In this document: piece by piece, positions 1-35,753 of the stretch
Layout of the letters: each line of letters starts with the position of its first letter
Numbering within the stretch: the first letter of the stretch is position 1
DNA from: Bacteroidota bacterium
GTDB lineage: Bacteria > Bacteroidota > Ignavibacteria > Kapaibacteriales > NICIL-2
Direction: 5' to 3'
DNA length: 35,753 bases
Assembly (NCBI GenBank): GCA_019695345.1
Contig: JAIBAE010000045.1
Coordinates: 1-35,753, forward strand
Program-made: the position numbers and the translations under genes
The notes under the pieces: model-generated
What the model was told of the DNA's origin: nothing
Seen by the model: the letters and a program-made list of their open reading frames with translations, nothing else
Database searches by the model: none

Positions 1-2
1 AT

Positions 3-77
3 CAGGCGTTAGGTGTTGTGAACCTTTACCGCACCTTAGGGAATGCAGGACAGGCGGTTGCTGTGTGTCTATTTTGA
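3..77 (+). CDS. 3' end of an unidentified gene (partial)
   Basis: A frame open from the left edge reads about 24 residues and stops at TGA (75-77). The reading includes NLYRTLGNAGQAVAV, which resembles the helical spacing of a TPR-like repeat. The codons look like those of neighbouring genes and an R1 repeat follows about 36 bases later, as it does after other genes here. The fragment is too short to identify, and a second frame is also open for a while, so this is a tentative call. Confidence 0.35.
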   Translation, partial: QALGVVNLYRTLGNAGQAVAVCLF

Positions 78-113
78 TTTCAAAGGTAATTTCTTTTTTA
101 ACGCAACCTAATA

Positions 114-171
114 GACCGCACCGCACGGCATACTACAACAGACCCGCTATGTGCGGGAAGGGAGGGTTGTG
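114..171 (+). repeat. R1 intergenic repeat, left module (copy A)
   Basis: This stretch is nearly identical to 3254-3310: the first 17 bases match exactly, there are three substitutions in the middle, then a 20-base identical block containing the hairpin CCCGC-TATGT-GCGGG (142-156). The outer ACAAC (134-138) and GTTGT (166-170) can extend the stem. The TTTGCTATCGC left end seen in other copies is not recognisable here. Confidence 0.75.
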
Positions 172-317
172 GGAGTATGTATGTTTAATAAAATAACACA
201 AAAGAATAACAAGGTTAATGTTGAGAATAGTCATTAACATGATAGATACTAATAGCACATGTGTAGAAATTTAGTATTTTACCAATAATAATCCTTTGAA
301 CTTTCTTTTGGAGTTTT

Positions 318-1724
318 ATGAATAGTGATGAGATTAATATCTTAATAACTGATGTTGACACCTTGTTAAAATACAATTTTGTTAAACGTTTCTCGGAATA
401 TAAAAATTCAAATAATGTTGATAATGTTGAATTAGATATTCATTCACCAGAAGTCATTTTTAATATTCTTGAAAAGACACTTGAAAGTTTTAAAAAGCAA
501 TTCAATACAAATCGATTTATTATTCTACCACCACATTATTCGTACAATGGTGACCAATATAATATAGTGACAGATTGGTCAAATGTTAAACAGCGTATCG
601 AATCTAATATCTATGACTCTGCATTAGCAAACCTTGTTAAAAGAGTAGCTTTTTATTCAATAGATTTTAGCTTTGAATCATCTTCAGATCTACATATTCA
701 AAAGAGTATTCTTGATGATAATGTTCGAAAAACTAATCATTTGATACAAGAGTTAATTGACACAATTAAGTCAAGTCAAAAGAATATTAACTTACTTTCA
801 GAAAAACAAACTGAATATGACAAGTTTATCCAAGAAGCAAAAAATACACTAGAAGAGGTTAAGGAGAACAAAAATCGTTCACAAAAATTCTTAGATGATA
901 TCAATATTTATAATATCGAAGCAACGCGAATTACTTCGGATATGAAAAATATACAAACACAATTAGATGAGCTTTTGGATGAATTTGATGAAGAATTGAA
1001 GCAAAGAACAATCAGCCTTCAAAATACTCAATCATTGATTGATGAAAAACAAGAAAAGATTCAAACTCAAGAAGAGCTAATGAAAAAATCTAATGCCTCA
1101 CTTACTGACGCAAGATTAGATTATCAAGAACTATTCGAAGCATTTCAACAAAAAAAAACGGATATTGAAAACTTGTTGAATTTTGCTGTCGGAACTTCAT
1201 TATCAACAAAATACGAAAAGCAATCTGAGAAATATTCCCAGCATATTTTCTATTGGATGGGAGGGATTATTGTAATGATGATTATAACAGTTTATTTCAT
1301 TTCTATGTTTGTGCAACAAGGTAATGAAGTAATTACGCAACAAATCGAACTTCTTAAAAATGGCAAGACTATACTCATTGAGCCTTGGCAAATTTTATTA
1401 TATACATCGCTTAAATCTTTACCGTTTATTGTAATTTTAGTTTTTATTATTAAACAATTCTCAAATACAATTAAAATTAGAGACGAATACGGATTTAAAA
1501 GTTCCATAGCATTAACTATGGAGCAGCACTCAAAAATGATCCATCCGCAAAATGATAACTTAAATAGCGTCAATGAGAGAAATGAAATACTAAAGTCCGC
1601 GCTTGTAGAAATATATCGAAATCCAGTTGAAGAAAATTCACAGCAGGCTACAGACAACTTAAAAATCATTACAAATACTTTAAGGGAGCTTCCAGAGAGT
1701 ATTAAATCAATAATAAATAGATAA
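318..1724 (+). CDS. Coiled-coil protein with two C-terminal membrane segments
   Basis: I do not recognise this 468-residue protein. It has no signal peptide. The first ~125 residues look globular, residues ~130-290 are a long charged coiled coil rich in K, E, Q and D, and hydrophobic segments lie near 309-329 and 357-378. A short cytoplasmic-type helical tail follows (EYGFKSSIALTMEQHSKM, then a second helical stretch to the end). The layout suggests a membrane-anchored protein with both ends in the cytoplasm. The ATG is preceded by a good Shine-Dalgarno, TTTTGGAGTTTT. Codons are more AT-rich than in most of the window. A nuclease-like gene follows 111 bases downstream. This architecture occurs in several membrane-linked defence effectors, but nothing here identifies such a role. 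Confidence 0.85.
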   Translation: MNSDEINILITDVDTLLKYNFVKRFSEYKNSNNVDNVELDIHSPEVIFNILEKTLESFKKQFNTNRFIILPPHYSYNGDQYNIVTDWSNVKQRIESNIYDSALANLVKRVAFYSIDFSFESSSDLHIQKSILDDNVRKTNHLIQELIDTIKSSQKNINLLSEKQTEYDKFIQEAKNTLEEVKENKNRSQKFLDDINIYNIEATRITSDMKNIQTQLDELLDEFDEELKQRTISLQNTQSLIDEKQEKIQTQEELMKKSNASLTDARLDYQELFEAFQQKKTDIENLLNFAVGTSLSTKYEKQSEKYSQHIFYWMGGIIVMMIITVYFISMFVQQGNEVITQQIELLKNGKTILIEPWQILLYTSLKSLPFIVILVFIIKQFSNTIKIRDEYGFKSSIALTMEQHSKMIHPQNDNLNSVNERNEILKSALVEIYRNPVEENSQQATDNLKIITNTLRELPESIKSIINR

Positions 1725-1835
1725 GCTTATACTGTTAGAATACAGATTTAAAGTTTACATCCATTGTACATATTGACATACATGCCCCATTCTTAATTAT
1801 TTTGAAGATAAGTTAACATAACAATAGGATTGACA

Positions 1836-2291
1836 ATGAGAAAAGAATTACAAAAATTACCATCGACATTAATAGGTGTTTCTGGTGAATACTTTGTGGC
1901 CGCTGAGTTATCAATACGTGGATTTGCTGTATCTTTAACTCTTAGAAATACAGATAGTATCGATTTATTGGCCACGAACCTAAAGGATAAGAAGTATATC
2001 AGCATTCAGGTAAAAACTAATAAAGATGGTAAGCGCAGATGGATATTAGGTGAAAAATCAGAAAAATCATTTGAGAAACATTATTATATTTTTGTTTCAC
2101 TAAAAGGTATCAATGAACGCCCGGAATATTTTATTGTCCCCAGCAATGATGTTGCTACTGCTGTTAAGAAAACGCATAAAAATTGGCTAAAACAACCTGG
2201 CAAAAATGGGAAAAAACATAAAGATGTGCCTATGAGAAGATTTGAAGATATCAACGGTGAGTATTTAGAAAAATGGAGTTTGCTTAAATAG
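1836..2291 (+). CDS. Small PD-(D/E)XK nuclease-like protein
   Basis: The 151-residue protein belongs, by pattern, to a widespread family of small uncharacterised proteins with a restriction-endonuclease-like core. Visible elements in order are an N-terminal helix with the motif GVSGEYFVAAELSIRG, a strand with the acidic residue of SIDLLATN, and the strand ISIQVKTNK, which fits the (E/Q)xK half of the PD-(D/E)XK site. A C-terminal part contains HKNWL and a basic GKNGKKHKD loop. I chose ATG 1836 rather than the in-frame TTG at 1830 because AGGAT sits seven bases before it. The gene shares the AT-rich character of the preceding coiled-coil gene and the same strand. Nuclease activity is inferred from the fold pattern only. 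Close relatives are, from memory, often left as hypothetical proteins. Confidence 0.8.
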   Translation: MRKELQKLPSTLIGVSGEYFVAAELSIRGFAVSLTLRNTDSIDLLATNLKDKKYISIQVKTNKDGKRRWILGEKSEKSFEKHYYIFVSLKGINERPEYFIVPSNDVATAVKKTHKNWLKQPGKNGKKHKDVPMRRFEDINGEYLEKWSLLK

Positions 2292-2555
2292 CAAAACAGA
2301 TTCATCACTTTAAAATTGAACCTTGTCATTTATTAATTTATACAGAATTTAGAGCCTTCCCTAAAAAAACATTTGCTAATCTTCGTTAACGGAATGATAA
2401 ACATCGTAAAACAGAATACCAAAACAATTATACCTGCGTTATAGCACACCTGTTGGTTTTAGTTGTACAACACCACATAAATACTCAGCACAACACAGAT
2501 GGCAACATCATGGTGTAACGGAGTGTGTCTTGTTTAACAATAGTATGGTGTGCGT

Positions 2556-3224
2556 ATGCTTTCAGCTAAAAACTCATTGGACGGTCTGTTTAATAACTCA
2601 ACTGAATTATGCGATTCAATAATCGAAAAAGACGACGTTAATCTGTTGTTCCATTTTACAAAGATTATTGTGGCAACCGGAGCAATGTACGGTTTTACCA
2701 TGGGGTTGTATAATTCAGTTCTTCAGGCGTTCATATCGGCAATCAAAGTACCGTCGCTGTTTTTTGTTACGCTAATTATTTGTATCCCAACTCTGCATTT
2801 TATGGGACTATTCCTTGGCTCTAAACTTCGGTTTATACAATCGGCAACAATCTTGTTGTGGGCAATTGCAATTACGTCAATATTACTTGCAGCCTTTGCG
2901 CCAATCAGTTTGTTCTTCCTGATGTCACATTCTTCGTATAACTTTATTATGCTGATGCACGTTGTTGTATTTGCAATCTGTGGTTTTGCCGGACTCCGCT
3001 ATGTAAAGAAAAACTTCCATTATGTGTCATCCATCATTCAAAGTGAACAAGGTTCGGGTACATCACGCTGGATACTATTTGTATGGATGTTATTATACAT
3101 GTTTGTAGGTTGCCAGATGGCGTACATACTCTCACCCTTTGTTGGTAATCAGTCATCGCTACAATGGATAAGCAGCGGCGAGTTTAACTTCTTTACCTAT
3201 GTGTTAAAGTTGATGATGGGATAG
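2556..3224 (+). CDS. Multi-pass inner-membrane protein, function unknown
   Basis: About 222 residues with roughly five or six hydrophobic segments and no signal peptide. Conserved-looking stretches are GLYNSVLQAFISAIKVP before the second segment, then FAPISLFFL and YMFVGCQMAYILSPFVG near the end. This matches a family of bacterial membrane proteins seen in several phyla, sometimes labelled misleadingly as actin-binding WH2 proteins. No enzymatic motif is visible. The frame also has a GTG at 2550, but ATG 2556 is the simpler start; neither has a strong ribosome-binding site. The gap of 264 bases before it holds no gene. An R1 repeat begins 18 bases after the stop. Confidence 0.85.
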   Translation: MLSAKNSLDGLFNNSTELCDSIIEKDDVNLLFHFTKIIVATGAMYGFTMGLYNSVLQAFISAIKVPSLFFVTLIICIPTLHFMGLFLGSKLRFIQSATILLWAIAITSILLAAFAPISLFFLMSHSSYNFIMLMHVVVFAICGFAGLRYVKKNFHYVSSIIQSEQGSGTSRWILFVWMLLYMFVGCQMAYILSPFVGNQSSLQWISSGEFNFFTYVLKLMMG

Positions 3225-3241
3225 AGTCTTGAAGTAAGTAT

Positions 3242-3310
3242 CTGCTATCGCCTGACCGCACCGCACGGCACACAACAACACACCCGCTATGTGCGGGAAG
3301 GTTCGTTGTG
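3242..3310 (+). repeat. R1 intergenic repeat, left module (copy B)
   Basis: It begins CTGCTATCGCCTGACCGCACC 17 bases after the preceding stop and contains the CCCGC-TATGT-GCGGG hairpin (3283-3297), with outer CACAAC/GTTGTG arms. The part from 3254 is almost identical to copy A at 114-171. Confidence 0.8.
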
Positions 3311-3340
3311 CAAGAATTATAGGGTTATCGTTACAAATAT

Positions 3341-6300
3341 CTATTCATCAAGTTTAATAAACATACTTGAAGTTGTAAGAGTATTTGACTTATACACAAG
3401 ATAATAAGCACCATTAGCAAATGGGCGCATATCTATTTCAATTTGATGTATACCTACGCTCTCTTTTGGATTGTAATATACGCTTGAACTCAATCCACGA
3501 GTATCATAAATCAATAACTCAACGGGTGCTTCAGTTTCTTGATTAATAGTGGCAGTAAAGTAATTAGTAGATGGATTGGGCGATAAGAACATTGAACCTT
3601 TAGGTACCAGGATATCAGTTTTGACATTGGGATCGCACACTCGTTCAATCTGCGTGGGTGTTTCCCATTTTGTGATAAGCCCTGATTCTTCCATAACTAA
3701 AAAATATTCGCTACAAGGATGTATAGCACAGCAAACTATTGAGTGTGAAAACTGCTTTTCAAAAGTAAATTGCTTGATATCAGTATCAAAAATTCGTATC
3801 ACCATGAGTGAATCTTGGTGCGTATCGTAGTGATAATAATTTGCATATAATAGGATGTTGTGTCCATCCGGAAAGAGGTATAAATTGTTGTAGTTACATA
3901 AATCAAACTCTTGTATCTTATTATTAGCATTATAACGGCCGTCTGCACGGACTATGGTTTTAGTTCTATAATCCAGCAACATAGGAGAATAGTAACATTG
4001 TAATGTACTAATGAAAACTGAGTCGTAGGTATTGGTTTGAGGCAAGATATTGTTGTATTTGACAAGATATTTTGAGTACATTGGTATTTTATACACATTA
4101 TTACCTACGAACAAAACTTTGTTCTTGAATATAGCTTCTGTGTATTCTGGGTATGGAAAGAAAATTTGGCTTCCTATAATTGTGGTATCTGTATCAGAAA
4201 TCCTTGCAAATACATTTTTTGTATTAATATAATAACAGATATCTCGATTGGTTTTCCAATCATACCAATATCCTTCAACATCTAAAGAGAAAGCAAAATC
4301 AAATTTATGTTTGAATTCAAAACTGCGGTTGACTAATAAATTAAACTTTGGTGGACAGTATGTACTAGGAGAATAAAGAAGGTGTCCATACCTAAGATTT
4401 TTAATATCGGTTATATTAATATCGTCCGTATAAATTGATATATAGCCTGTATCAGTCTCAAAAAATAACTCAAAGCTATTATTGTATTGTTGTATAGTAA
4501 ACACTCTCTTAGGGTTTAGTTTACTTATACGTTCGGGAGTTGTATAATTAGAGAACGTCTTTTGGAAGTCTATAGTTGAAATATCAGTGATGTAATTCTT
4601 ATCTCTATGGTACAAAAGAACTTGATTGTCTTTGGTAATAAAAATGTTGGTAGGTAACTGGTAGTTTAATGATTGGTCAATTCTATAGAAAGTATAAACT
4701 TTAATATCGGGAGCAGGAGTAAATCTACATTCAACAATTTTGGTTAATAGAACGGAATCGTATAGTACTAAGTTACCTTTTGATACTTCCTGATACATCA
4801 ACAACTTAGCAGAGTACCAACCTTTTTCATATAGTGATACTGTGATAGAATCGTTCAAAGTAACAGATCTAAATGTACGATCGATAAAATTAAATATGGG
4901 AATTGTATCGTTCACATTGAATAGAATTATCTTCATCAAAATGTTCGAGCGAAAACATCCGTTATTAGACAATTTAATAGCAAACTTTAATGTTGTATGC
5001 CCTCCTGCATCTACCACAAAATCATTTGATGTTACCGAAAAGCTAGTAGAAACAATATTTTTAATGTGAATACTAAAATCTCTCCCCCGTACAGTATCAC
5101 CATCAATATCTATGTACCACATTGTAATGATATAAGTCCCCTCATTATCGTAACTATGCTTTGCATCCCTCGCATTAGATGTACTTCCATCGCCAAACGA
5201 CCAAAACCAGGTAACATTGTTATCATATAACATGGTAGTATTTATTAAGCGAACAGTATCTTTTGTTGTAAAGTAACAACTATCTCTATCCGGCGATTCT
5301 GTTTTATACGTGAAAGGTGGTTTAACTATAGGACTAGTAATTTGTGGAATTCTGTATGCAGATAGTTTGTCATAATCCTGTATTATTAGTATAGAGTCAT
5401 CCTGAATCAGGAGCATTCTGTTTTGATAATTTATATCACCATAATGCCATTTTCCACTGTTGAAACTTATGTTTGAGATTGTCTTTTTGGTAGTTGAAAG
5501 AGTATCAATGGTGTTATAAATATAAAGCTTTGTAGTATCTATCGGTATTGAAAACGCGTCATTTGTGCCAATGCTATAGTAAATGTTTTTAGTATTAATG
5601 CTAAAGTTATAATCGAAAATTGGATAGGTTGAAAATTTCCCATTTAGTAACGAAGGAATGTGTACTCTAAAATGTGGTAACATTAGCCAATTTGTATCCT
5701 CAGATATTTCTCCATTATTGATTGCAAAATTGCCTGCTGTTTGAATTCTAGACGTATACACATTTTGAATAAAGAGTGAATCTGGTGAGATGCGCTGGAT
5801 ATAAAATGGACTTACAAATGTATGATTACCTTTTTCGGATATACCACGAATGTTTGAAAAGTACTCAGTAAAATAAGTATCGACATTTTGATAGATTGTT
5901 TTACTATGTTCTACAAATGTTTTCTGAGATTTAAAATCGTAGCATTCTATGAATAATTCAAGGTCTTTGTAATTAGAGCCTGAATGTGTATTGTCATCAC
6001 GTTGTCCTACAAATACTGCAATACTATCAGAAGTAATACCTTGAAAAAACACACCCTTTGTCCATTGGTACGAGATGTTGTTTTTTTGAATGTACAGTAA
6101 AGATGAAGCTATACTGTAATTACATGAATAAAGGTTGCAGTTATTTTGATCGTTTTCTACCACATAGATTACTTCTACTTTATCGTTATATAACTTTACA
6201 GCTTTTGATGCAAACACTTTTCCTGTATCGAGCTGATACTTTTTAATGATTTCCCTAAACAAGGCATTAAAAGATATTGATTTTACGAGTACTCCGGAAT

Positions 6301-6490
6301 TAGCTGAAATAACAAGCAGAGTGTCTGTAGAACTAAGGACTAATAGGAGTTTACTATCGGGGCTACTTGATAGTCCTTGTTTCCACGGAGCAGTTTCTAT
6401 GGGCTTTTCAAATGTCCATAAATGCAATGCTTCTTGCGAGGACGCTGACTTGTAAAACATCACAAGAATAATTATACATAATGTTTTCAT
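3341..6490 (-). CDS. Secreted PKD-domain protein with T9SS type A sorting domain
   Basis: A 1049-residue extracellular protein. The N-terminus is a signal peptide (MKTLCIIILVMFYKSASSQ). The first ~390 residues and ~600-950 are rich in beta strands and repeated aromatic motifs of the kind found in WD/beta-propeller-like surface proteins. A PKD domain lies at ~395-475, with the signature WFWSFGDGS followed by HSYDNEGTYIITM. The last ~85 residues form a type IX secretion C-terminal domain: PNPSTNYFTATI, then VELLIYDTRG, then GAYYLVY. The protein is therefore expected to cross the outer membrane by T9SS and be anchored to or released from the surface. It is a single gene; the VWA gene upstream is on the same strand but 273 bases away. 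Its substrate or binding partner cannot be read from the sequence. It is more AT-rich than the metabolic genes. Confidence 0.88.
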   Translation of the reverse strand: MKTLCIIILVMFYKSASSQEALHLWTFEKPIETAPWKQGLSSSPDSKLLLVLSSTDTLLVISANSGVLVKSISFNALFREIIKKYQLDTGKVFASKAVKLYNDKVEVIYVVENDQNNCNLYSCNYSIASSLLYIQKNNISYQWTKGVFFQGITSDSIAVFVGQRDDNTHSGSNYKDLELFIECYDFKSQKTFVEHSKTIYQNVDTYFTEYFSNIRGISEKGNHTFVSPFYIQRISPDSLFIQNVYTSRIQTAGNFAINNGEISEDTNWLMLPHFRVHIPSLLNGKFSTYPIFDYNFSINTKNIYYSIGTNDAFSIPIDTTKLYIYNTIDTLSTTKKTISNISFNSGKWHYGDINYQNRMLLIQDDSILIIQDYDKLSAYRIPQITSPIVKPPFTYKTESPDRDSCYFTTKDTVRLINTTMLYDNNVTWFWSFGDGSTSNARDAKHSYDNEGTYIITMWYIDIDGDTVRGRDFSIHIKNIVSTSFSVTSNDFVVDAGGHTTLKFAIKLSNNGCFRSNILMKIILFNVNDTIPIFNFIDRTFRSVTLNDSITVSLYEKGWYSAKLLMYQEVSKGNLVLYDSVLLTKIVECRFTPAPDIKVYTFYRIDQSLNYQLPTNIFITKDNQVLLYHRDKNYITDISTIDFQKTFSNYTTPERISKLNPKRVFTIQQYNNSFELFFETDTGYISIYTDDINITDIKNLRYGHLLYSPSTYCPPKFNLLVNRSFEFKHKFDFAFSLDVEGYWYDWKTNRDICYYINTKNVFARISDTDTTIIGSQIFFPYPEYTEAIFKNKVLFVGNNVYKIPMYSKYLVKYNNILPQTNTYDSVFISTLQCYYSPMLLDYRTKTIVRADGRYNANNKIQEFDLCNYNNLYLFPDGHNILLYANYYHYDTHQDSLMVIRIFDTDIKQFTFEKQFSHSIVCCAIHPCSEYFLVMEESGLITKWETPTQIERVCDPNVKTDILVPKGSMFLSPNPSTNYFTATINQETEAPVELLIYDTRGLSSSVYYNPKESVGIHQIEIDMRPFANGAYYLVYKSNTLTTSSMFIKLDE

Positions 6491-6669
6491 AATGATTGAT
6501 TAGATGGTCCAAATAAAGCACAGAATGAACGCTCTTGTTTTATAGTCAAAAATAGTAGAATATGTTGTCCAAAATCTTAGCAAAATCTTAGCAAAGAGTA
6601 ATTTAGTTTGATAGAAGTAAAAAGGTAATGTACAGTGTTGATAAGTACTAATTTGAAAATAATGTAGTC

Positions 6670-6690
6670 CACGATAAACGCTTTATCGTG
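6670..6690. other. Perfect 9-bp hairpin with 3-nt loop
   Basis: CACGATAAA-CGC-TTTATCGTG is a perfect inverted repeat between two minus-strand genes. It lies on the 3' side of the R1 copy that follows the VWA gene. A related CACGATAAA with a degenerate partner occurs in the R1 copy at 15753-15915, so it is probably part of that repeat family. It could also act as a terminator for the upstream gene, but no clear T-tract follows on the minus strand. Confidence 0.55.
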
Positions 6691-6699
6691 CGCGATTGT

Positions 6700-6762
6700 A
6701 CTTTCCCGCAGATGGAGGTTGTGCTTGTATAGAGTTTTGGTGCGGCTTGCGTTAGCAAATAA
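6700..6762 (-). repeat. R1 intergenic repeat, left module, minus strand
   Basis: Read on the minus strand it begins TTTGCTAACGCAAGCCGCACC one to four bases after the stop of the VWA gene and reaches CTGCGGGAAAG about 50 bases later. It closely matches the copy after the FAD oxidoreductase gene (35091-35150). The orientation is again sense with respect to the gene it follows. Confidence 0.65.
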
Positions 6763-6763
6763 A

Positions 6764-9595
6764 TTACCAAGCCCACACTGCACTTAATACCGGAAATACC
6801 GGAAACGATGGTGCTTCGGTGCCGTCGGTTTTTATGCCAAGGTAGCCAAGACCTATATCGAGTGCGTACGTTTTACCAATGTAACGGGCTGTTGCTGCTA
6901 TAGGTATTGAACCGAGCGTTTCGAATGAGTATACTTCTGCGCAAATCTTCCAACGGGGTGCTATGCGGTAATCGCCACTAACTACAACAAGCTTTGCGTT
7001 TGCATTAAATCCTTCGGGCTTTGTTATTGTTACGTGATGTTTTGCCGTGTACCCAAATGCCGCACTTATTTTTTGATTATCGTTACCAAAGGTAAGAACG
7101 CCATACGGTATGTGTTGTATGATGTTGGATTCGGTTTCAGGTGTCTCGGATTTATCGTAACTGCTGTTTGCATATTGATAGCCAACAGCAAAGTTCAAAT
7201 CTTCTATAATGGTATATCCAAGTTTAAAGCCAAGAGATAACGCGCTACTTGTTTGTTTGTTAATAGGAACCGGAATAGCTCCGCCGGCAATAAGCATAAA
7301 GTTCTCGCTAACTGCATAACCGGCTGTTAGCCCTACGCCATCGTAATTACCAACGGTTACAGTACCTCTGGCAGGTATTAACGCTGTTGGTACCGCGATA
7401 CCACGGAATGCAGTTGGGTCGGGGTACCTGCGTTGACTTTCGTCAATGCCATTTCCTAACACGTGAATAACGTGTGGTGAGTTTGGTTCGGTACTAATAA
7501 AGTTAAAGCGCGATGATACGCGACCTTCTTTGGTTGGTTTAAACGTGATGGAGAGTGGAAACGATGATAATGGTTTTAGGTTGAAACGTTCAAAGCCATC
7601 GGGTAATGAAAACTGCGTTGTATCGGGTCCAATGTTTTTCATATCGGTGATTGTAAACGTTTTGTTTGTTGTTCTGTTACGGAGTGCATCCGAAATAAAG
7701 CGCGATGATGAATCACCAACAACTATATCACCAAAGTCAATGATTTCTTCTTTAGAGGTAAGTTCCGGAATGTAGCCATAACCGTATATCTGTTTCATAA
7801 AATACCCTTGCGAAGTATGTATGATTATGTTGGCTTCGCGCACACCTTCTTGCTTGGGTGAAAAACCAAACTCAACTGATAAACCGGATTCCGGTGGTAA
7901 ATCTTGTGGCGGTAAGCCGGACATAATGGTAAACTCATCGGCATGTTTACCTTCAATACGCATGGAGTAAATTTTTTGTGGTTCGTTGTCCTTGGGTAGG
8001 CCAAAGTAACTGCGGATAACCGTATCTTTCGTTTCACCAACCGGTGTTGCCTGGATGTTTACATCGCGCACGGCAATAGTTGGTGTTTTGATAGTAAAGT
8101 TTCCATATCCTGTTCCTATTTGTAACTCGCGCTCGGTACCATCTGATGACATCTGATGTACACGGAGTTTGCACCGTATAGAGTTTATAACAGGTACTTT
8201 CCAATTATATGAATTCCCAACGGCATTTTGTGTAACTGTTGTCCATTGGTTGCCGCCATCGGTTGAAAGTTCAATCCAGCAACGGTTTTCGGGTGCTACT
8301 CCTTCCCATTTTACCGATATATCATTATTACTAAATACAGTATCGCCATTAATGGGATACAATATTTTAATGGAAGTTACTAATGGCTTAACTCCCGGAT
8401 ACCCTGCCGTAACGGTAAACTCTTCATCGTGACAGGTTGAACAATACAAGCGTACTTTAGCCCACGTAAAACTTGAATCCTTTGATGCGTACGTTACAAG
8501 GAGTTGCTTGCTTTCGTTTGGTTCTATCCGCATTGGGAATAACTTCTTATCTATGGTAAAGAATGGGCTACCATTTACAACAGCCGAATCAATAACCACC
8601 GAGGTTTTAATAGCAGAGATGGATATGCTTGTTTGTGCTGTAGTGTTTGGGATTACTTTGCCAAAGTTAAGGTGCGCAGCAGATAAACGCATCATAGCAC
8701 GGAGTGAATCCGGAACAGTATAGGTAAACGAAGATGTTGCGCTGTACTCCGGTGCTTTAATCTGGAAAACGTGATGTTCGTTACAAGGAGTAACAGAATT
8801 CCACGAGATAACATACGGTTGATGTCCTTCGGCTAGGGCAATTACCGAACGGACTGCACTCTCCATATCAGATTGCGTGTTCACGTTTTCAAATACCTCG
8901 CCTTGTGTTTGTGCGGCAACCTCTTTTATTGTGCTATTTGCAGGATGCTCGGTAACAATACAATACACGCTTGCGCCAACAGTTTTTGCCTTGTTTATTA
9001 ATTCTGTAGCATCGGTTGGGCTATTGCCATCGGTAAACAGAAGTATTATTTTTTTACGGGTATCTTTTACATTAAATAACCTGAATGCACCTGTTTTAGA
9101 TTCGGTAAGTGCGCGGGTGTAATCGGTTGACTTACGAAACTGCAACGAATGTAAAGAAGAAGCCAGTGCAGTTCTATCTGTCGAAAAATCATATACAATA
9201 GAAGAACGGTCGTCAAAATAGGTAATAGCTATGGTAGATTCGGTGTTTCGTAACTCTTTGCAAAACAATTGCGCCCCTGCTACCTCAAGTCCGGTTGTTG
9301 TTTTTTCGGCAGAACCGGTTGCATCTAAGGCAATTACAACTGTTGCCGCAGGTGCTGGTAGCGAAGGTAAGGTACTAACATCTACGGTGCAGAGTTTCAG
9401 ATCATCTTTTACCTTAAAATCATCGGGTGCAAGAGAGTCCTTTGGTGTGCCATCGGATTTGAACACAAATGCTTTTGCCTTCATTCCGGGAAAATGCGAG
9501 CCGTCTTTACCAAATATCATCAGATTTTGGGCTAACGCTGCATGTGAAAAGAAAATGGTGAAAAATATGATGAATGTGGTGGTAGTATGTTTCAT
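6764..9595 (-). CDS. VWA-domain surface protein with a C-terminal beta-barrel-like region
   Basis: 943 residues. A signal peptide ends near residue 22 (FFSHAALAQ). A von Willebrand A domain spans ~65-260 with a MIDAS-type motif ALDATGS, a conserved Thr in STDYTRAL and the Asp of LLFTDGNS. Then come two or more Ig-like/choice-of-anchor-D modules (for example NFGKVIPNT and DFGDIVVGD, each followed by the extra-strand pattern), and a segment resembling the Ser-Thr-rich motif IKILYPINGDTVF. From ~735 to the end, alternating strands with aromatic girdles (for example GVGLTAGYAVSENFMLIAGGA) and a terminal Trp (AVWAW) look like an outer-membrane barrel. This predicts a membrane-anchored adhesion or scaffold protein rather than a T9SS cargo. 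The barrel assignment is inference from strand pattern. Confidence 0.85.
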   Translation of the reverse strand: MKHTTTTFIIFFTIFFSHAALAQNLMIFGKDGSHFPGMKAKAFVFKSDGTPKDSLAPDDFKVKDDLKLCTVDVSTLPSLPAPAATVVIALDATGSAEKTTTGLEVAGAQLFCKELRNTESTIAITYFDDRSSIVYDFSTDRTALASSLHSLQFRKSTDYTRALTESKTGAFRLFNVKDTRKKIILLFTDGNSPTDATELINKAKTVGASVYCIVTEHPANSTIKEVAAQTQGEVFENVNTQSDMESAVRSVIALAEGHQPYVISWNSVTPCNEHHVFQIKAPEYSATSSFTYTVPDSLRAMMRLSAAHLNFGKVIPNTTAQTSISISAIKTSVVIDSAVVNGSPFFTIDKKLFPMRIEPNESKQLLVTYASKDSSFTWAKVRLYCSTCHDEEFTVTAGYPGVKPLVTSIKILYPINGDTVFSNNDISVKWEGVAPENRCWIELSTDGGNQWTTVTQNAVGNSYNWKVPVINSIRCKLRVHQMSSDGTERELQIGTGYGNFTIKTPTIAVRDVNIQATPVGETKDTVIRSYFGLPKDNEPQKIYSMRIEGKHADEFTIMSGLPPQDLPPESGLSVEFGFSPKQEGVREANIIIHTSQGYFMKQIYGYGYIPELTSKEEIIDFGDIVVGDSSSRFISDALRNRTTNKTFTITDMKNIGPDTTQFSLPDGFERFNLKPLSSFPLSITFKPTKEGRVSSRFNFISTEPNSPHVIHVLGNGIDESQRRYPDPTAFRGIAVPTALIPARGTVTVGNYDGVGLTAGYAVSENFMLIAGGAIPVPINKQTSSALSLGFKLGYTIIEDLNFAVGYQYANSSYDKSETPETESNIIQHIPYGVLTFGNDNQKISAAFGYTAKHHVTITKPEGFNANAKLVVVSGDYRIAPRWKICAEVYSFETLGSIPIAATARYIGKTYALDIGLGYLGIKTDGTEAPSFPVFPVLSAVWAW

Positions 9596-9782
9596 GTTCC
9601 TCTATACTGCTTTAGTGTCATCCGTGCATCGAATACGAATATAGGCATAGTATATGTAGGAGCAAATTAGTAAGGAACAAAAAACTGTTCTAAAAATCAG
9701 ATTGGTATTGTAGATTGCGTATAAGTCTGCCGATACAAATACCTAAAAAATGTAATTTTCAACTATGTAGTTCTAAGGCGTT

Positions 9783-10709
9783 ATGATTCTTGTTAACAAA
9801 AAAGGACTTTTGCTAACAACAGCACTATCACTTTCCTGTATGTTATTAATGTGCAGTTCGGGTACTCCGGTTATACGTTCAAAGTATGAGGTATTAGAAT
9901 CGGTTATGGAAGGTGTTGACCCCGTATTCCGCCCAACAGCATTAAAACTGATAGAAAGTAATGTTGATACTACATTTATTGGTATGGTGTTACGAAACCC
10001 AGAAACCAAGTTTATGGAGAAGCTGCTTAAGATAAATGTAACCGGGTTTCTTAAAAAAGCAGATTACTCTTTTAATACAAACGAGAAATCTGTTAAAACA
10101 GCAAAAGAATTTTATACAGAAAACTTAGCTACCCTAAAAGAAGCCGAAGCAACATATGGCGTTCCTGCCGAAGTAATTACCTCAATCTTGTATGTTGAAA
10201 CAAAGTTTGGAAAGGTAACCGGAACGTATCATTTAGCAAGTTGTCTTGCAACGGTAGCAATGGTAGATGAACCACAATACATTGAGATGAACAAACAAGT
10301 GTACCGCGATGGTTCTTATAGTGCCGATTCCGTTGCTCTGCTCGATTCCGTTGTTACTGCCCGTGCACATAAAAGAGCCAATCTTGCATTTAACCAGTTG
10401 ATAGCTTTGCGCGACATGCAAAACCTTTCGCCAATTCCAATTATGGAGTTAAAGGGTTCGTATGCAGGTGCATTTGGGTGGTCGCAGTTTTTACCAAGTT
10501 CCTACATGAGTTGGGCTGTTGATGGCGATGGCGATAAAAAGGTGAATCTCTTTACCAAAGCCGATGCTATTGCAAGTATTGCCAACTATCTTAAAACAAA
10601 TGGTTGGGGCGAAACAACCGAGAAAAAACGTGGTGCTGTGTATCACTACAACAACAGCAACGATTATGTTGACTGCGTTTTGAAGCTTGCCGATTTGATT
10701 AAAAACTAA
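9783..10709 (+). CDS. MltB-like lytic murein transglycosylase
   Basis: Predicted to cleave peptidoglycan glycan strands non-hydrolytically, giving 1,6-anhydromuramyl ends in the periplasm (GH103/MltB family knowledge). In its 308 residues a hydrophobic N-terminal signal is followed by a helical domain. The catalytic segment is YGVPAEVITSILYVETKFG, with E139 as the likely acid/base. Family motifs GSYAGAFGWSQFLPSSY and DGDGD (an EF-hand-like calcium loop) follow, then ASIANYLKTNGW. Cysteines near residues 19 and 24 do not fit a canonical lipobox, so lipidation is uncertain. The gene is divergent from the VWA gene with 187 bases between starts. It is slightly shorter than E. coli MltB (361 residues). 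Confidence 0.9.
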   Translation: MILVNKKGLLLTTALSLSCMLLMCSSGTPVIRSKYEVLESVMEGVDPVFRPTALKLIESNVDTTFIGMVLRNPETKFMEKLLKINVTGFLKKADYSFNTNEKSVKTAKEFYTENLATLKEAEATYGVPAEVITSILYVETKFGKVTGTYHLASCLATVAMVDEPQYIEMNKQVYRDGSYSADSVALLDSVVTARAHKRANLAFNQLIALRDMQNLSPIPIMELKGSYAGAFGWSQFLPSSYMSWAVDGDGDKKVNLFTKADAIASIANYLKTNGWGETTEKKRGAVYHYNNSNDYVDCVLKLADLIKN

Positions 10710-10726
10710 AATGTAGAGAATAGGTA

Positions 10727-10790
10727 TTTGCTATCGCAGACCGCTCCTATCCTATGCGCTTGCTCAAGCAATGCCATACGGGAAAGCACC
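10727..10790 (+). repeat. R1 intergenic repeat, left module (degenerate)
   Basis: TTTGCTATCGCAGACCGC begins 18 bases after the MltB stop and ACGGGAAAG marks the other end. The interior contains GCTTG-CT-CAAGC. The gap 10710-11191 (482 bases) has no credible gene. It holds this repeat, the hairpins at 10811-10868, an AT-rich stretch and an R2 repeat. Confidence 0.6.
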
Positions 10791-10810
10791 GCCACTATTT
10801 AAAAATATAA

Positions 10811-10868
10811 AAGGACGGAACCTTCCACTATTCCGCCCTTCGTAATGTAACAAACGTTACGTTGTTAC
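10811..10868. other. Two adjacent intergenic hairpins
   Basis: AAGGACGGAA/TTCCGCCCTT (10811-10820 with 10831-10840) pairs with one mismatch. Right after it GTAACAA/TTGTTAC (10847-10853 with 10862-10868) forms a 7-bp stem. An alternative pairing CGTAATG/CGTTACG is possible. There is no U-tract on the plus strand, so this is not a standard terminator. It may stabilise the 3' end of the transglycosylase transcript. Confidence 0.45.
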
Positions 10869-11029
10869 ATGATGCAAAATAAATAAATATGTGTTACAAC
10901 AACTATGTTTTTTTACTGAATATTTATACATAATTGTCTTATTATAATACTATGTACTTACTGTAGTTAGGTTGTGTTTACATTCAGATAATTCTATCTC
11001 TTTTGTATATTGTTGCGACGCTGTATCGG

Positions 11030-11083
11030 TTGGCTCCGCCTGTGTGACGGCGCAGTTAGGTTCGCTTCGGCAGGGGTGGGAAT
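11030..11083 (-). repeat. R2 GC-rich inverted repeat
   Basis: On the minus strand it reads TTCCCACCCCTGCCGAAGCG, then AACTGCGCCGTCACACAGGC, nearly the same as the copy at 24344-24394. It stands out sharply as GC-rich in an AT-rich gap. Confidence 0.65.
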
Positions 11084-11191
11084 CAAAATATCCTGCCTTA
11101 ACACTTTTCTTTGCAACCGAATCTTCTAAATGTCGTAATATGCGACGCTTATCTATCAAACAATTATTACATGTAATAACGTTGGGGAACT

Positions 11192-11908
11192 ATGAAATAT
11201 CTTTCGGGATTATTGTTAAGTATTACGCTCACTGTTGGTATGTATGCACAAACTGTTGATGAAGTACTGAGTAAGTATTATCAGGCAGTAGGTGGTGCGG
11301 AGAACTTCAGGAATATCCAAACATATATAATAAAAGCCAAGAGTGTTAATTCCAGTGGCACGTGGAAACGCCCATACAGTATGTATGGTAAAGGAAACAA
11401 AGTATATACTATTATGAATGCCCAGGCGGGAATTGATGCCAAACAAGGATTTAATGGTACTTCGGGCTGGCGCGTTCAACCGTGGAGTGGCTCGTTAGAC
11501 CCATTCCCAATGAATGCAGATGATTCCAAAGAACTGCAACTATCGGGCGAGCAATTAGTGAACGATTTGTTTACCTACAAAACCCGCAACACTACTTTAG
11601 AGATGCAAGGTAAAGATGAAATTGATGGCTCGGATTGTTATAAAATTATGGCAACACGAACCGATGGCGTTGTTGTGGTATATTACCTTGACGTGGATTC
11701 ATATCTATTAGTAAAGCGCACTGTTAAACGTAAGGAAAGTGGAGTTGACACAGAATCCGATTCATATTTCAGTAATTACCGTAAAGTTAATGGAATGTTG
11801 TTGCCCTTCTCTATAGAAGGAAGTTGGGGCGGCGGTTTAGCAATCGAATCGTACCAAATTAACACGCCAATAGAAGACTCAACATTCGAAATGCCCGAGA
11901 AAAAATAA
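11192..11908 (+). CDS. LolA-fold outer-membrane lipoprotein-sorting-like protein
   Basis: 238 residues with a clean signal peptide (MKYLSGLLLSITLTVGMYAQ). The mature start, TVDEVLSKYYQAVGGAENFRNIQTYIIKAKS, is typical of a Bacteroidota family of periplasmic LolA/LppX-fold proteins. The rest is a single half-barrel of strands including YKIMATRTDGVVVVYYLDVDSYLLVKRTVK and a last part, INTPIEDSTFEMPEKK. True LolA carries lipoproteins across the periplasm; for this family the cargo is not known. GGGGAA sits five bases before the ATG. The DinB-family gene follows 19 bases after the stop, so co-transcription is likely. Confidence 0.82.
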   Translation: MKYLSGLLLSITLTVGMYAQTVDEVLSKYYQAVGGAENFRNIQTYIIKAKSVNSSGTWKRPYSMYGKGNKVYTIMNAQAGIDAKQGFNGTSGWRVQPWSGSLDPFPMNADDSKELQLSGEQLVNDLFTYKTRNTTLEMQGKDEIDGSDCYKIMATRTDGVVVVYYLDVDSYLLVKRTVKRKESGVDTESDSYFSNYRKVNGMLLPFSIEGSWGGGLAIESYQINTPIEDSTFEMPEKK

Positions 11909-11927
11909 TAACATTGTATATAACCAG

Positions 11928-12464
11928 ATGGCAACTATAATAACACGTCCGCAAGAAACTGAATACGCACCGTATTATCACAGATATGTAACACAGGTGG
12001 CAGGTAACAATGCATTGGAAGCGTTGCAACAACAGGTTGACCGCATTGCCGATTTGTTTTTATCGTTAACACCCGAGCAAGCCGACTATCGCTATGCCGA
12101 AGGCAAATGGACGCCCAAGCAAATTCTGTTACACATCATAGATTGTGAGCGCGTTTTTTCGTACCGTGCAATGTGTATTGCCCGTGGCGAGTCGCAACCG
12201 CTTCCGGGTTTTGATGAAGATGCATATGCAGAGCATTACAACGCCGATAGCCGTTCAATGCAATCAATTGTAAACGAGTATAAAATAGGGCGTATGTCCA
12301 CAATGGCGTTGTTCTCCGATTCCATTTCCGATTCTGCGTTATCGCATGTTGGTACGGCAAACAACAATCCTGTTACGCCGCGTGCATCTGCCTGGATAGT
12401 TGCCGGACACGAACTACATCACGCGCACATTCTGCGAACAAAATATCTGGGGTTACCCGAATAA
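11928..12464 (+). CDS. DinB-family metal-dependent protein
   Basis: 178 residues matching the DinB/YfiT four-helix bundle family. These proteins bind a divalent metal through histidines and often act as thiol or small-molecule transferases. The signatures are WTPKQILLHIIDCERVF (metal His in helix 2) and the C-terminal AGHELHHAHILRTKYL (metal His pair), with a loop of SQPLPGFDEDAYAEH between them. It is probably cytoplasmic. The gene overlaps nothing, follows the LolA-like gene by 19 bases, and has only a weak ribosome-binding site (AACCAG). Substrate unknown. Confidence 0.85.
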   Translation: MATIITRPQETEYAPYYHRYVTQVAGNNALEALQQQVDRIADLFLSLTPEQADYRYAEGKWTPKQILLHIIDCERVFSYRAMCIARGESQPLPGFDEDAYAEHYNADSRSMQSIVNEYKIGRMSTMALFSDSISDSALSHVGTANNNPVTPRASAWIVAGHELHHAHILRTKYLGLPE

Positions 12465-12470
12465 TTTGTT

Positions 12471-12525
12471 GTTCCGGTTCAGCGCCGAAGCAACCCTTCT
12501 GCGCCGTCACACGGGCGGAGCAAAC
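12471..12525 (+). repeat. R2 GC-rich inverted repeat (degenerate)
   Basis: The sequence after the DinB stop contains GCGCCGAAGC, then CTGCGCCGTCACACGGGCGG, aligning with the R2 copies at 24344 and 11030. The left arm is degenerate. Confidence 0.5.
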
Positions 12526-12589
12526 CGATGCAGCATCGCAGAAAACAAAAACGATATAAGAAGAATTATAACAATCAAACTCATAACCT

Positions 12590-15500
12590 ATGAAAAACTA
12601 TATAGTGATAAGTATGCTTATACTGTGTGCCGGAGTAGCATCGGCACAGGTAAAACTTACTTCCAATACATTTGGCAATTTGTGGGCACGCCAATTAGGT
12701 CCTGCAACATGCTCAGGCAGAATTACTGCTATCGAAGCATTTTACTTACCTGCCGATGCAACCAGAGCTCAAGATAAAAAACTGTGCATCTATGTTGGCA
12801 CAGCTGCCGGCGGCGTGTTCAAATCAAAAGACAATGGAACATCGTTCCAACAATTGTTTGAGAAAGAGAAGCAACTATCAATAGGCTGTATTGCGGTTGA
12901 CCCACGGCATCAGGATTCCGTTGTTTGGGTTGGAACAGGTGAGTGTAATGTTCGTAATAGTGTAAGCCTTGGCGGTGGGTTGTACAAATCAACCAATGCC
13001 GGCGAAACCTGGAAAATGATTGGCTTAGAGAAAGTTGAACGTATTGCAAAAGTAGCACTACAACCCGGCAGTCCCGATGTAGCATTAGTGGCCGGCTTGG
13101 GTGCATTATGGAGTGACTCGCCGGACCGCGGCTTATACCGCACAACCGACGGCGGCAAAACATTCGAGCGCGTATTGTATGTTGATGAAAAAACAGGATG
13201 CGCCGATGTAGTGTTCGATCCGCAAAATCCAAACATCGTGTATGCTTCTATGTGGCAATTCCGCCGTAAAGCGTACACGTTTTCTTCAGGTGGTCCGGGA
13301 AGTGGTTTTTATAAATCTACCGACGGCGGTAAAACATGGAATAAACTTTCAAAAGATATTCCTTCGGGAGATTTAGGAAGAGTGCTGATTGCAATATCAC
13401 CATCTAAAACCAATGTGGTGTACGCAATGATTGAATCTAAAGAAAGTGGATTGTATCGTTCGGAAGATAGAGGTGAGTCGTGGAAGAAAATGTCCAACGC
13501 CACAAGTGTAACAGCCCGACCGTTTTATTTCTCGTGTTTATATGTCGACCCATACAACGAAAACATCGTCTTCCGCCCTTCATTCCAACTTGGAATAAGC
13601 GAAGACGGCGGCAGAACCTTTAACGGTTTTCAATATGGCGGTGGCGCACATCCAGATTTCCATGCATTATGGATTGACCCAACCAATCCGCAACACTTAT
13701 TACTTGGTACCGATGGCGGTGTGTATCGTAGTTATAACCGTGGTGCATCGTGGGCTCAGTTCCGTAACCTCTCGGTAGGACAGTTTTATCATGTTAGTTA
13801 TGATTTTGAAGAACCCTATAACATCTTTGGTGGTTTGCAGGATAACGGCTCGTGGATAGTTCCGCACCGTATTCGTGGCGGAGCAATACAAAACGCCGAT
13901 TGGCAAGCAACCGGATGGGGCGATGGCTTTTCTGTTATTCGCGATAGAGATGATAAAAACATTATCTATTTCGAATCGCAAGGTGGGAATATTGTTCGCC
14001 GCCACATGAACACCAACGAAACACGTTCCATAAAACCATTCGAACAATCCGGCGAAAAGAAACTACGCTTTAATTGGAATGCCCCGATAACACAAAGCCC
14101 AACAAATCCTAAAGTAATGTATATGGGGTCTCAATATCTGCACATGTCAACCAATCATGGTGATACATGGCAGCGTATATCGGGAGATTTAACAACCAAC
14201 GATTCAGCTAAATACAACCCGGAAAACAGTGGTGGTGTTACAGCTGATAACACAAGTGCAGAAAATCATTGTACAATCATAACCATTGCCGAATCGCCCG
14301 CTAACCAAAAAACAATTTGGGTTGGGACTGACGATGGCAACTTACAAGTAACAACCGATGGCGGCAAAAACTGGAATAATGTTGCGCCTAACGTAAAAGG
14401 TTCAATGCCTAAAGGTACGTGGGTATCAACTGTAGAACCCGGTCACTTTGATAAAGCTACGTGCTATGTAACATTTGATAATCATACTAACGGTGATTTT
14501 AATCCTTACATTTATAAAACAACCGATTATGGTATGTCGTGGAAGCAACTTGCTACCGATTCCATTCGTGGGTTTGCACATGTTGTTCGCGAAGATTTGG
14601 TAAACAAAAACCTGTTGTTTGTTGGCACCGAATACGGACTCTACATCTCTATTGATGGCGGTAATACCTGGGCGCGCTTTAAAGGTAATTTACCAAGTGT
14701 TCCTGTTCGGGATTTGCAGATACATCCACGCGATAACGATTTGATTATAGCAACACACGGTTTAGGCGCGTATATACTTGATGACATTACACCAATTCGT
14801 AATCTTACACCACAGGCAATGGAAAGCGAACTCTCATTTTTACCAAACCGCCCTACTCAGTTACGTTACGAAGCAGGATTTCAGGAGTTTAACGGCTCGG
14901 ATGAATTTGTAGGTTCAAACCCCGATGGCGATGCACAGATTACCTATTACTTAAAAGCTCGCCACTTAGTTGGCGATATGAAAATAGATGTACTCGATGC
15001 CAACGATAAAATCATTACCTCACTACCTGCCGGAAAACGTAAAGGTATTAACCGTGTTGGTTGGGGAATGAGTATGAAGCCACCTAAAGTAGCTGCATCG
15101 CAAAATGGTGGTGGAGGAAACTTTGGTCCTACCGTGTTGGCAGGCGAATACAAAGTACGAATAACTAAAAACGATAAATCGTATTATGGTAAAGTAATCA
15201 TAGAAAACGACCCACATTCAATCCATAATAAAGAAGCACGTGCCGCACAAAATGCAGCAATGATGCGCATGTACAGTTTGATTGAACGTGTTGCCTACAA
15301 TGCCGAGCAAATTACCATAATGCGCGATTCACTCCGTAGTAGGGCTGCTGCTATTACAAACGAAGCAACCAAAGCAACAGTAACCACGCTTGTTCAGAAA
15401 CTTGATTCGTTGCATAAAACGGTTGTGGCTAAAAAGAGTTCGCTCTTTGCGGATACCGAACCGCAACTCCGCGAAAAGATAGCAGATATTTACGGCGATA

Positions 15501-15700
15501 TCTCCGGTTATGCAGGCAAGCCAAGCGATGAGCAATTAACCCGTGTTGCAGGCTTTGAACAAGATGTACAAAAACTCGAAATGCTGATCGATCAAATTCG
15601 TACAAAGGATCTAACACAAATCAATACAGTATTATCTTCCAACAAATTGCCGGCAGTTACTGTTATTAGCAAAACTGAATTTATGAACCGAGAAGATTAA
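12590..15700 (+). CDS. Secreted VPS10/sortilin-like BNR-repeat protein
   Basis: 1036 residues with a signal peptide (MKNYIVISMLILCAGVASAQ). I count eleven Asp-box/BNR motifs of the form S/TxDxGxTW (for example STNAGETW, TTDGGKTF, STDGGKTW, SEDGGRTF, TTDGGKNW, SIDGGNTW) between residues ~80 and ~700, predicting one large or two stacked beta-propellers. A linker with an Ig-like module follows (~760-870). The C-terminal ~150 residues are helical and charged. Members of this family in Bacteroidota are annotated as glycosyl hydrolases because of the Asp-boxes, but no sialidase catalytic Arg triad or nucleophile is evident. A binding or scaffold role is as likely. There is no T9SS domain at the C-terminus. 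A strong terminator follows directly. Confidence 0.88.
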   Translation: MKNYIVISMLILCAGVASAQVKLTSNTFGNLWARQLGPATCSGRITAIEAFYLPADATRAQDKKLCIYVGTAAGGVFKSKDNGTSFQQLFEKEKQLSIGCIAVDPRHQDSVVWVGTGECNVRNSVSLGGGLYKSTNAGETWKMIGLEKVERIAKVALQPGSPDVALVAGLGALWSDSPDRGLYRTTDGGKTFERVLYVDEKTGCADVVFDPQNPNIVYASMWQFRRKAYTFSSGGPGSGFYKSTDGGKTWNKLSKDIPSGDLGRVLIAISPSKTNVVYAMIESKESGLYRSEDRGESWKKMSNATSVTARPFYFSCLYVDPYNENIVFRPSFQLGISEDGGRTFNGFQYGGGAHPDFHALWIDPTNPQHLLLGTDGGVYRSYNRGASWAQFRNLSVGQFYHVSYDFEEPYNIFGGLQDNGSWIVPHRIRGGAIQNADWQATGWGDGFSVIRDRDDKNIIYFESQGGNIVRRHMNTNETRSIKPFEQSGEKKLRFNWNAPITQSPTNPKVMYMGSQYLHMSTNHGDTWQRISGDLTTNDSAKYNPENSGGVTADNTSAENHCTIITIAESPANQKTIWVGTDDGNLQVTTDGGKNWNNVAPNVKGSMPKGTWVSTVEPGHFDKATCYVTFDNHTNGDFNPYIYKTTDYGMSWKQLATDSIRGFAHVVREDLVNKNLLFVGTEYGLYISIDGGNTWARFKGNLPSVPVRDLQIHPRDNDLIIATHGLGAYILDDITPIRNLTPQAMESELSFLPNRPTQLRYEAGFQEFNGSDEFVGSNPDGDAQITYYLKARHLVGDMKIDVLDANDKIITSLPAGKRKGINRVGWGMSMKPPKVAASQNGGGGNFGPTVLAGEYKVRITKNDKSYYGKVIIENDPHSIHNKEARAAQNAAMMRMYSLIERVAYNAEQITIMRDSLRSRAAAITNEATKATVTTLVQKLDSLHKTVVAKKSSLFADTEPQLREKIADIYGDISGYAGKPSDEQLTRVAGFEQDVQKLEMLIDQIRTKDLTQINTVLSSNKLPAVTVISKTEFMNRED

Positions 15701-15722
15701 TCATTCTTCTATAAAACATCTA

Positions 15723-15756
15723 AGCCCATGACATCTCGTTATGGGCTTTTTTTTTT
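15723..15756 (+). terminator. Rho-independent terminator
   Basis: The stem AGCCCATGAC (15723-15732) pairs with GTTATGGGCT (15738-15747), with one G-T pair and loop ATCTC. A run of ten T's ends at 15756. It lies 22 bases after the stop of the BNR protein gene and its T-tract runs into the R1 element. Confidence 0.9.
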
Positions 15757-15915
15757 GCTATCGCATTGCCGCACCAAGCGTTCCATTTCAAAAAACCTTT
15801 GCTGTGCGGGACACAACATTCATCCACGATAAACCTGATTCTTTATGCGACGTTCTTTCCGGCAAGCAGAGATTGTTGTATTGATACCATTCGTAGCCGT
15901 CTGGCGATAGCAAAA
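15753..15915 (+). mobile_element. R1 composite element with perfect 12-bp terminal inverted repeats (MITE-like)
   Basis: TTTTGCTATCGC (15753-15764) and GCGATAGCAAAA (15904-15915) are exact reverse complements bounding about 163 bases. Inside are the left-module marks (CCGCACC, TGTGCGGGAC) and CACGATAAA, then right-module marks GTTCTTTCCGGCAAGCAG and CGTAGCC. No coding capacity is present. It would have to be moved by an enzyme encoded elsewhere, if mobile at all. The gap 15701-16034 holds this element, the terminator and the upstream region of the porin-like gene. Confidence 0.6.
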
Positions 15916-15943
15916 GAATATAGTTGCTAAGTATCTGTTTGAA

Positions 15944-15963
15944 ACTGTTCATGACTGTTCATG
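15944..15963 (+). promoter_or_regulatory. Exact 10-bp tandem direct repeat upstream of the barrel gene
   Basis: ACTGTTCATG occurs twice in a row, 72 bases before the next start codon. One helical turn per unit suits side-by-side binding of a regulator. No known operator is recognised. Confidence 0.3.
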
Positions 15964-15998
15964 ATAAATATACTCACACCTGCAAACGTTAAGCTGTG

Positions 15999-16006
15999 TA
16001 ATTTTG
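15999..16006 (+). promoter_or_regulatory. Possible Bacteroidota-type -7 element (TAATTTTG)
   Basis: It matches TAnnTTTG, the -7 motif known from Bacteroidota, 28 bases before the ATG at 16035. No clear TTG -33 element is present at the usual spacing, and such a motif is not rare in AT-rich DNA. Confidence 0.3.
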
Positions 16007-16034
16007 CTAACAAAAACGTTTAACAGAATATTAT

Positions 16035-17117
16035 ATGTACACCAAAGTAGTTCAATTGTTCTTGTTTGTATTGTTAGCCACAACTTCTTCTTTTGCTTTT
16101 CCCGATTCAACTTCAGTGTTTTCCATTAGTGGTAATGTAGATACGTATTACGTTTACGACTTTAATAAGAATCCCGATTACGAGTTGCCTTTTTTTATGT
16201 TTAATTGTAAACGCACGAATGAAATTGCAGTTAATACAGGGTTGTTGAGTGCAAAGTATTCAACGCGGCGAACTGGTGCTAATGCGGGATTTATGACGGG
16301 AACGTATCAGCAGGTTAATAATAAAACTGACATTGAGTTGCTGTCTTCTGTTTATGAACTTAACGGCGGTGTTGCGTTAGATGATTCTTTACAAGTGTGG
16401 TTTGATGTTGGTATCATGCCTTCGTATATCGGGTTTGAAACAATTTTGTTTCAGGACAACTGGACGGTAACGCGCTCGTTGTGTGCCGAGGCATCGCCTT
16501 ATTATGTTGAAGCGGCAAAGTTAACATATCGTGTTTCGCCATCGGTAACGGTTGCAGGGATTGTATGTAACGGCTGGCAACGAATTTATCGTGTTGCAGG
16601 GAGTTCGGGCATGTCGTTTGGAACACAGTTGACTATGCTTCCTTCCGAAGGCGTTACCTTTAATTGGAGTACGTTTATTGGAAGTGACGATGCAGATTCA
16701 CTTGGGCGAACACGCATTTTCAATAATCTGTATGGTATGTTTTCTGTTGGTTCTAAAGTATCGTTCATAGCAGGGTTCGATATTGGAGTTCAGTCACCAT
16801 TGCCTATGCAACAAAAAAACGATATTTGGTTTTCGCCAATAGTTGTATGTAAGATTCAGCCCTACGAACAACTGGCAATCGCATTACGCGCCGAGTACTT
16901 TCACGACCCCAAAGGTGTTGTGTTTCTAACAGGAAGTGCTAATGAGTTTTCGGTTGGAAGTGGCTCTGTTACGGTTGAATATTCTCCTGTAAAAAACACT
17001 TGTTTCCGATTAGAGCAACGGTTGTTTTCGAGCACGGAACCGATACTAAAAAACAATGGTACAACGGCTACGCTCAATGCAATTCTTATTGCGGCATTTT
17101 CGGTGCGCTTTCCGTAA
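16035..17117 (+). CDS. Porin-like outer-membrane beta-barrel protein
   Basis: 360 residues with a signal peptide (cleavage near TTSSFAFPDS). The mature sequence starts FSISGNVDTYYVYDFNKNPDYE, a hallmark of the BBP2/OmpL-like porin family of Bacteroidota. It continues as paired strands, including IELLSSVYELNGG, VWFDVGIMPSYIGFETIL and LAIALRAEYFHDPKGVVF, and ends in a strand with a C-terminal FP. The expected role is passive diffusion across the outer membrane; the substrate is unknown. The gene is monocistronic between R1 repeats, with a possible regulatory direct repeat upstream. Confidence 0.85.
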   Translation: MYTKVVQLFLFVLLATTSSFAFPDSTSVFSISGNVDTYYVYDFNKNPDYELPFFMFNCKRTNEIAVNTGLLSAKYSTRRTGANAGFMTGTYQQVNNKTDIELLSSVYELNGGVALDDSLQVWFDVGIMPSYIGFETILFQDNWTVTRSLCAEASPYYVEAAKLTYRVSPSVTVAGIVCNGWQRIYRVAGSSGMSFGTQLTMLPSEGVTFNWSTFIGSDDADSLGRTRIFNNLYGMFSVGSKVSFIAGFDIGVQSPLPMQQKNDIWFSPIVVCKIQPYEQLAIALRAEYFHDPKGVVFLTGSANEFSVGSGSVTVEYSPVKNTCFRLEQRLFSSTEPILKNNGTTATLNAILIAAFSVRFP

Positions 17118-17133
17118 TTCAGATAATTGTTTG

Positions 17134-17288
17134 TTAACACATACCGCGCCATATCTTGTTGTAAGTCCAAAGCGTCATTCTGCGGAAAAAGTCAGTCGGC
17201 TAAAACCTACCGTTTACCGTGAAGGATACTTCTGGCAAGCAACGTTTGTTATGTTGTTATGGTGTGGTGCCATCCTGCGATAGCAAAC
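17134..17288 (+). repeat. R1-family repeat, degenerate composite
   Basis: The left part, ACATACCGCGCC to TCTGCGGAAAAAG, and the right part, CTTCTGGCAAGCAACG to TGCGATAGCAAAC, match the two modules of the element at 15753-15915. The left terminal repeat is eroded. It fills the gap between the porin-like gene and the convergent methyltransferase gene. Confidence 0.5.
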
Positions 17289-17293
17289 ACACA

Positions 17294-18253
17294 TTATTGC
17301 AGTGAGATGTTGATTGTTTCGAGTTGTTCGGTTACAGTATTAAATATAGGCAGTCCGTTCAGCAACGCTAAACGTTGAACTCCGGAAAGGAATGTCATTT
17401 CGCCGTGTTCGTTACGGCTTTCTCTGAAGCGGGATTCAACGTAGCCCTGTTGCGGAGTTAATGGTTTCAGTTCTTTGAGTTTATCGTTACGGACAAAGTA
17501 CGCGTTGTTTCCCGCGCTGTTACATCCAATAAACGAGTAACCTTTTTCTGCTGCTAAGTGGCAAAGTGCAGCAACGGAGCATCCGCTATACAGCCAACTG
17601 TAATGTGCATCGCGGCGGAAGAAGTCCGTTTTATATGGTACAACCCACGGGTGCTGATAGCCAAACACGCTGTTAAACTCTACAATCATTACAATAGGTT
17701 TAGCTACCGTAATTGCTTTCCAAATCCAATAGTCGTTGCCATCAATATCAATGTGGAAGATGCCAATGTCGCCGGTAAACCCTTTTTGCAGTAAAAGCTC
17801 GTTGATGTTTTCTGCCGTAACAAAAGCATGGGTTACATACAGGTCGTGATTGGCAAAGTTTGCACTGGTTGCAATATGTGCTACGTTATCGGCAGTGCCA
17901 TCCATTACAAAGCCGGACCAGTTATTGTTTTGAAGTAGAAAACGTGTGTTGGACTCTTTGTAATCTTCCACGCCAAATTCTACAAACGTTTTGGATTTGA
18001 AATCGAGATAATTGGCCAGGAATTGTATAATGCCATCGTCGCCAAATTGCGAGAAGACTTTGAATTCTGCATTATGGATGTTTTGGAGAATTTCGGGAAT
18101 GCGGGTTTTATTCCACTCGCTAAACATTTTGGCTTGTAACATCAGTTGATGTTCTGTTTGTGTTTGGCGATAGACTTCGTTTTCTAATAATGTGTGTAAC
18201 TCGTTGGAAATAGTATAAAGGATACTACCAAGAGTTTGTTGTTGAGCTTCCAT
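17294..18253 (-). CDS. FkbM-like SAM-dependent methyltransferase family protein
   Basis: 319 residues, cytoplasmic. After a ~60-residue helical N-terminus, the Rossmann core begins with FSQFGDDGIIQFLANYL. The glycine-containing SAM-binding motif I is TFVEFGVEDYKESNTRFLL (VEFGV at 91-95), with an unusual Val-Glu in place of the extra glycines. Later motifs are GIFHIDIDGNDYWIWKAI (post-motif acidic strand DIDG) and IVMIVEFNSVFG. The C-terminal part carries SWLYSGCSVAALCHLAAEKGY. Related proteins sit in surface-glycan clusters and may O-methylate sugars, but no glycosyltransferase genes are next to it here. It is divergent from the CDF transporter gene with 113 bases between starts. Confidence 0.75.
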   Translation of the reverse strand: MEAQQQTLGSILYTISNELHTLLENEVYRQTQTEHQLMLQAKMFSEWNKTRIPEILQNIHNAEFKVFSQFGDDGIIQFLANYLDFKSKTFVEFGVEDYKESNTRFLLQNNNWSGFVMDGTADNVAHIATSANFANHDLYVTHAFVTAENINELLLQKGFTGDIGIFHIDIDGNDYWIWKAITVAKPIVMIVEFNSVFGYQHPWVVPYKTDFFRRDAHYSWLYSGCSVAALCHLAAEKGYSFIGCNSAGNNAYFVRNDKLKELKPLTPQQGYVESRFRESRNEHGEMTFLSGVQRLALLNGLPIFNTVTEQLETINISLQ

Positions 18254-18366
18254 TCTGGAGTCCTAAAGTGTTATAGCCAATACTGACAAATACAGTGCCA
18301 CGCACCAAAGTTGAGATAAAATATTGTTAAACAAAATGGTTTTAGAAGGTAGTTGTATATTGCAGT

Positions 18367-19344
18367 ATGAAATCTGCCCTGTCGTTATTTTTTGATGTAA
18401 ACTCTCCTCGGTTATCGGCTGTAGTTTCTATGGTTGCCTGTATAATACTGGCACTATCGGGTATTGCCTTGGGTTTTTTGGAAGATTCTCTTGCTATCAG
18501 AACAAACGGTTTAGTAGCTGCGATTGATGTTATCAATTCTATTATACTAGTTGCCGCCATAAACAGAAGTATCCGCACGCCGGATTACATTTTTAATTAT
18601 GGATATGGGAAGTATGAGTCGTTGGGTTTGTTGTTAAGCGCATTATTACTGTTAATAACATTTGCCTTTACTGCTTACCAAGCTGTAGTTGATTTATACT
18701 TTGGCGTTATAATAAAGAACTACACGCTGTTGATAATTTTTTCGGTGTTATCTTTTGTATTCATGAGATTTATTTCGGTGTTACAATCTCGTAGGGCTAA
18801 ACGTTTTAAAATGCCCATGTTAGAATACGATGCTGACATGTGGAAAACCGATAGCATTATTGAACTGATTGTATTGATTGGATTATGTGCCGGATGGGCG
18901 TTTATGCACTGGAAGTACAAAAACACCGCACGGTTTATTGATGGTGTAAGCGCTCTTGTTCTTTTGCTTGTTGCAATGCGCGTACCCTTAAAGCACGGGA
19001 AAGAAGCCATTAACCAACTCCTTGATAAAACTCTGCCCGATGAAATACAGTTTGATATTCTTGCTGTTGTAGCTGAAAACATTTCAAGTTTCTGTGAGTT
19101 TAAAAGTGTACATACGCGGCAATCGGGTAAAGATATATTTGTTGAGATTGATGTTGTAATGCCGTTTGATTTTACCTTTGAGCAAGCGTACCCAATGGAA
19201 AAAGTAATGAAAGAGGCAATCCAGCAAAAGTATCCAACTGCAATTACAAGAATCTACGCTGTACCATGTCCGCGAGATTGTATCCGAAATGGTGTTTCTT
19301 ACTGTCCGGTTAAGCAGGCATTGGCAAATCAGCAGAACGCATAG
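18367..19344 (+). CDS. Cation diffusion facilitator (CDF) family transporter
   Basis: 325 residues: about six membrane segments (roughly 17-37, 45-65, 85-108, 118-138, 158-178, 190-205) followed by a cytoplasmic ferredoxin-like domain (~215-300). CDF proteins export Zn, Fe, Co, Cd or Mn in exchange for protons. The family landmark after TM2 is present as YGYGKYESLG (usually FGHGKxE). Aligned by eye with YiiP, the TM2 DxxxD appears as D54 with S58, and the TM5 HxxxD lies in ADMWKTDSIIE without an obvious His or second Asp, so the metal site differs from the classic one. A Cys-rich tail (PCPRDCIRNGVSYCP) could bind metal. It is the first gene of a likely operon: ruvB starts 46 bases after it. 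Confidence 0.85.
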   Translation: MKSALSLFFDVNSPRLSAVVSMVACIILALSGIALGFLEDSLAIRTNGLVAAIDVINSIILVAAINRSIRTPDYIFNYGYGKYESLGLLLSALLLLITFAFTAYQAVVDLYFGVIIKNYTLLIIFSVLSFVFMRFISVLQSRRAKRFKMPMLEYDADMWKTDSIIELIVLIGLCAGWAFMHWKYKNTARFIDGVSALVLLLVAMRVPLKHGKEAINQLLDKTLPDEIQFDILAVVAENISSFCEFKSVHTRQSGKDIFVEIDVVMPFDFTFEQAYPMEKVMKEAIQQKYPTAITRIYAVPCPRDCIRNGVSYCPVKQALANQQNA

Positions 19345-19390
19345 TGTAATTTTGAATGTTAACAAAACCTTCTAAGTCCTTTTAAATTGT

Positions 19391-20416
19391 ATGAAAAGCA
19401 GACAATCCGAAATCACCGGTTCAGAGCGAGCGCAAGATGATATTGATGTATCATTACGCCCCTCGCGTTTTGATGAGTTTACCGGTCAGCAAAAGATAAC
19501 AGAGAATATCAAGATATATATTGCCGCAGCCCTAAAACGCGGCGAGGCATTAGACCATGTGTTATTAACCGGACCTCCGGGGTTGGGAAAGACGACGCTA
19601 AGTTACATCATAGCCCACGAGATGGGGAGTGATATTAAAACAACATCTGGTCCTGTTTTAGAGAAACCCGGCGACCTTGCCGGACTGCTTACCAACTTAA
19701 ACGAAGGCGATATTCTGTTTATAGATGAGATTCACCGTCTTTCGCCTATTGTGGAAGAGTATCTGTATTCTGCAATGGAGGACTTTAGAATTGATATTAT
19801 GATTGACAGCGGGCCATCTGCTCGGTCTATTCAGTTAACCATTCCAAGATTTACGTTAGTTGGTGCAACTACACGTGCTGGGTCGTTAACAGCACCGTTG
19901 CGTTCGCGTTTTGGGGTAATACAGCGATTGGATTATTACCAACCTGCGGAGTTATTCCACATTGTGATGCGTTCGGCTGAGATATTAGGTGCTGAAATTG
20001 AAGATGAGGGAGCAATTGAAATAAGCCGCCGTTCGCGTGGTACCCCGCGTATTGCAAACAGGTTGTTACGCCGTACCCGCGATTTTGCCGATGTAAAAGG
20101 CGATGGCGTTATTACCCGCGATATTGCAACTATGGCATTACGTGCGCTTGAAGTTGATGAGTTTGGTTTAGATGATATGGATAAACGCATTATGCTCAGC
20201 ATTATGGAAAAGTTTAGCGGGGGCCCTGTTGGGGTAAATACTCTTGCTGTTGCAGTAGGCGAGGATTCAGGAACAATTGAAGAGGTATATGAACCATTCC
20301 TTATTCAACAAGGATTTTTGAACAGAACTCCACGTGGTAGGGAAGCAACTGAACAGGCCTACAAACATTTTAATGTTCATCGTAATAAACCCAATACGCT
20401 GTTTGACGGAGAGTAA
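19391..20416 (+). CDS. ruvB: Holliday junction branch migration helicase RuvB
   Basis: RuvB is the hexameric AAA+ motor that, loaded by RuvA, drives branch migration of Holliday junctions in recombination repair. The 341-residue protein is full length. It has the N-terminal [14 protein letters not shown] motif, Walker [10 protein letters not shown] (61-69), Walker B LFIDEIHR (DE at 112-113), the beta-hairpin region [13 protein letters not shown], sensor 1 LVGATTRAG, the arginine-finger region RSRFG (171-175) and the winged-helix C-terminus ending in TPRGREAT. ruvA and ruvC are not in the window. The HAD phosphatase gene starts three bases after the stop, so the two are almost certainly co-transcribed. 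Confidence 0.98.
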
Positions 20417-20419
20417 CAG

Positions 20420-20971
20420 GTGAAAAAACGAAGAGCAATATTTTTTGATAGAGATGGTATTGTAAACAAACGTCTGGTTGGTGATTATGTAAAAACGGTG
20501 GAAGAGTTTGAGTTCTTACCGGACTTCTTTCCGTTGTTTGAATTAACAGACCGTTATGGCTTGTTGAAAATAGTTGTTTCAAATCAGCAAGGTGTGGGAA
20601 AAGCTGTAATGACTTTAAAAGACTTGCAGTCTGTTACGCAGTTTATGCAAACAGAGTTAGTTACTAAGTGCGGATTTGGGTTTGACGATGTTGAATATTG
20701 CACCGAGTTAGCAAGCGCACATAGTTACCGTAGAAAACCTGAACCCGGAATGATTCTGGATGCAGCCCGAAAGTGGAACATAGATATTGAGCAATCCTGG
20801 ATGATTGGAGATAGTATCTCCGATGCTACGGCAGGGAAACAGGCAGGCTGTTCCACTATATTAGTTGGTGATTTTACCAAAGCACAAGCACCCGATGCCG
20901 ATTGGATTGTTGAAGACTTGGTTGAATGTTACGACCTCCTGAATTCCTTCTTGCAAAAACAAGCTGAATAA
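20420..20971 (+). CDS. GmhB-like HAD phosphatase (histidinol/heptose bisphosphate type)
   Basis: 183 residues of HAD subfamily IIIA. The nucleophile motif is FFDRDGIVN (D10, D12), motif II is VSNQQGVGK, motif III is the Lys in RRKPEPGM, and motif IV is MIGDSISDATAGKQAG. Closest family role: removal of the 7-phosphate from D-glycero-manno-heptose 1,7-bisphosphate for LPS core synthesis. The zinc loop typical of GmhB (C-x-H...C-x-C before RKP) is reduced here to one Cys and one His (CTELASAHSYRRKP), so substrate preference may differ. The start is GTG at 20420, placed with GGAG inside the end of ruvB; the two genes are separated by three bases. Confidence 0.85.
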   Translation: MKKRRAIFFDRDGIVNKRLVGDYVKTVEEFEFLPDFFPLFELTDRYGLLKIVVSNQQGVGKAVMTLKDLQSVTQFMQTELVTKCGFGFDDVEYCTELASAHSYRRKPEPGMILDAARKWNIDIEQSWMIGDSISDATAGKQAGCSTILVGDFTKAQAPDADWIVEDLVECYDLLNSFLQKQAE

Positions 20972-20976
20972 GTGGC

Positions 20977-21038
20977 GGTTCTCTCCGAGGGCAGGAGGAA
21001 TAGTTGATAGCAGTGTTACTACCGCGTTTGCGATAGCA
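20977..21038 (+). repeat. R1-family right module (degenerate)
   Basis: GGTTCTCTCCGAGGGCAGGAGG to TTTGCGATAGCACC resembles the right modules at 15852-15915 and 32451-32515. It begins six bases after the HAD phosphatase stop. Confidence 0.45.
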
Positions 21039-21092
21039 CCAAAATCAATAACAACACCACGTAGCCGTTACTGTACGTGAAACAGTTTGTAA

Positions 21093-21107
21093 CAATAACT
21101 GTTATTG
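21093..21107. promoter_or_regulatory. Perfect 7+1+7 palindrome, possible operator
   Basis: CAATAAC-T-GTTATTG lies about 110 bases before the start of the following barrel gene. A perfect dyad of this size with an odd centre is typical of dimeric repressor sites, but no family is recognised. Confidence 0.35.
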
Positions 21108-21132
21108 AATGTACTTTATAAGTGAAAAAATG

Positions 21133-21181
21133 AATTTCCGTAATTATGCGTATTGATAGAGGACGGCAATACGCGGAAATT
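21133..21181 (+). promoter_or_regulatory. Long 5'-leader stem-loop upstream of an outer-membrane protein gene
   Basis: AATTTCC (21133-21139) pairs with GGAAATT (21175-21181). GCGTATTG (21148-21155) pairs with CAATACGC (21167-21174). An eight-base one-sided bulge (21140-21147) separates the two stems, and the 11-base loop ATAGAGGACGG is purine-rich. A second weaker hairpin, CCGAAACA/TGTTTTTCGG, follows before the start codon. No known riboswitch class is recognised. Confidence 0.5.
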
Positions 21182-21217
21182 ACCCGAAACATTGGCGGAA
21201 GCTGTTTTTCGGAATAA

Positions 21218-21934
21218 ATGAATGGACGTATGAAATACCTCGTTTACCTTTTCTGTTTACTCTTTGTTGTTGCGATTGCACCTGCTCAAACATCGCCAGT
21301 GGGGTCTGCATCTGTAGCAGATTCTGTTTTTGTATTTCAATCTCCGCGTCCATTACTTTCCGAGGGCACAGCAACCAAACCAAAGATGTTAAGCACATCG
21401 GGGGTAGAAGTATTATTCTCCGGTAGTGGGTTTGGCTTTGGTGGTTTTTACCAACGTGCTTTTGGCGATGACTTTGTTGGTTTTGTAAGTGCCGCTATTA
21501 GCGGTGCGCGTAATTCCAGTGAGTTTGAATCGGCGTACGACCCCGACACCTACCAATGGTATGTTCCCGGTAAAGTAAACCGCCTGTATATGTTACCCGT
21601 AACCATTGGGTTAAACATGAAAGTACTGCAAAACGAACTCTCCGATAACATTCGTCCGTTTATTAGTGCAGGTGTATCGCCAACATTTATTTTTTCTGCT
21701 CCGTATAGTGAAGATTTATTTACCTCGTGGTCTCATGCAACAAGTTACTTGCGCGGTGGAGTATTTGCCGGAGTTGGTACCTATATTGGGTCGCCAAACA
21801 AGGGTTCGCTTGGTGTAAATGTACGCTATTATTTTATTCCGTTTGGCGGTAACGGCTTAGAAAGTATCCGCGACTTGCCTATGAAAGATTTTGGCGGATT
21901 ATTCCTTTCTCTCTCCATTGGTTTTGGCAGATAA
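21218..21934 (+). CDS. Outer-membrane beta-barrel protein
   Basis: 238 residues. A signal peptide (MKYLVYLFCLLFVVAIAPAQ) begins at an internal Met; the ATGs at 21218 and 21230 both have a nearby GGA, so the start is ambiguous by four codons. The mature part has amphipathic strands with glycine- and aromatic-rich turns (SGSGFGFGGFYQRAFGDDFVGFVSAAISGA; YMLPVTIGLNMKV; IRPFISAGVSPTFIF). The terminal strand is GGLFLSLSIGFGR. This fits an eight-stranded OmpX/OprF-like barrel. The gene is single, with a structured leader upstream and an R1 repeat right after the stop. Confidence 0.82.
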   Translation: MNGRMKYLVYLFCLLFVVAIAPAQTSPVGSASVADSVFVFQSPRPLLSEGTATKPKMLSTSGVEVLFSGSGFGFGGFYQRAFGDDFVGFVSAAISGARNSSEFESAYDPDTYQWYVPGKVNRLYMLPVTIGLNMKVLQNELSDNIRPFISAGVSPTFIFSAPYSEDLFTSWSHATSYLRGGVFAGVGTYIGSPNKGSLGVNVRYYFIPFGGNGLESIRDLPMKDFGGLFLSLSIGFGR

Positions 21935-21935
21935 T

Positions 21936-22000
21936 TTCTGCTGTCGCCGGACGGCACCGGGCGTTGTGGTACAAACAACGTTTACATTGCCGGAAATTTC
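21936..22000 (+). repeat. R1 left module (degenerate)
   Basis: TTCTGCTGTCGCCGGACGGCACC begins one base after the barrel gene's stop. The interior has GTTGTGGTACAAACAAC (GTTGT/ACAAC arms) and the end is ATTGCCGGAA. Confidence 0.5.
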
Positions 22001-22091
22001 CTACACAAATACATCTAAGCAATTGAACAGGATAACAACGTGAAATACTTATTTTGTATTTTTACTGCTTATCACAACGAAAGAACTTTAT

Positions 22092-22355
22092 ATGGTTAAA
22101 ACAATTATCAAACCCGATAACAACACAGTTAATATTACAGTACCGGATTCTTACATCGGTAAAGAAGTAGAAATAATATGTTTTGCACTTGACGAACCTA
22201 AAACTAACGGTACGAAAAGTCCCGATACTGAGCCAAAAAAAACTATGGCTGATTTTTGGGGAATACTAAGTGATGAAACTGCAGAACAACTCCAAAAACA
22301 CGTAGCAGAATCTAGGAACGAATGGGAAGAGCGTTTTAACAAACAATGTGAATAA
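22092..22355 (+). CDS. VapB-like antitoxin of a type II toxin-antitoxin pair
   Basis: 87 residues. The N-terminal half (TIIKPDNNTVNITVPDSYIGKEVEII) is a swapped-hairpin-type strand region. The C-terminal half (MADFWGILSDETAEQLQKHV...SRNEWEERF) is the toxin-binding helix pattern common in Bacteroidota/cyanobacterial antitoxins. It would bind and neutralise the adjacent PIN toxin and autorepress the promoter. The stop overlaps the toxin start by one base (TAATG), the normal arrangement of translational coupling. The antitoxin looks intact although its toxin is broken. Confidence 0.85.
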   Translation: MVKTIIKPDNNTVNITVPDSYIGKEVEIICFALDEPKTNGTKSPDTEPKKTMADFWGILSDETAEQLQKHVAESRNEWEERFNKQCE

Positions 22356-22743
22356 TGTATTTATTAGACACAAATACGGTAATAGATTTTTGTAATTCGC
22401 GGTTACCCCATTCTGCAAAGCAACTCCTGCAAAGTATTCATCCCAACATTTCTGTTATTACCCAAATTGAGTTGTTTTCTACGGTACATATTCCCCATTC
22501 CGAGAAAATCCAACTGGAAAAATTTGTTGAATTTTCTACTATCTTCAATTCGATAAATGATGCGATAGTGCAAGAAACTATTACTATCCGGCAACAACAC
22601 AAAATAAAATTACCAGATGCCATCATTCAGATGCCATCATTGCGGCTACTGCAATTGTAAATGGGGTTACCCTCGTTACGCGAAATACCGACGACTTTAA
22701 GAAAATCCCCAACCTGCTTATCCTAAATCCATACAAAATGTAA
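22355..22743 (+). pseudogene. VapC-like PIN-domain toxin, frameshifted by a 14-bp duplication
   Basis: The intact family member is a Mg-dependent RNase. From 22355 the frame gives LLDTNTVIDF (D5), TQIELF (E39) and KLPDAII (D88), then falls into an unrelated tail and stops at 22658-22660 after 101 residues. The sequence cagatgccatcatt is exactly duplicated at 22614-22641. Skipping one copy continues the frame as AATAIVNGVTLVTRNTDDFKK (fourth acidic residue D108) and ends at TAA 22741-22743, giving 124 residues, the normal length. All catalytic acids are therefore present in the DNA, and only the duplication breaks the gene. The truncated product lacks the last strand and helices and D108 and should be inactive, unless slippage restores the frame. 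Confidence 0.92.
22614..22641 (+). repeat. Exact 14-bp tandem duplication inside vapC
   Basis: Two adjacent identical copies of cagatgccatcatt, at 22614-22627 and 22628-22641. The unit covers the codons of the conserved PDAII motif. Fourteen is not a multiple of three, so it shifts the frame. Confidence 0.95.
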
Positions 22744-22887
22744 CAATAATCTATCACGATAACTACTTGGTTGGAATGTGCCGATCTGCCCATGCAATAA
22801 ATGGATAATTGGAAAATGAGGTGCGGTGCTTCCCCCAAGAAAAACAATATTACAACCTAACAGCCCCAACCAACCGTGTACGCTTCG

Positions 22888-22895
22888 TATTTTTG
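22888..22895 (+). promoter_or_regulatory. Possible Bacteroidota-type -7 element before fumC
   Basis: TATTTTTG matches TAnnTTTG and lies 43 bases before the fumC start. No convincing -33 TTG is seen at the usual spacing. Confidence 0.3.
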
Positions 22896-22938
22896 TGTGG
22901 TTTCAGAAAATGAGTATCACAGATTATAAGAGGTTACA

Positions 22939-24330
22939 ATGAACGTTCGTATTGAATCGGATACGATGGGACAGATTGAAGTTCCGGCAGATGTGTATTA
23001 CGGAGCGCAAACAGCACGGTCGTTAATTCACTTTGCCATTGGTATAGAAAAAATGCCGCGCGAGTTAATACGCGCGTTGGGAATTCTTAAAAAAGCAGCT
23101 GCCTTAGTGAATAATGATGTTGGAATTTTACCCGATGATAAACGCAATCTTATTAGCCAAGCGTGCGATGAAGTTATTGCCGGAAACCTTGATGCACATT
23201 TTCCGCTTTCGGTGTGGCAAACGGGGTCGGGTACGCAAACCAACATGAACACTAACGAGGTGATCTCTAACCGTGCCATTGAAATTGCCGGAGGTGAACT
23301 TGGTTCCAAAAAGCCAATACACCCAAACGATGACGTAAACAAATCGCAAAGTTCTAACGATACCTACCCGACTGCAATGCACATTGCCGCCGCCGAACAA
23401 GTTGTACATAAACTGATACCTGCTGTAGCAAAACTCCGCGATACACTGGCTGCTAAAGCAAACGATTTTAAAGACATCATTAAAAGCGGAAGAACGCACT
23501 TGATGGATGCAACGCCCGTAACATTAGGTCAAGAGTTTAGCGGGTATGTTCAGCAGTTAACAATGGACATACAACGTTTGGAAATGGTGTTGGGCGGTTT
23601 ATATGAACTTGCCTTAGGTGGTACAGCCGTTGGAACCGGATTAAACACACATCCCGAGTTTGCCGAGCGCGGTGCTAAAAAAATTGCAGAGCTAACCGGA
23701 CTTCCGTTTGTTAGTGCGCCAAATAAATTTGAATCCTTGGCTGCACACGATGCACTTGTGTTTGCACATGGTGCGTTAAAAACTCTTGCGTGTTCGCTCA
23801 TGAAAATTGCAAACGATATACGTTGGATGGCATCAGGTCCGCGTTGTGGATTGGGTGAGCTATCAATCCCCGAAAACGAACCGGGTTCATCCATAATGCC
23901 CGGCAAAGTTAACCCAACACAAAGCGAAGCAATGACTATGGTTGCAGCACAAGTAATGGGTAACGATGTTGCTATAAACTTTGGCGGTGCATCGGGTAAT
24001 TTTGAGTTGAATGTATTTAAGCCGGTTATCATTTATAACTTTTTGCAAAGCGTGCGCTTGCTTGCCGATACGTGTATCATGTTCGAAGAACACTGTGCGC
24101 ATGGCATCGAGCCAAACCGCGATAAACTCGAATACTACAACCAAAATACATTAATGCTTGTAACAGCGTTGAACCCGCACATTGGCTATGATAAAGCGGC
24201 AAAGATTGCAAAGCATGCCCACAAAACGGGCGGTACCTTACGTCAGGCAGCAATTGACCTGGAGATTATGGATGGCGCAACATTCGACAACCTTGTAAAA
24301 CCCGAAGACATGTTAGGACCAAATATTTAA
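22939..24330 (+). CDS. fumC: Class II fumarate hydratase
   Basis: Reversible hydration of fumarate to L-malate in the TCA cycle; an oxygen-stable, iron-free homotetramer in the cytoplasm. The 463-residue protein is full length. It shows the substrate-site segments [16 protein letters not shown] (~95-110) and SSNDTYPTA, the catalytic-His region [21 protein letters not shown], and the family signature [11 protein letters not shown] (316-326). RTHLMDATP favours fumarase over the related aspartase (which has RTQLQDAVP). The ATG is preceded by AAGAGG at good spacing. The gene is monocistronic and followed by a cluster of repeats. Confidence 0.97.
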
Positions 24331-24343
24331 TACGGTGAAATGG

Positions 24344-24394
24344 TTTCCCGCCTCTGCCGAAGCGCACGCAACTGCGCCGGCACACAGGCGGGAA
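24344..24394 (+). repeat. R2 GC-rich inverted repeat (best copy)
   Basis: TTCCCGCCTCTGCCGAAGCG at the left, AACTGCGCCGGCACACAGGC in the middle and GGCGGGAA at the right; the ends are inverted repeats. The gap 24331-24638 (308 bases) contains this element and two G/C-run hairpin repeats, with no credible gene. Confidence 0.7.
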
Positions 24395-24417
24395 CGCACC
24401 TTCAGTGGCGCGTGTGG

Positions 24418-24470
24418 AATTCCCTCTGTCCTTCGGACATCTCCCTTTATGAAAGGGAGAGAGAGAGATT
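24418..24470 (+). repeat. Intergenic hairpin repeat with GTCC-TTC-GGAC and CTCCCTTT/AAAGGGAG arms
   Basis: Two hairpins in a row: TGTCCTTCGGACA, and CTCCCTTT-AT-GAAAGGGAG. A related composition (CCTAACGG followed by CCCCCTTTT/AAAGGGGG) is found at 32374-32436, so this is a dispersed family. Confidence 0.6.
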
Positions 24471-24501
24471 CTAAACAACATTAAGTAGTTAATTAGTTTG
24501 T

Positions 24502-24549
24502 CCCCTTTTGTAAAGGGGGCGGATTCGAGCGAAGTGAGAATCGGGGGAA
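24502..24549 (+). repeat. Intergenic hairpin repeat CCCCTTTT/AAAGGGG with ATTCGAGCGAAGTGAGAAT tail
   Basis: CCCC-TTTTGTAAA-GGGG followed by GGATTCGAGCGAAGTGAGAATC, which itself pairs GATTC with GAATC around CGAAG. It is similar in design to the repeat at 32374-32436. Confidence 0.6.
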
Positions 24550-24638
24550 TACAAGTCCAATACACTGAGAATGAAACAAACTCAAACCACGCCTGTTGAT
24601 GTGGTAAAGGGTTTAACCACAATTATGGAAAAGTTTAT

Positions 24639-25256
24639 ATGAAAAAGGTTTTGATGTTGGCGTATTGCGTGGCTCTTGTTACGCTTGCTACCTCGTGTAA
24701 TAGATTTTGGCCTACCGACTCTGATGGAGGCACAAAGAACACTACAAGCTCAGATGAGTATTACCCGTTAGCTGTTGGCAACTCGTGGACGTATTTACCA
24801 ATGGAAGGTATCAATACACTTGTCCGTACAGAGCTTAATACTCGGGTAGAATCGGAGAAAAAGGTTGGGAATGCTGTAGAATATACAATGGTTGACTCGC
24901 TTATTAACGGCGACCAAGCAACGGTAACGCGGTATATTTTGCATAAAGAGGGTTCGTTGATTTGGAAAAATCACGAAATGCTTACTGTTACCGATTGGAC
25001 TATTAACTTTGATGCAACGCAAGCAAAACAAGGTGATGATAATTACGGATTTGTTCAGGATAGACCAAAAGAGATAAAAGTTTGGGCCGGTACATTTGAT
25101 AAAGATAATGTTACTATCTTTTTCCCGGCGGCGGCATACGATGGTCTTCCGGTACTTACATTTTCGCGTGGTGTTGGTTTAATGCAGATTCGTCCGCATG
25201 GAATCCCAATGGATTTAACCCGCGCCGTAATTGACGGCAAGGTGATTGGAAAATAA
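24639..25256 (+). CDS. Small outer-membrane or periplasmic lipoprotein
   Basis: 205 residues with a type II signal peptide: MKKVLMLAYCVALVTLATSC, with a lipobox of LATSC and the lipidated Cys near position 20. A short Ser/Thr/Gly linker follows, then a single beta-rich domain starting YYPLAVGNSWTYLP, a motif of a family of lipoproteins common in Bacteroidota/Ignavibacteria. Strands include TVTRYILHKEGSLIWKN and ITIFFPAA-like segments. Function unknown. A five-codon ORF (24625-24642) overlaps its start by ATGA and may couple translation. It ends close to a bidirectional terminator facing the convergent CBS-protein gene. Confidence 0.83.
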   Translation: MKKVLMLAYCVALVTLATSCNRFWPTDSDGGTKNTTSSDEYYPLAVGNSWTYLPMEGINTLVRTELNTRVESEKKVGNAVEYTMVDSLINGDQATVTRYILHKEGSLIWKNHEMLTVTDWTINFDATQAKQGDDNYGFVQDRPKEIKVWAGTFDKDNVTIFFPAAAYDGLPVLTFSRGVGLMQIRPHGIPMDLTRAVIDGKVIGK

Positions 25257-25276
25257 GGAACCAAGTTACATTTCAG

Positions 25277-25334
25277 GACTAAAGTCCATCAGTAGGTTTA
25301 TGGTTTCTTTTTCCCCACGCTAAAGCGAGTGGTT
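25277..25334. repeat. TAAA-loop hairpin repeats (pair)
   Basis: GGAC-TAAA-GTCC (25277-25288) and CCACGC-TAAA-GCGAGTGG (25315-25332) are two short hairpins closing on the same loop. They belong with the larger cluster at 28756-28886. Confidence 0.55.
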
Positions 25335-25377
25335 ACTATCTGAACATCTTAGATGTGTTTTACATAAGATATAAAAT

Positions 25378-25406
25378 AAAACCCCGTTCGTAATGAATGG
25401 GGTTTT
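25378..25406. terminator. Bidirectional rho-independent terminator
   Basis: AAAACCCCGTTC (25378-25389) pairs with GAATGGGGTTTT (25395-25406) through a 12-bp stem with one G-T pair and loop GTAAT. It has T-rich sequence after it on the plus strand and A/T-rich sequence on the other side. It lies between the convergent lipoprotein and CBS-protein genes and can serve both. Confidence 0.9.
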
Positions 25407-25432
25407 GTTTTAGTGCGAAGCTGTAAGGATTT

Positions 25433-25483
25433 TTCCCGACCGGGTTGCGGCGCACCAGGCGCGATGCGGCAGAGGCGGGAATC
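25433..25483 (-). repeat. R2 GC-rich inverted repeat
   Basis: TTCCCGACCGGGTTGCGGCG to GCGGCAGAGGCGGGAA. On the minus strand it starts TTCCCGCCTCTGCCGCATCG, matching the other R2 copies. It sits nine bases past the stop of the minus-strand CBS-protein gene. Confidence 0.65.
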
Positions 25484-25491
25484 CCATACTG

Positions 25492-26808
25492 TTATTCTTC
25501 TTCAGTTTCGGCTGAAAGGGGAATAAGTTTTACGCTTTCGATTACACGTTTATTACTTTCCAGAATGGTTGCCTGATACCGCGGAATAGTAAAGGTTTCT
25601 CCGTTGCTGGGAACACGTCCGGCAAGTTGGTTTAGTAAACCGCCAAGTGTTTCGTAGTCGTCACTTTCTTCTAACGGATACGGAAGATGTTCATTCAAAT
25701 CGGCAATGGTTGTGGTAGCTTTTACAATGTACTCGTGTTGCTCCTGCGTGCCTTGCTCTTGTACTGGTTGAACTTCTTCATCGTACTCATCTTGAATCTC
25801 GCCTACAATTTCTTCAATCACATCTTCCATTGTAACTATGCCGGCTGTACCGCCAAATTCATCGACAACTATGGCAACGTGAAAATGTTCTTTTTTCATG
25901 CGGCGGAGCAAACTGCTAATCTTTGCATCCTCCTGAACAAACAACACAGGTCGCAAAATATCCTGTAGAATAATGATGTTGCTGTAGCTAACAAGCGAGA
26001 GTAAATCTTTTGTGTAAATAATACCAACAATGTTATCAATAGTACCTTTGTACACCGGCATACGCGAGTATCCTTCGTCCATTACGCGCTCTAAGATTTT
26101 ATCGGGCGGCATGGAAAACTCCAACGCTACAATGTTTGTGCGCGGAACCATAACCTGGCTTACAATAGTTTCCTTAAACTCAAACACGTTTTCAATCAGT
26201 TCGTGTTCGTCTTCTTCTATTGCTCCGCCTTTTTGCGATTCCTCCAGCAGGTAACGCAGTTCTTCCGGGCTGTGCAGTTCGTGTTCTTTGGCGGGCTCAA
26301 TGCCAATGATTTTTAACATGATTGTTGCAAGGATATTCAGCATCCAAATAAACGGTCGGAACACGTAATAAAATGCCCTGAGCGGAAACGCAATAGCAAG
26401 AGTAACTGATTCGCTGCGTTGGATAGCCATAGACTTTGGGGCTAACTCGCCAAGAACAATATGCAACACGGTTAGAATACTAAATGCGGCAACAAACGAT
26501 ACTTGGTGTAACAGATTTTCCGGAAGTTCCAAACCAATAGTGTGTATCAGCGCAAGCACAACATTATGGAACACACGTTCGCCAATATACCCAAGCCCAA
26601 GCGAGGCAAGTGTAATTCCAAGCTGTGTTGCAGAAAGGTAAGCATCGAGGTTAATCAGCAACGACCGCGATACTTTAGCAAAGATATTTCCGGCGCGGGC
26701 TTTCAGTTCAATCTGCGAAGCACGCACCTTTACAATTGCAAACTCTGCGGCAACAAAAAAGCCGTTTAGTAACACAAGTAACAACGTAAGCAGTATATCT
26801 GCAAACAT
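25492..26808 (-). CDS. CorC/HlyC-family CNNM-like membrane protein with CBS pair
   Basis: 438 residues from the chosen start. An N-terminal DUF21/CNNM transmembrane domain (~1-190) begins MFADILLTLLLVLLNGFFVAAEFAIVKVR and includes SATQLGITLASLGLGYIGE and LGELAPKSMAIQ. A cytoplasmic CBS-domain pair follows (~205-325; MVPRTNIVALE, RMPVYKGTIDNIVGIIYTKDLL, HVAIVVDEFGGTAGIVTMEDVIEEIVGEIQDE). A C-terminal transporter-associated CorC domain follows (~350-425). Family members are tied to Mg/Co homeostasis or efflux; haemolysin labels are historical. The frame extends to a GTG at 26859, but the ATG at 26808 has the ribosome-binding site TTTTGGAGTTTC and matches the family N-terminus. Confidence 0.92.
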   Translation of the reverse strand: MFADILLTLLLVLLNGFFVAAEFAIVKVRASQIELKARAGNIFAKVSRSLLINLDAYLSATQLGITLASLGLGYIGERVFHNVVLALIHTIGLELPENLLHQVSFVAAFSILTVLHIVLGELAPKSMAIQRSESVTLAIAFPLRAFYYVFRPFIWMLNILATIMLKIIGIEPAKEHELHSPEELRYLLEESQKGGAIEEDEHELIENVFEFKETIVSQVMVPRTNIVALEFSMPPDKILERVMDEGYSRMPVYKGTIDNIVGIIYTKDLLSLVSYSNIIILQDILRPVLFVQEDAKISSLLRRMKKEHFHVAIVVDEFGGTAGIVTMEDVIEEIVGEIQDEYDEEVQPVQEQGTQEQHEYIVKATTTIADLNEHLPYPLEESDDYETLGGLLNQLAGRVPSNGETFTIPRYQATILESNKRVIESVKLIPLSAETEEE

Positions 26809-26976
26809 GAAACTCCAAAAGTACTGGAACATTTTCTTGGTTCGCCCGCACCATGCCACGGTTTAGTAATAACCACACTCTTGCGGGAAAGAGCCTTTAC
26901 GTACTGCCAAATATACACTTCTGCATTGAGCAGAAGAAATTCGGGGGAAAAGATTTGTGGGAGTTGTTGTGTCCGA

Positions 26977-27010
26977 CCTCACCCCAACCCTCTCCGAAGG
27001 AGAGGGAGTT
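26977..27010. repeat. Hairpin repeat CCCTCTCC-GAA-GGAGAGGG
   Basis: CCTCACCCCAACCCTCTCC followed by a perfect 8-bp hairpin. An almost identical copy is at 28702-28735. This motif type is found between genes in many bacteria (general knowledge). Confidence 0.7.
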
Positions 27011-27066
27011 CTTTGAATGATTTTATTTGAATTAGCAAACTGCCTTTGGTAAAAGGGAAGATGTTT

Positions 27067-28590
27067 CTACCGTGAAATGCAGAAAACCTTACTATACGCG
27101 CCTACTTTACATAAGTAAACACCATTATCTAACCACGAAATATCAATGGTAACGGGGTCTGTATTGGTGATATCGCGATGAAGTAATTGCTGGCCGAGAA
27201 GGTTGTAGAGTTCAATTAGAGGTGGTAACTGAAATTCTTGATTCCATGTGAACGTTAAGAATTTATTTTCCTCAAAATCAAATATACTGTCTTTATTACT
27301 TGAATTTTTTATTGGGTTTGAATTCTCATGTACTGACACAAGTTTTCCGGCAGAAAAAATTTTGAAACTGTTAATATCATCTCTTAAGCTATCAATCCAA
27401 TTTCCAGATACAACTAGGTCATTTATGTTGTCGTTATCTATATCTTGAACTTCTTCAATTTCTTGCATGGATAAAGTTGAGAACTGGGCATAGTTTGAAA
27501 TGAGTGGTAGCTGGTTTCCATCACACAATTCTATATTTGATTGTCCAGAATTAATGTTGGGTCTAATTCTTATGTAAAAATTAGGCATACTGCTATTTTG
27601 TTTAATTCTTGGTAATACGCCAACACCCGTAGTACGGTAGTAATGTGTTTTGCTCAATAGTATTATAGTATCATTGCTGATATCGTATACTACCAAGTTA
27701 AAATCATTAAGATCTCCATAGACTGACTCAAACACTAGCCAAAATTGTTTATCTCTTTTGCTGGAGGTTGAAATTGTATTGTATCCCTTGTATGCAGCAA
27801 ACAAGTAGTTGTTTGAAGTCGAGATTATACGCGAGTCTTTCAACTCAAAAGTATAACCGTTAGAAGATTTAGAAAAGGCGTAAAGTCTGTATCCATCTTG
27901 TTTGTCCATAATTCTGTAACGCAGTAACAAGCGTATCTCACCTTGCAAATTTTTATACATGGATATAGGTTGTACAGTTCTATCTGAATTTGTGTAGAGT
28001 TCTGTAGGAAGTCTTACGGAGTCCACCGTAATTTCACTCACATTGTTAGCACCGTACTGAACGTAGGCGAGAATGCTATCCTTTGTAAGTGAAGTATTCC
28101 ACGAAAGAATATCATCGATGTTGTCGTTATTAAAATCTGTGATATAGTCTGGTGTGATACCACAGAATATTGGCTTAGGCTTTGGTGGTTCACCGTTTTG
28201 TATACCAAGATACATATTGCCGTAGTCATCAATGTAGTCTGTAATAGAATCATCATTACATTTAAGTGTTTTGATTCTTGGATTCGGACCTTTGTACTTT
28301 CCCCAATCATTAGTTCCCTCCCATGTGAAAATATTAACGGTATCACCGGGGTAACGTAACTGCCACGTTTTAACACCAGTAGGAGTGCTAATAACCAACA
28401 CGCCTTTACCATGATAAAAGTTATCGAGCCACGTCATGCCGCCGTTATCAAATTGAGAGTATTTAACACCATAACCCATATTATCAGCCCGCCACCATTC
28501 CTGAAGCACAGGTACATCTGTTGTGTTTTGCGCTGTAACTGTTAAAGAGCAAAGTAGAACAAGTAGAATATTTTTTAGATAGTAAAACAC
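27067..28590 (-). CDS. FG-GAP-like secreted protein with T9SS-type C-terminal domain
   Basis: About 507 residues from a GTG start (28590): VFYYLKNILLVLLCSLTVTAQ reads as a signal peptide. The body contains FG-GAP/VCBS-like calcium loops (DFNNDNIDDILSWN, DIDNDNINDLVVSGNW), expected to form propeller blades. The last ~70 residues (LPPLIELYNLLGQQLLHRDI, then LDNGVYLCKV) match a T9SS type A sorting domain. The frame is open further upstream to 28812, but that part translates intergenic repeats (it reads KTPSPSERVGV from the CCTCTCC repeat), so I exclude it. The exact start is uncertain because no ATG is near the signal peptide. An independent secreted protein; its target is unknown. Confidence 0.75.
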   Translation of the reverse strand: MFYYLKNILLVLLCSLTVTAQNTTDVPVLQEWWRADNMGYGVKYSQFDNGGMTWLDNFYHGKGVLVISTPTGVKTWQLRYPGDTVNIFTWEGTNDWGKYKGPNPRIKTLKCNDDSITDYIDDYGNMYLGIQNGEPPKPKPIFCGITPDYITDFNNDNIDDILSWNTSLTKDSILAYVQYGANNVSEITVDSVRLPTELYTNSDRTVQPISMYKNLQGEIRLLLRYRIMDKQDGYRLYAFSKSSNGYTFELKDSRIISTSNNYLFAAYKGYNTISTSSKRDKQFWLVFESVYGDLNDFNLVVYDISNDTIILLSKTHYYRTTGVGVLPRIKQNSSMPNFYIRIRPNINSGQSNIELCDGNQLPLISNYAQFSTLSMQEIEEVQDIDNDNINDLVVSGNWIDSLRDDINSFKIFSAGKLVSVHENSNPIKNSSNKDSIFDFEENKFLTFTWNQEFQLPPLIELYNLLGQQLLHRDITNTDPVTIDISWLDNGVYLCKVGAYSKVFCISR

Positions 28591-28701
28591 GTGGATGTAC
28601 TGGGTGCAGTTATATGTATTATGGTTTACCGACTTACTACAAACTAAGCATAAGTTTTGTAATAGGTGTAGTGATAAAATTTGAATAATAATGTTGTATA
28701 A

Positions 28702-28735
28702 CCTCACCCCAACCCTCTCCGAAGGAGAAGGAGTT
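28702..28735. repeat. Hairpin repeat CCCTCTCC-GAA-GGAGAaGG
   Basis: Second copy of the 26977-27010 repeat, with one mismatch in the stem. The gap 28591-29048 (458 bases) consists largely of stacked repeats: this one, the TAAA/TTTA hairpin cluster and an R2 copy. Confidence 0.7.
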
Positions 28736-28755
28736 TTGTTGTACAGTTTGATAAT

Positions 28756-28886
28756 TGCCGTCTGCTTTAGCTGACGGGTGAAAATTACAAAATACAGATT
28801 GGCTTTAGCCAAAATAATCTACTATCAGCATTTGACTAAAGTCAAACATATCATGCTAACAATTTCCGTCCGCTAAAGCAGACGGC
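28756..28886. repeat. Cluster of TAAA/TTTA-loop hairpins
   Basis: Four short hairpins: CCGTCTGC-TTTA-GCTGACGG (28758-28777), TTGGC-TTTA-GCCAA (28799-28812), TTTGAC-TAAA-GTCAAA (28831-28846) and CCGTCCGC-TAAA-GCAGACGG (28866-28885). The outer two are near inverse copies of each other, so the whole block also forms a large imperfect inverted repeat ending in ATTGCCGTC/GACGGCAAT. Confidence 0.7.
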
Positions 28887-28939
28887 AATTGTTTTGACTT
28901 TTAATGGCTTTGTCCAGCAAAACTCTGCGCTGCTTAACG

Positions 28940-28993
28940 GTTGGCTCGCGCCGGGTCAGCGCGCTGGCGGGTTGCGGCGGCAATGGCGGGAAC
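28940..28993 (-). repeat. R2 GC-rich inverted repeat
   Basis: GTTGGCTCGCGCCGGGTCAG through GCAATGGCGGGAAC. On the minus strand it starts GTTCCCGCCATTGCCGCCGCAACCC, like the copy at 25433. It provides the false ATG at 28941 upstream of the gamma-glutamyltransferase gene. Confidence 0.6.
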
Positions 28994-29048
28994 CCATAAT
29001 TCTCTTTCTGTTTTGTATTTTCGTTCCCATACTTACTTTCAGTTTATC

Positions 29049-30806
29049 ATGTATCAAATTGTTATCTGGTCTTTCCTGAAAAAAATATTCCCTTATAGTT
29101 TTCTTACTTGTAAGCATGCACTTTTGGTGTTGAGTTGTTTTGCTTTGATTTGCATAAGCGGAATGATGCAGGCACAAACAGGTGTGCTTGCCAAGAAAGC
29201 CATGGTGGTAACTGCCCACCCCGAAGCAACCGATGTTGGTATCAGGATTTTACAAAAAGGTGGTAATGCAGTTGATGCGGCGGTGGCAGTTCAGTTTGCG
29301 CTGGCGGTGGTGTACCCAAATGCAGGAAACATTGGCGGCGGCGGGTTTATGGTGTACCGCAATGTTAGAGGCGAAACCGCAACACTTGACTTCAGAGAGA
29401 AAGCACCGTTAAAAGCTACACGCAATATGTATCTGGATACGGCAGGCGACCCGATTACCGATTTATCGCTTTCGGGTGCGCTGGCTGTTGGCGTTCCGGG
29501 TACGGTGGACGGAATGGTAAAAGCACATGAACGTTTTGGTGCATTACCGTGGAAAGATGTAGTTGAGCCGGCAATTGCACTTGCAAGCCGTGGTTTTTTA
29601 CTGACTAAAAAACAAGCCGATGAGTTAAATGCGTTTCGTCCGCAGTTTACCAAGTGGAACCCCGATAGCACTACTCCTTTTATTCGCGATAGCTTATGGC
29701 ACGAAGGAGATATTCTCATTCAGAAGGACTTAGCTAAAACATTACGACGAATTCGCACCTACGGGCGCAAAGGATTTTACTCCGGCACCACAGCCGATAT
29801 GATAGTAGATGAAATGAAGCGGGCATCGAATAATGTGAAAGGGATAATTACAAAGAAAGATTTGGAGTTGTATTCTGCGCAGTGGCGCGATGCCTTGGTT
29901 GGAGAGTACAACGGCTACAAAGTAATTACCATGCCGCCACCGTCATCGGGCGGGGTTGCACTGTTGCAGTTGCTTACCATGTGGAATGCACACAAACCAA
30001 AGCAAGCGGTGTTTCATTCTGCCGATGCTGTGCATTGTATGGTTGAATGTGAACGCCGAGTGTATGCCGATAGAGCCAAATGGCTTGGCGACCCTGATTG
30101 CACAAAAGTTCCTATTCGTGGTCTTTTAAAACCCGCGTACCTGCAACAACGCATGGAGAATTTTAATCCACTTCGTGCAACACATAGTACCGATTGCAAT
30201 GCAGGCGATGCAGGTGCATACGAAAGCGAAGAGACAACACATTTTTCTATTGTAGATGAACAAGGCAATGCAGTTGCAATTACCACAACACTTAACGCAT
30301 CGTACGGAAGTAAGCTTGTAGTTGGTGGTGCGGGCTTTTTACTGAATAACGAGATGGATGATTTCTCGGCCAAGCCCGGTGCTTCTAACTTTTATGGATT
30401 AATTGGCAGCGAGGCAAATGCAATACAACCACAAAAGCGTATGTTAAGCTCCATGACGCCAACCATACTGGAAAAAGATGGAAAATTGTTTATGGTGGTG
30501 GGAACTCCCGGTGGTGGCACAATTATTACATCGGTGTTTCAGTGTATTCTTAATGTTGTGGATTTCGGCAAAACCATGCAACAGGCGGTAAACGAAAAAC
30601 GATTTCACCACCAATGGTTACCCGACCACATTTTTGAAGAAGAATACTGCTTTGATACAGAAACAGGAAGAGAACTCTCTGCACGCGGGCATAAGTTTAA
30701 ACAACGTGAAGCCATTGGCAGAGTTGATGCAATTTTAGTAAAGAGTGATGGAACACTGGAAGGTGCCGCCGACCCACGTGGCGACGACACAGCAAAAGGA
30801 TATTGA
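29049..30806 (+). CDS. ggt: Gamma-glutamyltransferase (glutathione hydrolase)
   Basis: Cleaves gamma-glutamyl bonds of glutathione and related compounds in the periplasm or at the surface. The precursor self-cleaves into large and small subunits. From ATG 29049 it is 585 residues, the family norm. After an N-terminal signal (ALLVLSCFALICISGMMQAQ) comes MVVTAHPEATDVGIRILQKGGNAVDAAVA, then NIGGGGFMVYR and the substrate Arg in DFREKAPL. The processing site is SEETTHFSIVDEQGNAVA, where T396 would be the new N-terminal nucleophile. GFLLNNEMDDFSAKPG and VVGTPGGGTIITSVFQ (oxyanion/glycine loop) follow. The frame extends to 28941, but that region is an R2 repeat. Three bases separate it from the HAD-UbiA gene. 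Confidence 0.95.
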   Translation: MYQIVIWSFLKKIFPYSFLTCKHALLVLSCFALICISGMMQAQTGVLAKKAMVVTAHPEATDVGIRILQKGGNAVDAAVAVQFALAVVYPNAGNIGGGGFMVYRNVRGETATLDFREKAPLKATRNMYLDTAGDPITDLSLSGALAVGVPGTVDGMVKAHERFGALPWKDVVEPAIALASRGFLLTKKQADELNAFRPQFTKWNPDSTTPFIRDSLWHEGDILIQKDLAKTLRRIRTYGRKGFYSGTTADMIVDEMKRASNNVKGIITKKDLELYSAQWRDALVGEYNGYKVITMPPPSSGGVALLQLLTMWNAHKPKQAVFHSADAVHCMVECERRVYADRAKWLGDPDCTKVPIRGLLKPAYLQQRMENFNPLRATHSTDCNAGDAGAYESEETTHFSIVDEQGNAVAITTTLNASYGSKLVVGGAGFLLNNEMDDFSAKPGASNFYGLIGSEANAIQPQKRMLSSMTPTILEKDGKLFMVVGTPGGGTIITSVFQCILNVVDFGKTMQQAVNEKRFHHQWLPDHIFEEEYCFDTETGRELSARGHKFKQREAIGRVDAILVKSDGTLEGAADPRGDDTAKGY

Positions 30807-30809
30807 CCA

Positions 30810-32234
30810 ATGCAACAAAACAACAGCATACTTTTTGTAGATATGGATAACACATTGTTAGCAACCGATGTGTTATGGGAAAGCATATTTTTACTATGCA
30901 GACACAAACCGTTGCTGGTGCTTATGCTTCCGTTGTGGGCACTAAAAGGTAAGGTGTATTTTAAGCAACAGGTACACAACCATGTAGCTCCAAATCCATC
31001 GGCATTACCGGTACATACATCAGTGTTAGAGTACCTCCACAAAGAAAAAGAAAGCGGAAGAACAATCGTATTGGCAACGGCAACACTGCGTACAGTAGCA
31101 CAGCCAATTGCCAACCACTTTGGAATATTTGATGATGTTATTGCAACAACCGATGGCGCTAACTTGGGTGGTGCTGCAAAGCTTGAAGTTATGCGCACCA
31201 TGGCAGGCAACCGTCCGTTTGCGTACATTGGCGACCGCTCGGTTGATATACCAATATGGCAAGGCAGTAATGATGCCTTGGTTGTTAACCCGACTACAGC
31301 ATTACGCAAAAAAGCAAACGTAGAGTTTACCCACGTATTTACCGAACCTAAGGCAACACTAACAACATATCTTAAGGCTATACGCGTACACCAATGGGTA
31401 AAAAATCTGTTGTTGTTTGTGCCGTTGTTTATGGCACACAAGGCAGGTAACATACAATTGTTAATGCAGTGCTTTCTGGGGTTTGTTACGTTTTCGTTAT
31501 GTGCTTCGGCAGTGTATCTGTTAAATGATTTACTCGATTTAGAAGCCGACCGTGAACACCCGCGCAAACGTAAACGCCCGTTTGCAAGTGGCATGATACC
31601 CGTACAATATGGTGTAGTCCTTGTTCCGCTTTTGCTAACACTTGCTTTTGGAATTTCGCTTTGGGTATTGCCATTACAATTTACAGCTGCATTATTGCTG
31701 TATATGATTTTTACATCGGCGTATTCGTTTTACTTAAAAAGTAAATTGATAATAGATGTACTGATGCTTGCCGGTTTATATGCGTTCCGTTTATTGGCGG
31801 GGGGCGTTGTGGTTGATGTATTTGTTTCGCGTTGGATGCTTGCATTCTCAATGTTTATGTTTTTGAGTTTGGCATTTATTAAACGCTATACCGAGTTGCA
31901 GGCAGTATTAGAACAAAACAAAGAAACAGCAAAAGGCCGCGGCTACACTGTAAGCGATAACGAGATGATTCGCTCTATTGGTCCGGCAAGTGGTTACATG
32001 GCTGTATTGGTATTGGCGTTATACATCAACAGTACCGATGTAGTTCAACTCTACAAATCGCCATCGCGCTTGTGGTTAATCGAGCCAATGTTATTGTATT
32101 GGATTACCCGTATATGGTTTCTGGCTCACCGAGGCGATGTTCACGATGACCCCATCATCTTTGCCCTTAAAGATAAACGCAGTTATATCGTATTTGCAAT
32201 ATGTGCTGTTGTGGTGGTGTTAGCAACTATGTAG
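30810..32234 (+). CDS. HAD phosphatase-UbiA prenyltransferase fusion
   Basis: 474 residues in two parts. Residues ~5-185 are a HAD domain: nucleophile motif FVDMDNTLL, motif II VLATATLRTV, a lysine in GGAAKLEVM and motif IV YIGDRSVDIPIW. Residues ~190-474 are a membrane UbiA prenyltransferase with about nine segments: the Asp-rich prenyl-diphosphate motif NDLLDLEADREHPRKRKRP, and a second conserved region SKLIIDVLMLAGLYAFRLLAGG. This fusion matches enzymes related to decaprenyl-phosphate phosphoribosyltransferase and its dephosphorylating partner, which make polyprenyl-phosphate-ribose-type donors. A DprE1-like oxidoreductase gene 1.5 kb downstream supports this. The start lies three bases after ggt, so they probably share a transcript. 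Confidence 0.88.
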   Translation: MQQNNSILFVDMDNTLLATDVLWESIFLLCRHKPLLVLMLPLWALKGKVYFKQQVHNHVAPNPSALPVHTSVLEYLHKEKESGRTIVLATATLRTVAQPIANHFGIFDDVIATTDGANLGGAAKLEVMRTMAGNRPFAYIGDRSVDIPIWQGSNDALVVNPTTALRKKANVEFTHVFTEPKATLTTYLKAIRVHQWVKNLLLFVPLFMAHKAGNIQLLMQCFLGFVTFSLCASAVYLLNDLLDLEADREHPRKRKRPFASGMIPVQYGVVLVPLLLTLAFGISLWVLPLQFTAALLLYMIFTSAYSFYLKSKLIIDVLMLAGLYAFRLLAGGVVVDVFVSRWMLAFSMFMFLSLAFIKRYTELQAVLEQNKETAKGRGYTVSDNEMIRSIGPASGYMAVLVLALYINSTDVVQLYKSPSRLWLIEPMLLYWITRIWFLAHRGDVHDDPIIFALKDKRSYIVFAICAVVVVLATM

Positions 32235-32515
32235 TTTTTGCTATCGCATGACCGCAGCGAACCTCTTGCACAACAAACAACCTTACCTTGCGGGGCAGTA
32301 CACCAACAAAATGAAAATGGTTATCTGACAAGTACTATTGTGTGTTAACTGTAAAGATGATGTTGTATAGTTCTATTCCCCCAGTCCTAACGGACAGCCC
32401 CCTTTTGGAAAGGGGGCAGACGAAGTCGGAGGAATTTGTTACATAGGAAGCGTTCTCTCCGGCAAGTAGTTGCTTGTTGCGTTGTATACGTTTCGTAGCC
32501 GAAGTGCGGCAGCAA
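32235..32515 (+). repeat. R1 composite element interrupted by another repeat
   Basis: The left module TTTTTGCTATCGCATGACCGC starts immediately after the UbiA stop, with TTGCGGGGCA at 32288-32297. The right module GTTCTCTCCGGCAAGTAG to CGTAGCCGAAGTGCGGCAGCAACAAAT lies at 32451-32518. Between them is the CCCCCTTTT/AAAGGGGG repeat (32374-32436). No gene is present in the gap. Confidence 0.6.
32374..32436 (+). repeat. Hairpin repeat CCCCCTTTT/AAAGGGGG nested in an R1 element
   Basis: ATTCCCCCAGTCCTAACGGAC, then GCCCCCTTTTGGAAAGGGGGC, then AGACGAAGTCGGAGGAAT. The ends ATTCC/GGAAT are inverted repeats, and the middle is a strong hairpin. Confidence 0.65.
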
Positions 32516-32522
32516 CAAATGA

Positions 32523-33704
32523 TTAGTTATCTAACGCTTTCTTAAGTTCGTTTTCAAGCTCTGAGTTTAAGTGTTTCCCGTATCCTTCCTTGAAGTACCG
32601 AACCTTTCCTGTTTTATCTATAATTACAAAGTTTGGTGTGCCAGAAAATTTGTATTGAGCTATAAGGTCTTTGTTGTATTGTAGGGTTGTAAAGGAAAGC
32701 TTGTTACGGTTAAGGTAGTTTCTTACTATGGTTGAATCTGTGTTATCACCATATACTCCAAGCATCACTACATTTTGTGATTTGTATTTGGTACAAAGTG
32801 ATGATAAAAATCCTTTAGACATTTCGCATGGCGAGCAGCCCATACGCCAATAGTACAAAAACACTGTTTTACCTTGTAAGGATGCTAACGTATAATTGTT
32901 CCCATCATAACCTGTTGCAGAAAAGGTAGGTGCAGCAGAACCAACGTCTAATCCGGTTTTTTCCTGTGGTTCTGTTTCCAAATCTCTCTGACTTTTGATT
33001 GTATAGTTTTTCCATTGCGAAAGAGTACGTTTATCTTGAGGTATCGTTTCAGGCTGAACGTTTGAGTACGTTATCTCTGAGTACTGCCAGCCGCCACCAT
33101 ACATATCTACTTTCATCAACTGTACAATTTTCATGAAAGAATAATCTATAGTTGAAATATAGTATGTTGATGAGGCTACACTTATATCTTTTGTGTCTTT
33201 AAACGAACATTGTATTACATAACAAGGGATATTGTTAACCGTTTGTTGAGGTAATTGTGTAATTGTAGAAGCATCTTTCAATACTTTAGTCACTCGCTTT
33301 TCATGATGAACAAAGTAGTCCAGGCAACCATACGCTAACGATGAATGTGCGTGTATAGTTATTTCTTCGGTATCGTTATACTGCGTTATGGTTTTTGTAC
33401 TATCATTAATCTCAGAAAATACTATCCCATCATACACAGCAACTTCAGGTCTATCTGTTTTCCAAGCAAACACAGGTATTTCTATTTTACTGTTTTGTTG
33501 TTTTTCGGCAAAGATGTCTGCTGTAAGTTTCGTTGTATCGTTTGTGTTAAACGTTTTGAGTTTATAGTGAGCTGTAAAATGTACATTGCGGATGGATTTC
33601 GATTTTTTTATGGACTCACGCAAAATACGTTCGGGTGATGTATCGTTAGCATTAGCAACGCTAATAGATAAGAGCATTGCAACAATAGATAAGAGTAGTT
33701 TCAT
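32523..33704 (-). CDS. TlpA/ResA-like thiol-disulfide oxidoreductase with N-terminal lipoprotein-carrier-like domain
   Basis: 393 residues exported by a signal peptide (MKLLLSIVAMLLSISVANA). The N-terminal ~240 residues form a beta-rich domain resembling LolA/DUF2092-type half-barrels (TAHYKLKTFNTNDTTKLTADIFAEKQ; YYISTIDYSFMKIVQLMKVD). The C-terminal ~140 residues are a thioredoxin fold of the AhpC/TSA-TlpA type: GSAAPTFSATGYDGNNYTLASL, redox motif WRMGCSPCEMSK (CSPC), and cis-Pro segment SGTPNFVIIDKTG. Likely a periplasmic reductant for c-type cytochromes or other exported proteins. The start has CAGGAG about ten bases before the ATG. It is transcribed opposite to both neighbours and lies head-to-head with the DprE1-like gene. 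Confidence 0.88.
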   Translation of the reverse strand: MKLLLSIVAMLLSISVANANDTSPERILRESIKKSKSIRNVHFTAHYKLKTFNTNDTTKLTADIFAEKQQNSKIEIPVFAWKTDRPEVAVYDGIVFSEINDSTKTITQYNDTEEITIHAHSSLAYGCLDYFVHHEKRVTKVLKDASTITQLPQQTVNNIPCYVIQCSFKDTKDISVASSTYYISTIDYSFMKIVQLMKVDMYGGGWQYSEITYSNVQPETIPQDKRTLSQWKNYTIKSQRDLETEPQEKTGLDVGSAAPTFSATGYDGNNYTLASLQGKTVFLYYWRMGCSPCEMSKGFLSSLCTKYKSQNVVMLGVYGDNTDSTIVRNYLNRNKLSFTTLQYNKDLIAQYKFSGTPNFVIIDKTGKVRYFKEGYGKHLNSELENELKKALDN

Positions 33705-33796
33705 ACAGCAAGGTCTCCTGAATAATATTGATGACGCAAAATACTGAAACTACGTTCAATTCCTGTATTTTAGCGAAAAGAAATGTAGAGCTGTTT

Positions 33797-35089
33797 ATGA
33801 TTGAATCGTGGGGACGTTATCCTAAAGTTAAACATACTGCCGTGCAAACTCCTGCATGGCTAAGCGATGTGCAAATTGATGCCACACGCAGCAACTTGCC
33901 GCTTGGTCTTGCGCGTAGTTATGGCGATTCGTGCTTAAACGAAAACGGCGCACTTATCTGCACCCGACATCTTAACCACTTTGTTGAGTTTAATAAAGAG
34001 CGTGGTACAATCCGTTGCGAAGCGGGCGTTACGCTTGCCGATGTGTTGGAACTGGTTGTTCCGCATGGATACTTTTTGCCGGTTACGCCGGGAACAAAGT
34101 TTGTTACCATAGGTGGCGCAATTGCCAACGATGTACATGGTAAAAACCACCACGCTGCGGGAACATTTGGTTGCCATGTGTTGCAGTTTGAAGTATTGCG
34201 CTCGGATAACACGCGTATGTTGTGCTCTCCAACCGAGAACGCTGATATGTTCCGCGCAACCATTGGCGGGCTTGGCTTAACAGGCGTTATACTGTGGGCG
34301 GAGTTTACGTTGCTGAAAATTCCAAGCGCGTATATCTTGCAAGAGAATATCCGTTTTAATAATGTGCGCGATTACCTTGTTCACTCACGCGAAAACGACA
34401 AACGTTTTACCTATGTTGTATCGTGGATTGATTGCACATCAACGGGTAACTACCTTGGCAGAGGAGTTTTTACAGGTGGTAATTTCACCGAGTCCGATAA
34501 ACCTGCCGTTACAACCGGTGCCGGAATTCCTTTCCCCGTGGATGCGCCATCGTTTGTGTTGAACAAGCTTACCATAAAAACATTTAATGTGCTGTATTAC
34601 AACAAACAGTACAAAGAACATTCGCAAGCCGTGGTACATTACAATCCATTCTTTTATCCGCTCGATGCCATCCATAATTGGAATAAAGGATATGGTAAAA
34701 ACGGATTCTTTCAGTATCAGTTGGTGATACCGTTTGAGGGTGCATCGGATGCGTTACAAGAAATATTGAAACAAACATCGCGGTTTGGAAAAGCATCGTT
34801 TGTAACTGTGCTCAAAAATTTTGGGGCAATGCGCTCGCCGGGGATGATGTCGTTCCCCAAAGAAGGTGTTACGTTGGCACTTGATTTCCGCAACGATGGT
34901 ACCGAAACCTTACGCTTTATGGACTCGCTTGATAGTATCGTCCGCACAGCAAACGGACGGTTGTATCCCGCCAAAGATGCCCGCATGAAAGGCGAAGACT
35001 TCCGCACGTGGTACCCACAATGGCAGGAGTTTTCTAACTATATCGACCCACATTTTTCTTCGTCGTTTTGGCGCAGAGTAATGGCATAA
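33797..35089 (+). CDS. DprE1-like FAD-binding oxidoreductase
   Basis: 430 residues from ATG 33797 (MIESWGRYPK, the usual family N-terminus). An ATG at 33731 would add 22 residues that look non-conserved and leave only 26 bases to the divergent gene. The N-terminal PCMH/FAD_binding_4 domain has GLARSYGDSCLNENGALI, the FAD-contact segment TPGTKFVTIGGAIANDVHGKNHHAAGTFG and the loop MFRATIGGLGLTGVI. The C-terminal part is the sugar-oxidase/ALO-type substrate domain, ending DARMKGEDFRTWYPQWQEF. DprE1 oxidises the 2' hydroxyl of decaprenyl-phosphoryl-ribose before DprE2 reduces it to arabinose. A dprE2-like reductase is not in the window, so the pathway is only partly visible. The HAD-UbiA gene upstream fits the same pathway. 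Confidence 0.87.
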   Translation: MIESWGRYPKVKHTAVQTPAWLSDVQIDATRSNLPLGLARSYGDSCLNENGALICTRHLNHFVEFNKERGTIRCEAGVTLADVLELVVPHGYFLPVTPGTKFVTIGGAIANDVHGKNHHAAGTFGCHVLQFEVLRSDNTRMLCSPTENADMFRATIGGLGLTGVILWAEFTLLKIPSAYILQENIRFNNVRDYLVHSRENDKRFTYVVSWIDCTSTGNYLGRGVFTGGNFTESDKPAVTTGAGIPFPVDAPSFVLNKLTIKTFNVLYYNKQYKEHSQAVVHYNPFFYPLDAIHNWNKGYGKNGFFQYQLVIPFEGASDALQEILKQTSRFGKASFVTVLKNFGAMRSPGMMSFPKEGVTLALDFRNDGTETLRFMDSLDSIVRTANGRLYPAKDARMKGEDFRTWYPQWQEFSNYIDPHFSSSFWRRVMA

Positions 35090-35090
35090 G

Positions 35091-35150
35091 TTGCTACCGC
35101 AAGCCGCACCAAACCTTGTGTTCATTACATCCACCTATTGCGGGACAGAA
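35091..35150 (+). repeat. R1 left module
   Basis: TTGCTACCGCAAGCCGCACC begins one base after the oxidoreductase stop and reaches ATTGCGGGACAG. It is the closest match to the minus-strand copy at 6700-6762. The rest of the gap to 35297 holds no recognised feature. Confidence 0.65.
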
Positions 35151-35297
35151 TCTCAATGTATACACACCGTTGTTCGTGAAAGGTGGAGTGGTTATGTTTG
35201 TGGGAAATTAGTCTGGACTAATTATGAATCACAATGGGTTAAGTAAATTCCTTCTTAAGAGCTATTAACTATAAGTGTGATTGTTGTACAGTCTGGC

Positions 35298-35753
35298 TTA
35301 CAAATCATTTATAATAGATGATGAAGTTTTTTGAAGTTGTCTATTATACTCATCTGGATTCGTTTTAAGTAAATCTCTATTTGGAACAAACCGTACATCT
35401 GCTGAAAATAACTGAGTTTGTGCATCTGTAACATCGGCTGCCGTAGCTCCTGTTCTAATAGCCATTTGACGCATATTTTTTTCCATCGCTTCCCGAACAT
35501 TTTTACTCTCTGCACTGGTTCCAGGAGCCAGTGTGTTCATCAACAAATTAATTTTTTTATTGAATTCTGCGTAATCCGATAAACCCTTTCCAATAAGACC
35601 CGCACCACCCAAACCTCCAAGTCCCACCATCCCTGCTAAAGCCTTAGCTGCACCGATAGCATATTTTGTAATGCCCATTAAATGCGAAGAAACATTCTTT
35701 AAAGAAGTTCCCAAATTGTTTACACCAGAAGTACCCCAGTTCGTATTTCTAAT
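35298..35753 (-). CDS. Phage tail tape-measure-like protein fragment (runs off the window)
   Basis: The minus-strand frame is open from the right edge and ends at 35298, giving 151 visible residues. It contains a hydrophobic glycine-rich helix (AAKALAGMVGLGGLGGAGLIG), then DYAEFNKKINLLMNTL, and the helical stretch NMRQMAIRTGATAADVTDAQTQLF, a pattern of tail tape-measure or similar long helical phage proteins. The reading ends soon after, in SSSIINDL, much earlier than a tape-measure protein of this kind should. It may be the truncated remnant of a prophage gene or a smaller phage-derived protein. The upstream part is not visible, so identity is tentative. Confidence 0.5.
   Translation of the reverse strand: MRNTNWGTSGVNNLGTSLKNVSSHLMGITKYAIGAAKALAGMVGLGGLGGAGLIGKGLSDYAEFNKKINLLMNTLAPGTSAESKNVREAMEKNMRQMAIRTGATAADVTDAQTQLFSADVRFVPNRDLLKTNPDEYNRQLQKTSSSIINDL

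Follow-up and report, generated by a model that had tools for sequence, protein, structure and literature searches.

Hairpin-ended units, empty or gene-bearing, as candidate mobile cassettes in a Kapabacteria-related genome

Introduction

Mobile insertion cassettes (MICs) are known as single cases bearing the ends of a known insertion sequence (IS) family. REPs carry a GTAG- or GGAG-like tetranucleotide; REPINs lack a target duplication, and we know of no REPINs that carry genes. Integron cassettes, including those of CALIN and SALIN, are small, single-gene and accessory, and their sites are conserved in structure more than in sequence, with the attC boxes R'' and R' reading RYYYAAC ... GTTRRRY. 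DNA uptake sequences are common inside genes.

Features of these and related systems recur in the units described below. In the cited part of the report on the qnrD mic element (PMC3913671), a passenger gene lies within inverted repeats, no transposase is found inside, and movement in trans is inferred. REPINs, in the cited section of PMC3116915, are inverted doublets of short hairpin repeats, extragenic and present in hundreds per genome together with RAYT genes; the doublet is the replicating unit, as whole units are here copied end to end. The dif modules, or pdif sites, of Acinetobacter place adaptive genes between inverted sites of alternating orientation in one lineage, according to the cited section of PMC6449649. 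Bacterial MITEs such as the Correia elements and MITEAba12 are presented in the cited part of PMC10969869 as short, multicopy intergenic elements whose ends are inverted.

We analyzed a window of 35,753 nucleotides (contig JAIBAE010000045.1, taken at its full length), in which a preliminary description had proposed a MITE-like element at 15753-15915. Comparison with the remaining genome suggests that this element is the empty form of a larger kind of unit, which can enclose genes.

Materials and Methods

The host draft genome comprises 4.56 Mb in 163 contigs, and the window is contig C56. Orientation, units, and gene content were analyzed in 1.57 Mb, about a third of the genome, consisting of 29 of the 163 contigs that were chosen for R1 matches and are mostly long. 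Genes were called with a simple hexamer caller written for this analysis, not a published one. Orientation and content counts used modules at E<1e-2, and the comparison of cargo relatedness (65 R1 units) used modules at E<1. Through one window protein, the nearest named relatives were a Candidatus Kapaibacterium MAG (65% identity) and Ignavibacteriota MAGs (43-45%).

Results

The 12-mer TTTTGCTATCGC at 15753-15764 has its exact inverse GCGATAGCAAAA at 15904-15915, as the preliminary description had stated. With up to two mismatches, 12-mers of this type were found 16 times in the window versus 4.2 expected, and 0 of 100 shuffles reached 16. The 163 nt consist of two inverted copies, head-out, of an end module of ~66 nt, here called R1; the left and right modules reported to recur elsewhere are therefore inverted copies of one module, which is repeated genome-wide. 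While the terminal 12-mers are indeed exact inverses, the terminus proper is a core of 8-9 bp that edges the hairpin module. Among 45 related R1 end pairs (45 of the 46 pairs sharing 78% identity or more across 80 nt or more of the interior were used), identity was high inward and, from position −2 outward, no higher than between unrelated ends. Because this drop lies just outside (T)GCTATCGC, the unit spans about 15757-15911, and the outer TTT/AAA looks like target, not element. The left edge does lie in the T-tract of a terminator-like hairpin, as had been noted (Table 1). An internal stem had also been proposed. For its supposed arm CACGATAAA, no partner was found within the element; this sequence is the inverse of a central motif, TTATCGTG, which is enriched downstream of R1 modules; stems backed by covariation were instead located within each module (Table 1). 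The element as a whole showed no folding advantage over shuffles (z −0.54 and −0.23), and Rfam at gathering thresholds gave no match in the window and only a tRNA in four 20-kb stretches.

Next, R1 was followed through the genome. The 11-mer TTTGCTATCGC occurs 382 times (192+190) genome-wide, compared with five (3+2) for a reversed-letter control, and no genome among 40 relatives searched exceeded 12. From outside inward, the module is composed of a T-rich flank, GCTATCGC, two free bases, GA, and a pentamer (mostly CCGCA or CGGCA), followed by a variable stretch of ~36 nt, the complementary pentamer, and GAGAGAAC-like bases. The inner stem is kept by compensatory changes: in an alignment of 59 of the 79 exact 11-mer sites in 828 kb, 95.3% of cells were paired, with 15 double-sided changes versus 3.0 in shuffles (0 of 500 shuffles). 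The other 20 sites were dropped for having no right anchor match, and two or three of these resemble chance sites within genes. A profile search of the 1.57 Mb gave 526 R1 modules at E<1 and 464 at E<1e-3. Searched against 119 genomes of the class with filters that lose weak matches, the R1 model matched in its own genome only, and the exact pattern TTTGCTATCGCNNGACCGCACC was absent from viral contigs. Several R1 modules contain a REP-like hairpin, GTAGGGGCGTATTGCATACGCCC, in the variable loop (L074:1996-2079, −; L076:16072-16155, +; L170:748-829), indicating that another repeat family has inserted there.

A second end module, R2, was reached via homologues of unpaired R1 ends and is present in 191 copies. 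It is about 70 nt long, its outer end reading TTCCCGC..TGCCGAAGC and its inner end GCGTCGCA, and carries a short hairpin of its own. In an alignment of 42 of the 191 modules (40 of the best and two from the window), 99.4% of cells were paired, and 51 double-sided changes were counted against 20.1 in shuffles (0 of 500). Its outer edge is less sharp than that of R1 in boundary statistics covering 127 of the 191 modules. The R2 model, too, matched only in its own genome among the 119 of the class, under the same filters that lose weak matches. The hairpin-bearing ends belong to at least two unrelated families, R1 and R2. Within 270 nt of unpaired R1 ends, the partner core was not enriched, and many of these ends had an R2 partner instead; the idea that they face a degenerate partner was accordingly rejected.

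The small non-autonomous family that had been suspected is borne out by 58 empty R1-R1 units in 1.57 Mb with less than 300 nt between the modules and the core GCTAWCGC at both ends, so that further complete copies are plentiful. Three pairs of units aligned end to end with unrelated flanks: C142 29250-29478 with 44564-44793 (97.3% over 224), C55 12808-12979 with 17886-18056 (91.0% over 166), and C142 20124-20403 with 27087-27366 (89.1% over 276). All three are pairs of units without genes. Judged by these comparisons, empty units have moved, because homology stops exactly at (T)GCTATCGC and the end-to-end copies are 89-97% identical. The most similar copies share one contig, 5-15 kb apart (C142 20124-44793, C55 12808-18056), which may mean local hopping. 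As for the features of a MITE derived from a DDE-type IS, inverted termini are present, and neither a fixed-length target duplication nor a parent IS was found: target duplications of 3-12 nt at all offsets were absent over 143 R1-R1, 74 mixed, and 29 R2-R2 units, and in the families searched we recognised no transposase gene that shares these termini.

Regarding the sites of insertion, a same-strand stop codon was found between 12 nt inside and 60 nt before the core for 217 of 498 anchored R1 ends, with the core G 5-11 nt after the stop codon in 139 of these 217. Among unpaired R1 ends, 125 face a stop and 116 a start, and heads pointing to a gene start are separated from it by a longer distance (medians of about 75-120 nt). 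As starts and stops are faced equally often, a 3'-end RNA element of single genes was rejected.

Orientation was then analyzed for 682 R1 and R2 modules, which form 280 outward-facing, 269 inward-facing, and 104 same-direction pairs. Alternating adjacencies thus number 549 of 653, compared with a mean of 327 and a maximum of 370 in 2000 orientation shuffles, and alternation is broken by the same-direction pairs, for which further end families might account. The outward pairs comprise 155 R1-R1, 47 R1-R2, 36 R2-R1, and 42 R2-R2, that is, 83 of the 280 units have mixed ends. A called gene was absent from 145 outward units; 78 enclose one gene and 57 two or more, so 135 of 280 hold a passenger gene between inverted ends. 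In contrast, every one of the 269 inward intervals contains one or more genes and is at least 500 nt long. Outward gaps vary continuously in length, from 2 nt up to several kb, and units with gaps below 5 kb cover 297 kb of 1,572 kb. The "MITE-like" label is right but too small for the feature. A plain 163-bp MITE was rejected as too narrow because the terminus is a core-edged hairpin module, about half of the outward-facing units hold genes, and unrelated R2 ends occur.

Empty and gene-bearing (loaded) units differ in their end types. Excluding ends with an untypable stem, empty R1-R1 units combined a CCGC-type with a CGGC-type end in 35 cases versus 12 with like ends, while loaded ones showed 16 mixed and 32 like-like pairs (Fisher p 8e-5). 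The mixing in empty units indicates that pairing within each module is kept and that between-module pairing is broken at that position.

Genes shared with a relative are depleted inside units. In the sampled part (800 kb of 2.19 Mb) of a genome from the same family and another genus, tblastn (E 1e-5) matched 29 of 213 genes in outward units below 5 kb. For genes of inward intervals the figure was 211 of 579 (Fisher p 1.2e-10), and for those of same-direction intervals it was 82 of 245; absolute rates are low because of the sampling. Proteins of 100-300 aa gave the same picture, with 9 of 119 matched in units and 58 of 228 between units (p 4.6e-5). Pfam matches among 20 cargo proteins included GNAT acetyltransferases, glyoxalases, DUF1761, DUF1572/DinB, an AHSA1 protein, a HAD hydrolase, a DNA methylase, and Fic with KAP NTPase; four proteins were without any match, and a fifth matched nothing but a sorting domain, weakly. 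Some in-unit genes look housekeeping, such as one for a calcineurin-like phosphoesterase. A unit of ~3.3 kb (L089:16812-19650) holds an N6/N4 DNA methylase gene flanked on both sides by a gene that lacks a Pfam match, perhaps a restriction-modification system, and another of ~2.9 kb (L093:16454-19076) holds genes for a Fic-domain protein and a KAP-family P-loop NTPase. Among 70 proteins in 65 R1 units (gaps 250-2000 nt), no two were related at E 1e-4, so that these data contain no instance of a loaded unit having moved. We infer that gene-bearing units move as such because their cargo is accessory in character and their borders are the same.

Further units and ends of both families were identified in the window, as summarized in Table 1. 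Inside one R1-R2 unit, a 35-nt direct repeat (CCTCACCCC...GGAGAGGGAGTT; 97% alike) at 26976-27010 and 28701-28735 brackets the gene 27067-28590. A 25-nt inverted repeat (CCGTCTGCTTTAGC...) at 28753-28777 and 28866-28890, 96% complementary and 88 nt apart, is a further dispersed palindrome.

Table 1. Units, end modules, and associated features in the window
Feature	Position	Strand	Details
Empty R1-R1 unit (main feature)	15757..15911	.	Bounds (T)GCTATCGC ... GCGATAGC(A); edge placed by comparing 45 related end pairs
Left R1 end module, CCGC type	15753..15818	+	R1 model E 2.1e-16; stem 15769-15773 with 15805-15809, covariation
Right R1 end module, CGGC type	15851..15915	-	R1 model E 1.8e-15; stem 15895-15899 with 15860-15864, 4 of 5 pairs form
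Terminator-like hairpin and T-tract of upstream gene	15722..15756	+	Presumed insertion target; read by eye
Second empty R1-R1 unit	17129..17288	.	Left 17129-17194, weak, E 0.0014; right 17224-17288, E 4.2e-13
R1-R1 unit with single gene	3240..6760	.	R1 ends 3240-3305 (+) and 6697-6760 (-)
Gene in unit 3240..6760	3341-6490	-	Pfam: PKD domains, C-terminal sorting domain
Chimeric R1-R2 empty unit	10726..11082	.	R1 10726-10790 (+), R2 11011-11082 (-)
R2-R2 unit	24345..25481	.	R2 ends 24345-24415 (+) and 25411-25481 (-)
Gene in unit 24345..25481	24639-25256	+	No Pfam match
R1-R2 unit with gene 27067-28590 (-)	26830..28992	.	Weak R1 E 0.0047, R2 E 7.4e-12; Pfam scan
R1-R1 unit without called gene	32236..32517	.	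R1 32236-32302 (+) E 4.8e-17; weak R1 32451-32517 (-) E 0.0011
Unpaired R2 end, next neighbour in same direction	12473..12543	+	E 2e-11
Unpaired R1 end, next neighbour in same direction	21936..22001	+	E 1.9e-10
Unpaired R1 end, degenerate head, near contig edge	100..165	+	E 9.1e-5
R1 end directly after stop codon of gene 33797-35089, near contig edge	35089..35152	+	E 2e-10

The genome was also searched for candidate enzymes. Matches to recombinases and transposases comprised nine tyrosine recombinases, four Y1_Tnp (two full-frame), and two DDE_1, with none for resolvase/serine recombinase, IS110, or rve. The two DDE_1 loci are without R1 or R2 ends, and no parent IS with the same termini was found among the families searched (resolvase, IS110, rve, DDE_1, Y1_Tnp, and tyrosine recombinases). 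The RAYT and tyrosine recombinase genes are treated as unproven candidates.

Both full-frame Y1_Tnp genes lie inside R1-R1 units (C123 45704-46829 and C55 101095-104625), where about 20% of genes (213 of 1073 called genes) would lie by chance. The RAYT unit on C123 contains short hairpin repeats of its own, different from R1, which counts against RAYT as the enzyme. At L097:5760-6760, the R1-R1 unit with a RAYT-type gene holds arrays of the short hairpin repeats AGCTAYRGAGTAGC and GCTCCGATGGAGC, which are probably the REPs of the RAYT itself.

A gene resembling XerA and integron integrases starts right after an R1 end on C37, at a point where the contig stops before the partner end. It scored 234.6 bits with NF040815 (cut-off 220) and 204 bits with TIGR02249 (cut-off 265). 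About ten relatives hold homologues above 200 bits, none with an R1 excess, and the flanks of ten homologue loci contained no R1-like core outside its own genome, apart from one chance match inside the gene. That these loci share no R1-like end outside its own genome counts against the XerA-like integrase. An attC-like stretch after the integrase was not found repeated in the 1.57 Mb. Downstream of XerA-like integrase genes in two genomes (L170:2032-2180 and L220:2345-2440), we observed a similar imperfect inverted repeat (TTGCRTATATAA ... GTTG..TGCAATG), possibly the recombination site of the integrase itself.

Discussion

We propose, with a probability of roughly 0.6, that the feature is an empty copy of a hairpin-ended, cassette-bearing, non-autonomous mobile unit that is acted on in trans. 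Such a unit is bounded by two outward-facing hairpin end modules (R1-R1, R1-R2, or R2-R2), and its interior may be no more than a short spacer or may contain genes, singly or several together, which are mostly accessory and can point in either direction. The whole unit would insert into T-rich intergenic DNA, very often just past a stop codon, without target duplication. An enzyme supplied in trans would recognise the shape into which the ends fold, perhaps while the DNA is single-stranded.

One alternative is that only a short empty element, a MITE or REPIN, moves, and that accessory genes enter later by other routes at harmless places. End-to-end copies exist only for empty units, no loaded unit was seen twice, and the outward gaps are continuous in length, all of which would fit. 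Nevertheless, loaded units are not simply filled empty ones, because end-type pairing differs between the two, and we regard this alternative as unlikely. A somewhat better, though still doubtful, candidate is a REPIN-like process, in which a RAYT (a Y1 HUH transposase) would move the units as folded single strands, with loaded units as an extreme form of REPIN. The paired inverted hairpin ends match the REPIN description in the cited section of PMC3116915, and the lack of target duplication fits too. The position of both full-frame Y1_Tnp genes in R1-R1 units points the same way. However, these are two genes only, the hairpin repeats in the C123 unit are the more likely substrate of its RAYT, R1 cores are without a GTAG/GGAG-like tetranucleotide, and REPINs are, to our knowledge, not gene carriers. 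A tyrosine-recombinase system, integron-like or dif-module-like, would explain the ends as folded or paired recombination sites and the units as cassettes. The absent target duplication, the covarying hairpins with a variable loop, and the T-rich flank on both outer sides are consistent with it, as is the R1 end directly preceding the integrase-like gene at a contig end. Moreover, inverted sites surround adaptive genes in dif modules as well, in the cited part of PMC6449649. This system is nonetheless improbable: homologues of the C37 gene occur in relatives without R1 excess and have flanks without an R1-like core, the downstream arm of the C37 unit is off the contig, and R1 and R2 show neither attC boxes nor the dif layout as we know them.

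Explanations without transposition fared worse. Ends lying a few nt from stop codons and in terminator T-tracts, together with covarying stems, might reflect a regulatory or structural element (a terminator, an insulator, or a 3'-end RNA element) that is selected at gene borders and is not mobile. This is very unlikely, however, as ends lie upstream of starts as often as downstream of stops (116 versus 125 unpaired R1), homology between copies ends at the core, and relatives with the same core genes are without R1 and R2. Hundreds of copies of one short word, sometimes as inverted pairs beside terminators, also recall a DNA uptake sequence. That reading is hardly credible: just 6 of 247 R1 modules in the first 828 kb lie inside called genes, and a structured 66-nt module with sharp copy boundaries is unneeded for uptake.

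Returning to the proposed cassette-bearing unit, its mobility in one uncultured Kapabacteria-related lineage would, if real, involve several hundred units, about half with genes, as extrapolated from a third of the genome. Gene mobility would then match that of a large chromosomal integron in scale, with dispersed units in place of an array. The exchangeable ends raise the question of whether a recombinase accepts unrelated sequences through a shared fold. A tentative extension, which we consider speculative, is a chromosome-wide cassette system in which one enzyme accepts R1, R2, and perhaps further unrelated hairpin families by shape and joins any two of them as borders. About a fifth of the genome would then be filled with units, many with accessory genes, and the system would be the scattered equivalent of an integron. 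Where such units occur, accessory genes can pass as ordinary unless the ends are known. Open-access literature on Kapabacteria mobile elements and dispersed cassettes yielded no description of such units, which is no proof of absence. The hairpin-ended units may be a previously unnoticed way of moving genes.

Compared with the known systems, the units differ from MICs in number, about 280 in a third of one genome, and in having two hairpin end families, no target duplication, and no IS with these ends among the IS families searched. REPINs differ in that the end modules here are ~66-70 nt with a long loop, half of the units contain genes, and the RAYTs adjoin other hairpin repeats; moreover, the GTAG-like tetranucleotide that precedes the short hairpin of a REP is absent from the R1 and R2 consensus. 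From bacterial MITEs, the units are set apart by the lack of target duplication and parent IS, by exchangeable ends, and by gene-bearing forms. Integron cassettes have one attC each and an attI array, whereas these units have two inverted ends and are dispersed in both orientations with no such array; attC R''/R' boxes were not seen by eye in the R1/R2 consensus. The pdif sites measure 28 bp and combine a XerC with a XerD half in the cited section of PMC6449649, while R1 and R2 are longer, folded, mutually unrelated, and chromosome-wide. On this comparison of features, the units would best be described as resembling MICs, REPINs, and dif modules rather than as members of any of these groups.
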